From Prevotella pallens ATCC 700821 (GTDB lineage: Bacteria > Bacteroidota > Bacteroidia > Bacteroidales > Bacteroidaceae): a stretch of DNA of 64,000 nt. The notes under the pieces are model-generated. The model was not told the origin of the DNA and did no database searches. It saw only the letters and a program-made list of their open reading frames with translations. Made by a program: the position numbers and the translations under genes. The stretch is taken from assembly GCF_000220255.1 (NCBI RefSeq), contig NZ_GL982514.1, positions 490,436 through 554,435 of the forward strand, in the 5' to 3' direction. Positions 1 through 64,000 of this stretch are shown here, piece after piece; position 1 is the stretch's first letter, and each line of letters opens with the position of its first letter.

Positions 1-1
1 T

Positions 2-562
2 TATGGTATTTATGTTGTTTGTATAGAAACTTTAAAGAGGTTTCTTACAAGTAAACAAATAAAGAGCAAAAATATCTTGAAAGTCTTTCAGGATAATTCT
101 GAATTATATATAGAATCATTAAAAAAAGGGGTATGGATTCCTATTGTGCCCATCAATTCAATAGATTATGAAATTCTGATAGGTAGTGATGAATTTATAA
201 AAGACCATTGGAATAAAGTTTTTACCTATGATGCTTTTAACCTAAATGTTGAAGATAATAACATTTGGATTGGTTCTTTAGGGAGTTTAGCAAATTTTAA
301 AATAAGCCAGTTTAAGAATCCAACATTAGAAAGTTTATCTTATCAGACTTTAGATGGTGAAACATTATATAAAGGATTCAGAATAAAACTCGAAAAAGGC
401 AAATATCGTGTGGCTATATCTGGTTATAAAAAAAGAATAATGCCCGACAATAGCACCATTTATGGTTATGGTTTTAACTTTGAACATACTGATGAGTTTA
501 CAAGTTATAACGATCCGCGTGAAGACGAACAATACAACTTTAATATAACAACGTTGAATTAA
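2..562 (+). CDS. Hypothetical protein, 5'-truncated by the window edge
   Basis: The reading frame is open from the first bases of the window, so the gene begins upstream. The first possible internal start is a TTG at 77, which is probably not the true start. About 186 residues are visible, rich in Lys, Asn, Ile and aromatic residues, with no membrane segment, signal peptide or motif I recognise. It is followed after 40 bases by a second small gene on the same strand. From its place at the head of a run of immunity-like genes it may be an immunity protein or a toxin-associated domain. That is inference from context only. Confidence 0.55.
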   Translation, partial: YGIYVVCIETLKRFLTSKQIKSKNILKVFQDNSELYIESLKKGVWIPIVPINSIDYEILIGSDEFIKDHWNKVFTYDAFNLNVEDNNIWIGSLGSLANFKISQFKNPTLESLSYQTLDGETLYKGFRIKLEKGKYRVAISGYKKRIMPDNSTIYGYGFNFEHTDEFTSYNDPREDEQYNFNITTLN

Positions 563-602
563 ATTTTAGAAACAACAAAGTATTGTAAAACATTATAAGC
601 AA

Positions 603-914
603 ATGAGTAACTTAGTATTAAACAAACAAGAATATAAAGAGATATTGTCCACTCTTAATACAACAATAGGCTATATAGATAAAATTGGATCTGGTTTCTA
701 TGGTAAAGAAGAGACAGCTTTAGCACTGTTATTGGGTTTTAGAGAGAATAAAACTCTAGACCAATTAGCACATATAAGATATATTCTTCAGATTGCAATG
801 GAAAAACAATTATCAAACGAGGAATATGATGAAATAATAGAACAAGAAGAAAAAGTATGGAAACCACCTTATAATAGTTCAAAAGAGGAATTGCTATTAA
901 TGTTAGAAAAGTAG
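603..914 (+). CDS. Small hypothetical protein (103 aa) of the immunity-like island
   Basis: ATG start at 603, 40 bases after the preceding same-strand gene, so probably co-transcribed with it. The protein looks largely alpha-helical and acidic towards its C-terminus, and is soluble with no signal peptide. I do not recognise the family. Small helical acidic proteins are common among bacterial immunity proteins, and the neighbours fit that, but function cannot be assigned. After its stop codon the same frame stays open to 1052 (see the BrnT-like tail finding). Confidence 0.5.
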   Translation: MSNLVLNKQEYKEILSTLNTTIGYIDKIGSGFYGKEETALALLLGFRENKTLDQLAHIRYILQIAMEKQLSNEEYDEIIEQEEKVWKPPYNSSKEELLLMLEK

Positions 915-1048
915 TTTTACATTATTCCCAAGCTGTTATTTTTTAGAAAAAATATATTCGGTAGCTTTGTACAATTACACTTAGAAATGATGGGGTTACA
1001 TAATACTACTTTTTCGTGGGAAGTTAAAAAAGATGCTGCAAATAGATT

Positions 1049-1648
1049 ATGAAACAAATTGAAGCAAAAGATTTTCTATTTTATTATAATCCGAATATTG
1101 AGGAACTTATAATTTCATCTGGTTTAAAATTTATAAAAAGAAATAATGATGAATTTAAGGTAGACTTAAATCCAAATGGTGAATCTGAACTTGCAACTGT
1201 TGATTTTGTTAATTTAGATACCAATAAAAAACATTTGATATGTAGTATCGGCGATAAATCTGTTCCAGCTACCATAAATACATATTTCCATATTAATATG
1301 TTGGGGTTTAAAGTTGTAATGGATAAATGGAAAAATATTAAAAGTAATAACGACCTTGATAAAATAGACTTATTTTTTACTGGCAACAAGTTTGAACATC
1401 TTTATATAAGTAAGGTGAAAAATTATAACGTTATTGATTCCATAAGGATATTTAACGAAGAGGTACAATACTTTGTTGTAAAAAACAAACCACAGTTTAT
1501 AAAAGAAGTTATAAGAGAAATATCATTATGCGACGATTGTATCAAAATAGACACAGAAAGTAATAGCTTTAATTATAAATTAGATGTAAACAACAATGTT
1601 TTATCGTTTTTACACAGTGCTTTTAAACTAATAGAGTTGCCAAAATAA
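1049..1648 (+). CDS. Hypothetical protein (199 aa) of the immunity-like island
   Basis: ATG start at 1049. The start overlaps the stop of a short upstream frame by the ATGA arrangement. A TAnnTTTG-type element (TAGCTTTG, 962-969) lies upstream and could be its promoter. The sequence is soluble and mixed alpha/beta with no recognised motif. The base composition is very AT-rich like its neighbours and unlike the housekeeping genes further right, consistent with acquired DNA. Function unknown. Confidence 0.5.
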   Translation: MKQIEAKDFLFYYNPNIEELIISSGLKFIKRNNDEFKVDLNPNGESELATVDFVNLDTNKKHLICSIGDKSVPATINTYFHINMLGFKVVMDKWKNIKSNNDLDKIDLFFTGNKFEHLYISKVKNYNVIDSIRIFNEEVQYFVVKNKPQFIKEVIREISLCDDCIKIDTESNSFNYKLDVNNNVLSFLHSAFKLIELPK

Positions 1649-1880
1649 TGTTTCGTTAAAAGAGAATTACCATAGAAAGCAGAACTCTATTTGCTACAAA
1701 ATTGTGATATTTACGCCTGTTTATATGGCTTTATATGGGTGTATTTTGTGCGTGATATACTGAATTTTGCCTTCTTAATAGGAAGATGAAAAGCAACAAT
1801 AAATTGTCTTTCGTTCGGTTTTAACACTATTATAAGGCGATATAAAAGTAGAATTACGCACTATTTTCAGCATATTCGTC

Positions 1881-2366
1881 TCAACTATATTTTTCTGGTA
1901 AAGGAAATATTTTTTCATTTTCGGGATAGTTTTCTATATTGCCAGATAGCCATAATTCAAAAGTCTGATAGTTGTCGAAGAAACCATAAATATATCCTTT
2001 CTTTAATAGGGCTAAATATTCGTTGGTTGGTATTTTTATTAAGTTGCCATGTCGCATTGTTTGCGACTGTTTTATAAAAAGTTCTTTATTATAGGATAGA
2101 AATACAGCCAAATCGGGAAAACTGATATTCTCTTTTTCTAAATCAATATATCCTATCAATTTCCATATCTTTTTTCTAACGGCGGTTTCTTTACACGCTT
2201 TATATGTTTTAAATCCAACACATAACAAATCATTTATATCTGTAACAGGCTTTTCAGCAATATAATCGAATATTCCAAAACTAAATTGTTCTATCCAGCA
2301 TACATAAACATATTTTCCATTGGATAATGCTATTTCATATACATTGCCATATTTATTTTTACCCAT
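1881..2366 (-). CDS. Imm26-like immunity protein, copy 1
   Basis: 161 residues. The N-terminus KNKYGNVYEIALSNGKYVYV has the 'YGNVYEI..-NGKYxYVCWI' pattern that I associate with the Imm26 immunity family of polymorphic toxin systems. The protein is closely paralogous to the one at 6949-7443 along its whole length: both have the Y-I-D-L-E-K-E-N core, a 'LLKKGYI-GFFD' segment and the same C-terminal tail IFPLPEKYS. Such proteins are cytoplasmic and neutralise an incoming toxin. No toxin gene is next to it here. The two copies about 5 kb apart indicate duplication or repeated capture within the island. Confidence 0.6.
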   Translation of the reverse strand: MGKNKYGNVYEIALSNGKYVYVCWIEQFSFGIFDYIAEKPVTDINDLLCVGFKTYKACKETAVRKKIWKLIGYIDLEKENISFPDLAVFLSYNKELFIKQSQTMRHGNLIKIPTNEYLALLKKGYIYGFFDNYQTFELWLSGNIENYPENEKIFPLPEKYS

Positions 2367-2462
2367 AACCTATTTATTATTTTTCGTTTGTGCCATTTTC
2401 CGTTTCTATTATTATCAATAAAGATAGTAGGAAAAAACTGCCTTGATTAGAACTACTTATTT

Positions 2463-2918
2463 TTAAGAACCTAATTCGATAAAGTCTTCAAAATAATCTT
2501 CGAACGACGAAAAAAGCTTTTCTGGTTTTCCAAGAATCATTTTTTCTGTATCATTATATGCAACATTTACCCCATAAATAGTGCTATCGTCTAATTCTTC
2601 TTTTTCAGAAACCTTGTATAAAGTAAGATATTCGCCCACTTCGTAATTAAGTACAATAAAATTGTTTGAAAGATTTAGTTCATTTCTCATTTGCTTCGTA
2701 ACTTCCACAACCGAATAAATAACACTATTTTCATCTTTTGCTATACCCAATATATTTACATCTCCAAAATTGCACATTCCACATTGAGATAAAAACATTT
2801 TGTATTGCTTGGGAAGTTTAATATTTAGTTCGTTTTCAACATTAAGAATTTGTTCGTTATCAGCCCCTAACCAATATTCAAATTCTTCGTTTTGTTTTAA
2901 TTTTGTTATATAGTCCAT
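2463..2918 (-). CDS. SUKH-family (SMI1/KNR4-like) immunity protein
   Basis: 151 residues. The segment ENELNIKLPKQYKMFLSQCG is the classic SUKH N-terminal helix-turn signature (E..L...LP..Y..FL...NG). The C-terminus ends with the expected SSFEDYFEDFIE helix. SUKH proteins are cytoplasmic immunity proteins for nuclease and other toxins of polymorphic toxin systems. The gene is in tandem with the SUKH-like gene 3013-3486 on the same strand, 94 bases apart, and they could share a transcript. Family assignment is fairly firm. The cognate toxin cannot be inferred. Confidence 0.72.
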   Translation of the reverse strand: MDYITKLKQNEEFEYWLGADNEQILNVENELNIKLPKQYKMFLSQCGMCNFGDVNILGIAKDENSVIYSVVEVTKQMRNELNLSNNFIVLNYEVGEYLTLYKVSEKEELDDSTIYGVNVAYNDTEKMILGKPEKLFSSFEDYFEDFIELGS

Positions 2919-3012
2919 AAATATTTTATCAATGACGTGTAAAAATGCCCCTCAAAAAAGTAGTTGTTATTTGCAAATGTAAATAGCGTTTTATTTCATT
3001 AAATAGTAAAAT

Positions 3013-3486
3013 TTATTTAAGCGTCCAATTCTCTAACGAAGAACAAAAATCATTAAAATTAGGAGCAATCTCTATTAGTCCTTCTTCAATGGAATATTCA
3101 TGGTAAAAAGCCTTAATTATTCCTGTTGAAATTTCTATCCAAACATCATTACCGCAGCCATCATCAGCAAAAGGAATATGAGTTTTTATAAAACATTCTA
3201 ACTCCTTATCTTCTTCCAATAGAAGCTTTCTATTAGTAATTATATCTTCGATTTTTAAAAAGAAACCTATTTCTATTTTATCCCAATCAGCTTTTTCAAC
3301 AGAATAAAATAAGTGTCTAAACATCATAGCTTGCTTTGGAAAAAAGACACCATCGTAAGTTTGACAAAATTGAATAAAGCTATTTATTTTATCACCAGTA
3401 ATCTCCAATAACTGCCTTATTTCCGACTCTGAAAGTAGAGATTTTCTACCTTCATACACTAACTTACTATCTGTAAATAGATTCAT
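3013..3486 (-). CDS. SUKH-like (SMI1/KNR4-type) immunity protein
   Basis: 157 residues. The C-terminal half, with FADDGCGNDVWIEISTGII, then a Y-H-E-Y strand and a final 'NFNDFCSSLE' helix, matches the later part of SUKH domains (FA.DG.GN...ID..TG.V......F..FL). The N-terminal half is more divergent. It is the first gene of a minus-strand pair with 2463-2918. A CAAATATA (TATATTTG on the coding strand) at 3549-3556 is a plausible -7 promoter element 62 bases upstream. The role is probably toxin neutralisation in the cytoplasm. Confidence 0.65.
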   Translation of the reverse strand: MNLFTDSKLVYEGRKSLLSESEIRQLLEITGDKINSFIQFCQTYDGVFFPKQAMMFRHLFYSVEKADWDKIEIGFFLKIEDIITNRKLLLEEDKELECFIKTHIPFADDGCGNDVWIEISTGIIKAFYHEYSIEEGLIEIAPNFNDFCSSLENWTLK

Positions 3487-3717
3487 TTCTTATTTTTATT
3501 ATTTATATACACCTTGCTTATGCAAGGTAAAACCAAAGTTTACAACTGCAAATATAGTTAGTTTGGCTGAAAAATCATCATCTTATTTTTATAAAATCAG
3601 TTTTATATTGCACGTTGCCGATTTATCTATCTTTTAAGTAGTTATGCATAAAGCATAAAGAAATAAAAGCTAAACAAGAAACATATTTTATGATAATAAA
3701 AAAGATAATTAAATTCT

Positions 3718-3845
3718 TTCAAAAATATAATTACAAATTTAAAATTTATAATTATGTTTTTATGGTTTTATAATTATGTTTTTCAAACAACATTATAATT
3801 TACACTTAGGCTATATAAAACTTCAAATAAAAATAACTATATTTG
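3718..3845. repeat. AT-rich intergenic segment shared with 7537-7612, plus promoter
   Basis: The 390-base gap between two divergent genes holds an extremely AT-rich block (3718-3795) with two TTATAATTA-type cores about 30 bases apart. The same block, in the same order and followed by the same AACATTAT, recurs at 7537-7612. TATATTTG at 3838-3845 is a good -7 element for the gene at 3878. Shared intergenic sequence between unrelated immunity genes is a feature of recombinase-associated immunity arrays in Bacteroidales. Confidence 0.4.
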
Positions 3846-3877
3846 CAGCTACTTACTATAGTTTAACAACATAAAAA

Positions 3878-4327
3878 ATGGCATATACACAAGAGAACTT
3901 TCAAGAATGGATATTCTTCATCTCTGATAAGATGGAATATTTTACTGACGAATTTGCAAAAGAACACAATCTGACACTCAATTATAGTATTAAGTCGTTA
4001 GATGATTTAGAAAAATGGATTCTTTCTAATTTCAGACATCATAACGATTTAATAGCGAAAAAAGAATTGTTAGACTATCTAACCATTTATATTGGAGAAA
4101 CTTTCCGAAAACATATTGGCGGCAAATGGTTTATTGACTTAAAAAATAAGAAAAATGCATATTATAGTATGCCTGTTCTTACTGATGAAACTTATATAGG
4201 TGAGACATTTGTAGCACCAATGACCTTTGCAACTGCTTGTATTAGTAGGAATAAAGGAAATTACATCAGTACCATTCTTCTGAATTGTATGGAAGATATG
4301 GGAATTCAGTTGGATTCTAAGGTTTAA
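3878..4327 (+). CDS. Hypothetical protein (149 aa), immunity-like
   Basis: ATG start at 3878, 33 bases after a TATATTTG -7 element. The protein is soluble, with no signal peptide. The segments YIGETFRKHIGGKW and TYIGETFVAPMTFATA repeat the YIGETF sequence. This pattern (a 'YlGE.. ....gg.W' strand-helix unit) resembles uncharacterised cytoplasmic domains found beside toxins, but I cannot name the family with confidence. The next gene (NERD protein) starts 68 bases downstream on the same strand. A role as an immunity protein is inference from the surroundings. Confidence 0.5.
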   Translation: MAYTQENFQEWIFFISDKMEYFTDEFAKEHNLTLNYSIKSLDDLEKWILSNFRHHNDLIAKKELLDYLTIYIGETFRKHIGGKWFIDLKNKKNAYYSMPVLTDETYIGETFVAPMTFATACISRNKGNYISTILLNCMEDMGIQLDSKV

Positions 4328-4394
4328 CAACGTATAGTAATAGATAATCGTTAGTAAGAGTTTAAAACAATTTAGTAAAATTAGGTAAGGAGTT

Positions 4395-5132
4395 ATGGAG
4401 GTTACTATATTAGCAATAATAGTCGTAGTAATTCTATTGATACATTTTAGCCGGAATAAGAGAAAAGGGAGGTATGGTGAAAAACGTGTTGCTACTATTC
4501 TTAATTCTTTGCCTGATGAATATACTATCTTTAATGATGTATATATCGAAGAAAATGGGAAAAGTACCCAAATAGATCATGTAGTATTTTCGCCATATGG
4601 CATCTTTGTTATTGAGACTAAGCAATATAAAGGGTGGATATATGGAGATGAACGAGCAAGTTTTTGGACTAAAAACATATATGGTAATAAATATGAGTTT
4701 TACAATCCTTTGTTTCAGAATTATGGACACGTCAAAGCTTTAGAATCTCTATTAGGCTTTCCTTACCAATATTTTATTCCAATAGTCGTCTTTATTGGCG
4801 ATGTAACTATCAAAGGGGACTATCCCAATCATAATGTAGTGTATGAAAATGAATTACTGGACACTATAAAATATCATATTAGTGTTTTATTACCAGATGA
4901 CAAATTAAAATGGGCTATCAATAGGTTGGCATATTCAAGTTTTGAGACAAGTGATACCGCAAAAGAACATATAATCCAAGTAAAAGAGAGGATTAGTCAG
5001 TACAACTCGATAATTAACAATGGTATTTGCCCACGTTGTGGAGGTAAACTCGTTCTTCGTCAAGGTAGATATAGGAATTTTTGGGGTTGTAACAACTATC
5101 CTCATTGCCACTATATAGTGAAGGATTATTAA
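4395..5132 (+). CDS. NERD-domain protein with C-terminal topoisomerase-type zinc finger
   Basis: 245 residues. One N-terminal membrane helix (about residues 2-18) is followed by a NERD (nuclease-related) domain: GRYGEKRVATIL, then the putative active-site pattern IDHVV ... GIFVIETKQYKGW (D, E-x-K as in restriction-endonuclease folds). The C-terminus (about residues 212-245) has CPRCGGKLVLR and GCNNYPHCHYI, a C4 zinc ribbon as in type IA topoisomerase tails. This membrane-anchored arrangement is common in bacteria, is thought to act on DNA or RNA, and is frequent in defence-rich regions. It lies 68 bases after the preceding gene, so may be co-transcribed. Confidence 0.8.
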   Translation: MEVTILAIIVVVILLIHFSRNKRKGRYGEKRVATILNSLPDEYTIFNDVYIEENGKSTQIDHVVFSPYGIFVIETKQYKGWIYGDERASFWTKNIYGNKYEFYNPLFQNYGHVKALESLLGFPYQYFIPIVVFIGDVTIKGDYPNHNVVYENELLDTIKYHISVLLPDDKLKWAINRLAYSSFETSDTAKEHIIQVKERISQYNSIINNGICPRCGGKLVLRQGRYRNFWGCNNYPHCHYIVKDY

Positions 5133-5426
5133 ATGGAGTATATGTATAATGCAGAAGTTAAATTGTATTGCTAGAATTTAAGAAACTAAACGTTAGGAAA
5201 ATAGCAATTTTAGAGATATAGTAGAAACTCTAAGAAACAAAACAAGGTTAGGTTTACGGATAGTGAATTTAAATGTATTTAAATTTTGTATTATCTGTTA
5301 AATGTGTTGTATAAAAGAGATGTATAATACAATAATGATTATGACATTCCAAACATTCTGAAAATTGCTTCCTTGGTTAGTTGAAAGCAAAAGTAACTAT
5401 TTTCCACACATTTCTTTCACAAAAAG

Positions 5427-5858
5427 TTATGATAGGTCGAAAAACCATTCAAGAAAAGTGTTGAAATTGGACCATTGTGGCTTTAATTTTCCCTGCTGAA
5501 AGTCGTTGTAAACCTTTCCAAGTGTAAGTTCTAATACTTCGCCTGTGCGCCTATTATAGAAAAATCCACCCTCTCCTTCAAAACTATCGAGTGGAATATA
5601 CTCTTCTGGCAAGTTGAAAACAGACCTCATACTCTCCATTTGTTCGTAATAAATTGAGTTTATTGCAAACCAACAAACGTTATATAACTCTGCACGATTG
5701 CCAGAAAATGTTGTTTGATTTGTATAAAGATTAAACTGAGCAAAGGGAGTTTCAAGGTTAATCCCTAAGTCTGACATTACTTTTTTATAGGTTTCGTCTT
5801 CCGTATCATCGTACATTCCGTTTTCTATCAAGTAGTTTTTTACTTTCTCCGACAACAT
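5427..5858 (-). CDS. SUKH-like immunity protein
   Basis: 143 residues. The C-terminal half FEGEGGFFYNRRTGEVLELT followed by a 'FNTFLEWFF' helix fits the end of SUKH/SMI1-type domains (strand, TG turn, strand, then the closing aromatic helix). The N-terminal part lacks an obvious LP..Y..FL signature, so this is a divergent member or a neighbouring fold. Monocistronic on the minus strand. A role in toxin neutralisation is inferred from fold resemblance and the neighbouring immunity genes. Confidence 0.55.
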   Translation of the reverse strand: MLSEKVKNYLIENGMYDDTEDETYKKVMSDLGINLETPFAQFNLYTNQTTFSGNRAELYNVCWFAINSIYYEQMESMRSVFNLPEEYIPLDSFEGEGGFFYNRRTGEVLELTLGKVYNDFQQGKLKPQWSNFNTFLEWFFDLS

Positions 5859-5990
5859 AAATATGGTTTTATATAAGTTTATTTTCTATTTTCCGTTCTA
5901 TTTTTAGTTTAAGCAAACTGCATTATCGTTTGTTTCAACGCTCTATTTCATCAACATCAAAATTGTTTTCATTTCGCTATTCATTGCTAA

Positions 5991-6101
5991 CTATTTATAA
6001 ACCTCTGCAAAACTGTAAACTTCGGGTGTAATGACCTTACTATCGTTACAACCTACAGTTAGTAAAACTAATATAAGCGAGGCAAAATCATAGAATTGCG
6101 T
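5991..6101 (-). pseudogene. Remnant of a small lipoprotein gene
   Basis: On the minus strand an open frame without any start codon reads ASLILVLLTVGC and continues to a stop at 5991. This is a typical lipoprotein signal peptide with a lipobox (TVGC) and a short mature part. The frame is closed by a TAA just upstream, and an ATG at about 6110 is out of frame with it. It therefore looks like the decayed 5' end of a lipoprotein gene. The rest of the 385-base gap 5859-6243 holds nothing else I can name apart from the promoter of the next gene. Confidence 0.35.
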
Positions 6102-6177
6102 TTAATGTTCATACGCATAATGTTTGTTAAGCGAGCACAAAAATAGTAATTTTTTCCATTTTCTGCAAAACAATTCC

Positions 6178-6185
6178 TATCTTTG
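6178..6185 (+). promoter_or_regulatory. -7 promoter element of the secreted protein gene
   Basis: TATCTTTG matches the Bacteroidota -7 consensus TAnnTTTG and lies 58 bases before the ATG at 6244. No good TTTG was seen at the -33 position. Its place rules out start codons further upstream for that gene. Confidence 0.4.
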
Positions 6186-6243
6186 TTGCGATAGATTATT
6201 AAAAGAAAACATATTTTATAGCCGTTTAAATTTAACAAATAAG

Positions 6244-6870
6244 ATGAAAAGATACATTATTCTTTTTTTAATTATAACATTCATATTTCCGTGTACTGCA
6301 CAAAATTTAAACAATATGAAAAAACCAGAGAAGTTTAATTACAAATATTATAAAAGTAAACTTTCTCCGAATACAAGTTATAAAGAATATACAGAGGAAG
6401 ATGGAACTATTGTTTGTGTTAGTTTTGAAAAAGACGTTAATTGGATTGTTACGATAAAGCCATTAACCTTTAAAAAAAATGCCAAAATGTATTATAAAAA
6501 TGGCTTTTTAGACACCGAAGGCGATTGGTTTTATTGCTCAAATATAAAAATTGGTATTTGGCGTGAGTACGATAAAAAGGGTAAACTGATAAAAGAAAAA
6601 GACGAAGACCAGAAATTTGAAAACTTAAAAATAAAACCTAAAGAGTTGCTTCTTTGGTTAGAAAAAGAAGGTTGGATAGATTTAACAACAGGAAAAGGAC
6701 AACAAACAAGTGTTTCTGATGGTCCTTTCCACATTAACTTTGTGTCTCGTAATAACCAAAATGCCAAATGGTTTATACATCGTAAAACTATTTTTGGTGA
6801 AGAATATATTGTTATAGATGCAGAAACTGGAGAAATAACTTCGCGTGAGAATATATACAACAGAGAATAA
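6244..6870 (+). CDS. Secreted hypothetical protein (208 aa)
   Basis: The start is placed at 6244 because the residues that follow (MKRYIILFLIITFIFPCTAQ) form a clear Sec signal peptide ending in a signal peptidase I site, and because the promoter element lies just upstream. The mature protein is Lys-rich. One stretch, YYKNGFLDTEGDWFY, then GIWREYDKKGKLIKEK, resembles MORN-like repeats. The C-terminus has the strand pattern EEYIVIDAETGEITSRE. It is probably exported to the periplasm or outer membrane, which would suit an immunity protein against a periplasm-acting toxin, but this is inference. Confidence 0.6.
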   Translation: MKRYIILFLIITFIFPCTAQNLNNMKKPEKFNYKYYKSKLSPNTSYKEYTEEDGTIVCVSFEKDVNWIVTIKPLTFKKNAKMYYKNGFLDTEGDWFYCSNIKIGIWREYDKKGKLIKEKDEDQKFENLKIKPKELLLWLEKEGWIDLTTGKGQQTSVSDGPFHINFVSRNNQNAKWFIHRKTIFGEEYIVIDAETGEITSRENIYNRE

Positions 6871-6948
6871 GTTAGGATTAAAGCAAAAACTGCCATTTCT
6901 CCCTATTATAGTTTCGCAGTAATAGGGAAAAATGGCGAGTATTTTTTT

Positions 6949-7443
6949 CTAACTATATTTTTCTGGTAAAGGAAAAATTTCTTCATTGGCAGGATAATTA
7001 TCTAAATTCTTTGTTAGCCATAATTCAAAAATATTTGGTTTATCAAAGAATCCTGCAATATATCCTTTTTTTAAAAGACTAATATAGTAATCTGTGGGAG
7101 CATAATAAGAATTTCCATTTCTCATTATTCTCGATTGCTCTATAAAATGTTCTTTGTCATTTGACATAAATATTGCCAAATCGGGAAATTCTATATTTTC
7201 TTTTTCCAAATCGATATGCCCAATTAGCTGCCATATTTTTTTTCTAATTGCGGTTTCTTTGCCCGATATGTATATTTTAAAACCAACAGATAAAAGACTA
7301 TCTAAGTTGTCTACTGGTTTTTCTGAATGGTAATTAAATACTCCAAAGCTGAATTGTTTTATCCAACAAATATAAGTATATTTTCCGTTAGGCAACTTTA
7401 TCTCGTAAACATTGCCATATTTATTTTTTCCTTTTTTCTCCAA
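6949..7443 (-). CDS. Imm26-like immunity protein, copy 2
   Basis: 164 residues, paralogous over its full length to 1881-2366. Shared segments include KNKYGNVYEI, the NGKY-Y-CWI-QFSFG core, IDLEKENI, LLKKGYI-GFFD and the identical C-terminus IFPLPEKYS. It is therefore a second Imm26-like immunity gene in the same island. CAAATATA (TATATTTG on the coding strand) at 7519-7526 is a likely -7 element 75 bases upstream. The copies differ at many positions, so they probably recognise different toxin variants. That is inference. Confidence 0.6.
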   Translation of the reverse strand: MEKKGKNKYGNVYEIKLPNGKYTYICWIKQFSFGVFNYHSEKPVDNLDSLLSVGFKIYISGKETAIRKKIWQLIGHIDLEKENIEFPDLAIFMSNDKEHFIEQSRIMRNGNSYYAPTDYYISLLKKGYIAGFFDKPNIFELWLTKNLDNYPANEEIFPLPEKYS

Positions 7444-7536
7444 GCTGATAATTTCTTTATTGTTTCGCTTTGTTCTGCAAATAAATACATTTGCAAAAGG
7501 TGCTGTTTATCACCAGTGCAAATATAATAAAAAATG

Positions 7537-7612
7537 GGAGAAATATAATTATAAAATAGAAAAATTATAATTATAAATTTTTGTTTTATAATTACAATTT
7601 AGTTGGAACATT
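7537..7612. repeat. AT-rich intergenic segment, second copy
   Basis: Matches 3718-3795: an AAATATAATTA block, a TTATAATTAT block, then TTTTATAATTA and AACATTAT in the same order. It lies between two same-strand genes of the immunity-like island. Confidence 0.4.
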
Positions 7613-7717
7613 ATTACGGCTGTAAAAGCGTAAAGTAGACTATGTAGGAACAATAATAAAATGGCTGTATTTAAAGAATGTATGATGGTTAAACCCTTTC
7701 TGCGGATTATAAAATTG

Positions 7718-8308
7718 CTACCACGAAATTCGTTCTACGAATAAAGATTGTTGGCTTTTCCAAAAAGAGTCTTCACGTATGTCAATTCCTAATTTAACAC
7801 AATAGGAAATAAGAATTTCTTTATTTAATCGTTGTTTTATTATTTTTCTTTCATAAAACTCTTTTACCTCAAAAGGTTGTATTTCTCCTTCGCAATAAAA
7901 TTTCCATTTAGGATCTTTCATCGCATAAACAGTTCGCAACCTTTTTCCATTTTTTATACAGCTAAATTCATTTAATGCGTCGGGAATATTGTTTGCGCTT
8001 ATTCTAAAACTATATGCTTTTAATTTTAAGTCGTTTGTAAGTACATGAATCAACGTACCTAAACCATCAGAATAGTTTGAGAACATTATACATTTGTTTT
8101 TACACAACTTTGGGGTAAAAAAATACAGCTTTTGAAAATGTGCACCGCCTGTAGGTGGACATAAGTGGTAGAGATTAAACTGAAATGGAGAATCTATTAT
8201 TCTGTACTTATCATCACTTCCCCACTTTTCCAGAATATACTTCTTTATTTGCTCTAAAGATGTATCGAGATATGTAAAAGTGAAATATTTGAATCTATCT
8301 ATTTGCAT
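7718..8308 (-). CDS. Hypothetical protein (196 aa), last gene of the immunity-like island
   Basis: A soluble protein rich in aromatic and basic residues with no signal peptide. It has the stretch SPFQFNLYHLCPPTGGAHFQ followed by a strand-rich region, and a Lys/Arg-rich C-terminal third. I do not recognise the family. It borders the housekeeping gene trmB on the same strand (182 bases between), so the right-hand end of the accessory island lies near 8.3-8.5 kb. It may be an immunity protein by association. Confidence 0.5.
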   Translation of the reverse strand: MQIDRFKYFTFTYLDTSLEQIKKYILEKWGSDDKYRIIDSPFQFNLYHLCPPTGGAHFQKLYFFTPKLCKNKCIMFSNYSDGLGTLIHVLTNDLKLKAYSFRISANNIPDALNEFSCIKNGKRLRTVYAMKDPKWKFYCEGEIQPFEVKEFYERKIIKQRLNKEILISYCVKLGIDIREDSFWKSQQSLFVERISW

Positions 8309-8490
8309 GGCTTTCTTTTGCTATTACCTTCTTTTTCAAAGCATTTTTCACTCTTTCTACTAAGCCTCATAATGAAAACTGTGGAAACAAGCATATTAAA
8401 TTATGGTTCTATAAAAGGACAAAACTGCGTAACAGTGAAATTAAAAACTATTTATTTCCGTTATATTACACCATTTATTGCAACCGAATA

Positions 8491-9282
8491 CTATCGTGCT
8501 GTTTCTTTTTCGCTTCTTTTTGTGCGTTTAAACGAACGGTAGTCATCAAGTTCTATTTCTATTTCTGGTTCAACAAGAGCACCTTTATGTGGCAATTTAA
8601 ACTTCATATACTTAATGTTTAGTCCACGTTCTATCCATTGATTTTCGTAATAAGTGTGTATTCCAAGTATTTCTTTTGTTTCTCCATCAATATCGTCCGC
8701 TTGTGCACCATTTGTTTCATTACCATACAAATCTTCGGTACGAAAAAGCAAAGGCAAATTGTTTTTTTCAACAACATAAGTGGTATAAGTAAAAAGAAAG
8801 TTAGAGTCGGTTTTAAGATGCACTACTCCTTCGTTTTCCAAAAAGTTACGATAGCGTTTCAAAAAATAAGTAGACGATAGGCGTTTTCGTGCATTTTTCA
8901 TCTGTGGATCAGAGAAAGTTAGCCATATTTCTTTTACTTCTTCAGCACCAAAGAAACGATCTATAATCTCTATTCCTGTTCGTAAGAAGGCTACATTAGG
9001 CAAATTTTCTTCCAACGCTTGCTTTGCTCCTGTATAAATTCGTGCACCTTTTATGTCTACTCCTATAAAATTTATATTCGGATAAAGTCGCGCCAAGCCC
9101 ACAGTATATTCTCCTTTTCCACAACCTAACTCTAAAATTATTGGGTTGTTATTATGAAAATACTGTTCGTTCCAATGTCCTTTCATTTCGAATGGTATTT
9201 CGCTTATAACACCATGTGGATATTGAAAGACATTCTTAAACGTTTCTAACTCTGCAAATTTCTGTAACTTTCCTTTACTCAT
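8491..9282 (-). CDS. trmB: tRNA (guanine-N7-)-methyltransferase
   Basis: 263 residues. It uses S-adenosylmethionine to methylate G46 in the variable loop of tRNAs, in the cytoplasm. Visible motifs: SAM-binding [19 protein letters not shown] (about residues 50-68), [11 protein letters not shown], the active-site region [16 protein letters not shown] (the Bacteroidota form of the usual FPDPWPKKRH) and HLKTD. The C-terminus has a basic tail. The TAACTTTG element (coding strand) at 9291-9298 lies only 8 bases before the ATG, so the mRNA is probably almost leaderless. Confidence 0.93.
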
Positions 9283-9290
9283 AATAGCTG

Positions 9291-9298
9291 CAAAGTTA
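9291..9298 (-). promoter_or_regulatory. -7 element of trmB, 8 bases from the ATG
   Basis: CAAAGTTA on the plus strand is TAACTTTG on the coding strand. Transcription normally starts about 6-7 bases downstream of this element, which would leave a leader of one or two bases. No clear -33 TTTG was found. Confidence 0.45.
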
Positions 9299-9412
9299 CA
9301 GAAAAACGTTTATAAAAAGACCGTTTTACATAGTTTTGTAGAAATATATCTTACTTTTATTGTTTGCACAAACCATATTTTGCACCATTATAAAGGTAAG
9401 ACAAACAAATGC

Positions 9413-9823
9413 TTATCCACTTTTTAGCGATGCAAGACCAGCCATAATAAAGAAAAACGAATAGAAACCAAACAGCATAAAAAGCAATATGCCAATGCTC
9501 GAAACTATTTTTAAAAATAAACTGAAGCTGTTTTCTTGTGCAACAAAGAATCCAACTGATACAAAAAATAGTGTAATACTAAGAATACTAACGGGAAATT
9601 GCATAGGCGATAGATTGTTTACTGTTGCAGAAAATGGCTTTTCGTCTACTGTATAACTAAGTAGTATCATAGAAAGAATGGCATATACCAATAAAAAGAA
9701 TATGCCCGACAAGTATAAATACTTTAGTTTATACTGCCAATGGAAATAAGTCATACCACTTAAAATCACCGTCATAAGCAGCGGAATATACACGCTAAAT
9801 ATTGCATTATGGCTGTTTATCAT
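9413..9823 (-). CDS. Small integral membrane protein (136 aa)
   Basis: Four hydrophobic segments are visible, at about residues 10-26, 36-56, 76-94 and 104-130, with short polar links, so this is an inner-membrane protein. There is no signature motif and I do not recognise a family. It stands alone between trmB and the secreted-protein pair. Start at 9823 chosen because it gives a full first membrane segment. The following 271-base gap to 10096 shows nothing I can name. Confidence 0.55.
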   Translation of the reverse strand: MINSHNAIFSVYIPLLMTVILSGMTYFHWQYKLKYLYLSGIFFLLVYAILSMILLSYTVDEKPFSATVNNLSPMQFPVSILSITLFFVSVGFFVAQENSFSLFLKIVSSIGILLFMLFGFYSFFFIMAGLASLKSG

Positions 9824-10095
9824 ACCACTATTTCTCTATTTCGTAATTGTTAGATTCATTGTATACAACGCAACATTCGCTATTTTTATTATGTTTCTGC
9901 ACTTAATTCTAAGTTCAATGTATCTTATCGTAGAAATTAAGAACAACGAATTGGCTTTTCTAATGTGTTTAACTCATTATTTCTAACTTATATTAGCATT
10001 ACAAAAGTCAATTCATTGTATATACGAACCCAAAAAACTATATTGCCACAGAATGGTTGAAACTATTTTTTACCATACACACAATGCCAAAATGG

Positions 10096-11187
10096 TTAAG
10101 GCAACACTTTAATAGCAGCATTATTGCCTACACGAATAAAGAAAGGTTGATGTGTTAAGGAGGAAATTATATTGTTACCAGGCTGTATTGTTGTTTTTTG
10201 TAGGCACTTTCCAGATATAGAATAGATGGAAAGTAGCTCGCCAACATATTGTTCTGCCTGTATATTTAGCACACCATTTGCAAAATTCCAACTTATTTTT
10301 GGTTGTTCAAGTAGCGTGTTTTTTATTGCAGTTGGATTAGGATCGTCTGCCAAATACGAAAGACTTACATAGCAATATCCACAGCCTTGCACAATCATAA
10401 GTCCACAAGTAGCAAGAGTTTTAGATGTTGGATTATACATTTGCCAACAGTGTGTATCGGTATTTGTTCCTCTATCAAGGAATCCATTTGCTATTAATAG
10501 TTTGTAAACTTCGCTTATTTGTGGTGTAGTTACACGTTCCCAAGATGCAGAAAGCAAGTAAAGAGCACACAGTTCGGTATCGTTTGATGTAAAATCGAGC
10601 ATAATAAGAGGAAACTCAGCATTGTTTGTAGAAAGAATTTCTAATCCTTTACGATTATCGGCACTAATCTTTGGATTCATCGCCCAATAGCTATTTGTAT
10701 AATTTATATATGCATTATTCTTCAAGAATCTATCCAAAACTGTTGCCTTATCTTCGCCCCAAGAAATAGAAAACTGTGGAAAAACCATATCAACTTGGTC
10801 GTTTACTTCTACTGTAAATTTCATTTCGTCTAACACATTGTTTGGGTCGAAAGCATCTAATGTACCTGGATAAGCTCCCGATATACGTAATGTTACTTCT
10901 GTTTTTCCGTTTCCCACCGACTTAAATGCGTTTCCTTTGGCTTCTATAACAGCTTCGTTGGCTGATGTATAGCGCAAAACTATGCGTTCGCCTTTAGCTA
11001 TATACGCTTGTGTTGCCTTATTGTATGCCTTTACATACATACGATAGGTGCGATATATTGGTATTTTCAGATGGTTAGCAACAAGAGTTCCGTGTTCGTT
11101 TTCGGCTGCAACTATTGTAAAAGAACTTATTGTAAATAGCATTAAAACAGCTATAAAAATATGGTATGTTCTATTTAAACGCTTCAT
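10096..11187 (-). CDS. Secreted protein with type IX-like C-terminal tail
   Basis: 363 residues with a signal peptide (FIAVLMLFTISSFTIVAAEN). The early region, about residues 30-135, has bacterial Ig-like (BIG2-type) phrasing such as LRYTSANEAVIEAKGNAFKS. The middle is unrecognised. The last 75 residues (LSIYSISGKCLQKTTIQPG ... PFFIRVGNNAAIKVLP) have the strand pattern of a Por-secretion (type IX) sorting domain. It is therefore probably exported across the outer membrane or surface-attached. It starts 26 bases after the GLUG protein gene on the same strand, so the two are an operon. Confidence 0.6.
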   Translation of the reverse strand: MKRLNRTYHIFIAVLMLFTISSFTIVAAENEHGTLVANHLKIPIYRTYRMYVKAYNKATQAYIAKGERIVLRYTSANEAVIEAKGNAFKSVGNGKTEVTLRISGAYPGTLDAFDPNNVLDEMKFTVEVNDQVDMVFPQFSISWGEDKATVLDRFLKNNAYINYTNSYWAMNPKISADNRKGLEILSTNNAEFPLIMLDFTSNDTELCALYLLSASWERVTTPQISEVYKLLIANGFLDRGTNTDTHCWQMYNPTSKTLATCGLMIVQGCGYCYVSLSYLADDPNPTAIKNTLLEQPKISWNFANGVLNIQAEQYVGELLSIYSISGKCLQKTTIQPGNNIISSLTHQPFFIRVGNNAAIKVLP

Positions 11188-11212
11188 ATATTATATTCTA
11201 TTTAGTTGATTA

Positions 11213-13450
11213 TTAGTTATTTTTAAAGTTGTTCACTACCCTTACTTTTTGTATTATAGGTTTTATTGATTTGTTAGACAATAGTGTAACAATATAAACA
11301 CCTGTTGGCAATTGGTCAGAAGTATTATAGTTATAACCAGCCATATTGTGTATTGTTTTTATACGAAAGTTGTTTGGAGCAACAATACGTCCGTCTACCA
11401 CATGTAATAAAGGTTTTACTAAATCTACAGTTTGTGTTATATGGGTTATAACTTCGCCTTCTCCACAAGGTACAGGTAATTCGTTGTTTATACCAACCAA
11501 ACGTTTCCAAATGCACACAGCACGGTCTGCATTCAGCCTATCAGTAAATTCTTGCGAACGCATATCATCTTTTGGATAAGCAATTCCATAAGAATTTCCA
11601 CGATAGAGAGCATTGTCATAATAACAATTTCCCACATCTACTATAACACCATCTGCCATAGCAGCAATTGGAAATATAGGATCGGCAGCACCATTTGGCT
11701 CAATTATCCCTACTCTACCTATATTATACGAATTGTTTATGGTTATATTAGAACCTTGCAAACCAGTTCCAAACAAGCCACCTGCTATGTTTTCTGCATT
11801 AATATCGCCAGCATTCAGACAGTCGGAAATGCTTAAACTTCCTGTTTCTACGTATCCCACAATGCCACCAGCTACATTACTATTTGTATTTATGTTACCA
11901 TAGTTAATGCAATTTTTTATACTTGTGCCTTGAATGCTGCTCATTCCCAATATACCACCTACAGCCATATCAGCCGCTTCTACCTTTGTTCTCGATGTAC
12001 AGTTGGATATAAACGATGGAGAAAGAAAAGTTGAAGTAGCAATTCCCCCTGCATACGGTTTCAAACGAGCTTTTACCGTTACGTTCTCGCCCGTATGACA
12101 GTTCTGCAATACCGAACCTACCAATACCGAAGCTATACTTGCAACGATAGCATCTGCCTCGAAATGAGCATTTGTTAGCGTAAGATTCATAACCTTAGCG
12201 TCCTTCAATATACCAAAGAGAGCCACACCAATGTTGTTTTTTCCTTTGTATATCATATTTAAATTACTTATTTTATGCTTATTACCATCGAATGTTCCGC
12301 TAAAGGCTTTCAGCTTTGTTCCCTCTGTTCCAAAGTTGTTTCCAATGGGTTTCATATTGTTTATGCCTGTCATATCTATGTCGGTTGTAAGTTTAAAGTA
12401 CTTACCAGCATAGTCGGTTTCTGTATCTACAGCAAACGAAAGGTCTTCTATGTCGCTTGCTGTACTTATTAAATAAGGATTATCTTTCGTGCCTTCGCCT
12501 CCGCTATAAGTAAATTCGCCTTGTTTGCGTACACCTTTTCCTGTAAGATACACTTCTGTTTCAATATCGCCCGATTGTATTTTCAACACTGCTTGATGTT
12601 CTCCTAACGTTTGTGGAATGTAGGTTACATCAAAATTAGCTTTACCACCATCTTCCGAAATTACTATTTGGTGAGTTGAAAGACTAAAAGCTGAAGCATA
12701 GTTGCCCACCACCGATAGCGCAACATTGGTTGTTAAACCTGAATAAACAATATTTACTCTCTGTGTTTTCGCATCGTTCTTGTTCACGTCTCCAAATTCT
12801 AAAAGCGTATTCTCAACAGCTATAGAAGGTCGTTGTGGTGCTTCTGAATTGTAATAAGTCATCTTTAGATCGTCCAAATTAAAGGCTGCATCGAAACTTT
12901 TGGCTGTTTTACAATCGAAAACTGCATAATCGGCACGCACAATGCGTATGCGTCCTACGTCTGAATTAGCCTCAGCACGAAAGTGTTGCACCTTTTCTGT
13001 GGGAGTAAATGGACGACCAATAGTTTCCCAATGAGCACCTTTATCTTCTGAAAGTTGCACACACCAAGTTACTTGCGATGTTGTATGTTCGCCGTATGCT
13101 CTATAATTGAATTCTACGCTACCTATTCCATGTTCTTGATCATCAGTCATTGTCATATAAGGCATCTCTTTCATCGACATTTTACTACCGTAAATACGTG
13201 CCGAATACTTACCATTGGCAAAATCGTTTGGTCCTCCAGAACATCTAACAGCATACATCGACCACGCCAACCCATTCAGTTTAAGGTCGTAATGGTTTGG
13301 TCTGTCGCCAAGATTATCGGCTTTTGCTGTTTCAAAATTATAGTTCCATTCTTCTTTGGGCTGTTCTTTATAACGATCAGCTCGAACTTTCAGTTCTGGA
13401 ATACAGATAAAAATGAGTGCAAGCACCCAGTAAATGTAGTTCTTCTTCAT
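11213..13450 (-). CDS. Surface protein with GLUG repeats and type IX-like tail
   Basis: 745 residues. N-terminal signal peptide (about 1-24), then a region resembling jelly-roll surface domains (about 30-210), an ASH-like beta domain (about 215-315, from LEFGDVNKND), and the opening GGEGTKDNPYLISTASDIEDL typical of GLUG-containing surface proteins. It continues with GLUG-type repeats such as VGGILGMSSIQGTSIKNC, AGGIVGYVETGSLSISDC and AGGLFGTGL. The last 65 residues (GVYIVTLLSNKSIKP ... KVRV) are a Por-secretion-like sorting domain. Probably an adhesin-like or matrix protein delivered by type IX secretion. It heads an operon with the next secreted protein. Confidence 0.7.
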   Translation of the reverse strand: MKKNYIYWVLALIFICIPELKVRADRYKEQPKEEWNYNFETAKADNLGDRPNHYDLKLNGLAWSMYAVRCSGGPNDFANGKYSARIYGSKMSMKEMPYMTMTDDQEHGIGSVEFNYRAYGEHTTSQVTWCVQLSEDKGAHWETIGRPFTPTEKVQHFRAEANSDVGRIRIVRADYAVFDCKTAKSFDAAFNLDDLKMTYYNSEAPQRPSIAVENTLLEFGDVNKNDAKTQRVNIVYSGLTTNVALSVVGNYASAFSLSTHQIVISEDGGKANFDVTYIPQTLGEHQAVLKIQSGDIETEVYLTGKGVRKQGEFTYSGGEGTKDNPYLISTASDIEDLSFAVDTETDYAGKYFKLTTDIDMTGINNMKPIGNNFGTEGTKLKAFSGTFDGNKHKISNLNMIYKGKNNIGVALFGILKDAKVMNLTLTNAHFEADAIVASIASVLVGSVLQNCHTGENVTVKARLKPYAGGIATSTFLSPSFISNCTSRTKVEAADMAVGGILGMSSIQGTSIKNCINYGNINTNSNVAGGIVGYVETGSLSISDCLNAGDINAENIAGGLFGTGLQGSNITINNSYNIGRVGIIEPNGAADPIFPIAAMADGVIVDVGNCYYDNALYRGNSYGIAYPKDDMRSQEFTDRLNADRAVCIWKRLVGINNELPVPCGEGEVITHITQTVDLVKPLLHVVDGRIVAPNNFRIKTIHNMAGYNYNTSDQLPTGVYIVTLLSNKSIKPIIQKVRVVNNFKNN

Positions 13451-14136
13451 AAGTATATTGCGTTAAAAATAAAAAGATATATGCTCAGAAAAGCTATGTG
13501 TTCTGTTGCCTTTTACAGACGGTGGCTAGTTTGTGTCGTAGTGTTTGTTGTGTTGTGTTTAGCTTACAGCTGGTTAAAAGCTCTGTTTTGCAAAAATAAT
13601 GATAATATTTTAATTTAGCAACATTTATACTTTGTTTTTCTAAAGTGCATAGCGTGGATTATTGTTTTTAGGATATTTATCTTCTAAATCTGTTTATTGT
13701 GTTCTTACAATAGTATAAGATAGGTATACCGCACTATTGGAAAAGAATATTAGATATGCCACATTAGAAAACACGATAGCAAAGAGTGTATAAACAAAAG
13801 ATAGAGTTTTATCGCATAAAAGATAGTTTCTTGTTAAATAAAAAGGTATCTTTTGAAAAACGAACACGTAACTATCAATAAACAAATGCGTAACGCTTGC
13901 TATGTTAAGTGTAGAAATACAATTTATGGAACCAACATCTCTTTTTTATCTATTGCAGATATGTATGATGTGCGAACGCAATTATTTGCATCTCTAAAGC
14001 TATTGGCAAATTGCAATTATATGGCGCATATATAGCCATTACACAACAAATGCAACTCTACAATGCTACAACTACTATACTGTGGGGTATATATATAATA
14101 AGGTGAAAATGATTTTCAGTTCTCATCTCTCCCACT
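13451..14136. other. Intergenic region upstream of the GLUG protein gene
   Basis: A 686-base gap with only spurious short frames. A possible -7 element for the minus-strand operon (CAAAAATA, 13591-13598) would give a leader of about 135 bases. Nothing else recognised. Confidence 0.3.
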
Positions 14137-15144
14137 CTAGTTCTTCACTTCAGTTGTTTCAAAATATTTAGAGAGCACCAGTTGAGACACTATATATTCG
14201 CGACGAGCATTGCGAAAGCGGGCTACATGGGCGTGAGCGTGCGCTATTATAGCTTCGGCTTCGTGTGGGTGCTGTATATAATAGTCTATTTTAGCTTCCA
14301 AATCGGAGTAGTCTGGTGCTACTTCAATGTAATGATAGTCGGGTATCAGAGTTCCTTCCATAAACCAAGTTTCGTACTTTGGACGAGGCATTACAGCGAT
14401 TGAGTTCGACGACATTATCCATTTTAAATTGCTAGCAACATCGTTTCCTTCTAATGCCATTATGAATTTATAGGCTAAATGCTCGTTTATAGTCATTTTA
14501 GTGGTGTGCCATTGTGGAATATTCTTATCGATAACACCAATATTAAAGAGAGGATTACCAAAGAACTTCTGTACAAAATCGTAGCGATTTTGCTTTAAGT
14601 TGTGGCTATCGAACTGACCTATTAAACCACGAAACACCACTTTGTTTAGTTTGTCGGCATAGCTTATACGGTCGTTTACAAAGAGAAAATGGCGTACGCG
14701 GTCGAGCTTTAGCAACACCGAATTGGCATTATCGCCTGCAATCGGTCTACTTTTTACGATGGAAGGAACGCTGGGAACGGTGGTTACATCGCCTGGATAA
14801 AGACACCATTTATTGTTTAATGGGAACGACTTTGCGTAGCGAAAAGAATCTAAATAGTAGACCGATTGACTTGTTTTTTGCTGTTGGGCAAGACTAATGG
14901 CTTTTTGTTGGAAAACAGAATGGTTTATTTTAGACGAGCAAAGCCTGTTATAGTAGTCTACACGTGCCTTAATTTCGTTCCAATCGCTACGTTGTTGCAC
15001 GTTAGCAAGCAGCAATTTGCGCAGCAACGAGAGCAACCAATGTGGTGTAAGCACCCAAAGATAAGACGTAATGTAGTATTTTAGTTTAGAATTTTTCCCA
15101 CTGTTTAACGTGTAGTAGAGTCGTCTGCAGAAAGTAATATTCAT
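14137..15144 (-). CDS. Glycosyltransferase, GT90 (CAP10/LPS-type) family-like
   Basis: 335 residues, soluble with a basic N-terminus. The C-terminal block, with HLAYKFIMALEGNDVASNLKW, then the SNSIAVMPRPKYETWFMEG region and a final YIEV..DYSDLEAKI stretch, is characteristic of GT90 enzymes (glycosyl transferase family 90, O-xylosyl or LPS-modifying). These add a sugar from a nucleotide donor to lipopolysaccharide or capsule. It stands alone on the minus strand, 114 bases downstream of the YeiH-like gene. Donor and acceptor are unknown. Confidence 0.75.
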   Translation of the reverse strand: MNITFCRRLYYTLNSGKNSKLKYYITSYLWVLTPHWLLSLLRKLLLANVQQRSDWNEIKARVDYYNRLCSSKINHSVFQQKAISLAQQQKTSQSVYYLDSFRYAKSFPLNNKWCLYPGDVTTVPSVPSIVKSRPIAGDNANSVLLKLDRVRHFLFVNDRISYADKLNKVVFRGLIGQFDSHNLKQNRYDFVQKFFGNPLFNIGVIDKNIPQWHTTKMTINEHLAYKFIMALEGNDVASNLKWIMSSNSIAVMPRPKYETWFMEGTLIPDYHYIEVAPDYSDLEAKIDYYIQHPHEAEAIIAHAHAHVARFRNARREYIVSQLVLSKYFETTEVKN

Positions 15145-15258
15145 TGCTTTACTGTATAAAGATATTTCTTTGAGAGAGGAATATATATAATTTTTCTATT
15201 ACCAATAGGAGGCTTTACGTGGTTGATAACATCTCAGAGCTATTGTGTCTTTCCACTT

Positions 15259-16296
15259 TTACATTAGTAGTGGAACCACAAAACGCGCTAAGCAATAGCC
15301 ACCGCCAATGAGCCAACAATATATTATGGCTGCCAGCAAAAAGGGTTTGAAGCCTGCCTTTTTAAACTTATCTATACTTGTTTCAGCTCCTAATGCAGTC
15401 ATAGCCATAGTTAAAAGGAAGGTATCTAAGGTAACAATAGCTTTCACTACTGATGCAGGTAGCAGGTTGAAACTGTTGAAACAGATAACCAATAAGAACA
15501 TTATAGCGAACCAAGGCACTTGTATTTTCTTTTTTTCGCCCTCAATGTGTTCGCCATTGGCTGCGTTTCGGGCTGCAAAAAAGGCAATAACAATAAGCAC
15601 TGGCACCAACATCATTACACGAATCATCTTCACTATGATTGCATTATCGCTAATTGCGGCTCCCATTGCATTGCCAGCTCCCACCACATGGGCTACTTCG
15701 TGAATGGTAGAACCGGCGTAAATACCCATTTGTTGTGCAGGCAAATCGAACACACCAGAGCGGTACAGAACTGGATAAAGAAACATTGAGAGCGTTCCAA
15801 ATATAACCACTGTTGCCACAGCAACGGCTGTTTTATATGGTTTAGGACGTATTGCACCGTCTACACCCATAACTGCTGCTGCTCCACAAATGGCACTTCC
15901 GCAAGCTGTTAGCAGGGCTATACTGCGATCCATTTTTAGCAATCGTCCCACAAACAAGCCCAACAGTATGGTTACTGTTACCACTATAGCATCGATAATA
16001 ATGGCTGGAAGCCCAACACTGGTAACGTCTTGAAAGGTTAGTTTAAACCCATATAGAATAATTCCGAAGCGCAATATGCGTTTAGAACAGAACACAATGC
16101 CTGGTGTCCACGTCTCTGGCAAGTCGCTACGCAAGCTGTTTGCATAGAGCATACCCAGAATAATACCAATTATCATAGGCGAAAACGATAGTGTTTTTGC
16201 CACATTTGTGTCGCCTAAATAGAAGGCTGCGCACGCAAAAAGCGCCATGAGTAGTACACCATGGAGCATATTTCTACGTTGATTTGTAAGTTTCAT
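15259..16296 (-). CDS. YeiH/UPF0324-family inner-membrane transporter
   Basis: 345 residues from the ATG at 16296, the usual length of the family. A longer frame runs upstream to 16509, but the -7 element at 16380-16387 would lie inside it, so 16296 is preferred. About ten hydrophobic segments are visible, with family-typical stretches: FSPMIIGIILGMLYAN, RLLKMDRSIALLTACGSAICGAAA (split by the 'ACGSAICG' motif) and GSTIHEVAHVVGAG. The family is described as putative sulfate exporters. The substrate is not certain. Confidence 0.8.
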   Translation of the reverse strand: MKLTNQRRNMLHGVLLMALFACAAFYLGDTNVAKTLSFSPMIIGIILGMLYANSLRSDLPETWTPGIVFCSKRILRFGIILYGFKLTFQDVTSVGLPAIIIDAIVVTVTILLGLFVGRLLKMDRSIALLTACGSAICGAAAVMGVDGAIRPKPYKTAVAVATVVIFGTLSMFLYPVLYRSGVFDLPAQQMGIYAGSTIHEVAHVVGAGNAMGAAISDNAIIVKMIRVMMLVPVLIVIAFFAARNAANGEHIEGEKKKIQVPWFAIMFLLVICFNSFNLLPASVVKAIVTLDTFLLTMAMTALGAETSIDKFKKAGFKPFLLAAIIYCWLIGGGYCLARFVVPLLM

Positions 16297-16728
16297 ACAG
16301 GTTGTTATATCTTTGTTTATTGCGCACTGCCCATCTCTGTATAGGTTGGCAAAGCGTTGTTGTTTGCTTATTCGGTGTGCAAAGGTACATAAAAAAACAC
16401 TTATTTGGTTGTACATAATCATAATAATTTCAGAGAGATAGATATATAATACACGTGAATAGCTACGAACTTGTGTTGTGTATATCCCCATTATTAGGTA
16501 TTTTAGCAAAGTTTTAGTTATACGTTACATAGCCTCCAACGATTTATTTGTACTTTTGTAATGAATAATTGGCATACGTAAAGAAATATGTAAGGCATAA
16601 AGTGTTCCAAAGTCTTCTTGTATTTCTAAATGATTTAGAATACTTCGAGACATCAATAAATTTATGGAAACTATGAGCATTATACTCTTTATATTTAAGG
16701 AATTACTGTCAAACAAAAGAATAAGATT
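16297..16728. other. Divergent promoter region between the YeiH-like gene and feoB
   Basis: A 432-base gap between divergent genes. CAAAGGTA at 16380-16387 (TACCTTTG on the minus strand) is a good -7 element for the YeiH-like gene, giving a leader of roughly 75 bases. I could not identify a convincing promoter for feoB. Confidence 0.45.
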
Positions 16729-19245
16729 ATGAAGTTATCAGAACTTAAGACTGGTCAGACTGGTACAATTATAAAGGTTTTAGGGCATGGGGGTTTTAGA
16801 AAACGCATCATAGAAATGGGCTTTATTAGTGGCAAAACAGTTGAAGTGCTACTAAATGCGCCACTACACGACCCTGTGAAATATCGCATTATGGGCTACG
16901 AAGTGAGCTTGCGACGCAACGAAGCCGAACTTATTGAAGTGGTGCCAACACCAGACAACCAACAAACAAACACAAAAAACACAAACCAAAACACCGAAAG
17001 TTCTACACCAAATATTCCACACTCTACATATAATCCGCCAATAGAGGCAGAAGAAGACGATGTTTGTGCACTATCTTCGCCCGCTAACGAAGCCGAAAGA
17101 AAGGTGCACCAACAGCTACATACCATAAACGTAGCATTGGTGGGAAACCCTAATTGTGGTAAAACATCGCTCTTTAACTTCGCATCGGGAGCACACGAAC
17201 GTGTAGGAAACTACTCGGGTGTTACTGTTGATGCTAAGTACGGATATACCGATATACTGGGTTACCATTTTGAATTAGTAGACTTACCCGGCACTTACAG
17301 CTTGTCGGCTTACAGTCCGGAAGAACTTTACGTACGTAAACAAATTGTAGAGAAGACACCAGACATTGTTATTAATGTTATAGATGCATCGAACTTGGAG
17401 CGCAATCTCTATCTAACCACACAACTAATAGATATGAATGTGCCTATGGTTTGTGCACTAAATATGTACGACGAGGTAGAAAACCGTGGAGACCACATAG
17501 ACTATATAAAGCTTGGAACGCTACTCGGAGTCCCTATGGTGCCCACAGTGTTTAAATCGGGAAGAGGCGTTGAGGAATTATTCCGAACCGTAATACAAAA
17601 CTACGAAGGACAAAAGAGCAATGGCCCACTATATAGGCACATTCACATAAATCACGGACATGAAATAGAAAATGGTATTGTTGAAATTCAAAACCATTTG
17701 AAACAAGAATATGATATAGCACAAAAATACTCTACACGCTACCTTGCTATAAAACTGCTTGAGAACGATAAGGAGGCTGAACAGATAGTTTCTGCTTTTC
17801 CAGATGCCACAGAAATAATGAAACACAGAGACGAAACTGCTCAGCGTGTGAAGGAAGAGACTGGCGAAGACAGCGAAACGGCTATTATGGACGCAAAGTA
17901 TGGATTTATATACGGGGCTTTGCAAGAAACCAACTACACCACTGGCAATGGTAAAGACGCATACGCAACAACACGTACCATAGACAAAATTCTTACCAAT
18001 AGGTATCTTGGCTTTCCGCTTTTCTTCCTTATTCTATTTGTTATGTTCACAGCAACATTCACTATTGGACAGTATCCAATGGATTGGATTGATGCTGGGG
18101 TGGCATGGATTTCGGACATGCTAAACAACAATTTGCCCGATGGTCCTGTAAAAGCAATGCTTGTAGATGGTGCTATTGCAGGTGTAGGTGCCGTTATTGT
18201 GTTTCTTCCGCAAATTCTTATACTCTATTTCTTTATATCATATATGGAAGACTGTGGCTATATGGCACGGGCTGCATTCATTATGGACCGCCTTATGCAC
18301 AAAATGGGGCTACACGGCAAGTCGTTCATACCGCTTATAATGGGCTTCGGTTGCAACGTTCCCGCTGTAATGGCTACCCGAACTATAGAGAGTAAACGTA
18401 GCCGTTTGGTTACAATGCTGGTACTTCCTATGATGAGCTGCTCGGCTCGACTTCCTATCTATATAATGATGACGGGGTCGTTCTTTGCTGCTCAATATCG
18501 CTCAAGCGTTATGTTGCTACTATATATAATAGGTATAGCAATGGCGGTGCTACTGGCTCGACTGTTTTCCAAAACGCTTGTGAAGGGCGAAGATACTCCG
18601 TTTGTTATGGAACTTCCGCCATACAGATTTCCTACATGGAAGGCTATTGGACGACATACGTGGGAAAAGGGACGACAATATCTTAAAAAAATGGGTGGAA
18701 TAATTCTTGTTGCCTCCATCATAGTGTGGGCGTTGAGCTATTTTCCTGTGCCAGACAATCCTAATATTGACAAGCAAGCCCGACAAGAACAGAGTTATAT
18801 GGGACAAGTTGGTAAGGCTATTGAACCTGTGTTCCGTCCAATGGGTTTCAATTGGCGATTAGACGTGGGACTGTTGGCTGGAGTTGGTGCAAAAGAAATT
18901 GTTGCATCTACAATGGGTGTGCTCTATACAAACAACGATTCGTTCGGCAACGATAATGAATATAACAACGATAGCCATAAATACGAAGCATTACGCCACC
19001 AAATGACAGCCGATGTTGCTGAACAACACCACATTAGCTACACGCAAGCCGAACCATTGGCGCAGCTAACTGCCTTTTGTTTCTTGCTCTTCGTTCTGCT
19101 CTACTTTCCATGTGTAGCCACCATTGCAGCTATTAAAGGCGAAACTGGTAGTTGGAAATGGGGCATATTTGCTGCCGTATACACTACGGTGTTGGCATGG
19201 ATAGTGAGTGCTATTGTTTTCCAAATAGGTAGCTTTTTCTTATAA
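16729..19245 (+). CDS. feoB: Ferrous iron transporter, fused FeoA-FeoB
   Basis: 838 residues. Residues 1-75 are a FeoA-like SH3 domain (MKLSELKTGQTGTIIKVLG ... RRNEAELIEV). A Thr/Asn/Gln-rich linker (about 76-130) joins it to FeoB: G1 motif VGNPNCGKTSLF (about 140), switch and G3 (DLPGTYSL), G4 (ALNMYDE), then the membrane part with two Gate domains and about ten membrane helices. It imports Fe2+ across the inner membrane, powered or gated by its GTPase. FeoA-FeoB fusion is usual in Bacteroidota. It is monocistronic, with a hairpin just after the stop. Confidence 0.95.
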   Translation: MKLSELKTGQTGTIIKVLGHGGFRKRIIEMGFISGKTVEVLLNAPLHDPVKYRIMGYEVSLRRNEAELIEVVPTPDNQQTNTKNTNQNTESSTPNIPHSTYNPPIEAEEDDVCALSSPANEAERKVHQQLHTINVALVGNPNCGKTSLFNFASGAHERVGNYSGVTVDAKYGYTDILGYHFELVDLPGTYSLSAYSPEELYVRKQIVEKTPDIVINVIDASNLERNLYLTTQLIDMNVPMVCALNMYDEVENRGDHIDYIKLGTLLGVPMVPTVFKSGRGVEELFRTVIQNYEGQKSNGPLYRHIHINHGHEIENGIVEIQNHLKQEYDIAQKYSTRYLAIKLLENDKEAEQIVSAFPDATEIMKHRDETAQRVKEETGEDSETAIMDAKYGFIYGALQETNYTTGNGKDAYATTRTIDKILTNRYLGFPLFFLILFVMFTATFTIGQYPMDWIDAGVAWISDMLNNNLPDGPVKAMLVDGAIAGVGAVIVFLPQILILYFFISYMEDCGYMARAAFIMDRLMHKMGLHGKSFIPLIMGFGCNVPAVMATRTIESKRSRLVTMLVLPMMSCSARLPIYIMMTGSFFAAQYRSSVMLLLYIIGIAMAVLLARLFSKTLVKGEDTPFVMELPPYRFPTWKAIGRHTWEKGRQYLKKMGGIILVASIIVWALSYFPVPDNPNIDKQARQEQSYMGQVGKAIEPVFRPMGFNWRLDVGLLAGVGAKEIVASTMGVLYTNNDSFGNDNEYNNDSHKYEALRHQMTADVAEQHHISYTQAEPLAQLTAFCFLLFVLLYFPCVATIAAIKGETGSWKWGIFAAVYTTVLAWIVSAIVFQIGSFFL

Positions 19246-19287
19246 CACTTTAGAGAAGCAAATGGCATAAATGCCACAAAAGTTGTA

Positions 19288-19336
19288 AGGTGCTTAGAAA
19301 CTCTATACGCTTTAGGGTTTCTAAGTACTTTTGTTT
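19288..19336 (+). terminator. Terminator after feoB
   Basis: The stem CTTAGAAAC (19293-19301) pairs with GTTTCTAAG (19317-19325), with a 15-base loop, followed by TACTTTTGTTTT. About 45 bases after the feoB stop. Confidence 0.65.
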
Positions 19337-19529
19337 TACAGCAAACATATAGTTCTTAATATCAGAAAGAGAACAGCACAAACAATATTCGCCGATGGTA
19401 CGGTATAACTATCTATTGGAATTAATTGTATCAACGCCAAGCATTTATAAACCAACTTTCTTTTCCAACAATACATATTTCTCGTTACATATAATGTGTT
19501 GCAAAACACTTCTAAATGCGAACGCAAAA

Positions 19530-19610
19530 CTTTAGATATCTATAACGTTCGTTTTAGACGTCTGTCGTGTTCGTTTCAGATATCTGTCGTGCGGGTTTTA
19601 GATGTCTGTT
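19530..19610 (+). repeat. Array A: four 22-bp units with palindromic cores
   Basis: 8-bp cores start at 19534 (AGATATCT), 19556 (AGACGTCT), 19578 (AGATATCT) and 19600 (AGATGTCT): an exact 22-bp period. Linkers are of the form RTCGTGTTCG then TTTY. The last unit ends with GTTTTAAATG, like the last unit of array D. It lies between the convergent 3' ends of feoB and the LolA-like gene. Confidence 0.85.
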
Positions 19611-19690
19611 TTAAATGTACCTATAAGCAAACACATTTTCGTTATAAAACTGATGCGTTGTTTTCAGAATAAAATAAAGATGACTATTAA

Positions 19691-19740
19691 ACTCAAATCT
19701 CTAAGTTTGCAATATGAATTACAAACTTAGAGATTCGAGT
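19691..19740. other. Long inverted repeat (19-bp arms, one mismatch)
   Basis: ACTC-A-AATCTCTAAGTTTG (19691-19709) pairs with CAAACTTAGAGATT-C-GAGT (19722-19740), with a 12-base loop. No T-tract follows on the plus strand. It sits between convergent genes and could be a bidirectional 3'-end hairpin or a mobile-element remnant. Confidence 0.5.
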
Positions 19741-20211
19741 AAAACCATAAAGCCTATTAAAACTACTGGTAAGATTACGAAAGATGGCGGGGAATGATAT
19801 TATTAATAATGTATAATGGTATTATGCCTTTACAACCAATTTAGATTAATAAAAACAATATTTTGTTGGTTTATGCCAGTGAGGGCTAAATGAAGTGGTT
19901 TGCTACGCATAGCAGATTGTTCGGTAATGAATACAATTCAGCGTGTGCAGAATATATACAAACGCACTTCGCAAAGCGTAGCGTCTAATTCATCGCATTC
20001 ACCACCTCGCCAAAAACAATTAATTTGGTGTTAGCAATAGAATAAACCAAACACTCCAAAATAGGAATACATAACAACAATAAACATTATCTATGAATAT
20101 AGAAATGATAGTGTTACGATAGAAATTCCTATTAGAGCTTTGGGGTCTTATTACCTATATATACGGTTATATAAGTTTATTGAAATTCGCAAACAGATAG
20201 CAGTTGCAGCC

Positions 20212-20823
20212 CTATCGCAAGTCGATAATTTCGGCAGAAGGCGCATCAGCGTGCTTAAACTGGAAATAAGAATTAGGCTGTGAGGCAGTTCTAAAATTAC
20301 TAATATTAATAGTTACCCACTTTTTTCCTTGCAACATTCTTATTTGTTGTGGGTAAAAAGTTTTAGAAATGGTAACATAAAACTCTTGCATACTACGTGC
20401 AGGGTGAATGGCTTGCAAATGCACAACGTATGTTGCAGCAGTTGTTTTCATAGAAATGTGATAGCCATTCTTATACATAGTAATAAAAGCGTATGGGTTC
20501 ATAGAAAGGCGTTTCGCCTCGTTTGGAGTAGAAACATTCACCTCGTTGGTGCTTTTCATATATGCCCACTGCGTTTTACCATCGAACCAAATGGTAGTTT
20601 CGGGTGTAACAGCTTTAAACTTATTGCCCTTTATTACAATACTACCCGATGTTCTGCCCATATCTCCTCCCGTAATCGAGAAGTTGGCAGCAGCTCCGCC
20701 ACGTTGTCCTACAACCTTTGCAGTTTTGTCTAAAACTTTCTTTGCATCTGCAGAACTCTGCGAAAAAGCATTGACACACAATAGAAATGTCAAAGCAAAT
20801 AAAATGTTACGTTGTATCTTCAT
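20212..20823 (-). CDS. LolA-like outer-membrane lipoprotein carrier protein
   Basis: 203 residues with a signal peptide (MKIQRNILFALTFLLCVNAFS) leading to a periplasmic protein. The mature part, beginning with the SADAKKVLDKTAKVV stretch and continuing with strands such as GSIVIKGNKFKAVTPETTIWFDGKTQWAY, fits the LolA/LolB-like half-barrel (LolA-like family of Bacteroidota). Its role would be to carry lipoproteins or lipids across the periplasm. It begins 24 bases after ftsK on the same strand, an arrangement also found in other bacteria (ftsK-lolA), which supports the call. Confidence 0.8.
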   Translation of the reverse strand: MKIQRNILFALTFLLCVNAFSQSSADAKKVLDKTAKVVGQRGGAAANFSITGGDMGRTSGSIVIKGNKFKAVTPETTIWFDGKTQWAYMKSTNEVNVSTPNEAKRLSMNPYAFITMYKNGYHISMKTTAATYVVHLQAIHPARSMQEFYVTISKTFYPQQIRMLQGKKWVTINISNFRTASQPNSYFQFKHADAPSAEIIDLR

Positions 20824-20847
20824 CGTTTTTATAACTCCTTTTTCGTT

Positions 20848-23295
20848 TTACTTATGCAATGTTGCGAGCAACGATTCAAGACTCATTTCGTCGCCTATTA
20901 GTACTTCACGAGGCTTAGAACCTTGTGCTGCTCCCACAATGCCAGCCTTCTCCATCTGGTCCATTAGTCTTCCTGCTCGGTTATATCCAATAGAGAAACG
21001 TCTCTGTATCATACTGGTAGAACCTTGTTGATTTAACACTATCGTCCGCGCCGCATCTTCAAACAGCGGGTCTAAGTTTTCATCAAGACTACCTCCGGCA
21101 ATACCTCCGTCTTCTGCTACAGGCTCAGGAATAAGCAATGGTTCAACAGGTCCCGGCTGTGTAGCTATGAATTTGGATATATCTTCTACTTCTGGCGTAT
21201 CAACAAAAGCACATTGCACACGCGTTGGTTCTCCACCATTAAGATAGAGCATATCGCCTCGTCCCACAAGCTGTTGCGCACCAGGACGGTCTAAAATGAT
21301 ACGCGAATCCATCATAGCACCCACACGGAAAGCTATTCTGCCAGGGAAGTTGGCTTTAATATTACCAGTAATAATAGAAGTGGTAGGTCGTTGTGTAGCT
21401 ATAATCATGTGAATACCAACAGCACGCGCAAGCTGAGCAATACGTGTAATAGGCATCTCAATCTCTTTTCCTGCTGTAAGAATAAGGTCGCCGAACTCGT
21501 CAATAATAACAACAATGTATGGCATAAACTCGTGTCCCTCTTCAGGATTAAGCTGATGATTCAAGAATTTGCTATTATATTCCTTTATATTACGTGCTCC
21601 GGCAGCTTTCAACATATCGTAGCGATTGTCCATAAGTACACAAAGACCTTTCAACGTCTTTACCACCTTTTGCACATCAGTAATTATAGGTTCATCTTCG
21701 TTCTCTTCTACTGCCGCCATAAATGGCTTAGCAATTGGCGCATATATGCTAAATTCAACTTTCTTAGGGTCTACCAGCACTATTTTAAGGTCGTTCGGGT
21801 GCTTTTTATATAGTAACGACGTTATAATAGCGTTAAGTCCTACCGACTTACCTTGTCCGGTTGCACCAGCCACAAGCAAGTGTGGAATTTTTGCTAAATC
21901 CACCATATATACATCGTTAGTAATGGTCTTACCTAACGCAATAGGCAGTTCCATTGTGCTTTCTTGGAACTTTCTCGAATTTAAAATAGAAAACATCGAC
22001 ACAATAGAAGGCTTTGCATTTGGCACCTCAATACCTATTGTGCCTTTACCAGGCATTGGCGCTATAATACGAATACCAATTGCAGCTAAGCTTAGTGCAA
22101 TGTCGTCTTCCAAATTCTTTATCTTCGAAATGCGTACACCCTGTGCAGGTGTTATTTCGTATAGCGTAATAGTGGGTCCCACCGTAGCGCGAATGCTACG
22201 AATTTGCACACCGAAGTCGTTGAGGACTTTTATAATGCGATTTTTATTCGCTTCCAACTCCTCTTTATCAACAAAGTTTACGTTGTTATCAGAGTCGTAT
22301 TGTTTAAGCAAATTAAGGGTTGGGTACTTCCAGTTAATGAAAGGTTCGTGCGGATTAATAGGCGAAGTAAGGTCTGTTGCACCAGCAACAACTTTACCTT
22401 GTGCTTTTTCTACCGCTTCAGGTATATCAACTTCTATTCCTATTTCACTGTTGTCAGTAGGTTTAGAATCATCTTCTTTTGTGTTTTTCTTATCTTTAGC
22501 GTTTGGTTTTATAACAACATTTGGCACATCATCGTCGAGAAACTCCACCGTTTGAGCTTCTATATTTTGCAGTTTCTCTACTGCCGCAGTTTCCATTTCT
22601 TGAGTGCTTTCGCCAATTTTATCTTTCTCAATGTTATGTTGGACGATAGTAAACTTCACCTTATCGCGTAAATATCCCACTGGATTTAGCAACTTCTTAA
22701 TCACAGTGATAGTCTCTGAAGTAAGATAAGTAAGGAAAGCAATCATTGTAATGGCAAGTATAGCTATCAATCCAGGCGAGCCTATGATGTTTTCAACATA
22801 TTCTACAACGAAAGCACCGTGGTCTCCACCAGGGTTAAATATATTGTCGCCCATTAACGGAGTAAGGAATTTTGCGAAAGTAATAGAACTCCAAACCATT
22901 ATCAACGCCATTCCAAAGAACCACTTCCATAAGTTTATCTTCTCGTAAGCCTTTATCATTCTCACGCCACAAAGTATAATATAAAGCGGAATAATGAAAG
23001 CAGGAATTCCAAAACAGCGTGCTATAAGGAAGTAAGAGAGCAGTGCCCCCACAGATCCACAACTATTTTGAAACACTTTCGTTGAATTCTCTATCTCGCC
23101 TGGCCGTAATGCAGTAACTAAACTTTGGTCAGCTTCGCCAGTAGAAAAATAACTTATGAAAGCCACTAATACGTATAAGGCAAGACAAAGTAAAACAATC
23201 CCCAATACAAATCCTGTCTTATCGTTTATAATATAATGTGCGCCAATAGCCTCACTAAATGTCTTTGGAGTCTTCTCCTTTTTCTTTTTAGCCAT
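20848..23295 (-). CDS. ftsK: DNA translocase FtsK/SpoIIIE
   Basis: 815 residues. A basic N-terminus and four membrane helices (to about residue 200) are followed by an acidic, variable linker (about 230-310), then the motor: an FtsK alpha part, Walker A GATGQGKSVGLN (about 476) and Walker B VVIIDEFGDLI. The C-terminal gamma winged helix (about 750-815, from RRFSIGYNRAGRLMDQME) reads the KOPS-type orienting sites. It pumps chromosomal DNA at the division septum. A possible -7 element CAAAAGTA (23318-23325) lies 22 bases upstream. First gene of an operon with the LolA-like gene. Confidence 0.95.
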   Translation of the reverse strand: MAKKKKEKTPKTFSEAIGAHYIINDKTGFVLGIVLLCLALYVLVAFISYFSTGEADQSLVTALRPGEIENSTKVFQNSCGSVGALLSYFLIARCFGIPAFIIPLYIILCGVRMIKAYEKINLWKWFFGMALIMVWSSITFAKFLTPLMGDNIFNPGGDHGAFVVEYVENIIGSPGLIAILAITMIAFLTYLTSETITVIKKLLNPVGYLRDKVKFTIVQHNIEKDKIGESTQEMETAAVEKLQNIEAQTVEFLDDDVPNVVIKPNAKDKKNTKEDDSKPTDNSEIGIEVDIPEAVEKAQGKVVAGATDLTSPINPHEPFINWKYPTLNLLKQYDSDNNVNFVDKEELEANKNRIIKVLNDFGVQIRSIRATVGPTITLYEITPAQGVRISKIKNLEDDIALSLAAIGIRIIAPMPGKGTIGIEVPNAKPSIVSMFSILNSRKFQESTMELPIALGKTITNDVYMVDLAKIPHLLVAGATGQGKSVGLNAIITSLLYKKHPNDLKIVLVDPKKVEFSIYAPIAKPFMAAVEENEDEPIITDVQKVVKTLKGLCVLMDNRYDMLKAAGARNIKEYNSKFLNHQLNPEEGHEFMPYIVVIIDEFGDLILTAGKEIEMPITRIAQLARAVGIHMIIATQRPTTSIITGNIKANFPGRIAFRVGAMMDSRIILDRPGAQQLVGRGDMLYLNGGEPTRVQCAFVDTPEVEDISKFIATQPGPVEPLLIPEPVAEDGGIAGGSLDENLDPLFEDAARTIVLNQQGSTSMIQRRFSIGYNRAGRLMDQMEKAGIVGAAQGSKPREVLIGDEMSLESLLATLHK

Positions 23296-23370
23296 TACTG
23301 AATGTTTAAATCAAATGCAAAAGTACTAAAAAAAAGCGATATAATCGGATATCTTTTCAGAAGATTTTGC

Positions 23371-23378
23371 TAAATTTG
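23371..23378 (+). promoter_or_regulatory. -7 element of the exonuclease-rlmI-tilS operon
   Basis: TAAATTTG fits TAnnTTTG and lies 19 bases before the ATG at 23398. Confidence 0.4.
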
Positions 23379-23397
23379 CAAAACGAAACAGTACATT

Positions 23398-24081
23398 ATG
23401 GTTACTAAATTATATAATAAGTTCGATAAGAAGAATATCTCTGACCTGCCCAGGGTAACATTTCCAGGCAAAATAATAGTAGTGATTACTGAGACGGAGG
23501 CTAATAAGGCTGTCGATTTTCTACTATCTGCCGATATTCTTGGTATCGATTCTGAAACACGTCCAGTATTTAAAAAAGGGCAACATCATAAGGTTGCACT
23601 CTTACAGGTTAGCACTAAAGACGTGTGTTTTTTATTTCGTTTAAACTTAATAGGTATGCCTGCGTGTATAGTTAGACTGCTTGAAGATACTACTGTTCTT
23701 AAAGTAGGACTCTCTTTACACGACGATTTTAGTATGCTACATCAGCGTGCCGAATTTAAGATTGGACGTTTTATTGACTTGCAGAACATTGTAAGCGAAT
23801 TTGGAATAGAAGACCTTAGCTTACAGAAATTATATGCAAACCTTTTCCATGAACGCATTACCAAACGACAACAATTATCCAATTGGGAGGCTCCCATACT
23901 AACAGAGCAGCAAAAAATATATGCTGCCACAGATGCGTGGACGTGCATTCAACTTTACGAACGATTAGAAGAACTTCATAAAACACACAATTACGAAACC
24001 GTAATAGTGCCAACAGATGAACCTGAAACTACTAAAAACATCGATGAAAGTGGCACTAATGACACACAAAAAAATATGTAG
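23398..24081 (+). CDS. 3'-5' exonuclease of the DEDDy (RNase D-like) family
   Basis: 227 residues. It carries the three exonuclease motifs: I, ILGIDSETRPVF (D and E); II, KVGLSLHDDFSML (D); III, YAATDAWTCIQLYERL (Y and D). It hydrolyses RNA or DNA from the 3' end using two metal ions. There is no HRDC domain, so it is shorter than full RNase D. The C-terminal 30 residues are a Thr/Glu/Asn-rich tail. It begins a tight operon: rlmI starts 2 bases after its stop. The exact nucleic-acid substrate is unknown. Confidence 0.85.
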   Translation: MVTKLYNKFDKKNISDLPRVTFPGKIIVVITETEANKAVDFLLSADILGIDSETRPVFKKGQHHKVALLQVSTKDVCFLFRLNLIGMPACIVRLLEDTTVLKVGLSLHDDFSMLHQRAEFKIGRFIDLQNIVSEFGIEDLSLQKLYANLFHERITKRQQLSNWEAPILTEQQKIYAATDAWTCIQLYERLEELHKTHNYETVIVPTDEPETTKNIDESGTNDTQKNM

Positions 24082-24083
24082 CG

Positions 24084-25295
24084 ATGTATAAGAAGATAGT
24101 TTTAAAGAAAGGAAAAGAAGAGAGTTTGCAACGCCAGCACCCATGGGTATTCTCTGGTGCCATACTTAAAACAGACGAACCATTAGAAGAAGGCGAACTG
24201 GTAAGAGTTTACACGCACGATGGAGAGTTTATGGGAGTGGGCCATTTTCAAATAGGTTCTATCAGCGTTCGTATTCTCTCGTTTCACGATGTGCCTATTA
24301 ATGCCAACTTTTGGCAAGCTCGTTTAAAGGCGGCAATGGAAGTTAGAGAAGCCATCGACGTTATTAGACCTGCCGAAAAAGTGGATACCGATAAACATAA
24401 TACTGTAAATACAACTTATCGCTTAGTACACGGAGAGGGCGACAATCTCCCCGGATTGATTGTTGATGTATATGGAACAACGTGTGTTATGCAGGCTCAC
24501 TCGGTGGGAATGCACGTCAGTCGCTACGAAATTGCTGATGCATTGCGCAACATTATGGGGGATAAAATTGACAGTATATACTATAAAAGCGAAACCACCC
24601 TACCCTTTAAGGCTGAATTAGGACAAGAAAATGGCTTTATTTACGGCAATACCGACAACGATATAGCCGTTGAAAACGGACTTAAATTTCATATAGACTG
24701 GCTGAAAGGGCAAAAAACGGGCTTCTTTATAGACCAACGCGAAAACCGTAGCTTATTAGAACACTATGCCAAAGGACGCACAGTGCTGAACATGTTTTGC
24801 TATACAGGAGGTTTCTCTGTATATGCTATGCGAGGAGGTGCAAAGGTGGTACACTCTGTAGACAGTTCGGCAAAGGCGATAGAACTCACCAATAAAAATA
24901 TTGCGTTGAACTTTCCAAACGATAACAGACATCAAGCGTTCTGCGAAGATGCTTTTAAATATCTGGACAATAACGATGGAAAATACGACCTTATAGTGCT
25001 CGATCCACCTGCTTTCGCCAAACATAGAAGTGCCTTAAAGAACGGATTGCGTGGATATACACGCCTAAATGTAAAGGGTTTTGAACGTATTAAGAAGGGT
25101 GGAATATTGTTTACATTCAGCTGCTCACAGGTTGTAACAAAGGAAAACTTTCGTCAGGCTGTGTTTACTGCTGCTGCTCAAGCTGGTAGAAAGGTTAGAA
25201 TATTGCACCAAATACACCAGCCTGCCGACCACCCCATAAATATATATCACCTCGAAGGAGAATATCTAAAGGGATTAGTGCTCTATGTTGAATAA
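24084..25295 (+). CDS. rlmI: 23S rRNA (cytosine-C5)-methyltransferase, RlmI/YccW family
   Basis: 403 residues. N-terminal PUA domain (QRQHPWVFSGAI), then a Rossmann methyltransferase: QKTGFFIDQRENRS, TVLNMFCYTGGFSVYAM (SAM binding), DLIVLDPPAF (motif IV) and LFTFSCSQ (motif VI region). It methylates a cytosine of 23S rRNA (C1962 in E. coli). It starts 2 bases after the exonuclease stop and overlaps tilS by 11 bases, so translation is probably coupled. Substrate position is by family only. Confidence 0.88.
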   Translation: MYKKIVLKKGKEESLQRQHPWVFSGAILKTDEPLEEGELVRVYTHDGEFMGVGHFQIGSISVRILSFHDVPINANFWQARLKAAMEVREAIDVIRPAEKVDTDKHNTVNTTYRLVHGEGDNLPGLIVDVYGTTCVMQAHSVGMHVSRYEIADALRNIMGDKIDSIYYKSETTLPFKAELGQENGFIYGNTDNDIAVENGLKFHIDWLKGQKTGFFIDQRENRSLLEHYAKGRTVLNMFCYTGGFSVYAMRGGAKVVHSVDSSAKAIELTNKNIALNFPNDNRHQAFCEDAFKYLDNNDGKYDLIVLDPPAFAKHRSALKNGLRGYTRLNVKGFERIKKGGILFTFSCSQVVTKENFRQAVFTAAAQAGRKVRILHQIHQPADHPINIYHLEGEYLKGLVLYVE

Positions 25296-26691
25296 GGTAA
25301 AAACATATATCAACACCCACAAGCTACTACGTTTAAATGGTCGGTATATAGTTGGACTGTCTGGAGGGGCTGACAGTGTAGCGCTGTTACTGATTTTAAA
25401 GGAATTAGGCTTTCACGTTGAAGCGGCGCATTGCAATTTCCACTTGCGCGGAGAAGAGAGCCAACGAGACGAAGACTTCTGCATAAAACTATGTAAAGAG
25501 AACGATATAGAACTGCACCTAATACACTTTTATACAGCAGAATATGCCAAATTACATAAAGTAAGCATAGAAATGGCAGCGCGCACGTTGCGTTATAACT
25601 ATTTCGAAGCTCTGAGACACGACATTAGTGCCGATGCTGTTTGCATTGCTCACCACTGCGACGACTCGGTTGAAACCGTCTTATTAAATCTTGTTAGAGG
25701 TACGGGCTTACGTGGGTTGATGGGTATTCAACCCATTAACGGCTACATTATAAGACCGTTACTCTGTTGCTCTAAAGCAGAAATAGAAGATTATTTAAGC
25801 ACGAAAAAACAGACTTTTGTTACCGACAGCACTAACCTTATTGCCGATGTAAAACGAAATAAGCTTCGATTAGAGGTTATTCCAAAACTGAAAGAGATTA
25901 ACCCATCGTTCGATAACGCCGTAACAAAAATGTCGGAACACCTTACCGAAGCAAACAGAATTATTAATGACTCTATAAGAAGTGCTTTTCCACACATTGT
26001 TTCCACCACAAACACAGATATCGAAACGTTGTTTGCACAGCTACAGAAAGGCACATCAGAACAAACACTACCCAACCTTAGCATAAACATAGCTGCACTA
26101 CAAAAATATGTTTCGCCCGAATATTTCTTGTTTTTCTTACTCACTCCCTACGGATTTACTTCATTGCAGATAAAGAATATTGCTTCTTCGCTATCGTCTA
26201 ATAGTGGAAAAGAATATATTGCAGATAGTTACACCATTTTGTTCGATAGAAAAACGATGCTTTTATCGCGACACGAAACAACTGTTCCAAAAACATTACG
26301 AATACCCGAAACGGGAAGATATGTCTACTCGGAGCAATATAAAATAGAAGTAAAAGAAGCTATTGTAGATAGCAATTTCGCTATTCCAACAGATTCAAAC
26401 CACATTGTTGTAGACAAAGCCGCTGTGCATTTTCCGCTCACTCTGCGTCGTATTAAGGTGGCAGACCGCTTTCACCCTTTTGGAATGAGGGGGACTAAAC
26501 TCGTTAGCGACTATCTAACCAACCTTAAAATAGACACCATTAGTAAACGCCAACAACTTGTTTTAGTCGATGGAAACGGAGAAATTATATGGGTGGTTGG
26601 ACGTCGTTCCAGCGATATATACCGCATAAGCAAGTCTACAACCACAGCATTGCACATTCGTTTTATATCTGCAGAAGAAGCAAATAAGTAG
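25285..26691 (+). CDS. tilS: tRNA(Ile)-lysidine synthetase
   Basis: 468 residues. It converts cytidine 34 of the CAU-anticodon tRNA-Ile to lysidine using ATP and lysine, and is essential for reading AUA. It has the PP-loop SGGADSVALLL (about residues 26-36), AHCNFHLRGEES and CIAHHCDDSVETVLLN, then the TilS substrate-binding region and the C-terminal domain (RIKVADRFHPFGMRGTKLV). It overlaps rlmI by 11 bases. AUA is common in this AT-rich genome, which makes the enzyme especially relevant here. Confidence 0.93.
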   Translation: MLNKVKTYINTHKLLRLNGRYIVGLSGGADSVALLLILKELGFHVEAAHCNFHLRGEESQRDEDFCIKLCKENDIELHLIHFYTAEYAKLHKVSIEMAARTLRYNYFEALRHDISADAVCIAHHCDDSVETVLLNLVRGTGLRGLMGIQPINGYIIRPLLCCSKAEIEDYLSTKKQTFVTDSTNLIADVKRNKLRLEVIPKLKEINPSFDNAVTKMSEHLTEANRIINDSIRSAFPHIVSTTNTDIETLFAQLQKGTSEQTLPNLSINIAALQKYVSPEYFLFFLLTPYGFTSLQIKNIASSLSSNSGKEYIADSYTILFDRKTMLLSRHETTVPKTLRIPETGRYVYSEQYKIEVKEAIVDSNFAIPTDSNHIVVDKAAVHFPLTLRRIKVADRFHPFGMRGTKLVSDYLTNLKIDTISKRQQLVLVDGNGEIIWVVGRRSSDIYRISKSTTTALHIRFISAEEANK

Positions 26692-27015
26692 TAATAACAA
26701 TGCAACTATTAACCATATATTAGCAAGAACATTGGAAATATATTTCGCAGACAACATTCCTCAATAACAAGCTCATAACTAATTGGAGCCTAAAAGCGAA
26801 CAGCAGAAAATAGCCGAAAACACTTTGAAAGAAAAACTGAATATAACAACCCCCACACCCATAACACCAGATTATAAGCAATATATTGCTATCCAAATAG
26901 ATATACAAAACGCTTAAACCAACACATTGATATAATAGTATTCAAACATCTTCAATATTTAGTTGAACCAGCATCTTTTACGTATAATAATATAGGCATA
27001 TAAAGGTGGTATTTC

Positions 27016-27116
27016 TGACAGATATCTAAAACAATACTGACAGATATCTGAAACGAACACGACAGATATCTGAAACGAACGTTACAGACGACTAAAACAA
27101 GCACAACAAACATCTA
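27016..27116 (-). repeat. Array B: five 22-bp units, opposite orientation
   Basis: Cores start at 27020, 27042 and 27064 (all AGATATCT), 27086 (AGACGACT, degenerate) and 27108 (AAACATCT, degenerate): exact 22-bp spacing. The linkers read as the reverse complement of array A (GAAACGAACACGAC). The rest of the 702-base gap 26692-27393 is AT-rich with no gene seen. Confidence 0.85.
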
Positions 27117-27333
27117 ACAGATTTCTCCTATAACAATACACAGTTTATTATATTGCAAAGTAGTCAGTAGACACAGTTTATAAATTGCCTACCCATTTTC
27201 TACCAAACACAACCACATACTCTACAGCCCCCTACCACCTTCTGCACCATACATTCTTACTTTTTAATCTTCCAGTAAACCACAATATTTTATATTCTAC
27301 ACCTTATTATATATTAGTTTCCAAACTTTTTTG

Positions 27334-27341
27334 TACCTTTG
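27334..27341 (+). promoter_or_regulatory. -7 element of the nucleotidyltransferase gene
   Basis: TACCTTTG lies 52 bases before the ATG at 27394. The -33 region is AT-rich without a perfect TTTG. Confidence 0.45.
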
Positions 27342-27393
27342 CAATATTAATAAAATTATTTTCAGAGTAGAAAATCATTAACACATAAAGGAA

Positions 27394-28305
27394 ATGAAAC
27401 CAACATTATTACTTCTTGCAGCTGGTATGGGTAGCCGCTATGGTGGCTTAAAGCAGCTAGACGGATTAGGACCAAACGGCGAAACCATCATGGATTACTC
27501 TATATACGATGCGATAAAAGCCGGTTTTGGGAAAATCGTTTTTATCATTCGTAAGGATTTCGAAGCACAATTCCGTGAAAAAGTGCTATCTAAATACGAA
27601 GGGCATATACCTGCAGAACTCGTATTCCAAAGCATTGATGCACTGCCCGAAGGCTTTACGGTGCCCGAAGGAAGAGAAAAACCATGGGGAACCAACCACG
27701 CTGTACTTATGGCAAAACCCGTTGTGCATGAACCTTTCTGCGTTATTAATTGCGACGATTTCTACAATCGTGATGCATTTATGGTGATTGGGAAGTTTCT
27801 TGCTAACCTTCCTGAAGGCTCAAAAAACAAGTATGCAATGGTAGGATTTCGTGTTGGAAACACCCTTAGCGAAAATGGAACAGTGTCGCGAGGCTTATGC
27901 AGCACCAACGAACAGGGACACCTAACCACCGTTGTAGAAAGAACAAAAATAGAACGTCGCGATGGTAAAGTGCAATATATGGACGAAGATGGTAGTTGGA
28001 CCACAGTTCCAGACAATACACCCACCTCTATGAACGTGTGGGGATTTACGCCAGACTACTTCGAATACAGCGAAAGCTATTTCAAAGAGTTTCTTTCTAA
28101 CCCAAAGAACATAGAAAATAAGAAGTCTGAATACTACATTCCAATAATGGTAAACAAACTTATTAACGATGGAACAGCCACAGTAGACGTGCTTGATACC
28201 ACAAGCACATGGTTCGGTGTAACCTATCCAGCAGACAGAGACGGTGTTGTGGCACGGATAAAAAAACTAGTAGACGAAGGTATCTACCCCAAAAAGCTAT
28301 TCTAA
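27394..28305 (+). CDS. Sugar-phosphate nucleotidyltransferase (NTP-transferase fold)
   Basis: 303 residues. The nucleotide-binding N-terminus LLLAAGMGSRYGGLKQLDGL is the G-x-G-x-R signature of sugar nucleotidyltransferases. CVINCDDFYNRDAF supplies the metal-binding Asp. The order of motifs is that of UTP/dTTP-glucose-1-phosphate-type enzymes, but the sequence belongs to the Bacteroidota branch whose exact sugar I cannot name. A cytoplasmic enzyme making an activated sugar for surface polysaccharide. Probably separately transcribed from nrnA, with a perfect hairpin between them. Confidence 0.8.
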   Translation: MKPTLLLLAAGMGSRYGGLKQLDGLGPNGETIMDYSIYDAIKAGFGKIVFIIRKDFEAQFREKVLSKYEGHIPAELVFQSIDALPEGFTVPEGREKPWGTNHAVLMAKPVVHEPFCVINCDDFYNRDAFMVIGKFLANLPEGSKNKYAMVGFRVGNTLSENGTVSRGLCSTNEQGHLTTVVERTKIERRDGKVQYMDEDGSWTTVPDNTPTSMNVWGFTPDYFEYSESYFKEFLSNPKNIENKKSEYYIPIMVNKLINDGTATVDVLDTTSTWFGVTYPADRDGVVARIKKLVDEGIYPKKLF

Positions 28306-28322
28306 ACACAAAGCTACTTTAA

Positions 28323-28354
28323 GCTATTTCGATACTCCCAAGTATCGAAATAGC
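28323..28354. terminator. Perfect 14-bp hairpin between the nucleotidyltransferase and NrnA-like genes
   Basis: GCTATTTCGATACT (28323-28336) pairs perfectly with AGTATCGAAATAGC (28341-28354), loop CCCA. No T-tract follows, so it is either a weak terminator or an mRNA 3'-end stabiliser. Confidence 0.55.
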
Positions 28355-28381
28355 ATACACATGAGAAGAAAATAAAGGCAG

Positions 28382-29425
28382 ATGAATATTAATTTATTAG
28401 ACAATGCAGAAGCTAAACAGTTGCAACAACTTATAATCGAAGCCGAACACATCGTTATTTGTGCACATAAATCGCCCGATGGAGATGCCTTAGGGTCTTC
28501 ATTAGCGTGGAAATCGTATCTTAATCAAATAGGAAAGACAGATGTAACAGTGTGTATGCCAGATGCATATCCCGACTTCTTACAATGGTTGCCAGAAGCA
28601 AACACTGTACTACGATACGACAAGAACCCCGAAAAAGTGCAAGAAACATTCAATAGAGCCGACCTTGTTTGTTGCTTAGACTTTAACCAATATGCACGTG
28701 TAGAGGCAATGAGAAGCACTCTCGAAGGCTGCAAAGCAAAGCGAATACTCATTGATCATCACTTAGAACCACAAACAGACAATGCTATAACCATATCGCA
28801 ACCCAACATGTCTAGCACAAGCGAAATGATATTCTACATCATTAGCCAGCTGGGAGGATACAACGATATGACAAAAGACTGTGCACAGTGCATTTATTGT
28901 GGTATGATGACCGATACAGGAGGCTTTACCTACAACTCTACACGTCCAGAAATATACTTCGTAATAGGACAATTACTATCGAAAGGCATTGATAAAGATA
29001 ACATATATAACCGAGTTTTTCATAACTATTCGGTTAATGCACTACGCTTTAGAGCACACATCATAGCCAATAAAATGAAGGTGGTAAACGAATTGCACGC
29101 ATCTTATTTCATAGTAACAAAAGAAGATATGCACCGTTTCCACTTTATAAAAGGCGATTTAGAAGGCGTTGTAAATTCACCACTACAAATAAAAGGACTG
29201 AAACTAAGCATATCGCTACGCGAAGACACCGAACGCCACAATCTCGTATTGGTTAGCCTACGCTCAAGCAACGGTTTCCACTGTCAGCCAATGGCGGTTC
29301 AGTTCTTTAACGGAGGCGGACACGCTGATGCTTCTGGCGGAAAACTCTATTGCTCAATAGCTGAAGCCGAACAAATAGTGCTAAAAGCATTGCTCGCATT
29401 CCAAGACGAACTAAAACGAAAATAA
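28382..29425 (+). CDS. DHH-family phosphoesterase, NrnA-like (nanoRNase / pAp phosphatase)
   Basis: 347 residues. DHH domain motifs: CAHKSPDGDALGSSLA (metal-binding D-x-D), LVCCLDFNQY, ILIDHHLEP (the DHH triplet) and MTDTGGFTYNSTRPE. The C-terminal DHHA1 domain ends with FNGGGHADASGG. The family degrades 2-5-nt RNAs and dephosphorylates 3'-phosphoadenosine 5'-phosphate with manganese. It takes the place of oligoribonuclease in many bacteria lacking orn. Cytoplasmic. Confidence 0.87.
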   Translation: MNINLLDNAEAKQLQQLIIEAEHIVICAHKSPDGDALGSSLAWKSYLNQIGKTDVTVCMPDAYPDFLQWLPEANTVLRYDKNPEKVQETFNRADLVCCLDFNQYARVEAMRSTLEGCKAKRILIDHHLEPQTDNAITISQPNMSSTSEMIFYIISQLGGYNDMTKDCAQCIYCGMMTDTGGFTYNSTRPEIYFVIGQLLSKGIDKDNIYNRVFHNYSVNALRFRAHIIANKMKVVNELHASYFIVTKEDMHRFHFIKGDLEGVVNSPLQIKGLKLSISLREDTERHNLVLVSLRSSNGFHCQPMAVQFFNGGGHADASGGKLYCSIAEAEQIVLKALLAFQDELKRK

Positions 29426-29462
29426 AAGAATTAAAATACAATACAAAAAAAATAGTCAATCA

Positions 29463-29494
29463 TTTGTTATATCCAGATAAATCTCTTACCTTTG
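29463..29494 (+). promoter_or_regulatory. Promoter of rho
   Basis: TTTG at 29463-29466 and TACCTTTG at 29487-29494, separated by 20 bases, match the Bacteroidota sigma consensus. The predicted leader is about 80 bases and holds the hairpin AAGGTTTC (29513-29520) / GAAACCTT (29527-29534), a candidate for leader control of rho. Confidence 0.75.
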
Positions 29495-29582
29495 CAGACG
29501 ATTTGAAAACATAAGGTTTCGCTTCTGAAACCTTTATCTCCACAATATCAAAATTTCGATATAACCCATACATAAATACTTT

Positions 29583-31625
29583 ATGTTTAGTAAAGAAGAA
29601 CTTTTAGAAAAGGATATTCCCGAATTGGAGAATATTGCCAAAGACCTTGAGGTGGACTATAAAAAGTCTGACGACAAAGAGGCTATCATCTATGCCATAT
29701 TAGATAGGCAGGCAGTAAACGCCGGCATATCACACCCTATGGGAACAACAAAGCGTAAGCGTACGAGGATAACAAAGAAGGATTCCGACAAGGTTTATAC
29801 CGTTCATGGAAAAGAAGGAGAAAACTTCGACCTACAAAAAAACAAAGTGCAGAACAACACATTACCCGGTTTGTTTAAAGATTTACCAGACACACAAACT
29901 AGTGAAAAGCAAGAAGCAGAAATTAAGAAACCGGTAGAAGCTCCAAAAAAGCGTGGACGAAAGAAGAAAGAAGATACACCAACAACTGCAAAGACTACTG
30001 TTGAAGAAACTCCGAAGAGTAGCGTAAAAGAGGAAAGTGCTGCAGAGGAAACTAACAAAACTGTAACAGAAACTTCTACAGAAACACCTGTTGAAACAAC
30101 AGCAGCAGAAACAACAACAAAGCCAACAGAAGAGGTTGTTGAAACAGAAACTCCCGCTAACAATACAGATGATGTGGTGATTCCTGAAGCTGAATTCGTA
30201 TCGCAAAACGGAGAAACAAACGAAAGCGAAACTACAGAGAATCTTCTCGAACAGCTCCAAGCAAAGGTAAATGCACACAACGAGCAGATGGAAGATACTG
30301 AAAATATGGGACGAGACGGTGTATGGGAAGGCGACCCCGGAGATGGAACAGACTTTATTACAGTGGTAGATATTCCGGTTGAAGACCAGGGTATGGTACC
30401 ATCGTACGATATGTTCGACCGTCCAACAATACCTACTGATAACAACCAAGCATCATATTACAACGAATCGGCAACACGCCAAGACAATGCTCCCGCTTAT
30501 GACTTTAACAATATAATTAAAGCTAACGGCGTATTAGAAGTTATGCCCGATGGTTATGGCTTCTTAAGATCTAGCGACTATAACTACCTATCGTCGCCTG
30601 ACGATGTATATGTGCCTGCAAACCAAATTAAGCAAAATGGTTTAAAGACAAGCGATGTAGTGGAATGCCACGTTAGACCACCACATGAAGGAGAGAAATA
30701 TTTCCCTCTTACATCTATAGATATGATAAATGGTCGTGCACCATCGGAAGTTAGAGATCGCGTATCGTTCGAACATCTAACACCATTGTTCCCTGACGAG
30801 AAGTTTACACTGTGTGGCGACCCACGCACAACAAATCTTTCTACACGTGTGGTAGACCTCTTCTCGCCTATTGGTAAGGGACAACGTGCGCTAATAGTGG
30901 CACAACCAAAAACGGGTAAAACTATCTTAATGAAAGATATTGCTAATGCTATAGCGGCAAATCACCCAGAAGCCTATCTGATGATGCTACTTATAGACGA
31001 ACGCCCAGAAGAGGTTACCGATATGGCACGCACTGTTAATGCAGAGGTAATAGCTTCTACCTTCGATGAGCCAGCAGAGCGCCACGTGAAAATTGCAGGA
31101 ATTGTGCTTGAGAAGGCAAAACGAATGGTGGAATGCGGCCACGATGTTGTTATATTTCTTGACTCTATTACACGTCTTGCGCGAGCATATAACACAGTAG
31201 CCCCTGCTTCTGGAAAGGTACTAACAGGTGGTGTTGATGCCAACGCACTACAAAAACCAAAACGCTTTTTTGGTGCAGCGCGCAATATAGAAGGTGGCGG
31301 TTCGCTCACAATTATAGCAACGGCACTTATTGATACAGGTTCTAAGATGGATGAGGTGATATTCGAAGAGTTTAAAGGAACTGGTAATATGGAGTTGCAA
31401 CTCGACCGTTCACTCAGCAACAAACGTATCTTCCCATCTGTCAATCTGGTTGCTTCGAGCACTCGTCGCGACGACTTGCTACAGGATAAAACTACTATCG
31501 ATCGTATGTGGATTCTCCGTAAGTACATTGCAGATATGAATCCAATAGAGGCTATGAACTCTATTCACGATAGAATGTTACGAACCCATGACAACAATGA
31601 GTTCCTCTTATCAATGAATGGATAA
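29583..31625 (+). CDS. rho: Transcription termination factor Rho with a Bacteroidota-type insertion
   Basis: 680 residues against about 420 for E. coli Rho. Residues 1-45 are the Rho_N helical domain. About residues 75-300 are an acidic, Thr/Glu/Lys-rich low-complexity insertion. The cold-shock RNA-binding domain follows (about 318-385, [15 protein letters not shown]), then the ATPase: Walker A AQPKTGKT (about 440), Walker [12 protein letters not shown] (about 524), and the Q-loop/R-loop stretch ending [12 protein letters not shown] hexameric RNA helicase that releases RNA polymerase. It has its own promoter and a strong terminator. Confidence 0.95.
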
Positions 31626-31658
31626 ACCTATCAATCATTTATAAATACTTCTGAAAAG

Positions 31659-31686
31659 GCCATACCTGTGAAGGTGTGGCTTTTTT
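31659..31686 (+). terminator. Intrinsic terminator after rho
   Basis: GCCATACCT (31659-31667), loop GTGA, AGGTGTGGC (31672-31680), then TTTTTT: a 9-bp stem with one G-T pair, 33 bases after the rho stop. Confidence 0.88.
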
Positions 31687-31744
31687 CATATCCTTTCTGT
31701 GCTATAATATTCTTCTTGCAACATAGAAGAATGTTTAACCCGAA

Positions 31745-31906
31745 TCAGTCGTTAGTCTCATTATTTATAGTTCGTACCATTATGCATTGTTTCCTAACAT
31801 CTTTTATTTCCTTATTGATATCTCCTCTGCCTTTGTTAATCGACGTAACCTGCTGTGTCTGCATTGCAAAGGCAGAAAATCCACTCAATAATAAAACACA
31901 ATATGT
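31745..31906 (-). pseudogene. Copy 3 of a dispersed repeat, with a signal-peptide-like frame lacking a start
   Basis: On the minus strand a frame bounded upstream by TAA reads VLLLSGFSAFAMQTQQ, a signal-peptide end, and continues through GDINKEIKDVRKQC to a stop at 31745. It has no start codon. From about 31868 to 31762 the DNA aligns with the repeats at 41880 and 60239, best over ATAAAAGATGTTAGGAAACA. It looks like the decayed 5' half of a secreted-protein gene. The rest of the gap to 32306 shows nothing else. Confidence 0.45.
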
Positions 31907-32306
31907 TTAGGTTCTACCGACAAATTTGAGTTTAAGCAAGCCTACTGCGCAAACGTTTGACAACCGAAAAACTATTCTTATGCAATATTGCTACTATTTT
32001 TATCGGCAAAATGCGATAACTTTGCCACATAATAGTATTAGTAGTGATAGTACAAATTGATAGTTCTAAATGCCAAAAGCTTTGAAGACATAAGCAAATA
32101 ACACATTCGCTGTCTATATGCTTATTCATTGCAAGGTATTTGAACGTTAATTGTTATGGCTAAACATTTTTATTGTTTTAGAGTGGAGCCCCATTTGCTG
32201 TTTGAAGCAGGTGAGGCTTTCTTTTTAGACTAAAATGTAGAACCATAACACTGTTATTATGCAAAATTAAATAGGCATTACATATTTCTAACCCATTAAT
32301 AATCCG

Positions 32307-32314
32307 TATCTTTG
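32307..32314 (+). promoter_or_regulatory. -7 element of the small helical protein gene
   Basis: TATCTTTG, 41 bases before the ATG at 32356 and 53 before the alternative ATG at 32368. No clear -33 TTTG. Confidence 0.4.
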
Positions 32315-32355
32315 CAACAGTATATTATAAAAGTGGAGATGAACCACATAGAGAA

Positions 32356-32625
32356 ATGTGCAACATAATGAAAAGTTTAACCGATAAATTAAATAAAGTA
32401 ATAGCTATTTTAGAGAATAGGCTATCGGGCGAGCCTAAATTAAGCTTGATTATTTCCAGATTGAAAAGAACAAGAGAACTGTTGTTAGATAATAATCAAA
32501 ATAAAACTCTAAAGTCTATCTATGGAATAACCAGAGCCTATTTAGATATTACGAGCGATTATGCAGACCCCATTGTTACCGATTTACACACCATAGAAAA
32601 AGAGATTGATGCACTATCTAAATAA
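32356..32625 (+). CDS. Small helical hypothetical protein (85-89 aa)
   Basis: Starts at ATG 32356 or, more likely by composition, at ATG 32368 (MKSLTDKLNKVIAILENRL). The protein is all-helical and basic then acidic, with leucines spaced as in short coiled coils, and has no motif. It is single, between rho and the SpmA/B-like gene, with its own -7 element. I do not recognise it. A genuine gene is supported by the promoter and normal codon pattern, not by homology. Confidence 0.5.
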   Translation: MCNIMKSLTDKLNKVIAILENRLSGEPKLSLIISRLKRTRELLLDNNQNKTLKSIYGITRAYLDITSDYADPIVTDLHTIEKEIDALSK

Positions 32626-32710
32626 CATAAATAACAATGAAATATATAAATATTCAGTTGAATAAACACATCTTAAGTGTTATAATATAGCACTATATGA
32701 GCGTTTATTT

Positions 32711-32814
32711 GCTATGATATCTGAAACGAATATTACAGACGTCTAAAACGAAACTCACAGACGTCTAAAACGAACACGACAGATATCTAAAACGAAAGCG
32801 ACAGATATCTAAAA
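32711..32814 (-). repeat. Array C: five 22-bp units, opposite orientation
   Basis: Cores start at 32715 (TGATATCT, degenerate edge), 32737 and 32759 (AGACGTCT), 32781 and 32803 (AGATATCT), exactly 22 bp apart. The linkers read AAAACGAACACGAC, the reverse complement of arrays A, D and E. It lies between the small helical gene and the promoter of the SpmA/B-like gene. Confidence 0.85.
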
Positions 32815-33011
32815 CAAAGGCAACTATATTCTGCAAACTTTCTTATACATTTTAGAAGCTCTATTCTATTGAACCATAAACAGTAAGCACAGCTTACAAT
32901 ATAGCCATCGCCTTTTTACTGAACACACACATCTACCATAGGCATATAATAAGGTTATACACTACATAAAACACAAATTTTAGCAAAACAAGAGCATAAT
33001 TAATCACTTAT

Positions 33012-33043
33012 TTTGCAAGTGTCGGTAAATTATCGTACTTTTG
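33012..33043 (+). promoter_or_regulatory. Promoter of the SpmA/B-like gene
   Basis: TTTG at 33012-33015 and TACTTTTG at 33036-33043 with a 20-base spacer. It overlaps the first possible start (33041), so the ATG at 33080 is the real start. Confidence 0.75.
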
Positions 33044-33079
33044 TATTTCAAATATCAACTCGGTGCAGACAACAAACGT

Positions 33080-34306
33080 ATGGTATTAAATTATATTTGG
33101 ATAGCATTTTTCCTTATAGCTTTTGCTTTTGGAATAGTGGGCTTAATAATGGGCGATACTACACTATTTCAGAAAATGGTAGATGCTACTTCCGACTCAG
33201 CTAAGACAGCTTTCCAAGTATCACTTGGGCTAACAGGAGTTCTCTCGTTATGGCTTGGCATTATGAAAATCGGCGAGAAGGCTGGTATGGTGAATATGTT
33301 GGCACGTATGTTAAGTCCGGTTTTCACCAAACTCTTTCCCGATATTCCTAAGAATCACCCTGTTATGGGGTCTATCTTTATGAACATTGCATCTAATATG
33401 TTGGGATTAGACAATGCCGCTACACCCACAGGACTAAAGGCAATGGCACAGATGCAAGAGCTAAACACAAAGAAAGACACGGCTACCAACCCCATGATAA
33501 TGTTTTTAGTGCTGAACACAAGCGGGCTTACCATTATTCCAACCAGCATTCTGGCGGTACGAAGTGCTTGCAAAGCCGTCCAACCCACCGATGTTTTTGT
33601 ACCCATCTTGCTTGCAACAACCATAGCAACACTTGTTGGAATTATAATAACATCGCTCTGGCAACGCATAAATATCTTTCAACCAGTGTTGTTTATCACC
33701 ATTTTCGGACTACTCGGAACAGTGGGTTTCATTATATGGGGACTTATGCAGATGCCCCAAAACACTATGAATACTGTTACATCGGTAGTTTCTAATCTAA
33801 TTCTAATGTCCATAATAGTCAGCTTTATTGGTGCCGGACTATTTAAAAAAATAAATGTTTACGATGCTTTTATAGAAGGTGCAAAAGAAGGTTTCGCCAC
33901 AGCTGTACGCATTATACCCTATTTGGTAGCAATACTTGTGGCTGTTGGCGTGTTTAGAGCATCGGGCGCAATGGACATTTGTGTAGATGGCATAAGATGG
34001 ACGCTGCAACAATTCAACATAGACACCACTTTTGTAGACGCGCTGCCAACCGCTATGATGAAACCACTGTCGGGAAGCGGTGCACGTGGACTTATGCTGG
34101 AGACCATGCACCACTACGGCGCCGATTCATTCGTAGGCAGGCTAAGCTGCATATTTCAAGGGTCCACAGATACCACATTCTATATATTGGCTGTCTATTT
34201 TGGCAGCATTGGTGTACGATACACACGCCATGCAGTGGCTTGCGGACTACTGGCAGACCTCGCTGGTGTGCTTGCCGCAATAGGAATATGCTACATTTTC
34301 TTCTAA
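33080..34306 (+). CDS. SpmA-SpmB-like nucleoside-recognition (Gate) membrane protein
   Basis: 408 residues. About ten membrane segments form two homologous halves: the first resembles spore maturation protein A (SIFMNIASNMLGLDNAATPT, the Gate signature), the second SpmB (VRIIPYLVAILVAVGVFRAS, then KPLSGSGARGLMLE). Fused SpmA/B proteins are widespread in non-sporulating Bacteroidota; their transported substrate is not established. It starts 36 bases after its -7 element. The flippase gene follows 16 bases later, so they are likely co-transcribed. Confidence 0.8.
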   Translation: MVLNYIWIAFFLIAFAFGIVGLIMGDTTLFQKMVDATSDSAKTAFQVSLGLTGVLSLWLGIMKIGEKAGMVNMLARMLSPVFTKLFPDIPKNHPVMGSIFMNIASNMLGLDNAATPTGLKAMAQMQELNTKKDTATNPMIMFLVLNTSGLTIIPTSILAVRSACKAVQPTDVFVPILLATTIATLVGIIITSLWQRINIFQPVLFITIFGLLGTVGFIIWGLMQMPQNTMNTVTSVVSNLILMSIIVSFIGAGLFKKINVYDAFIEGAKEGFATAVRIIPYLVAILVAVGVFRASGAMDICVDGIRWTLQQFNIDTTFVDALPTAMMKPLSGSGARGLMLETMHHYGADSFVGRLSCIFQGSTDTTFYILAVYFGSIGVRYTRHAVACGLLADLAGVLAAIGICYIFF

Positions 34307-34322
34307 ACGAACACAAAACAAA

Positions 34323-35816
34323 ATGGCAAATTTAAAATCATTAGCAAAAGATACAGCTATTTACGGTCTTAGTAGCATAGCTGCTCGCTTTGTAAACTAT
34401 TTGTTAGTACCCATACAAACCACCAAATTTAATGCAGCAGGTGGACAATACGGCATTATAACCAATGTGTATGCTTATGTAGCACTACTAATTGTACTGC
34501 TTACATACGGTATGGAAACTACCTTCTTCCGCTTTATGAGCAAAGAAGGAGAAGACCCAAACAAGGTGTATGCCACTACCTTAAAAATGGTTGGCACAAC
34601 ATCGGTGATATTTATGGCAATAATTCTGCTCTTTAATCAGCCCATAGCAAATTTCTTAGGCTATGCCGACCACCCAGAATACATAACCATAATGTATATG
34701 ACGGTAGCCATCGACGCATTTGCCGCCATACCCTTTGCCTATTTACGGTGTAAACACAGACCTATAAAATTTGCCGTACTAAAAATCTTAAACATCTCTT
34801 TAAACATTGTTTTAAACTTGCTATACCTTATTATATTACCAGGTTTGAAACTTAATTTGTTTGGCATATACGATGCACACTTTACACTCGATGTGGTGTG
34901 GGTGTTCTATATCAACCTTATTTGTACCATCATTACCTTGCTTTTGCTTTGGAAAGAACTCTATGGCATACGCTACAGCTTCGATAAAAGCACATGTAAA
35001 CGTATGCTTAGCTACACTTTTCCACTGCTAATAATGGGTTTGGCAGGACAATTAAACCAATGCGCATCGCAAATAATATTTCCATACGTTTACAATGGAA
35101 CAGCCGAAGAGGCACGAACACAGCTCGGCATATATGGTGCATGCATAAAAATAGCAATGATAATGGTGATGATTACGCAAGCCTTTCGCTACGCTTACGA
35201 ACCATTTGTGTTTGGAAAGTCGAAGGACAGAGACAATAAAGACACCTACGCTAAGGCTATGAAATTTTATGTCATATTCACCTTGTTAGCATTTCTCACC
35301 GTAATGGGATATATGGACGTGCTTCGCCATGTAGTGGGACGCAGCTATTGGGACGGATTAGAGATTGTTCCAATTGTAATGGCAGCCGAAATAATGTTTG
35401 GCATCTTCTTTAACCTAAGTTTCTGGTATAAACTTACCGACCGAACAATATGGGGAGCCTATTTCTCTGGTGTAGGTGCAGTAGTGCTTATTGCAATGAA
35501 CATTCTGCTAATACCAAGTTTTAGCTATTGGGCTTGCGCATGGGCAGGATTTGTCTCGTATGCCGTAAGTATGATAATAAGCTACTATTTCGGACAGAAA
35601 TATTATCCTATAGCTTATCCATTAAAAGAAATTCTATTCTATGTAGTGGTGGCATTGGCTTTGTTTGCAGCCATTACAGCCTCTAACAAATATATACCAT
35701 CGTTGCTTGCACTGGTTGTAAACACAGCTTTAATACTGGTTTTTGTGGGCATCATAGTAAAACGCGACTTTCCATTAAGCAAACTCCCCATTATAGGAAA
35801 ACGGTTTAGAAAGTAA
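34323..35816 (+). CDS. Polysaccharide/LPS flippase, Wzx (MOP superfamily)
   Basis: 497 residues with about 14 hydrophobic segments, beginning LKSLAKDTAIYGLSSIAARF, the usual N-terminus of Wzx/MurJ-type lipid-linked oligosaccharide flippases of Bacteroidota. It moves undecaprenyl-linked sugar units across the inner membrane. It could also serve a peptidoglycan-type lipid. No glycosyltransferase cluster is adjacent, so the substrate is open. Third in a run SpmA/B-flippase-peptidase, with gaps of 16 and 38 bases. Confidence 0.8.
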   Translation: MANLKSLAKDTAIYGLSSIAARFVNYLLVPIQTTKFNAAGGQYGIITNVYAYVALLIVLLTYGMETTFFRFMSKEGEDPNKVYATTLKMVGTTSVIFMAIILLFNQPIANFLGYADHPEYITIMYMTVAIDAFAAIPFAYLRCKHRPIKFAVLKILNISLNIVLNLLYLIILPGLKLNLFGIYDAHFTLDVVWVFYINLICTIITLLLLWKELYGIRYSFDKSTCKRMLSYTFPLLIMGLAGQLNQCASQIIFPYVYNGTAEEARTQLGIYGACIKIAMIMVMITQAFRYAYEPFVFGKSKDRDNKDTYAKAMKFYVIFTLLAFLTVMGYMDVLRHVVGRSYWDGLEIVPIVMAAEIMFGIFFNLSFWYKLTDRTIWGAYFSGVGAVVLIAMNILLIPSFSYWACAWAGFVSYAVSMIISYYFGQKYYPIAYPLKEILFYVVVALALFAAITASNKYIPSLLALVVNTALILVFVGIIVKRDFPLSKLPIIGKRFRK

Positions 35817-35854
35817 GAATAACCAAAACATATTTACCATATTATTAATAAATT

Positions 35855-37978
35855 ATGAAAAAATCAACTCTAGTCCTTGCCAGTATGCTTGCAATGAGCA
35901 CTGCTTCTAAGGCAGATGAAGGTATGTGGACGCTTTTCAATCTACCCGAAGCCGTTTATACGCAGATGGTAGACTATGGTTTCTCGTTGCCATGCGATAG
36001 ACTTTACAACAGTCCAAACGCTATAAGCAACTATGTAGTAAACTTCTCTGGCTTCTGTTCAGGTGTAGTAGTATCGCCAGATGGGTTAGTTTTCACAAAC
36101 CATCACTGCGGTTTTGGTGCCATCAATGCTCACTCTACTGTAGAGCACGACTATATGCGCGATGGTTTTTATGCCAAAAGTTTTGCCGAAGAGCTACCTA
36201 ACAAAGATACTTTCGTATCGTTTATGCGTGCCCAAGACGACATCACTAGTCGCATTGCTCCACTAATTGTAAACAAATCGTTAAAACAACAAGGAGAAAT
36301 AATAGACTCTGTGGAGAACGTTTTAAACGATTCTATCAAAAAAATAGATAAGACTTTACACATAGAGGTAGCACCATTCTACGAGGGAAATAAATATTAT
36401 GCTACCACATATCAAGACTTTACCGATGTTCGCCTTGTATTTACCGTACCAAAGAGTATGGGTAAATTTGGTGGAGACACTGATAACTGGATGTGGCCAC
36501 GTCAGACTTGCGACTTCTCAGTATTCAGAATATATGCCGACCCTAAGACTAACGGACCTGCACCCTACTCTAAAGATAATGTGCCATATCACCCAGAACA
36601 CTTCGCACCCGTAAGTATGCAAGGCTATAAGGATAAAGACTTCGCTATGACTATTGGCTATCCAGGCACAACCAACCGTTATCTCTCATCGTACGGCATT
36701 CAGCAACGCCGCGACATAGAGAATACGGCACGCGTAGAGAGCAGAGATATAAAACTGGCTATTATGAAGAAGTATATGGATGCCGACCAAAAAGTGCGCA
36801 TTCAGTATGAGTCAAAATATGCAGGTTCTGCTAACTATTGGAAGAACTCTATGGGTATGAATAAGTGTATAGATTCTATTGGACTTATCCGACAAAAAGC
36901 TGAATACGAAGGAAAAATTAGAAATTGGTTGGCAACACAGCCAAAGAAAGATGCTTCAATAGATGTTGACTTCAATAAACTAGAGCAACTATATGCACAG
37001 AACCGTCCGCTTATTAAGGTTATAAGCTATTGGTCAGAAGCATTCAACCGTACAACAGAGTTCTTTACACGCGCTACAAATGTTGGAACAAATATGCCTT
37101 TAAAAGGTTCTGCAAATAATCCAAAGGCTCAATACGTAGAGTTTGCCGACAATAGCGACAAGTGGAACTACGCATTAGATAAGGAACTAACTGCTGCAAT
37201 GTTAGAGAACTATGCGAAAGTGGTGCCTGCTGAATATCACCCTGCATTCTTTCAAACTGTAGCAAAGAAGTTTGGAGGTAATTTCTACAAATATACCGAC
37301 TGGCTTTACAAAAACAGTAAACTGCTGAAAAATGGTGAGAAGTTTTATCCTAACGACCGTAAGAAGTTCTTGAAAGACCCTGGTGTAGTAGTAGGAGAAG
37401 AACTGGTGAATGTTTATAAAGCCGTTCAAACCAAAGCACTACAGTTGCGTGGAGAAATAAAAGCACAAGAGAAGAAACTCACCGAGGCGAAACTACAAAT
37501 GGAAATGGACCTCCCACATTATAGCGATGCCAATTTCACAATGCGTCTTAGCTATGGTCAGGTAGGTGGATATAAGATTGGTGGTTTCAACAGTGGCTAC
37601 TATACAACAGCCGAAAGCATTGTAGAGAAATTCAAACAAGCAAATAAAGTGGCTGACTATAAGGCTGAACCTATTATGATGAAGCTACTCTCGTCTAACG
37701 ATTACGGACCATACGCTGACAAGACTTCTGGACAATTGCAACTCTGTTTCCTCACTAATAACGATATTACAGGTGGTAACTCTGGTTCACCAATGTTTAA
37801 CGGCAAAGGCGAACTTATTGGTCTTGCTTTCGATGGAAATTGGGATAGTCTAAGCTCTGGTATTAACTTCGATCGTGAATTGGCTCGTTGTATTGGTGTA
37901 GACATTCGCTTTGTACTCTTCATGATGGATAAATGGGGACACGCCGACCGTTTAATTAAGGAGATAAATGCTAAATAA
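35855..37978 (+). CDS. S46-family dipeptidyl-peptidase, DPP7-type
   Basis: 707 residues with a signal peptide (first about 20), so periplasmic. Trypsin-like triad visible: His in VFTNHHCGFGAI (about 83), Asp in RQTCDFSVFR (about 222), Ser in GGNSGSPMFNGKGEL (about 642). The family removes N-terminal dipeptides from peptides taken up by asaccharolytic Bacteroidota. Eighteen residues after the catalytic Ser stands Gly (LAFDGNW). In this family Gly there marks DPP7 (hydrophobic P1), while Arg marks DPP11 (Asp/Glu), so DPP7 specificity is favoured. Confidence 0.88.
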   Translation: MKKSTLVLASMLAMSTASKADEGMWTLFNLPEAVYTQMVDYGFSLPCDRLYNSPNAISNYVVNFSGFCSGVVVSPDGLVFTNHHCGFGAINAHSTVEHDYMRDGFYAKSFAEELPNKDTFVSFMRAQDDITSRIAPLIVNKSLKQQGEIIDSVENVLNDSIKKIDKTLHIEVAPFYEGNKYYATTYQDFTDVRLVFTVPKSMGKFGGDTDNWMWPRQTCDFSVFRIYADPKTNGPAPYSKDNVPYHPEHFAPVSMQGYKDKDFAMTIGYPGTTNRYLSSYGIQQRRDIENTARVESRDIKLAIMKKYMDADQKVRIQYESKYAGSANYWKNSMGMNKCIDSIGLIRQKAEYEGKIRNWLATQPKKDASIDVDFNKLEQLYAQNRPLIKVISYWSEAFNRTTEFFTRATNVGTNMPLKGSANNPKAQYVEFADNSDKWNYALDKELTAAMLENYAKVVPAEYHPAFFQTVAKKFGGNFYKYTDWLYKNSKLLKNGEKFYPNDRKKFLKDPGVVVGEELVNVYKAVQTKALQLRGEIKAQEKKLTEAKLQMEMDLPHYSDANFTMRLSYGQVGGYKIGGFNSGYYTTAESIVEKFKQANKVADYKAEPIMMKLLSSNDYGPYADKTSGQLQLCFLTNNDITGGNSGSPMFNGKGELIGLAFDGNWDSLSSGINFDRELARCIGVDIRFVLFMMDKWGHADRLIKEINAK

Positions 37979-38075
37979 ACAAAACTAATACAACATAAAG
38001 ACATTGCATATTTAGAAATAAATATATTAAAACCAAATTGGTCATCAGACCAAAATATAATATCAATGTAACATT

Positions 38076-38117
38076 AAACCCCAAGAGTTATACGAAATAA
38101 CTTTTGGGGTTTTGTTT
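38076..38117 (+). terminator. Terminator after the S46 peptidase gene
   Basis: AACCCCAAGAGTTAT (from 38077) pairs with ATAACTTTTGGGGTT (to 38111), one G-T pair, 5-base loop, then TTGTTTT. The remaining gap to 38290, between convergent genes, shows nothing else. Confidence 0.85.
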
Positions 38118-38290
38118 TAAATAGCACACTCTTCTTTTTGTTGTCCACCTTATATTAAGCATTCTTACATATTATAAAATAGAAAAACACAAATACTTAG
38201 TGCTATGGTTAAAACAAGAACCATACCCTATATGTACACACACATACATCTTATACATATAGCAATATGGCTCTTGCTAATATATAATAG

Positions 38291-40870
38291 TTATTCCTTT
38301 ACGGAAATAACACTAAAACCATACGAGCAGTTAGATATAAATGTATCTGATGCTCCTGTATCCTTTACTCCAAAGAAATTTGTTTCTGGACGTCTAGATA
38401 AAGCATGAACACCATAATAACCATATTTAGAACCAATATCCCCTACTCTCTTTTCTGTAGACCAGAAATAACCGCGATTATACTGTACAATACCATTAGA
38501 CCAGTAATCTGGAGCGAGATATCCTATCTTTGTAACTGTAGCCGGTTTACCATTGTTACCATCTGTTATTTTTGAGAAGTCGCTTGCACGGGGAACATGG
38601 AAACCAGCAGGACTTGGGTCGTAAACAGTCTTAATAAATGTACCATTATACCCATAGCCTGTTGTATTCTTTGCATCCCACAAATTAAAGAAGGTATTAT
38701 CTTTACCTGCGTCAAATGTCCAATCCCAATTACCTTTACTAGAAGAATGATTACTTATATTGCGAGCGGCAGCCATTCGCTCTGGAAACATAGAGGCTTG
38801 TCGCAATGTGAAACCTTTATCATTACCAGGCGTTTGACATCTAAATGGTGATTGCCACCACAATGGGTCTTTACGCCCTTGTTGGTAGAACATTGATACA
38901 CCTACATTTTCTAGTTCTTTTGGCTTCTGTGTAATTGTGATTTGTGCAGTTTTACCGCTCACAGCTTGTTCAAATGTTATTCTTACTTTACGGTCTGTTT
39001 GATACGTTGTACCACCCCATATTGTATGGCGAAAGCCTAATGGTTCAAGCATAAAATAGCCAGAGCTTGTATTGGCTACGTCTTTTGATGTAATCCATAT
39101 ATGCCAACTCCACAAAACTGTTTCTCCTGCACTAACACCTGTTTTAACTGTAATAACGGCACTTGCCTCTTTCATCTTAGTTTTATCAACACTAAATTCT
39201 ACAAAGCCACCACTTATACCCTCAACAGTTACAAGATTTGGTTCACTACACCACAACAATTCTGCATTTTCTGCATTTTCTATTTCGGGTTTAGTAATAT
39301 CACCTGCTCCACCAACAAAACACTTAATAGCATTGCTATTTACTACATTTGGTTTAAAAGCATCGTTATTTGTTGCACCATTCTTTATAGCATTACCATA
39401 AACCAATGGGAATTTATATTTACCACCTGCAGAAACTATATAGCAGTTGGCTGTGTTCTTAATTCCATTAGCATCTATAGAGAGGTCTTTTCTTGTTGTT
39501 ACTTCTTGTGCTGCCTTAAGTTCTGCTTCTCTTAATGCTTTATAATCTTTATATTCGTTTGTTAGGGTAAGGTTACAAGCTTGTCCTGACGTGCCACCTT
39601 CTCCGTGGTCGTTAATAGAAGCAACCATCGATGGTCTACCTTCTGTCCAATGAGAACCGTCTTCGCTATATTCATATTTCTTTATCGTCCATGCCACTCC
39701 TTTATCACGAGAAGTGGGGGCTTCTTTCAAGTGTCTATAACTCTGTACGGTGAAAGGAACATCTGTTTCGTTATATTCTTTATTAATTGCATTTGGTGTA
39801 ACAGTAAATATATACTCTCTATCGTCTACAGCCTTACTGTTTGATATGGTATAAGTTTTTGTAGTTCCTTCAGCCCATACTTTGTCGTGTCCATTTTTGT
39901 CTTTACCGCCAATTTTAGCAATAACGGGGTCGCCACTCTCAAAAGATATTTTTACTTGTGCATCGGTTGGCAAGGTTTGTGGAATCATAAAGAAGATACC
40001 ATCGCCTCCGTTCATTGTTGCACCTGGCTGAACTGCTGTTGAGAATGGTTGTGCCAATGTCAAGGCATAGCTCTTTTTGGTTGTTCCCAGTGTCCACTTT
40101 TTTTGTGCAATGTCGTATGTTCCTTCGCCAATAACGTTTAGTATTTCTATTTTTGTTACCTTTCTGTTATACGACAAGTCGTTGCCCACTTTAAAAAAGA
40201 TGGCTGTTGTTGCGTGATTGAAAGTAATTGGTATTTTCGTATTCACATAGTCGTCGTAGTTATAGTTATCTGTTGCAGCCACAAGCAGGTCGGTTTGTTT
40301 CTTTGCATCGGCATCTGGGCTAAACTTTATAATAGGGTTTTGTCCCGATGTGGTTGTAATGTTGCTTACTGTTGGTGCTGGGTGCACTGCATAGAATTTT
40401 AACCCTGCGGCTTCGCTTTTACGCCATTTCACAGCGTTTTTCATTGTGCCATCTGCATTCACTTCTTGCCCGTAAAGATAGTTGGCTGTAGTGCTGCCGT
40501 TTTTACATGCAAATATAGTGAAGGGTTTATTTATGGTAGCAAAGTTGTCTTTCGTTGTTATTGTTCCGCGCGATTCTGCCGGATAGTATATAGGGTTCAC
40601 TCCCTCCACTGTTGTTTCTACAAGTTGCAACCCTTCGGCATCTCTGCCCAAAAGTGGTGTTGTTTGTGTTTCGTATACTTGTGGTGCCTTCGTCATTTGT
40701 AACGATGGTTCGTTTTTAACCGCTTGTACATCGTTCACACTAAAGCTAATACCATCTGTGGTTGCACTTGGTGTATTGGGCGTATCATCATCGGTACAAG
40801 ATGTTACCAAAAACGATGTTAAGCCAACGAAACCAACCATAACAGAAACTTTTAGATTGTTTACTTTCAT
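38291..40870 (-). CDS. Fimbrillin-family lipoprotein with C-terminal FISUMP-like domain
   Basis: 859 residues. Lipoprotein signal with lipobox LVTSC (Cys 25), then a D-rich tether. Residues to about 350 resemble Mfa-like/fimbrillin (FimA/Mfa1-type) domains (NKPFTIFACKNG, ITFNHATTAIFFKVGND, IPQTLPTDAQVKISF). The last 180 residues fit the FISUMP paralogous domain (YDPSPAGFHVPRASDF, NRGYFWSTEKR). Probably a surface or fimbrial-tip protein anchored to the outer membrane. It is preceded by a 50-residue gene on the same strand, 75 bases away. Confidence 0.78.
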   Translation of the reverse strand: MKVNNLKVSVMVGFVGLTSFLVTSCTDDDTPNTPSATTDGISFSVNDVQAVKNEPSLQMTKAPQVYETQTTPLLGRDAEGLQLVETTVEGVNPIYYPAESRGTITTKDNFATINKPFTIFACKNGSTTANYLYGQEVNADGTMKNAVKWRKSEAAGLKFYAVHPAPTVSNITTTSGQNPIIKFSPDADAKKQTDLLVAATDNYNYDDYVNTKIPITFNHATTAIFFKVGNDLSYNRKVTKIEILNVIGEGTYDIAQKKWTLGTTKKSYALTLAQPFSTAVQPGATMNGGDGIFFMIPQTLPTDAQVKISFESGDPVIAKIGGKDKNGHDKVWAEGTTKTYTISNSKAVDDREYIFTVTPNAINKEYNETDVPFTVQSYRHLKEAPTSRDKGVAWTIKKYEYSEDGSHWTEGRPSMVASINDHGEGGTSGQACNLTLTNEYKDYKALREAELKAAQEVTTRKDLSIDANGIKNTANCYIVSAGGKYKFPLVYGNAIKNGATNNDAFKPNVVNSNAIKCFVGGAGDITKPEIENAENAELLWCSEPNLVTVEGISGGFVEFSVDKTKMKEASAVITVKTGVSAGETVLWSWHIWITSKDVANTSSGYFMLEPLGFRHTIWGGTTYQTDRKVRITFEQAVSGKTAQITITQKPKELENVGVSMFYQQGRKDPLWWQSPFRCQTPGNDKGFTLRQASMFPERMAAARNISNHSSSKGNWDWTFDAGKDNTFFNLWDAKNTTGYGYNGTFIKTVYDPSPAGFHVPRASDFSKITDGNNGKPATVTKIGYLAPDYWSNGIVQYNRGYFWSTEKRVGDIGSKYGYYGVHALSRRPETNFFGVKDTGASDTFISNCSYGFSVISVKE

Positions 40871-40945
40871 ATTTCTTAATTACATTGAATGTGATTATAA
40901 AACTAATATATACCTCCTAATATTATCGTCAGATAAAACTATTCT

Positions 40946-41098
40946 TTATTCCCCATCTAACTCCTCTTCATCACCAGGTGTAAAGGGAGTAACGGTAGGA
41001 CCAAATCCTGGAGTAGTAGCTGTGTTAGCTAAAATATTTACATTTTCTTCCATCTCATAAATCTTAACACGTGGTGTGTCATACTTGCTCTTTTCCAT
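40946..41098 (-). CDS. 50-residue protein upstream of the fimbrillin-type lipoprotein
   Basis: A short frame (ATG at 41098, TAA at 40946) reading MEKSKYDTPRVKIYEMEENV, then NILANTATTPGFGPTVTPF and an acidic end. Small acidic proteins with a K-Y-x-x-P-x-V-x-x-Y-E-M start and a Gly/Thr/Pro tail recur in Prevotella and relatives, often beside surface lipoprotein genes; they have no known function. It has no signal peptide. It shares the strand and probably the transcript with the lipoprotein gene. A CAAAGTTA -7 element at 41279-41286 gives a leader of about 175 bases. Confidence 0.65.
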   Translation of the reverse strand: MEKSKYDTPRVKIYEMEENVNILANTATTPGFGPTVTPFTPGDEEELDGE

Positions 41099-41161
41099 AC
41101 GCTAAAACAATTCTTTTTACATTCTTTTAATAATTATAAATAATAATATATTCTGCTTAAA

Positions 41162-41313
41162 TTAAGTGAGCTATATACCAGAAGTCTCTCTCTATTCTGC
41201 TGGTACTTTTAATATACATATAGTAATTTTAAGTGAGCTACTAAAAAAATACTTTTATCTACAGTTTCAATTCGGTTGCAAAGTTAGGAGTTTTTTTATA
41301 ATTAAAAAACAAA
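41162..41313 (-). promoter_or_regulatory. Promoter and leader of the 50-residue protein/fimbrillin operon
   Basis: On the minus strand TAACTTTG (41279-41286) has a TTTG (41310-41313) 23 bases upstream, slightly longer than usual. The leader contains the 12-base direct repeat TTAAGTGAGCTA at 41162-41173 and 41229-41240 (plus-strand reading), 67 bases apart. These may be regulator or RNA-binding sites. Confidence 0.45.
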
Positions 41314-41691
41314 AATGCACGTTCTATTTTTAAATGAATATATATTCATATTCTGAATTATTAACAGAATGCTGCTAACCATAGCATATACAAGTATGGG
41401 CAAAGGGTGTGGAATGTGCTTATACGTTTTTTGTTTATACATTATGGTGGATATGGCAACATTATAAAAAAGGTTTATGGTAAGTTATAAAATATATTAA
41501 AACTACTGACAAGAAAACATGAGATTGCAGAAAGCAGCGATATAAACAAATTGTTATGCGATTACAGTATTAGAGTTGGAAGCTGAATTGTTGGATACTA
41601 AACGCTATGTAGAGCAATTTTCTTTGCCAAAGGCACATTGTTTTTGCTGTGTATGGTGTGTTGCGACATAGCTTTAAATATGTGCAAAAAG

Positions 41692-41801
41692 TTTTAGATA
41701 TCTATCACGATTGTTTTAGATATCTATCACGATCGTTTCAGATATCTGTCGTGTGCGTTTCAGATATCTGTCATTCACGTTTTAGATATCTGTTTTGAAT
41801 G
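41692..41801 (+). repeat. Array D: five 22-bp units
   Basis: Five perfect AGATATCT cores start at 41696, 41718, 41740, 41762 and 41784, exactly 22 bp apart. The linkers are ATCACGATTG, ATCACGATCG, GTCGTGTGCG and GTCATTCACG, each followed by TTTY. The last unit ends GTTTTGAATG, almost the same as the end of array A. It lies upstream of the fimbrillin operon and downstream of dnaB. Confidence 0.88.
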
Positions 41802-41879
41802 GCTTTGCAAACTAACGCTTTTTTTGTTTAAAACTCAACTGAGTTGTTAGAGCATAAACATATTTTGTTTTATTATTGT

Positions 41880-41990
41880 GCAGATTGTATGTTGTTGCAA
41901 TGCAGGCGTAGCGGGCTACGTCAGGCTATAAAGACATACAAGATGCCGATAAGAAAACGCAAGATTAGAGGAAGTAATGTTTACGAATAT
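41880..41990 (+). repeat. Dispersed repeat, copy 1
   Basis: Matches 60239-60340 closely from CAGATTGTATG, over the hairpin CGTAGC-GG-GCTACG (41907-41920), to GATAAGAAAA and beyond. It begins about 80 bases after array D. A 47-residue frame starting inside it (41943-42086) has no support as a gene. Confidence 0.7.
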
Positions 41991-42165
41991 AAAAATGGTG
42001 GTGTTGCAGTGGCATTAGCTTTTGGCACTGGTCCTTTGAAAGGCAAAAAAGTTCCCCAATGTCTTCACATTTATGAAAAAAACTAAAAACATGATATACT
42101 AACTGGAAGAGCATTGGGGGTATAGTTCGTTGCAATACAATCAACATTTTGTTGTTACACCTTGC

Positions 42166-43686
42166 TTAGAAAGCGTCGTTGCTACCAGGCGGTGGCAGTG
42201 GGTCATCGTTCATTCTGCTGTCTATAATTTCTCCGCCAAGATCGTTAGGCATCATCGGAGGCAACATATCGTTATCGTCAGGATTGGCGAAACGTGTAAA
42301 TTCGCCACGAAACGAGAGCAAAACATCGTCGGTAGCACCCTTACGGTGTTTCGCAATAATAATCTGCGCCTTCCCGTGTAAGTCGTTTCCTTTTTCGTCT
42401 TGAAATATTCGGTAGTATTCTGGTCTATGCACAAAGAGCACCAAGTCGGCATCTTGCTCAATAGCACCCGATTCGCGCAAGTCGCTTAGTTGTGGTCGTT
42501 TTCCTTCAATGCCATCACGCTGTTCCACCGTACGGTTCAGCTGCGAGAGAGCCAACACAGGAATATTCAGTTCTTTAGCCAGTCCTTTTAGTGATCGGCT
42601 TATGGTAGAAACCTCTTCTTGCCTACTATTGAAGCGCATTCCGTTAGCATTCATCAGCTGCAGATAGTCTACCATCAGCACTTTTATTCCATGTTCGCGC
42701 ACCAATCTACGTGCTTTGGTACGGAGTTCGAAAACCGATAGTCCGGGTGTATCGTCTACATAGATAGGCGCACCGTCCATTTTTCTCAAATTGTTATCAA
42801 AGCGTTCCCAGTCGGAGGGGTCCAGCTGTCCACTTAGAATTTTGCTACCCGATATGGAACAGACGTTAGACAATAGGCGATTAACCAACTGTACGTTGTT
42901 CATTTCGAGCGAGAAGAAAGCCACTGGCACACGATTGTCTATAGCAATATTCTTTGCTAAACTTAAAGCAAACGATGTTTTTCCCATGGCAGGTCGTCCA
43001 GCAATAATAACAAGGTCTGACGGTTGCCAGCCAGCAGTTATCTTGTCTAACTGCGTAAAACCAGTAGAAATACCCGTTAGTCCGCCACTTTCCTGATTGT
43101 TAGCCGCTTTGAGCAGTAGTTCGTGTGCTTGCTTTACAATGGGGTCTATCTGTGTGTACTCTTGCGCCATATTCTTTTGCGAGAGTTCAAACAAACTGCC
43201 TTCTGCCTTTTGCATAAGTTCGTCTACATCAACAGTTTCATCGAAAGCCGATGTTTCTATCATAGAGGCAAACTGTATAAGTTGTCGGGCAAGAAATTTT
43301 TGTGCTAATATTCGTCCATGATATTCTATGTGTGCCGACGATGCCACGTGCGAACTTAACTCTACTATATAGGCAGGTCCTCCCACTTCTTCTAATTCGC
43401 CGCTGCGTTTCAGCTCTTCCGCCACCGTCATAATGTCTACGGGCTTTTCGTGTAAATTCAACGACTGTATAGCACCATATATTTTTTGATGACGTGGGTC
43501 GTAAAAAGTTTCAGGACGAATCAACTCCGATACCACTGTGAAGGCATCGCTGTCTATCATTAGTGCTCCCAGCACAACCCTCTCTATATCTAAGGCTTGC
43601 GGCTGTAAGTGCCCAAACGATGTGTCGATAGGTGCTACAGCACGTTTTCGAGTGCCTTTTGCACTATTAGTTTTCTTTTCTGGCAT
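42166..43686 (-). CDS. dnaB: Replicative DNA helicase
   Basis: 506 residues from the ATG at 43686 (the frame is open further, but a promoter element lies inside that part). N-terminal helical domain (QPQALDIERVVLGALMIDSD), then the RecA-type motor: Walker A AGRPAMGKTSFALSLA, FFSLEMNNVQLVNRLLS, Walker B LMVDYLQLM and VLALSQLNRTVEQRDGIEG. A hexameric helicase that unwinds DNA at the replication fork. Monocistronic. The -7 element TACTTTTG (coding strand, 43695-43702) is 8 bases from the ATG, so the mRNA is likely leaderless or nearly so. Confidence 0.94.
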   Translation of the reverse strand: MPEKKTNSAKGTRKRAVAPIDTSFGHLQPQALDIERVVLGALMIDSDAFTVVSELIRPETFYDPRHQKIYGAIQSLNLHEKPVDIMTVAEELKRSGELEEVGGPAYIVELSSHVASSAHIEYHGRILAQKFLARQLIQFASMIETSAFDETVDVDELMQKAEGSLFELSQKNMAQEYTQIDPIVKQAHELLLKAANNQESGGLTGISTGFTQLDKITAGWQPSDLVIIAGRPAMGKTSFALSLAKNIAIDNRVPVAFFSLEMNNVQLVNRLLSNVCSISGSKILSGQLDPSDWERFDNNLRKMDGAPIYVDDTPGLSVFELRTKARRLVREHGIKVLMVDYLQLMNANGMRFNSRQEEVSTISRSLKGLAKELNIPVLALSQLNRTVEQRDGIEGKRPQLSDLRESGAIEQDADLVLFVHRPEYYRIFQDEKGNDLHGKAQIIIAKHRKGATDDVLLSFRGEFTRFANPDDNDMLPPMMPNDLGGEIIDSRMNDDPLPPPGSNDAF

Positions 43687-43694
43687 AACAGCCA

Positions 43695-43702
43695 CAAAAG
43701 TA
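43695..43702 (-). promoter_or_regulatory. -7 element of dnaB, 8 bases from the ATG
   Basis: CAAAAGTA on the plus strand is TACTTTTG on the coding strand. No TTTG at the right -33 distance was seen. Confidence 0.4.
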
Positions 43703-43747
43703 GTGAAAAATTTGCAAACCATCGTAACTTTTATCATAATCATTTTT

Positions 43748-43755
43748 TATCTTTG
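43748..43755 (+). promoter_or_regulatory. -7 element of ispE
   Basis: TATCTTTG, 102 bases before the ispE ATG at 43858, in the divergent dnaB-ispE gap. Confidence 0.4.
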
Positions 43756-43857
43756 CAAAAGATTACAGCAGGTAGAGCTTATGGGCTGTATCCCCAAAAA
43801 GCCAATTGCTATATATATAAATAGGTGTAATGGCTTGTTTTTAGAAAAGAAATATAG

Positions 43858-44703
43858 ATGGAAGAAAAATTAATAGTATATCCGAATTGTAAGATAAACC
43901 TTGGTTTGAACGTTGTGCGCAAACGCTCTGATGGATATCACGACCTTGAAACCGTGTTCTATCCTGTGCCTCTGTGCGATAAATTAGAAGCAGTGGTGGG
44001 CGAAGGTGCAGAAGGTACGTGTTCGCTCGCAATAAGTGGCAATAAGATAGAAGGAGAACTGTCCGACAATCTAATTGTAAAGGCATATAGAATGTTGTCT
44101 GCCGACCACATATTACCACATATTAATTTTAATTTAGAGAAACACATTCCATCGCAAGCAGGACTGGGCGGAGGTTCGTCTGATGCAACCTACACACTGC
44201 GCTTGCTAAACAAATTGTGCCAGTTGAATCTCAATTCAGCCACATTGCACCAATATGCCGTTCGGTTAGGTGCCGACTGTGCCTTCTTTGTTACAGCTAC
44301 ACCAGCATTTGCAACAGGAATAGGCGATATATTAGAGCCAATGAATGCCGAATGTGCACATCTGCATGGCATGTATTTGTTAATTGTGAAACCCACAGTA
44401 GCCATATCTACCGCACAAGCCTTTGCATTCGTAAAACCTCAGCCAACATTAATAAAGTGTAAAGACATAGTTGCACAACCTGTAAATAGCGAGTGGCGCA
44501 ACCATCTTACAAACAACTTTGAAGTGTCGGCATTTAAACTACACCCAGAAATGCATACCATAAAAGAACAACTCTACAATATGGGAGCACTCTATGCACA
44601 AATGTCGGGTAGCGGAAGTGCATTCTTTGGCATCTTTAACACACCACCCACACTAACGGCAAACCACTTTAACGGAATGTTCACTTACCTCTGCCAATTG
44701 TAA
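43858..44703 (+). CDS. ispE: 4-(cytidine 5'-diphospho)-2-C-methyl-D-erythritol kinase
   Basis: 281 residues. It phosphorylates CDP-methylerythritol with ATP in the MEP pathway to isoprenoid precursors. A GHMP kinase: N-terminal YPNCKINLGLNVVRKRSDGY (substrate site), ATP-binding PSQAGLGGGSSDATYTLRL (about residues 97-115), and C-terminal AQMSGSGSAFFGIF. Length is normal. Possibly followed by a weak hairpin that starts at its last codon (44698-44721, no T-tract). Divergent from dnaB. Confidence 0.94.
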   Translation: MEEKLIVYPNCKINLGLNVVRKRSDGYHDLETVFYPVPLCDKLEAVVGEGAEGTCSLAISGNKIEGELSDNLIVKAYRMLSADHILPHINFNLEKHIPSQAGLGGGSSDATYTLRLLNKLCQLNLNSATLHQYAVRLGADCAFFVTATPAFATGIGDILEPMNAECAHLHGMYLLIVKPTVAISTAQAFAFVKPQPTLIKCKDIVAQPVNSEWRNHLTNNFEVSAFKLHPEMHTIKEQLYNMGALYAQMSGSGSAFFGIFNTPPTLTANHFNGMFTYLCQL

Positions 44704-44800
44704 AAGCTTCTGCTTATACAAATAATTAGTGCATAAATACTTACGAACACTTGATGTACATCATTTAATTGCATTATACACTAAAATATATTAGATTATA

Positions 44801-44832
44801 TTTGGAACTACTCTAAACATTATCTACCTTTG
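44801..44832 (+). promoter_or_regulatory. Strong promoter of a non-coding transcript
   Basis: TTTG (44801-44804), a 20-base spacer and TACCTTTG (44825-44832): a near-perfect Bacteroidota promoter with no gene directly downstream. Confidence 0.7.
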
Positions 44833-44838
44833 CATCAG

Positions 44839-45084
44839 ATAATAAATACAAGAGATAATACTTCAATAGATTGTTTAGGTTATAAGATTAGTTGTTTAAG
44901 TAAAAAGTTAGGTATTTAGGCTCAATAGGAGTAATTTAGGTAAAAGATTTGTTAAGCAGGATTTCAAATTTTGAGTATCAGTATTGATTGAACACCGTGA
45001 GATGTTAATCATTATTTAAAGCTCAAAGAACATTTTAAGTTTTAAGTTTAAAAGACTAAGCACGACGTTGGTCGTGCTTTTTTT
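44839..45084 (+). ncRNA. Probable small non-coding RNA (about 245 nt)
   Basis: It lies between a near-perfect promoter and a strong intrinsic terminator (45059-45084), in a stretch without any plausible coding frame. The 5' half contains four TTAGGY copies (TTTAGGT 44874-44880, GTTAGGT 44907-44913, TTTAGGC 44915-44921, TTTAGGT 44935-44941). The size and independent promoter and terminator fit a stable RNA of the 6S type or another Bacteroidota-specific RNA. I could not fold it into a recognised family, so the identity is open. Confidence 0.6.
45059..45084 (+). terminator. Intrinsic terminator of the non-coding transcript
   Basis: AGCACGAC (45059-45066), loop GTTG, GTCGTGCT (45071-45078), then a T-run. 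A perfect 8-bp GC-rich stem. Confidence 0.88.
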
Positions 45085-45324
45085 GTGTCGTACCAGTTTA
45101 ATATATAACAGTCGTGGTGGCAAGTTATATAAGAGTGCAATTAAAAAGTTACAATGTGACACAATATAAAATATCGCCTATTCATTATAAATAGCACATT
45201 TATATAATACACATAGTACACTCGAACATAACATTCGTATCTATCAATAAGACAACAATAGAGGCAATAGGAAGATACAAAACTCGAAAAAAAACTTAAT
45301 TCGCAAGAATATGTCAGCATTTTC

Positions 45325-45355
45325 TTTGTCAGTTTCTAAAATTTTCATAACTTTG
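45325..45355 (+). promoter_or_regulatory. Promoter of the rpmB-rpmG operon
   Basis: TTTG (45325-45328), a 19-base spacer and TAACTTTG (45348-45355), 52 bases before the rpmB ATG. Confidence 0.75.
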
Positions 45356-45407
45356 CACACTGTTTGGAATAGGTATCAATTAACGAATTACAAAACTACA
45401 GATAGAA

Positions 45408-45671
45408 ATGTCTAAGATTTGTCAAATCACAGGTAAGAAGGCACAGATAGGTTGTAATGTGTCTCACTCAAAGCATCGCACAAAGCGTAGTTTTGATGTA
45501 AACCTCTTTAGAAAGAAGTTCTTTTATGTAGAAGAGGACTGCTGGATATCGTTGAAGATTAGTGCAGCTGGTCTTCGTACAATTAATAAATTAGGCTTAG
45601 ACCGTGCGTTGAAGCAAGCCGTATCCAAAGGTTATGTAAACTGGAAGGATATTAAAGTTATAGGAGACTAA
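45408..45671 (+). CDS. rpmB: 50S ribosomal protein L28
   Basis: 87 residues. [20 protein letters not shown] followed by the basic [14 protein letters not shown] stretch is the standard L28 N-terminus. A component of the large ribosomal subunit. First gene of a three-gene operon; rpmG starts 4 bases after its stop. The promoter and a strong terminator after the third gene delimit the operon. Confidence 0.96.
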
Positions 45672-45675
45672 TATC

Positions 45676-45864
45676 ATGGCAAAGAAAGCTAAAGGTAATA
45701 GAGTTCAGGTCATATTAGAATGCACTGAAATGAAGAGTAGCGGTCTGCCAGGTACAAGTCGCTATATAACAACAAAGAATCGTAAGAATACAGCAGACCG
45801 TTTGGAACTGATGAAGTATAATCCGATTCTAAAGAAGATGACTCTTCACAAGGAGATTAAGTAA
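45676..45864 (+). CDS. rpmG: 50S ribosomal protein L33
   Basis: 62 residues. [20 protein letters not shown] and [20 protein letters not shown] are typical L33 sequence. The usual paired zinc-binding cysteines are absent (a single Cys in LECTE), so this is the zinc-free C-minus form. It lies 4 bases after rpmB and 35 bases before the DUF4295 gene. Confidence 0.95.
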
Positions 45865-45899
45865 GCACGTAAATTATAAATAGTTAGATATATTAGACT

Positions 45900-46058
45900 A
45901 TGGCAAAGAAAGCGGTCGCTACCCTCCACGAAGGTTCAACGGATGGTCGCGCATATTCAAAAGTTATTAAGATGGTAAAGAGTCCTAAAACAGGTGCTTA
46001 TATTTTCGATGAGAAGATGGTACCTAACGAGGACGTTAAGGAATTCTTTAAGAATTAA
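45900..46058 (+). CDS. DUF4295 family small protein
   Basis: 52 residues (ATG at 45900, TAA at 46056-46058), basic, starting MAKKAVATLHEGSTDGRAYS and containing KMVKSPKTGAYIFDEKMVP. This short protein regularly follows rpmB-rpmG in Bacteroidota and is known as DUF4295. Its basic character and neighbours suggest a ribosome-associated role, which is not proven. Last gene of the operon, 22 bases before the terminator stem. Confidence 0.88.
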   Translation: MAKKAVATLHEGSTDGRAYSKVIKMVKSPKTGAYIFDEKMVPNEDVKEFFKN

Positions 46059-46080
46059 TTCTTATAAGATAGATATGGTA

Positions 46081-46118
46081 GGGGGAGATGGTATGTGTAC
46101 CGTCTCCCCCTTTTCTTT
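46081..46118 (+). terminator. Terminator of the L28-L33-DUF4295 operon
   Basis: GGGGGAGATGGTA (46081-46093), loop TGTG, TACCGTCTCCCCC (46098-46110), one G-T pair, then TTTTCTTTT. A 13-bp stem. Confidence 0.95.
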
Positions 46119-46308
46119 TGCAAATAACTAAATAGTTTTATTAAACAAAACACAAACAACCATTAACAATTATAGGTTCAACAGAAAACAAATGGCGAAA
46201 TTATAAACAGTGCCTTCTAATACAGACACTTAAAACAGAATGGTTCTGATATTTATAAAAGTCATAACAAATATCAGTTTCTCTTGCTTCATATATAGGG
46301 CAGTTGTG

Positions 46309-46540
46309 TTTTAGATATTCGCCGTATTCGTTTTAGATATCTATCGTGCTCTTTTCAGATATCTATCAGCTTCGTTTCAGATATCTATCAGTTCCGTTTT
46401 AGATATCTATCAGCTTCGTTTCAGATATCTATCAGTTCCGTTTCAGATATCTATCAGTTCCGTTTTAGATATCTATCGTGCTCTTTTCAGATATCTATCA
46501 GCTTCGTTTTAGATATCTATTATTTCTAAATTAGATACCA
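46309..46540 (+). repeat. Array E: eleven 22-bp units, the largest array
   Basis: Cores start at 46313 (AGATATTC, edge), then nine perfect AGATATCT at 46335, 46357, 46379, 46401, 46423, 46445, 46467, 46489 and 46511, and 46533 (AGATACCA, edge): exact 22-bp period. Linkers fall into a few classes (ATCAGCTTCG, ATCAGTTCCG, ATCGTGCTCT) that alternate, as expected from duplication of pairs of units. It lies between the convergent L28 operon and radA. Flanking bases 46119-46308 and 46541-46849 show no gene. Confidence 0.92.
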
Positions 46541-46849
46541 TAATAAAGCACAACCGTTATGAGTTTGTATTATAATGCCTAAAAGCTATTTCTTTAGCTA
46601 AAGAATTATGACGTTCTTTATTGGTAATGTTTCGAGAAATATATTCGTATAAATACCTAAACAACAATAAGTTGTTCCTAACTTTTATGTATATGGGTGA
46701 GAGCTATTACTATCACCATCTTTCTCAATATCTCCCCTACTCGTTTCTACTAAATTGGCATAAAGTTTCTAATAACAGTAAACACGTACAAATGCTAAAC
46801 GCATATATTTTTCACAACATTCGTTACATTCTTAAAAATCACAAAACTT

Positions 46850-48229
46850 TTATCCAAACAACAAACGCAAGGCTTCTTCTACTTTGGCTACAGGGTGTAT
46901 TGCAATTTTAAAACGACCTTTCAATGCTTGTGCATTATTCTTTGGAACAATAATATTACTAAAGCCTAATTTTTCTGCTTCGGCTATGCGTTGTTCTATA
47001 CGACTAACTGGACGAACCTCGCCACTCAATCCAACCTCGCCCGCCATACACCAACCACTTTCAATAGGAGTATCGACGTTCGATGATAATACTGCAGCTA
47101 TAACGCTTAAATCCATAGCCATATCCGTTATACGCAAACCGCCTGCTATATTCAGAAACACATCTTTTTGCATTAGTTTAAATCCAACACGCTTTTCAAG
47201 TACAGCAAGTAGCATATTCAACCGACGCTGATCGAACCCAGTAGCCGAACGCTGTGGGGTTCCATAAGCTGCCGACGAAACAAGTGCTTGTGTTTCTACC
47301 AGAAACGGGCGCACACCTTCGATTGCACTTGATATGGCAACACCCGACAAGTCGCCGGGAGTATCGGTAAGCAACAATTCGGAAGGATTATTAACTGGTC
47401 GCAATCCATTTTGGCGCATCTCATATATTCCTAATTCAGAAGTAGAGCCAAAACGGTTTTTTATACTGCGCAAGATACGATACATATAGTGCTGGTCTCC
47501 CTCAAACTGCAACACAGTGTCTACAATATGCTCCAACACCTTCGGTCCTGCAATAGAACCTTCCTTGTTGATATGTCCGATAAGAATAACAGGAATATTG
47601 CTCGATTTTGCTAATTGTAACAAAGCAGCTGCACTCTCTCGTATCTGTGAAATACTACCAGCACTACTTGCCACTGTTTCAGTAGCCACTGTCTGTATAG
47701 AATCTATCACCAAAAGTTCGGGCTTAACATCTTTTATGCTGTTAAATATCTTTTCGATAGATGTCTCTGATAAGATAACTATGTTATTGGGAATAGTCTC
47801 TGAAATACGCAAAGCTCGCATCTTAATTTGTTGTGGACTCTCCTCTCCACTTACATAGAGCACCCTGCGGTCGGTAGATAATAGTGTCTGAAGTGTTAAA
47901 GTACTCTTCCCTATTCCTGGCTCACCACCTATCAACACCATACTTCCCACAACAAGTCCACCACCAAGCACACGATTCAGCTCGTTGTCCTTCATATCAA
48001 TACGAATCTCGTCTGTCGAGGAAACATCTCTAAGCGGTTGTGGCACATTTTGTTTTGCCACACCAAACGTGTTAGAAACAAATGCTTTAGCACTACTAAC
48101 ACCCAAATCTGGAGCTATTCTAATTTGCTTAAATGTGTTCCATTCTCCACAATTAGGACATTTGCCTATCCACTTCGCGCTCTCTTGTCCACAGTTATCG
48201 CAGACGTATGCTATTCTGTCTTTTACCAT
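46850..48229 (-). CDS. radA: DNA repair protein RadA (Sms)
   Basis: 459 residues. N-terminal C4 zinc finger (YVCDNCGQESAKW ... CPNCGEW), RecA-like ATPase with Walker A GEPGIGKSTLTLQ, the RadA-specific KNRFGSTSELGIYEM motif, and a C-terminal Lon-protease-like domain (from about 300). It helps process recombination intermediates by branch migration. A minus-strand promoter (CAAA 48267-48270, 19-base spacer, CAAAAGTA 48240-48247) ends 10 bases from the ATG. Confidence 0.95.
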   Translation of the reverse strand: MVKDRIAYVCDNCGQESAKWIGKCPNCGEWNTFKQIRIAPDLGVSSAKAFVSNTFGVAKQNVPQPLRDVSSTDEIRIDMKDNELNRVLGGGLVVGSMVLIGGEPGIGKSTLTLQTLLSTDRRVLYVSGEESPQQIKMRALRISETIPNNIVILSETSIEKIFNSIKDVKPELLVIDSIQTVATETVASSAGSISQIRESAAALLQLAKSSNIPVILIGHINKEGSIAGPKVLEHIVDTVLQFEGDQHYMYRILRSIKNRFGSTSELGIYEMRQNGLRPVNNPSELLLTDTPGDLSGVAISSAIEGVRPFLVETQALVSSAAYGTPQRSATGFDQRRLNMLLAVLEKRVGFKLMQKDVFLNIAGGLRITDMAMDLSVIAAVLSSNVDTPIESGWCMAGEVGLSGEVRPVSRIEQRIAEAEKLGFSNIIVPKNNAQALKGRFKIAIHPVAKVEEALRLLFG

Positions 48230-48239
48230 AATTATAGCA

Positions 48240-48270
48240 CAAAAGTAGTATTTTCTTTCGTTATTACAAA
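48240..48270 (-). promoter_or_regulatory. Promoter of radA, overlapping the divergent gene's promoter
   Basis: Coding strand: TTTG (48267-48270), a 19-base spacer and TACTTTTG (48240-48247). The -7 element is 10 bases from the ATG, so the leader is only a few bases. A TACTTTTG for the opposite strand lies at 48280-48287, 13 bases from the next ATG. Confidence 0.7.
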
Positions 48271-48300
48271 ATTATTCATTACTTTTGCAACATTAAGATT

Positions 48301-49200
48301 ATGTGTAGAATAAAGTATTTACTGCTTCTCACAGCCTTTATAATAATGGGCTGTCAGGTTTCGGAACAAGACGACTCGCTTATAGAGAAGCGCAAGAACA
48401 AAGTAGAAGAGGTGGCATACCAACGAGCATTTAAGGTCGGAGTTATGCCAACTATGGACTGTTTGCCCATATTTTTGCTCAAAGACAGTGCACTTTATAA
48501 TCCAGACGACATAGATATTCGACTAAAAGAATATACTTCTCAACGAGACTGCGATACTGCGATGATAAATGGCAGAGTACAAGCCGCTGTTACCGATTTG
48601 GTACAAGCCGAATATTTGAAAGAAGAGAAAAGTGCCGTGCTCGATTATATGACAGAAACAAATGCAACATGGCAACTTATGGCAACACCTGCCTCAGGCA
48701 TTAAACAGGTTGAAGACTTAGGCGATAAGGTTATAGGACTGGCTTTCAACTCGGTTACACAATATCTCACAATTCAAGTTATCAGTAGCCATTCCATTAA
48801 GAATAGAACCTACGGCTCACAAATAAACGATATCTTTATTAGAATGCAGATGTTACGCAACAAGCAGCTAGATGCAGTTTGGACTAGTGAGCCACAAACC
48901 ACACAGGCTAAAATATTAGGTAACAAAGAAATATATAATTCTACAAAACAAGACTTCACTCCTGGTGCTATTGTTTTTGTTAATGCACCAAAAGTGGAGA
49001 AACGGCAAGCCTTTGAAGACGCATATAACAAAGCTGTAGATATGATAAATAAGCACCCCATACAATACTTCGCACCATTGATAAAAAAATATATGCGAGT
49101 AGACAATAAGGTTATCTCTGCCTTGCCTAATATGGTTTATAAACGGGTTACACCACCACGCCAAAGAGATATCATAAAGGCACAAAATGCAATAATGTAA
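48301..49200 (+). CDS. ABC-type substrate-binding lipoprotein (NitT/TauT/thiamine-like)
   Basis: 299 residues. Lipoprotein signal with lipobox IIMGC (Cys 18). The mature part has the periplasmic binding protein type 2 layout: FKVGVMPTMDCLPIFLLKD at the start, RDCDTAMINGRVQAAVTDL, then VEDLGDKVIGLAFNS and DAVWTSEPQT. These resemble NMT1/SsuA-like binding proteins for small organic ions. No permease or ATPase gene is adjacent, so it is an orphan here and the ligand is unknown. Its -7 element (48280-48287) gives a very short leader. Confidence 0.75.
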   Translation: MCRIKYLLLLTAFIIMGCQVSEQDDSLIEKRKNKVEEVAYQRAFKVGVMPTMDCLPIFLLKDSALYNPDDIDIRLKEYTSQRDCDTAMINGRVQAAVTDLVQAEYLKEEKSAVLDYMTETNATWQLMATPASGIKQVEDLGDKVIGLAFNSVTQYLTIQVISSHSIKNRTYGSQINDIFIRMQMLRNKQLDAVWTSEPQTTQAKILGNKEIYNSTKQDFTPGAIVFVNAPKVEKRQAFEDAYNKAVDMINKHPIQYFAPLIKKYMRVDNKVISALPNMVYKRVTPPRQRDIIKAQNAIM

Positions 49201-49405
49201 GTTGGCTGAGTATGTGGTGCCTCTGATATTTCTACTGCTAAGCTCTAATATAGCGCCATCTGTTATGATACAGCAAAATGGGTGTACAGGAAGGTTCAGC
49301 GGAGATATGTCATTACAAATTTAGAATAAAGACTGAATAGCAAACCTAAGAAGAAGAGTTTTAAAAAGAGAAACAACAAGCAGTGCAATATAAATACATA
49401 TTATA

Positions 49406-51592
49406 TTGCAACATAAAGAATATAGTATATTGAACACAGAGACAAACATAAACAGTGCTTTAGAACTGCTAAGCACTCAGCAATTAGACAAAGCCATTAA
49501 AGCATTACAGCCCATATATAATGGTAAACCATCGGTGGCGGAATACAACGAATATATGGCTATTGTAAGCGACTACAATTTAATGTGCGAGTATATGTTG
49601 CGCGGATTTAAAGACCCCGCCCGAGAAAAACTCTATGCATCGCTTATAGAACGTTTATACAGAGTGGCTGCAAACTTACTACTAAGCTGGAAGTGCAAAA
49701 ATAATCCCACTTTTATAGATGCCTTTCATACATCTGCTCACTTCAATCTTAGTCATAACCTTGTGCGGTCTGCCTTAGAGGGCTTTGTAACCGATGTTGC
49801 CATGCTCTCTCTAACACCCGAAAACGAACGCATTTCTAAAGAAGCAGAACTATATAAACGTCATCAAACCTTCGTAGAACGTCTTTTCTGCGCACTCCTC
49901 ACATCAAGTCAGTGGTTAGATAGCGATGCAACGTTCTACATTGGTCTTCTCACATCGCCCACCATCGATGCAGCAGACCAGATGCTCATTGTCAGTGCCA
50001 TCACCCTTTCAGCAATGTCAATCTACGATATAAAGAAACTCAAAACACTTGTAGATGTATATCGACAGGCATCTGATATAAAGGTGCAACAGCGTGCCTT
50101 AGTTGGTTGTGTGCTATCGCTAACCAACAACAATCTCTTCAGAAAAGAACAGGCTGCCCTCATCAACAGTTTCATAACAACAAACGACGCTAAGCACGAA
50201 CTATTAAACTTGCAAAAGCAGATGTTTAACTGTATGGATGCAGAGCGAGACAACGACAGAATACAACGAGACATTATGCCGAACATTGTTAGAAACTCCG
50301 ATTTACATTTCGATAGATTTGGCATAAGCGAAAAAGAGAACAGCTCGTTAGAAAACATTCTGCACCCCGATGCCGACGAAGAGAAAATGGAGAAGATGGA
50401 AGAGAGCATTCAGAAGATGATGAATATGCAGAAACAAGGGTCCGACATTTATTTCGGAGGATTCAGCAAAATGAAACGCTTCCCATTCTTCGACCATATT
50501 GCCAATTGGTTTATGCCTTTCAGTGCACATCACCCAGGACTGGAGGAGGTAGCACAGAAGCTTGGCGATGGGTCGCTACTCGACCGATTGGCTGGACAAG
50601 ACCCATTCTGCGAGTCCGACAAGTATTCGCTTGCTCTCACCATTGCACAAATTGTGAACCAGCTACCACCCAACATATTAGAACTCATTAAGTCTGGCGA
50701 AGGCATCGGATTGCCTAATATGGAACCAATAGACCACTCGCCGGCTTTCATCTGTCGTATGTACATACAAGATTTGTATCGCTTTTTCGAAGTAAAAATG
50801 GCTTTCAATAAAGACATTCCCAACCCGTTTAAAGCCGATGGCGATTACAAAGCCTTCTTTATGTTGCACGATTTGTTTATAAAAGACTTCTATATTGATG
50901 CTAAAGAATCGCTGGCAATGTTCCTGTACAAGCATAAACGAGAGGCTGATATAGAGAAACTTACCGAAACCTATCAAAACAATTCGGCAATGTACCGTAT
51001 GTTTAGAGGCATAGAAGCCATTAGAATGGGAAACGAGGGCGAAGCATTAGAACACTTTGCTGTAGCTGTTGGCTTAGAGCCAGACAATGTTTTGATACTC
51101 CGAACTGTTGGTGCTGTTGTTTTACGCCGTAAAGGTTATGGCATCGCCATTATTTGCTACAACAAGTTGTGCGAACTGGAACCCAACGTTAAGGCATACG
51201 CCATCAACCAATGTCTATGTTTAGCTGCCAATGGCGATACCAAAACAGCGGTGAACAAGGCATACGAACTTAGTTTGAAAAACGAAGACGACAACCAAGT
51301 AAAACGTCTTTTAGCGTGGGTTCTCATTTGCGATGGCAATGCCGAAAAGGCATTAAACATCTACAACGAACTAATAAACACCGACAAACAGCCCGACGAT
51401 GCGCTCAATATGGCGTACGCATATTGGATAAGTGGTAACCCAACCGAAGCTAAGAATAGTTTCACAGAATGGTTAATCAATCACCCGGGTGCCAATTTGG
51501 AACACGAATTTGAAAACGACAGCTACGTTTTCAAACCCAATGGCATTACAGAGGTAGACCGAGCACTTATGTTAAGCGCCATCAACAGATAG
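49406..51592 (+). CDS. Tetratricopeptide-repeat protein with non-ATG start
   Basis: 728 residues. The frame opens after a TAA at 49391. The only usable early starts are TTG at 49406 or TTG at 49430, because the first in-frame ATG is at about 49556 inside conserved-looking sequence. The protein is almost wholly helical. The C-terminal part (about 525-700) has TPR-like units (GNEGEALEHFAVAVGLEPDN, KGYGIAIICYNKLCELEPN, GNAEKALNIYNELI). The middle holds an acidic Met/Glu-rich segment. No signal peptide, so cytoplasmic scaffold. Function unknown. Confidence 0.72.
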   Translation: MQHKEYSILNTETNINSALELLSTQQLDKAIKALQPIYNGKPSVAEYNEYMAIVSDYNLMCEYMLRGFKDPAREKLYASLIERLYRVAANLLLSWKCKNNPTFIDAFHTSAHFNLSHNLVRSALEGFVTDVAMLSLTPENERISKEAELYKRHQTFVERLFCALLTSSQWLDSDATFYIGLLTSPTIDAADQMLIVSAITLSAMSIYDIKKLKTLVDVYRQASDIKVQQRALVGCVLSLTNNNLFRKEQAALINSFITTNDAKHELLNLQKQMFNCMDAERDNDRIQRDIMPNIVRNSDLHFDRFGISEKENSSLENILHPDADEEKMEKMEESIQKMMNMQKQGSDIYFGGFSKMKRFPFFDHIANWFMPFSAHHPGLEEVAQKLGDGSLLDRLAGQDPFCESDKYSLALTIAQIVNQLPPNILELIKSGEGIGLPNMEPIDHSPAFICRMYIQDLYRFFEVKMAFNKDIPNPFKADGDYKAFFMLHDLFIKDFYIDAKESLAMFLYKHKREADIEKLTETYQNNSAMYRMFRGIEAIRMGNEGEALEHFAVAVGLEPDNVLILRTVGAVVLRRKGYGIAIICYNKLCELEPNVKAYAINQCLCLAANGDTKTAVNKAYELSLKNEDDNQVKRLLAWVLICDGNAEKALNIYNELINTDKQPDDALNMAYAYWISGNPTEAKNSFTEWLINHPGANLEHEFENDSYVFKPNGITEVDRALMLSAINR

Positions 51593-51692
51593 GTTTTGCC
51601 AAACAAAAAGCATCAACTCCGTTTACCCTTTGCATATACATTACACCTTATTATATATAGGGCGAAAAATGCACCTACACAAGTAGGCTAAA

Positions 51693-51774
51693 GTTTAGAC
51701 GTCTGAAACATTCGTCTTAGATATCTGAAACGATTGTCTTAGATATCTGAGATGTTCGTTTCAGATATCTAATT
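51693..51774 (+). repeat. Array F: four 22-bp units
   Basis: Cores start at 51697 (AGACGTCT), 51719, 51741 and 51763 (AGATATCT), exactly 22 bp apart. Linkers here carry features of both orientations (TCTT before, GAAACGATTG after). It lies 100 bases after the TPR gene. Confidence 0.85.
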
Positions 51775-51927
51775 TTTTTTATTCTATTTTATCCCATTCA
51801 ACCATTAGAGTTATCAGGTAGATTGGTTTTATAGCTGTATAAAAACCAACAGTCGCACAACTTTGCCCTTTAAAATATGAATTTCTACAACATTTGCGTT
51901 CTAATTTACATAATAAAACGTAAAAAT

Positions 51928-51958
51928 TTTGTCATACGCTCTTTTATACTTATCTTTG
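51928..51958 (+). promoter_or_regulatory. Promoter of the DUF5687-ABC-GLPGLI operon
   Basis: TTTG (51928-51931), a 19-base spacer and TATCTTTG (51951-51958). The leader to the ATG at 52087 is about 120 bases and contains an AGTATT-CTCTA-AATACT hairpin and the palindrome TTCAATTGAA. Confidence 0.72.
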
Positions 51959-52086
51959 TAGCCTATTTAATTGAGTATTCTCTAAATACTAAATAAATAG
52001 CAGCATATTCAATTGAATAAGCAGAGTGGCAAACGAGCACACTCCATAAAAAATTAGGAAATAACAATAAACTCGACAACGGATAC

Positions 52087-53463
52087 ATGTTGAAACAACT
52101 TATACAGCTACAAATAGTAAAGAAACGGCGCAACTTTAAATGGAAAAATCTTTTTCTTGGTGCCTATTTTTACGTGCTCATAGCTATACTCATAGTCTCT
52201 TCGTTTGCAGAGATGGGCGGAGATATGCTAAAAACGCTCTTACAATTTAAATGGGAACGCATTATCCCCACAGTAGCTACAATGATTATTTTGCCCGATG
52301 TGCTTTCCAAATTACTATTTAAAACAGACTCTGCCATTATGGACGCATACATAAAGTCGCGCCCTATTAGCAAACAAACGTGGATATATTTTATAAGCAT
52401 AACCAATCTGTTTAACTTCTGGACATTGGCATGGGCACTACCTTTAGGCATTGGTTGCTTCTTTCTAATGCCTTTCGGAACAGCGTTTGCGTCAGCAGTG
52501 CTGTTGCTCTCCGTGTCTTACACCAACAGTTTAGCCGTCGTAGCCCTTCGCACCTCACAAGGCTGGGAATGGAAATGGGCAACCATAGTGGGCTGGCTTA
52601 TGTGGTGGTCGCTAACATTTGTACATGGGCTAAACCTCTTTGGTATGTCGTGGGGCATACACATATCGTTGCTTTTCAGTCTTATTATATTAGGCATAGC
52701 AACTGGAATTTACTATCTGCAATGCCTAAATAGCTACGATGAGCGCAGAAAGAAAACAGAAAACGTGAAAAAATCGCACAGTTCGGCTTTCTTCATAGAA
52801 ATGCGACCCTTTGTTAGAGGTAAACGCCTCCGACTGGTTTTCATACTTCCCATTATACTCATAGCACAAGCCTTTTGGTATGCTTCAATGGGGAGCGATG
52901 CGCCTGATGCAGAAAGCACCAACATAATGCTACCAATGGCAATAATGGCATTACCTATTATGGCTCTCCAACTTACGTTTGCACTAGAAGGAAACTATTT
53001 CGATGGGCTTTGGACACGACCTATAAACATAGCTCAGCTGTTGTTCCGCAAATACTACACAGCTATACCGCTCTCGCTCGTAGGTTTTGTGTTGCTGTTG
53101 CCCACCTATTTTCTCTACAACACCAGTATATTCTTACTGCTCGGTTGCTTGCTATTTTCGGTTGGTTTTGCCAATCTAATAATACTTACTTACTGCTTCC
53201 GAACCAAAGCAATAGATATTTTTGCATCGGGTTTTATGAATACACAAGGCACCGATTTCAGTCCTGCAAGCTTTGCAATAGCTTTCACTGTTATGCTGGG
53301 ACCTATGGTATTAACAATGTTTGTTCCACTAAACATTTTAGGCTTTGTGCTCGGTGGCATTGGCATTATAGGTTTGGTGGCACACAAGCACGCTATTAAT
53401 TGGATAGCAAACCGATACCAAAGAAACCGATACCGACACTTTGAACGTTACAGAAACAAGTAG
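52087..53463 (+). CDS. DUF5687-family ABC transporter membrane protein
   Basis: 458 residues with about ten to twelve hydrophobic segments and an N-terminus (MLKQLIQLQIVKKRRNFKWK) of cytoplasmic basic character. It matches the layout of the DUF5687 family, which in Bacteroidota is encoded with an ABC ATPase and acts as its membrane partner. First gene of the operon; the ATPase gene starts 58 bases downstream. Substrate unknown. Confidence 0.75.
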   Translation: MLKQLIQLQIVKKRRNFKWKNLFLGAYFYVLIAILIVSSFAEMGGDMLKTLLQFKWERIIPTVATMIILPDVLSKLLFKTDSAIMDAYIKSRPISKQTWIYFISITNLFNFWTLAWALPLGIGCFFLMPFGTAFASAVLLLSVSYTNSLAVVALRTSQGWEWKWATIVGWLMWWSLTFVHGLNLFGMSWGIHISLLFSLIILGIATGIYYLQCLNSYDERRKKTENVKKSHSSAFFIEMRPFVRGKRLRLVFILPIILIAQAFWYASMGSDAPDAESTNIMLPMAIMALPIMALQLTFALEGNYFDGLWTRPINIAQLLFRKYYTAIPLSLVGFVLLLPTYFLYNTSIFLLLGCLLFSVGFANLIILTYCFRTKAIDIFASGFMNTQGTDFSPASFAIAFTVMLGPMVLTMFVPLNILGFVLGGIGIIGLVAHKHAINWIANRYQRNRYRHFERYRNK

Positions 53464-53521
53464 ACGTTAAACAACATACTTAATTAAAAAGACAAAAAAT
53501 ATACGATAACAATAGCCGAAT

Positions 53522-54226
53522 ATGGAAATAAAGATAGAAAAATTAAAGAAAATTTACGGACAGAACACCGTGATAGACATACCCGAACTAACACTACACA
53601 AAGGCGAACTTGTAGGACTGGTGGGCAACAATGGTGCAGGAAAAACCACGCTGATGCGTCTCATGCTCGACCTTATTCGTGCCAACGAGGGGCAAGTGCT
53701 ATCTAATGGTAGGGCGGTAAACGAGTGTTTCGAGTGGAAAAAATATACAGGGTCGTTCGTAGATAAAAGTTTTCTCATCGATTATTATACGCCAGAAGAG
53801 TTCTTCAATTTTGTTGCAAGTGCTTACGACATTGATAGCGCAACTCTCGCAGAACGTTTGCAAGGCTTCGAATCGCTAATGCGCGATGAAATTATGGGCA
53901 CAGGAAAGCTTATTCGCAATTTCTCTGAAGGTAACAAACAAAAAATAGGAATTATCGGAGCGATGATAGTAAACCCCGAAATACTTATTCTCGACGAACC
54001 TTTCAACTATCTCGACCCATCATCGCAAATAAACATAGCACGCATTATTCACGAGGTGAACCAACAACACGGTACTACCGTGCTGATTTCGAGCCACAAT
54101 CTGAACTTCGTTTCAGAAATTTGCAGTCGCATAATACTTATGGAAAAGGGTATTATATTAAAAGATTTAATTAACACTAACGAAGCTGCTGCTAAAGAAT
54201 TGCAAAACTATTTTGAGGAAATGTAG
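53522..54226 (+). CDS. ABC transporter ATP-binding protein
   Basis: 234 residues. Walker A GNNGAGKTTLMRL (about 37), a Q-loop at KYTGSFVDKSFL in place of the usual Q, signature-like RNFSEGNKQKIGIIGAM and Walker B LILDEPFNYLDPSSQ. The signature is FSEGNKQK rather than LSGGQ, as in the exporter-type ATPases paired with DUF5687 permeases. It powers the transporter with the preceding membrane protein. Confidence 0.88.
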   Translation: MEIKIEKLKKIYGQNTVIDIPELTLHKGELVGLVGNNGAGKTTLMRLMLDLIRANEGQVLSNGRAVNECFEWKKYTGSFVDKSFLIDYYTPEEFFNFVASAYDIDSATLAERLQGFESLMRDEIMGTGKLIRNFSEGNKQKIGIIGAMIVNPEILILDEPFNYLDPSSQINIARIIHEVNQQHGTTVLISSHNLNFVSEICSRIILMEKGIILKDLINTNEAAAKELQNYFEEM

Positions 54227-54259
54227 GCGCAACGGCAGGAACATAATACAATAAAAAAG

Positions 54260-55132
54260 ATGAAACTAAGACTATTTTTTACTACTTTCGCCTGTCTTTC
54301 TGCTACGCTTTTTGCCTGTGCAAAGCCAACGGATAAGGAGAAGATAGACAAGGTAAGGTACGAAATTACCTACCGTACGAAGAGTATCATCGACACCACA
54401 AAGGTCGATTCGCTCGGCAATTTCATCTACAACGAGGAGGATATGCGACTCGATGTGGGCGAACAAGTGAGCTTCTTTTATAGCTATTCCAATGCTCTCT
54501 ACGAACAACAACGCATCGAAATGATGAACAAAGGCAACTTTTCAGTGCCTAATATGCGAGGTGGAAGCATCTCTTGGAAGCTATTCAAGAACTTTCCAAC
54601 AGGCAAAACAACTTACATAGACAATGTTTTCCGTGATGGATTTCGTGTTGTAGAACCCATTGAGCAGCCCCAATGGGAGCTGATACCCGACAGTACAGCC
54701 CGCATTCTCGACTACAACTGCCAGATGGCACGCTGCAATTACAAAGGCAGACAATGGTTCGCGTGGTTCACAGCCGATATTCCCATCGACAACGGACCGT
54801 GGAAATTAGACGGATTACCAGGACTTGTGCTCCGTGCATACGACAATTCCCGCCACTATATCTTCGATTGCGTAGGCTTAAAGCAAACCGACGGCACACG
54901 CAACATAGTGTTCGATGACCGCTTTAACAGCTACGAGGAAACCTCTATGCGCAACTTGCAGCAGCTGAAAGCCAACACCACGCCTATGGATATTATGAAT
55001 AGAAGTGGCAAAGGTGTAACATTCCGCGTGGTAAGCGGCAGTGTTAATGGCAAGCTAACCGAAGCACAGCAAGAGGCGATGCGCAAGCAAATGCAGAAAA
55101 GACAACCACAAAACCCAATAGAAAGATTATGA
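54260..55132 (+). CDS. GLPGLI family protein 1
   Basis: 290 residues with a signal peptide (about 1-20, MKLRLFFTTFACLSATLFAC). The family motif appears as GPWKLDGLPGLVLRAYD at about residue 183. GLPGLI proteins are secreted or outer-membrane-associated proteins of Bacteroidota of unknown function, commonly found beside TonB-receptor-like genes. It overlaps the second GLPGLI gene by 4 bases (ATGA), so the two are translationally coupled and arose by duplication. The C-terminus is Gln/Lys-rich. Confidence 0.85.
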   Translation: MKLRLFFTTFACLSATLFACAKPTDKEKIDKVRYEITYRTKSIIDTTKVDSLGNFIYNEEDMRLDVGEQVSFFYSYSNALYEQQRIEMMNKGNFSVPNMRGGSISWKLFKNFPTGKTTYIDNVFRDGFRVVEPIEQPQWELIPDSTARILDYNCQMARCNYKGRQWFAWFTADIPIDNGPWKLDGLPGLVLRAYDNSRHYIFDCVGLKQTDGTRNIVFDDRFNSYEETSMRNLQQLKANTTPMDIMNRSGKGVTFRVVSGSVNGKLTEAQQEAMRKQMQKRQPQNPIERL

Positions 55133-55977
55133 AACGTATTATTTTAACATCGGTAGCACTCGCCCTTGCAGTGCTTACCGTAAGTGCAAAACCTAACAAA
55201 AAGGACGAAAACAAAGTTATCGACAAGCTCAAGTACACCATTACCTATCAGACAAAGAGTGTACGCGACACCACGAAACTCGACTCTGCAGGTCGTTATA
55301 ACTATGAAAACGACGATATGCAGCTGCTGATTGGCGATAAGGTAAGCTACTTTTACAGTGTTACCCACCATACTTATATGGAGAATTTGCGCAAGTCGAT
55401 AGATGGAAACAATATGCTAATACCAACTTCAAACACAGCACGGGGCAACCTTACAATGGAGTTTTATCGTAATTATCCTGTAGGAAAATCTACCTATATT
55501 GATAATGTGCTAAGCGAAGAATTTCGCATTGTGGAGCCTTTAGAGCAACCCCAATGGGACATTATAGCAGATAGCACAAAGCAAATACTTGACTATCATT
55601 GTCAGATGGCACGCTGTTCGTTCAAAGGACGTACGTGGACAGCTTGGTTCACAACCGATATTCCATTGGACAACGGACCTTGGAAGCTGTGCGGATTGCC
55701 CGGATTGATACTTCGTGCCTACGATGCTAAGCAACAATACATTTTCAATTGTGTGGGTATGAAGCAAGCAAAAGAAGGCGAAAACATTACTTACAGTTCC
55801 GATTTTGATAAGTATGCTGCCTCAACAATGAAAGAATTTGTAGACTATCAGCGCAAGGCTGTACCCGAAGATATACTGGCAACGCAGGGAATAAAAATAG
55901 AAGTGCCTGAAGAAATGAAGGCTGAGATGATGAAGGCATTGGCAAAACCGCAGCCCAGCAATCCACTTGAGCTATAA
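55129..55977 (+). CDS. GLPGLI family protein 2
   Basis: 282 residues with a signal peptide (MKRIILTSVALALAVLTVSA). It shares with its neighbour YTITYQTKSVRDTTKLDSAG, the YPVGKSTYIDNVL region, DYHCQMARCSFKGRTW and the motif GLPGLILRAYDAKQQYIF (about 188). Paralogue of the upstream gene from local duplication. The stretch 'CQMARC' with two conserved cysteines in both copies could bind metal or form a disulfide. Ends 59 bases before the receptor gene. Confidence 0.87.
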   Translation: MKRIILTSVALALAVLTVSAKPNKKDENKVIDKLKYTITYQTKSVRDTTKLDSAGRYNYENDDMQLLIGDKVSYFYSVTHHTYMENLRKSIDGNNMLIPTSNTARGNLTMEFYRNYPVGKSTYIDNVLSEEFRIVEPLEQPQWDIIADSTKQILDYHCQMARCSFKGRTWTAWFTTDIPLDNGPWKLCGLPGLILRAYDAKQQYIFNCVGMKQAKEGENITYSSDFDKYAASTMKEFVDYQRKAVPEDILATQGIKIEVPEEMKAEMMKALAKPQPSNPLEL

Positions 55978-56036
55978 CAAATAATGCGTACAAGCATAAC
56001 GCCTTCATTTAATAAACCACCTAAAATACTATTGCT

Positions 56037-58592
56037 ATGCAAATTGCATTAACCATAAATGCTAAAAATGCTTTTCCTCACTCGCTAAATAAGTATTGGA
56101 AAAAAGCATTTGCACTCTCATTGTGTATTCTTTTCACACTCGTTGCATCGGCGCAAAACCATATTTCAGGCATCGTGATAGACTCCTTATCGCAGAAGCC
56201 CATAGCAAAAGCCAACATTATGTTGCTGAAAGACGGTAAGGTGGTTACATTCTGCCGTTCCAACGATAAAGGTGAGTTCAGCCTATCGCACAGCATATCC
56301 AATTTGAAAGACCTACAACTGCAAGCCACAGCATTAGAATATAAAAAGAAACGCATAGCCATTTCTACCCCAACAAACAATCGGATAGAAATGGTACAGC
56401 AGATTTTTGAAATGCAAGAGGTTACAGTGAAAGCAGGACCAATTACAGGTGTCAAAGACACTATTACGTTCGATCTTACGCGCTTCACTTCCGAAAGAGA
56501 CAATTCGCTGAAAGATGTGTTAGCAAAACTTCCGGGCGTAAACGTAGACAACAGTGGTAAGATAAGCGTAAACGGCAAAGATATCAGCCGTTTTACAGTG
56601 GAAGGACTCGACCTTAGCGATGGAAAGTATAACAAGCTAACCGAAAATATAAAAGCAAAGGACGTGAAGAAAGCAGAAGTTATAGAACACGACCAACCCA
56701 TTAAGGCTTTGCGTAACAAGGTGTTCAGCGACAATGTAGCAATGAATGTAACACTAAAAGACGAAGCTCGCGATCGGCTTTCAGTAACATTGCGACCTTA
56801 TATATCAGTGGGTAAGCCCACACATATTGCAGGTTCGGCTAACATATTGCAAATTGGTAAGCGTAAGCAGATTATGTACGATGCCATTTACGACCGTCGG
56901 GGCAGAGATGTGGCTCAGTCGGGCATTACATTCGTCTACGATTTTATGGCTCCACAACCAGTTTCGCTCTCATCGTGGTACAGTGTTCCTACACTCAGAG
57001 CACCAATAGAAGCCGAACGCTTACGTTTCAATACATCGCAGAGTTATAGCATAAACCGCCTAACAAAAACTAAAAACGACAAAGAACTACGCATAACAGC
57101 CGACTATTATCGTAACGTTCTTCGCCAAAACACAAGCAATAGCTCAACCTATTACTTTGCCGAAATACCTACAACTACTACCGAAAAGCAGCAAATGATG
57201 CTGAAAGAAGATATTTTTAATTTCAGTATAGACAAAAAGATAAACACCGAAAAGCGTTATGGGTCGATACGCTTTAGTGTGAATGCAGAACAAGACGATG
57301 CCTTATCGAAACTCGAAAGCACAGGGCACAACAATATTTCGCAACGAGTACGCACACCAAAAGTAAACGTGAAAGGTTATATTACCTCTTCGCAGAACAA
57401 CGAGCATGGCACACTTTCGCTACAATCTATTGTAGATTATCACTACTCGCGTAACGATTTATATATCAATGCAGACCAAGAGAAAATTAATTCAAACCTT
57501 TGGCATAACAACAACGAGGTGAGTTGGCGCACTTCAAAAAATGGTTTTACACAAAACTATAACTTTTCTATAGACTTACAACACCTGAATGTACACAACG
57601 GACACACACAGATAGCATTTCATTCGTCGCCTTCGCTTAACTACGAAAAGGGAAAATGGCGTGCAACAGTGCGACAAAAGTTAGACTTAGAGTATCTTAC
57701 ACAACAACGCAAATGGTACTTTCAGATGTCTCCCTCGATATATGCAAACTATAATAAGAGTAGCCGTACAGAAACAAACGCATTGTTTTATTACGCACAA
57801 TCTATTCGCGGACTGTCTGATTTTGCACTTGATAGCTACCGAATCAACTATCGCACATGGCAGACATCGCCCACGTTTATGCCTCGTACCCAATCGCTAA
57901 ACTTCAATCTGAATCACAGTTATAAACGTGTCGTAAAAGAATTCTTCTCTAATTTCTCGCTAAATGCTAACCGCACGTGGAGCAATTCTGTAGTAGATAT
58001 GCAAATTCAGAATGGTAACTACCTTATGACATATATACAACACAACACGAAAAGCACTAACTTAACAGGACGTTGCTGGTTATCAAAAGGATTTTACAAA
58101 CAGCATTTCAAAACATCGTGTAGCATATCAGCAACTTATAGCAATGGCGAACAGTACACAGCAGGCAACATCTTGCGCTATCAATATCGTTCCTTAACAT
58201 TTTCGCCAACGCTCACTTATTCGCCTTCATGGGCATTTGTAACCTATAATGGCGACTTCGCTCTCAGCAAATCAACATTCAACAATGCATCTATCTCATC
58301 ACGTTTCAATTGGAAACAGAGCCTGACGCTTACCTCCACTATTCAAAAGGTAGACCTTTCGCTGTCTGGCATCTACTATCATAACCAGTTGGAGGGCGCA
58401 ACACTCAACACATTTATTGCCGATGCAAAAGTAACTTGGCGACAGAAGAAGTTTCTTGTGCTTGCTACACTTGCCAACTTGTTTAACAAACGCAACTACA
58501 TAGAAACATCATACAGTGGTGTGGGCATTTTTACAAACAGCTACGAACTGCGTCCGCGCGAACTGATTCTTACGTTCGAGTTTAGACTATAG
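56037..58592 (+). CDS. TonB-dependent-receptor-like outer-membrane barrel with carboxypeptidase-regulatory domain
   Basis: 851 residues. Signal peptide ending at about residue 39 (LCILFTLVASAQN). A carboxypeptidase regulatory-like beta domain follows (about 42-120, ISGIVIDSLSQKPIAKANIM), then a plug-like domain (LAKLPGVNVDNSGKISVNGK ... FTVEGLDLSDGKY) and a beta-barrel ending in the C-terminal Phe pattern LTFEFRL. No TonB box is obvious, so it may be one of the outer-membrane proteins that pair with GLPGLI proteins. It is last in the operon with a DUF5687-ABC exporter. Confidence 0.82.
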   Translation: MQIALTINAKNAFPHSLNKYWKKAFALSLCILFTLVASAQNHISGIVIDSLSQKPIAKANIMLLKDGKVVTFCRSNDKGEFSLSHSISNLKDLQLQATALEYKKKRIAISTPTNNRIEMVQQIFEMQEVTVKAGPITGVKDTITFDLTRFTSERDNSLKDVLAKLPGVNVDNSGKISVNGKDISRFTVEGLDLSDGKYNKLTENIKAKDVKKAEVIEHDQPIKALRNKVFSDNVAMNVTLKDEARDRLSVTLRPYISVGKPTHIAGSANILQIGKRKQIMYDAIYDRRGRDVAQSGITFVYDFMAPQPVSLSSWYSVPTLRAPIEAERLRFNTSQSYSINRLTKTKNDKELRITADYYRNVLRQNTSNSSTYYFAEIPTTTTEKQQMMLKEDIFNFSIDKKINTEKRYGSIRFSVNAEQDDALSKLESTGHNNISQRVRTPKVNVKGYITSSQNNEHGTLSLQSIVDYHYSRNDLYINADQEKINSNLWHNNNEVSWRTSKNGFTQNYNFSIDLQHLNVHNGHTQIAFHSSPSLNYEKGKWRATVRQKLDLEYLTQQRKWYFQMSPSIYANYNKSSRTETNALFYYAQSIRGLSDFALDSYRINYRTWQTSPTFMPRTQSLNFNLNHSYKRVVKEFFSNFSLNANRTWSNSVVDMQIQNGNYLMTYIQHNTKSTNLTGRCWLSKGFYKQHFKTSCSISATYSNGEQYTAGNILRYQYRSLTFSPTLTYSPSWAFVTYNGDFALSKSTFNNASISSRFNWKQSLTLTSTIQKVDLSLSGIYYHNQLEGATLNTFIADAKVTWRQKKFLVLATLANLFNKRNYIETSYSGVGIFTNSYELRPRELILTFEFRL

Positions 58593-58657
58593 CTACTTAG
58601 ACACATATACCGCTTCGGATCTGTACATAAGAATAAACAAATAAATTGCTGAATATA

Positions 58658-58690
58658 TTTGGCAAATTTCATAAAAACTCTGTATCTTTG
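58658..58690 (+). promoter_or_regulatory. Promoter of the aldo/keto reductase gene
   Basis: TTTG (58658-58661), a 21-base spacer and TATCTTTG (58683-58690). It overlaps the longer possible reading frame (from 58646), so the ATG at 58715 is the true start. Confidence 0.75.
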
Positions 58691-58714
58691 TGGCAAAACA
58701 TAAAGAGAAAAGTT

Positions 58715-59554
58715 ATGGAATATACTAAATTAACAAACGGTGTAGATATGCCATTATTAGGATATGGCGTGTTTAGAGTACCGGCAGACGAGTGCGAACG
58801 GTGTGTAAGCGATGCGCTTTCTGTGGGCTACAGACTGATAGATACTGCACAAGTATATGGCAACGAAGAGGGTGTGGGTAGCGCATGGCGCAAGAGTGGC
58901 ATTGCACGCAACGAACTGTTTATTGTTACTAAGATATGGATTACCAATTCGGGGGAGGAACGAGCAGCAGAAAGCATAAACGAAAGTTTACGCAAACTGC
59001 AAACCGACTATGTAGATTTGTTGCTTATTCACCAACCTTACGGTGATGTGTTTGGAACGTGGCGTGCGATGGAAAAAGCATATAAAGATGGTAAAACACG
59101 TGCCATTGGCGTATCTAACTTTCAGGCTGGACGTTTCTTCGACTTCTCTCACTTTGCCGACACAAAACCAATGGTAAACCAATTGCAATGCAACACGTTG
59201 GCACAACAAAAGGACATTCAGCCTTTTTTAGCAGAAACAGGAACAAAAACAATGGCATGGGGTCCACTGGGCGGACAAGGTGCCGATGGTATTGTGAAGA
59301 GCGAACTGCTTACAAACATTGGACAGAAATATGGCAAATCGGCAGTACAAGTGGCTCTCCGTTGGCTAATTCAGCGTGGCATTGTTGCCATACCAAAGAG
59401 TAGCCATATAGAACGTATGAAACAAAACTTCGATGTTTTCGACTTTTCGCTAACCAATGACGATATGGCGCAGATAGAAACAATGAATCAATCGGACACT
59501 GGTTTCAGAAATTATACCGACCCAACATACATTAAGCGTCTTATAGAGTTTTAA
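58715..59554 (+). CDS. Aldo/keto reductase (2,5-diketo-gluconate-reductase-like)
   Basis: 279 residues from the ATG at 58715, chosen over 58646 because of the promoter. A TIM barrel with the catalytic tetrad: Asp and Tyr in RLIDTAQVYGNEEGVG, Lys in FIVTKIW and His in LLLIHQPYG. The NADPH pocket is near IPKSSHIERMKQNFDVFDF. It reduces aldehydes and ketones in the cytoplasm. The natural substrate is unknown. Confidence 0.92.
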   Translation: MEYTKLTNGVDMPLLGYGVFRVPADECERCVSDALSVGYRLIDTAQVYGNEEGVGSAWRKSGIARNELFIVTKIWITNSGEERAAESINESLRKLQTDYVDLLLIHQPYGDVFGTWRAMEKAYKDGKTRAIGVSNFQAGRFFDFSHFADTKPMVNQLQCNTLAQQKDIQPFLAETGTKTMAWGPLGGQGADGIVKSELLTNIGQKYGKSAVQVALRWLIQRGIVAIPKSSHIERMKQNFDVFDFSLTNDDMAQIETMNQSDTGFRNYTDPTYIKRLIEF

Positions 59555-59562
59555 ATAATAGT

Positions 59563-59600
59563 AACAGCCATCAACACAAACAAAAGGGTGATGGCTGTTG
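59563..59600 (+). terminator. Hairpin after the aldo/keto reductase
   Basis: AACAGCCATCA (59563-59573) pairs with TGATGGCTGTT (59589-59599), perfect 11-bp stem with a 15-base loop, then TTG-rich sequence. Confidence 0.6.
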
Positions 59601-59638
59601 CATTGCTATAAAAGAAAATAGAACCGAAAGAAATAAGA

Positions 59639-60046
59639 ATGAAGACATTAGTTTCAGTATGTGTTGCCATAGCCTTTGTTTTATTGGCTTACAATTGCAA
59701 TTGCAACCTAAACAGCAACAACAGCGAAGATATATCGCTAACAGGAAAGAAAGCTACCCTAACCTATCCAGGCATGGTAGCCAATGTGAAGTATGTAAAC
59801 GATAGCACTATTTATTGGAAATCTATTGACGAAAACGACAGCATTGACGAACAAACTAAAGCAATGAAGATGAGAAAGATAGGTAATGGGAAAATCTTTA
59901 TTAGCTGGATAGGAGACTATGGTGTTACATCTAGTCAGGTGGTAGACTTGAATAAGAAAACTTTTATTGAGTTCTATACTTCGGCAGACATTTTAGGCAA
60001 CCGAGTTGGTCAGATGATTGAAGGGAAATTCGAATTAGACAAATAA
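59639..60046 (+). CDS. Secreted or lipoprotein MoaF-like protein (135 aa)
   Basis: N-terminal signal with cysteines at residues 20 and 22 (LLAYNCNC), not a perfect lipobox. The mature part is a small beta-barrel-like protein: GKKATLTYPGMVANVKYVND, KMRKIGNGKIFISWIGDYG and SSQVVDLNKKTFIEFYTS match the MoaF-type domain (strand pattern 'kig.giyfvsW...g.tvsqvvdl'). That family is not firmly linked to a reaction. Single gene with a hairpin either side. Confidence 0.6.
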   Translation: MKTLVSVCVAIAFVLLAYNCNCNLNSNNSEDISLTGKKATLTYPGMVANVKYVNDSTIYWKSIDENDSIDEQTKAMKMRKIGNGKIFISWIGDYGVTSSQVVDLNKKTFIEFYTSADILGNRVGQMIEGKFELDK

Positions 60047-60080
60047 GCCATAGCTTTTAGAACAAGCCCCCATACACAAC

Positions 60081-60126
60081 ATAGCCTCCTACCCCACACA
60101 ATAGTGGCAGGAGGCTATTTGTTTTT
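60081..60126 (+). terminator. Terminator after the MoaF-like gene
   Basis: ATAGCCTCCT...CCAC pairs with GTGG-C-AGGAGGCTAT (60104-60118), 10-bp core stem, then TTTGTTTTT. Confidence 0.88.
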
Positions 60127-60238
60127 ATAGCTTATAGGTATTGATGTCTGTTTTGCTCAGATAAGGTTCTGTTTGTTTTATATCTTACAGTTGTTTGTTA
60201 CTATTTCGGCAATACAAACGGTACAAGAAGATGTATTT

Positions 60239-60340
60239 GCAGATTGTATGGCGTTGCAACGCAGGCGTAGCGGGCTACGTCAAGTTGCAAAGACAGGCAA
60301 GATGACGATAAGAAAATAAAAGATGTTAGGAAACAATGCC
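60239..60340 (+). repeat. Dispersed repeat, copy 2
   Basis: Aligns with 41880-41990 over GCAGATTGTATG, TTGCAACGCAGGCGTAGCGG, the hairpin and GATAAGAAAAT. Its 3' part aligns better with the minus-strand copy at 31762-31868 (ATAAAAGATGTTAGGAAACA). The copy lies between the MoaF-like gene and crcB1. Confidence 0.7.
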
Positions 60341-60387
60341 ACAGCAATAAGAACTATACATATTGTGGTCTAATAACAGATTTGGGT

Positions 60388-60768
60388 TTAAAACTTGTTG
60401 CAGATGCTGGCTAATAGCTGACCAACAAGCACGGCAACGATGCCTAAAACAATGGTCGCAGAAAAATATAAGAGCGTTGTAGCAGACAGTCCACTTTTCA
60501 ACAACGTAGAGTTCCCACGTGTAAAAGCAGAACAAACTACGAAACCGCCACACAACCCCAATACAAGCATTAAACGCGTATTGAAATGAAGCGACTGACT
60601 ATAATGAAAGATTGATGCAAAACCTATAGTAAAACAACTTACAACATTTACAAGAAGCACTGTGCGCGGACTTGGCTGAGCTACTATGTTATAAACCATT
60701 TGCATTACAAAGGTATTCATAAATGCTCCAAAAGCACCACCAAAGATTAGTAGAATTATATTTACCAT
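60388..60768 (-). CDS. CrcB/Fluc fluoride-channel subunit, divergent copy
   Basis: 126 residues from the ATG at 60768; a -7 element at 60787-60794 excludes starts further upstream. Four hydrophobic segments. Keeps the conserved Asn (LLVNVVSCFTIGF), but the phenylalanine signature GGFTTFSTF is altered to GGFVVCSAF and the N-terminal arginine seen in its neighbour (GGIVRY) is missing. Fluc channels export fluoride as dimers. Two different subunits probably form a heterodimer with the next gene. Confidence 0.8.
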   Translation of the reverse strand: MVNIILLIFGGAFGAFMNTFVMQMVYNIVAQPSPRTVLLVNVVSCFTIGFASIFHYSQSLHFNTRLMLVLGLCGGFVVCSAFTRGNSTLLKSGLSATTLLYFSATIVLGIVAVLVGQLLASICNKF

Positions 60769-60786
60769 TTTTACTATTTTTGTCCA

Positions 60787-60794
60787 CAAAGATA
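60787..60794 (-). promoter_or_regulatory. -7 element of the divergent crcB copy
   Basis: CAAAGATA (TATCTTTG on the coding strand), 18 bases from the ATG at 60768. Confidence 0.5.
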
Positions 60795-61020
60795 CAAAAA
60801 TAACAAAGAACCAACAAGCATATAGTATTCTACTTCTGTATTCACTCGCAATATGTGGCTGTTATACCTCGCAAAAATGGCAACTATGGGTGTATTTTCT
60901 CCCATTTCATCAGCACTTTTAGTATGCTGCAACTATGCAAAACCGTATATCAATAAACAATATAAAGCATTAAAAACACTTCTTTCTACTTTATTTTGCT
61001 AAACAGTGTGGGCTATACCA

Positions 61021-61395
61021 CTAAAAAATGCGTGCCACTTGTTGTCCAAGTAGCAAGGCAAGGAAACCAAAAACAAGGCTGCAAAGTGTGTAAATAACGG
61101 CAGTGGCAGACATTCCTGTATCTAAAAAGTTAGCATTCTCGTTCATAAAAGTAGAGAATGTGGTAAATCCGCCACAAAAACCAGTTGTAAGCAGTAGACG
61201 TGTTCCAGGCGTAAGCCAACTGTTAGAGGGCAATGCCGAAACAAGTCCTATTAGAAAGCACCCTAAAACATTAACTGTAAAGGTGCTAAATGGATAGGCA
61301 GAAAGCATTGAAGATGCCCACAAACGAGATACAAGATAGCGAACAATGCCACCCATAGCACTCCCTAAACCCACTAAAACAATATGTTTAAACAT
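61021..61395 (-). CDS. crcB: CrcB/Fluc fluoride-channel subunit, canonical copy
   Basis: 124 residues, four membrane segments. Canonical motifs: LGSAMGGIVRYLVSR, TVNVLGCFLIG (pore Asn) and TTGFCGGFTTFSTF (phenylalanine box). Exports fluoride from the cytoplasm. It has its own -7 element (61410-61417) and is separated from the other copy by 252 bases on the same strand. No fluoride riboswitch pattern was found before either gene. Confidence 0.92.
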   Translation of the reverse strand: MFKHIVLVGLGSAMGGIVRYLVSRLWASSMLSAYPFSTFTVNVLGCFLIGLVSALPSNSWLTPGTRLLLTTGFCGGFTTFSTFMNENANFLDTGMSATAVIYTLCSLVFGFLALLLGQQVARIF

Positions 61396-61409
61396 TTGCT
61401 TTTTGACTG

Positions 61410-61417
61410 CAAAGATA
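61410..61417 (-). promoter_or_regulatory. -7 element of crcB
   Basis: CAAAGATA on the plus strand is TATCTTTG on the coding strand, 14 bases from the ATG at 61395. Confidence 0.5.
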
Positions 61418-61470
61418 CAAAAACTACAATAAATAAAGAAACGTAGCTATGTTTTTAAAAAGAAATATAG

Positions 61471-61478
61471 TAACTTTG
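61471..61478 (+). promoter_or_regulatory. -7 element of mutS2
   Basis: TAACTTTG, 55 bases before the ATG at 61534, divergent from crcB. Confidence 0.5.
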
Positions 61479-61533
61479 CTTCTCAAAATACACCAACAAA
61501 AGGTGCACTTTAACGACTATTTTACAAGCAAAG

Positions 61534-64000
61534 ATGATATATCCCAACAATTTTGAACAGAAAATAGGTTTCAACGATATTCGTTCGCTATTACACGAGC
61601 GTTGTCTTTCCACGCTTGGACGCGAACAGGTGGACAGTATGGAATTTTCTATAGACACACTACAAATTAACCGCTGGCTGACCGAAGTGAGAGAATTTCG
61701 CAACATACAAGAAGGTTTAGAGCCATTTCCACTAGACAATGTGTTTGACGTTCGGGCAAGTGTAGCGCGCATTCGTCTCGAAGGCACATATATGGAAGAG
61801 GACGAACTATTTGATTTAAAGCGGTCTTTGGAAACTATTATTGCTGTGGTGAAATTTTTAAGTGTGGGAGAAGAGTTGCCCAATGGCGAAATACAGCACA
61901 CTTATCCTGCTCTCTATGCGCTTTCCGATGGGGTCGCAACATTTCCTATTTTGGTGCAACGCATTAGTCAAATTATCGATAAATTCGGCAAAATGCGCGA
62001 TTCGGCATCGTCAGACTTACTTCAAATCCGTAGAGAACTGGCACGTGTAGAAAGTAGCATATCGCGCACGCTTAACAGTATATTGCATTCGGCACAAAAC
62101 GAAGGTGTGGTAGAACGAGATGTAACGCCAACCATGCGCGATGGACGTTTGGTTATTCCGGTTGCACCAGGTATGAAACGCAAAATATCTGGCATTGTTC
62201 ACGATGAGAGTGCAACGGGAAAAACTGTTTTTATAGAACCTACCGAAGTGGTGGAAGCCAACAACAAGGTGCGCGAACTGGAAAACGAGGAACGTAAGGA
62301 GATTATACGCATTCTTAGAGAGTTTGCTAAACAAGTGCGTCCGTATGTGCACGAAATACTCGACTCGTATCATTTTCTTGCTCTTATAGACTTTATTAGA
62401 GCAAAAGCCGAACTGGCACGTATGCTGAAGGCAATTGAACCTGAAGTGAAATCTGAACCTCATATCGACTTTATTCGTGCCATTCACCCACTGTTGCAGC
62501 TTGCTCTGGCAAAGAAACAACATTCAACAATCAATAACGATAAACCTGATGTGGTTATTCCACTCGACATTCAGCTCACCATCGATAAGCATCTGCTTAT
62601 TATTTCAGGACCTAACGCAGGAGGTAAGTCGGTATGTTTGAAAACGGTTGGACTACTTCAATATATGCTTCAGTGTGGTATTTCTATTCCGGTAAGTGAG
62701 CGTTCTACTGCAGGAACATTTCAAAACTTAATGATAGACATTGGAGATGAACAGAGCATAGAAAACGATTTGAGTACATATTCATCGCACTTAATGAATA
62801 TGAAGACGATGATGAAACAAGCAGATAGCCATACGCTTATTCTGATAGACGAGTTTGGAACAGGAACAGAACCACAAATTGGAGGGGCTATTGCTGAAGC
62901 GGTGCTGAAACAATTTTGGAAAAAACAAGCATGGGCGGTAATAACTACGCACTATCAGAACCTTAAACACTTTGCAGAAGACCACAAAGGTGTTGTAAAT
63001 GGTGCGATGCTATACGACAGACACGAAATGCGACCGCTCTTCCAGCTGGCTATTGGCAGACCCGGTAGCTCGTTTGCCATAGAGATTGCTCGCAAAACGG
63101 GTATTCCTGAAGAGGTTATTAACGACGCTTCTGCCATTGTTGGTTCCGACTACATACAGAGCGACAAGTATTTACAGGATATTGTTAGAGACAAACGTTA
63201 CTGGGAAACAAAGCGACAAACTGTGCATAGCCACGAAAAAGAGTTGGAACGCACCATAGCCAAATACGAAAAAGAAATAGAGGAATTGCGACAAAGCCGG
63301 AAGGAAATTATTAAAAAAGCGAAGGCGGAAGCTGAAGAAATTATTAAGGAAGGCAATAAACGAATAGAAAACACTATTAGAGAAATTAGACAACAGCAAG
63401 CCGAAAAGGAAGCTACAAAACGCATTAGGCAAGAACTTGCTATGTATAAGCAAGCTATGCTTGATGACGCTACAACATATTTAAACACAAAAAACAAAGC
63501 GAAAACACAAAAATTAAACAACAAACAAACTATGCGCGAGGGGGGATTAATGACCGACGAGGAATTGCAAGCACGCATAGAAAAGATAAAAAATAGAAAA
63601 GAACGACACGAACGACACTTGCAAAAGAAAGAAGAACGCAAGCAAAATGCGGCAGAAAGTTTGAAGGCTGCCACAGAGAAAAGAAATATAAACCGACCAA
63701 TAGGTGTAAACGACACTGTACGCATAAAAGGATTAACGTCTATTGGCAAGGTTGAACTGATTGATAATAAGCAGGCTGTAGTGATATTTGGTGATATGCG
63801 CACCAAAATGGCTATTGCACGACTGGAACTTGTAGACGACGACACGCTGAAAGAAAACCAAAAACAGTTTGCAGCATACAACTATAGCCGACAAACCCGT
63901 GAAACCATAGACGAGCATCGTAACCAATTTAAACAAGAAATAGATGTGCGAGGTATGCGTGCCGACGAAGCTCTGAATCAGGTTCAGCACTTTATAGACG
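61534..64000 (+). CDS. mutS2: Endonuclease MutS2, truncated at the window edge
   Basis: About 822 residues are visible, running off the right end. MIYPNNFEQKIGFNDIRSLL is a typical N-terminus. The MutS core follows, with Walker A ISGPNAGGKSVCL (about 359), the YSSHLMNMKTMM stretch and Walker B LILIDEFGTGTEP (about 434). Then a long Lys/Glu-rich coiled coil (about 540-700), a KOW-like part near GVNDTVRIKG, and the start of the Smr nuclease domain (EIDVRGMRADEAL, about 805). It suppresses recombination and in some bacteria acts in rescue of collided ribosomes. Confidence 0.95.
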   Translation, partial: MIYPNNFEQKIGFNDIRSLLHERCLSTLGREQVDSMEFSIDTLQINRWLTEVREFRNIQEGLEPFPLDNVFDVRASVARIRLEGTYMEEDELFDLKRSLETIIAVVKFLSVGEELPNGEIQHTYPALYALSDGVATFPILVQRISQIIDKFGKMRDSASSDLLQIRRELARVESSISRTLNSILHSAQNEGVVERDVTPTMRDGRLVIPVAPGMKRKISGIVHDESATGKTVFIEPTEVVEANNKVRELENEERKEIIRILREFAKQVRPYVHEILDSYHFLALIDFIRAKAELARMLKAIEPEVKSEPHIDFIRAIHPLLQLALAKKQHSTINNDKPDVVIPLDIQLTIDKHLLIISGPNAGGKSVCLKTVGLLQYMLQCGISIPVSERSTAGTFQNLMIDIGDEQSIENDLSTYSSHLMNMKTMMKQADSHTLILIDEFGTGTEPQIGGAIAEAVLKQFWKKQAWAVITTHYQNLKHFAEDHKGVVNGAMLYDRHEMRPLFQLAIGRPGSSFAIEIARKTGIPEEVINDASAIVGSDYIQSDKYLQDIVRDKRYWETKRQTVHSHEKELERTIAKYEKEIEELRQSRKEIIKKAKAEAEEIIKEGNKRIENTIREIRQQQAEKEATKRIRQELAMYKQAMLDDATTYLNTKNKAKTQKLNNKQTMREGGLMTDEELQARIEKIKNRKERHERHLQKKEERKQNAAESLKAATEKRNINRPIGVNDTVRIKGLTSIGKVELIDNKQAVVIFGDMRTKMAIARLELVDDDTLKENQKQFAAYNYSRQTRETIDEHRNQFKQEIDVRGMRADEALNQVQHFID

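Follow-up and report, generated by a model that had tools for sequence, protein, structure and literature searches.

In E. coli, the promoter of the Hfq-dependent small RNA FnrS contains an FNR-type site, and RNAs of the CsrB type titrate CsrA. Closer to the locus described here is FopS of Bacteroides (RF04319, BTncRNA_FopS), which binds RbpB and, with its R1' seed paired at the start codon, represses susC-type mRNAs (PMC11697453, in the part available); GUAGGAUA is the sequence preferred by the RbpB of B. thetaiotaomicron (Adams et al. 2021, cited in an excerpt of PMC12119571). A further small RNA of B. thetaiotaomicron, SnoA/BTnc284, is antisense to the hcp promoter and lies beside hcpR, according to the portion of PMC13370916 at hand. 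Thousands of candidate structured RNAs have been reported from human microbiomes (PMC8040213, also in excerpt), and that set might contain unnamed parts of the repeat-RNA family set out below. The matches listed from the open-access literature included neither an sRNA map of Prevotella nor a description of this family, and no link was found to the periodontitis ncRNAs in the available part of PMC7160235.

The window – the whole 64-kb stretch of Prevotella pallens DNA that was analysed – contains, between two genes labeled ispE and rpmB, a promoter and terminator which an earlier note (the source of both gene names) had taken to define a candidate small RNA. The promoter is present and its -7 element follows the consensus TAnnTTTG (PMC7366714, in part); however, TTTG and TAccTTTG are separated by 21 bases as read, not the 20 that had been claimed. 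The terminator is borne out: the stem-loop (45058-45079) comprises 9 pairs and a 4-base loop, and its T run (45078-45084) has seven T, five of them beyond the stem. Terminator-like sites number 6 on the two strands of the 3-kb region, against 1.8 +/- 1.3 in shuffles. The intervening 245 or so bases were rightly described as lacking a coding frame, there being no plus-strand ORF of at least 30 aa inside the inferred transcript; a 33-aa ORF starts at 45068, within the terminator, and on the minus strand three ORFs of 30-48 aa overlap positions 44801-45084. Missing from the earlier description is the CRP/FNR-like box upstream of the promoter. The sequence is conserved in other genomes, and the interval 44838-45085 is very probably a small-RNA gene. 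The named relatives of the RpmB encoded here are for the most part Prevotella records, with identities reaching 91%.

Table 1. Features of the small-RNA locus in the window, and the family copies of the P. pallens genome.
Feature	Position	Strand	Basis or remark
CRP/FNR-like box TTGATGTACATCAT	44751..44764	+	one base off palindrome TTGATnnnnATCAA; distance from box start to TAccTTTG end, 82 bases
-33 element TTTG	44800..44803	+	by reading; TTTGGA kept in G017 relative
-7 element TAccTTTG	44825..44832	+	by reading; kept in relatives
Inferred small-RNA transcript	44838..45085	+	promoter to terminator, and G017 relative; start +/- few bases
Block AATAGATTGTTTAGGTTAT	44865..44883	+	identical in G017 relative; nearly so in family 5' module
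5' repeat half	44875..44962	+	TTAGGY at 44875, 44908, 44916, 44936, plus related TTAAG, ATAGG, GCAGG units
Predicted hairpin with CCGUGAG loop (diverged long-form hairpin)	44970..45026	+	comparison with G017
Intrinsic terminator AAGCACGAC-GTTG-GTCGTGCTT with T run	45058..45085	+	kept in G017
Short form of family	C1:653661		R1 66 bits
Long form of family	C2:99777		R1 49 bits
Window copy	ispE-rpmB gap, C2		R1 ~18-23 bits (E 1e-4 at 18 bits); R1 contains this copy

The earlier note had suggested a covariance search against known families, and had left the choice between a 6S-like RNA and an undescribed one. At Rfam 15 cut-offs no family was detected in the window, nor in the loci of ten relatives. 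The 6S proposal fails: although 6S RNA is likewise intergenic, stand-alone and of similar size, RF01693 (Bacteroidales-1), which we take to be 6S RNA, has no gathering match in the window, and its sole match in the P. pallens genome at E <= 0.001 lies elsewhere (G000:C1:1588092-1588280, 115.7 bits). The RNA can be called undescribed as far as these cut-offs go, with the qualification that it or its relatives show sub-threshold likeness to FopS, GibS (RF04182) and BTnc231 (RF04180). SnoA, as portrayed in the available part of PMC13370916, is also a Bacteroidales small RNA tied to a CRP/FNR-family regulator; a SnoA homologue is nonetheless ruled out by locus, the window RNA lying between ispE and rpmB on C2 and the P. 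pallens hcp and HcpR-like gene on C1.

A BLAST search with the window RNA matched 5 of 60 genomes. The copy in genome G017 is 72% identical (E 7.5e-22), likewise lies between ispE and rpmB, and keeps the promoter, the repeat half, the hairpin loop and the terminator; the alignment gaps (13, 2 and 1 bases) fit no reading frame, and this relative was counted as non-coding. Two other matches, L004 and L005, are short stretches of FopS-like RNAs. Used as query in its turn, the copy from G017 found matches in 30 of 299 genomes of the genus (G017 and P. pallens included), the better ones having E values of 1e-16 to 1e-9. Reading of these loci revealed a recurrent design, in which an upstream box and a TAnnTTTGC promoter are followed, typically, by AATAGATTGTTTAGGTTAGTAGTAATAGATTTAGGTTTTTAGTTATT, then by more AAGG/AGG units, and finally by a hairpin of the CGUGAG type and a terminator. 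Two of the matched loci, L133 and L143, did not resemble this design on reading. GATGCAAGAT..CGCCGTGAGGCG..ATCAAGC is found in a long form of the RNA, and many genomes have a short form.

The extent of the family was measured with R1, a sequence-only model of its 5' module that has the window copy among its sequences. R1 matches 255 of the 276 genomes of the genus with at least 90% completeness. In a sample of the taxonomic family 45 of 249 genomes match, all of them in this same genus out of the 22 sampled; in a sample of the order there are 4 matches in 295 genomes: P. pallens itself, one genome of the same genus and two weak matches outside it (G671 and G698), which on reading proved unlike the window RNA. 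P. pallens has three family copies (Table 1), of which the window copy is the most diverged. The window RNA, linked to the others by its syntenic relative in G017, is probably a diverged copy of a multicopy small-RNA family of the genus Prevotella, whose members have a CGUGAG hairpin and repeats of the unit (U)UUAGGUU.

The inclusion of the window copy in R1 bears on how firmly it belongs. A second model, R2, leaves out the window copy along with the two relatives close to it. R2 places its sole match in the 64 kb at the right position, with a score of 5.7 bits (E = 1.1). Over 41 sources (830 kb, excluding the stretches with the two better P. pallens copies) neither G017 nor the window was found at E <= 1, the sole matches within that value being G108 (E 0.009) and L205 (E 0.075). 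For the family 5' module, AATAGATTGTTTAGGTTA followed by (T)TTAGG repeats, the window copy has E 1e-4 with the model that contains it and E 1.1 with the one that does not. Two other family traits are found there: the CGUGAG hairpin followed by the terminator, and a box 82 bases before the promoter end, where the family has 81-84. Given that R1 contains the window copy and that R2 misses G017, the family link is transitive: the window copy is joined to G017 by sequence and synteny, and G017 to the family by BLAST, with shared promoter geometry in support. Putative membership of the window copy hence rests on the G017/G108 link, on synteny and on the promoter box.

Several further features were noted around family loci. 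L140 and L141 hold two repeat-RNA modules in tandem behind apparently one promoter, which suggests that the module can be duplicated inside one transcript. Many of L120-L132 and L147-L176 have a second palindrome-like element, e.g. TGTGTGCGCAAACA, which directly precedes the promoter in many long forms and is upstream of the box in many short forms; in the window copy none was seen. Among loci L204, L134, L135, L137, L138 and L285, the short-form RNA of several genomes adjoins a gene whose product has the sequence MRVLI.NTSE.TGGAAVAANRL and by eye resembles a glycosyltransferase; in P. pallens this gene is ~6.5 kb away. Downstream of the P. pallens short form, at L177 1984-2043, a microRNA model scores 34.1 bits on one strand and 32.3 bits on the other, short of its cut-off of 90; this is probably a palindromic repeat.

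How close is the family to the known Bacteroides RNAs? FopS, like the repeat RNAs, forms a multicopy sRNA family with a U-rich 5' part containing AAGGUU-type units and a terminator at its end, and one of the three FopS genes of P. pallens has a CRP/FNR-like promoter of identical type. FopS differs in being ~70 nt long with one R1' seed and in starting with GUGUUUUUCAU, a start that by reading is absent from the window copy; the window RNA, at ~245 nt, carries several repeats and one additional hairpin. Over model positions 18-71 the FopS model gives the window copy 20.4 bits (E 1.5; cut-off 56), and FopS is the only one of the three models listed for it, GibS and BTnc231 both being absent at E <= 10. 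Likeness of the window copy to the FopS seed is not significant (best 15-mer match to the R1' core, P 0.09). By site count, such likeness is significant in the short form of G224 (P 0.001) and the long form of G148 (P 0.003), and borderline in G017 (0.048).

The short forms resemble BTnc231 and GibS in the CGUGAG hairpin and in the terminator with its CGUGAG-like loop, and the matches to the two models fall at one place. BTnc231 matches 6 of 10 short-form loci (19.3-28.2 bits, E 0.049-8.2; cut-off 80.4) and GibS 3 of 10 (28.3-29.2 bits, E 2.6-3.8; cut-off 115); for the P. pallens short form (L177) the values are 25.4 bits and E 0.0022 in a 271-base search for BTnc231, and 22.9 bits and E 0.32 for GibS. 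With scores of 19-29 bits against these cut-offs, the family does not belong to either; moreover, the repeat module lies upstream of the matches or only partly in them. The likeness brings the repeat-RNA family closer to known Bacteroides sRNAs, and the repeat RNAs may be a Prevotella branch of a GibS/FopS/BTnc231 superfamily of common origin.

The clustering of four TTAGGY motifs, to which the earlier note had drawn attention, is significant: the four span 67 bases (Table 1). The motif is not enriched across the window as a whole (55 observed, 72 expected). The window RNA has 4 TTA(A)GG sites where its shuffles average 0.81 (P = 0.004); this cluster, with a span of 110 bases, is the densest same-strand cluster in the 64 kb. 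The TTA(A)GG count of the P. pallens short form is not significant (P = 0.32).

The window RNA folds better than most shuffles (z = -2.28; 5 of 200 shuffles equally good). In its predicted hairpin one arm reads GAUU/AAUC, against GGUU/AACC in G017; the long-form outer pairs are not kept and a different outer stem is predicted. Evidence for the long-form structure comes from 19 distinct hairpins; the search pattern that collected them prescribed the loop, the outermost pairs and the first pair of the loop stem. The three positions of the inner GAU/AUC arm form pairs in 19, 19 and 18 of these hairpins. Pairs three and four of the loop stem form in every sequence, with both-sided changes from G-C to A-T in one and from C-G to T-A in three. 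Positions five and six are paired in just 3 and 5 of the 19, and the loop stem is therefore four pairs long. RNAalifold, applied to 13 hairpins, found one pair with a double change, in an alignment whose GGNN/NNCC arm is visibly out of register.

To represent box and promoter together, genomes were searched for TTGAYNNANRTCA, 45-70 bases and TANNTTTG, the reversed pattern serving as control. P. pallens has 6 sites against none for the reversed pattern. Three are the repeat-RNA family copies and one, at C1:117905, is a FopS gene; at C2:102865 the transcript would end in relic-like AGATTAGGTAG..GATTGATTCAGGATAAC, possibly a relic; the sixth site is AT-rich. All of 40 genomes of the genus have sites, 312 in total against 7 for the reversed pattern (table sums, in which a few sites are counted twice with two lengths). 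The length is 82 or 83 bases in 95 of the first 119 sites listed, where anything from 66 to 91 was allowed. Viewed from the RNAs, the box is present at 51 of 57 parsed family loci, including the window copy (61 in all; L133 excluded), at 81-83 bases in 50 and at 84 in one, and at 11 of the 26 rows parsed from 31 FopS loci tried, among which L012 and L238 are the same gene.

We inspected 44 sites: all those of G000, G010, G069, G085, G016 and G100, four of the five in G108 and one of the twelve in G024. Sixteen lead into an R1-matching RNA and nine into a FopS gene. The remaining 19 lead into neither; four of them nevertheless have a significant repeat count (L284, L289, L292 and L295), and several lead into ORFs, some of them ordinary, as in L278, where one of 162 codons begins 25 bases downstream. 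These 19 sites weigh against the reading favored below. Tiny ORFs of ~25-46 codons, several hydrophobic by eye, were seen in the box-driven transcripts L283, L284, L297, L131 and L142. On the strength of the shared geometry, a CRP/FNR-type regulator probably switches on the repeat-RNA family together with some FopS copies. The arrangement recalls FnrS, an sRNA whose promoter likewise has a site of the FNR type; FnrS differs in phylum, sequence and Hfq dependence.

Candidates for this regulator can be named. Three proteins of P. pallens match PF13545. One falls just below its cut-off and above that of PF00027, is related to structure 1zyb (E 8e-41), presumably from B. thetaiotaomicron, and is named 'transcription regulator, CRP family'. 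Another is a weak match in a stretch with MarR- and Fur-like ORFs by eye. The remaining one, above cut-off, adjoins hcp by reading and would be HcpR; the region in question, G000:C1:1540637 (L313, L336), holds hcp and the adjoining HcpR-like gene, both named by reading. Upstream of this hcp is GGAACAAATGTTAC, near the Bacteroides HcpR2 motif GTAACnnnnGTTAC published in PMC1274295 (in the part available), and no TTGATnnnnATCAA/TTGAT was seen there by eye. These two observations argue against HcpR as regulator of the box. The HcpR-like protein and the 1zyb-related protein both stand as candidate regulators. No usable motif was found in the accessible portions of PMC12750200 and PMC12040651.

What, then, might the window RNA do? 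The reading we favor, and hold to be fairly likely, is that it is a stand-alone, multi-seed, trans-acting regulatory RNA of the Prevotella repeat family, activated by a CRP/FNR-type protein. On the evidence of the fixed geometry, the activator would bind TTGATGTACATCAT, ~80 bases upstream of the start, and help polymerase at the TTTG/TAnnTTTG promoter. As sequence and conservation show, the 5' half of the RNA exposes several U-rich (U)UUAGGUU-type units, and the CGUGAG hairpin and the terminator come after them. The repeats would most likely act as interchangeable seeds that pair with mRNA start regions, broadly like the seed of GibS/FopS. A FopS gene would belong to the same predicted regulon; since the repeats have the sense of the FopS seed, they could be competitors of FopS or act on the same class of targets, and would not pair with it.

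Searches for targets gave little signal. With RNAduplex, run on 638 start regions of the P. pallens genome, neither the short form nor the window copy showed an excess over five shuffled RNAs; the test is weak because the positive control, FopS, surpassed every one of the five at three thresholds out of four, and then only slightly. A k-mer test on P. pallens stretches (589 genes) was null. In G016 (268 genes) short-form 10-mers occurred 11 times against 1.7 in shuffled start regions, although shuffled cores reached 14; this result is no more than suggestive. SusC candidates for a target test numbered none after a first filter and one after a second.

The repeats could instead titrate a protein, repeated UUAGG units binding an RNA-binding protein in the manner of CsrB. 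Their clustering in the window copy would fit such a sponge, as would the presence in several relatives of AGGATAAC, to be compared with the sequence preferred by RbpB. However, RRM_1 (PF00076) was not found in the P. pallens genome at E <= 0.001, where a control Bacteroides genome has one, and a sponge for RbpB is disfavored on this account. We regard titration as unlikely.

Alternatively, the RNA is real but acts through its 3' hairpin, its partner being for instance a single dedicated target or protein; the repeats would then serve only to keep the 5' half open. The recurrence of the CGUGAG-type hairpin in long and short forms is what this would predict, and the sub-threshold likeness to BTnc231 falls between hairpin and terminator; yet 255 of 276 genomes have a 5' repeat module conserved well enough to be recognized, and we think the proposal improbable. 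The same degree of doubt attaches to the idea that the window RNA is a degenerating paralogue of little function, the work being done by the two better copies. Its low R2 score, and an R1 score of 23 bits against 66 and 49 for those copies, are as expected of decay, but box, promoter, repeats, hairpin and terminator are all there and synteny with G017 is kept. That the RNA is an rpmB leader or attenuator, or the 3' UTR of ispE, is suggested by its position between the two genes and is scarcely credible, given that it has its own promoter and terminator, that rpmB has a promoter-like TAACTTTG of its own (45348-45355, by reading), that other family copies are located elsewhere, and that ispE lies directly upstream of rpmB only in L002 of 81 rpmB loci (6 of which hold <250 bases of upstream sequence).

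If the multi-seed, trans-acting reading is correct, a genus-wide sRNA family is added to Prevotella, a large genus; the repeat family and part of FopS are tied to one predicted regulator through a fixed promoter geometry; and signal, regulator and targets become directly testable. It would also raise the question of how FopS acts in a genome where no RRM_1 protein was found. We extend the argument to the genus with greater reserve, at somewhat short of an even chance: one CRP/FNR-type regulator may have a direct output consisting largely of small RNAs (the repeat family and part of FopS), through which a single signal would be turned into a broad post-transcriptional program without RbpB.

The window also contains a repeat of another kind. 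A 22-base repeat with the core AGATATCTNTC forms short arrays at 19578, 27017-27071, 32778-32810, 41696-41772 and 46327-46520; the core has 18 matches in the window, where 0.12 are expected, and occurs again downstream of the P. pallens FopS gene in L238.
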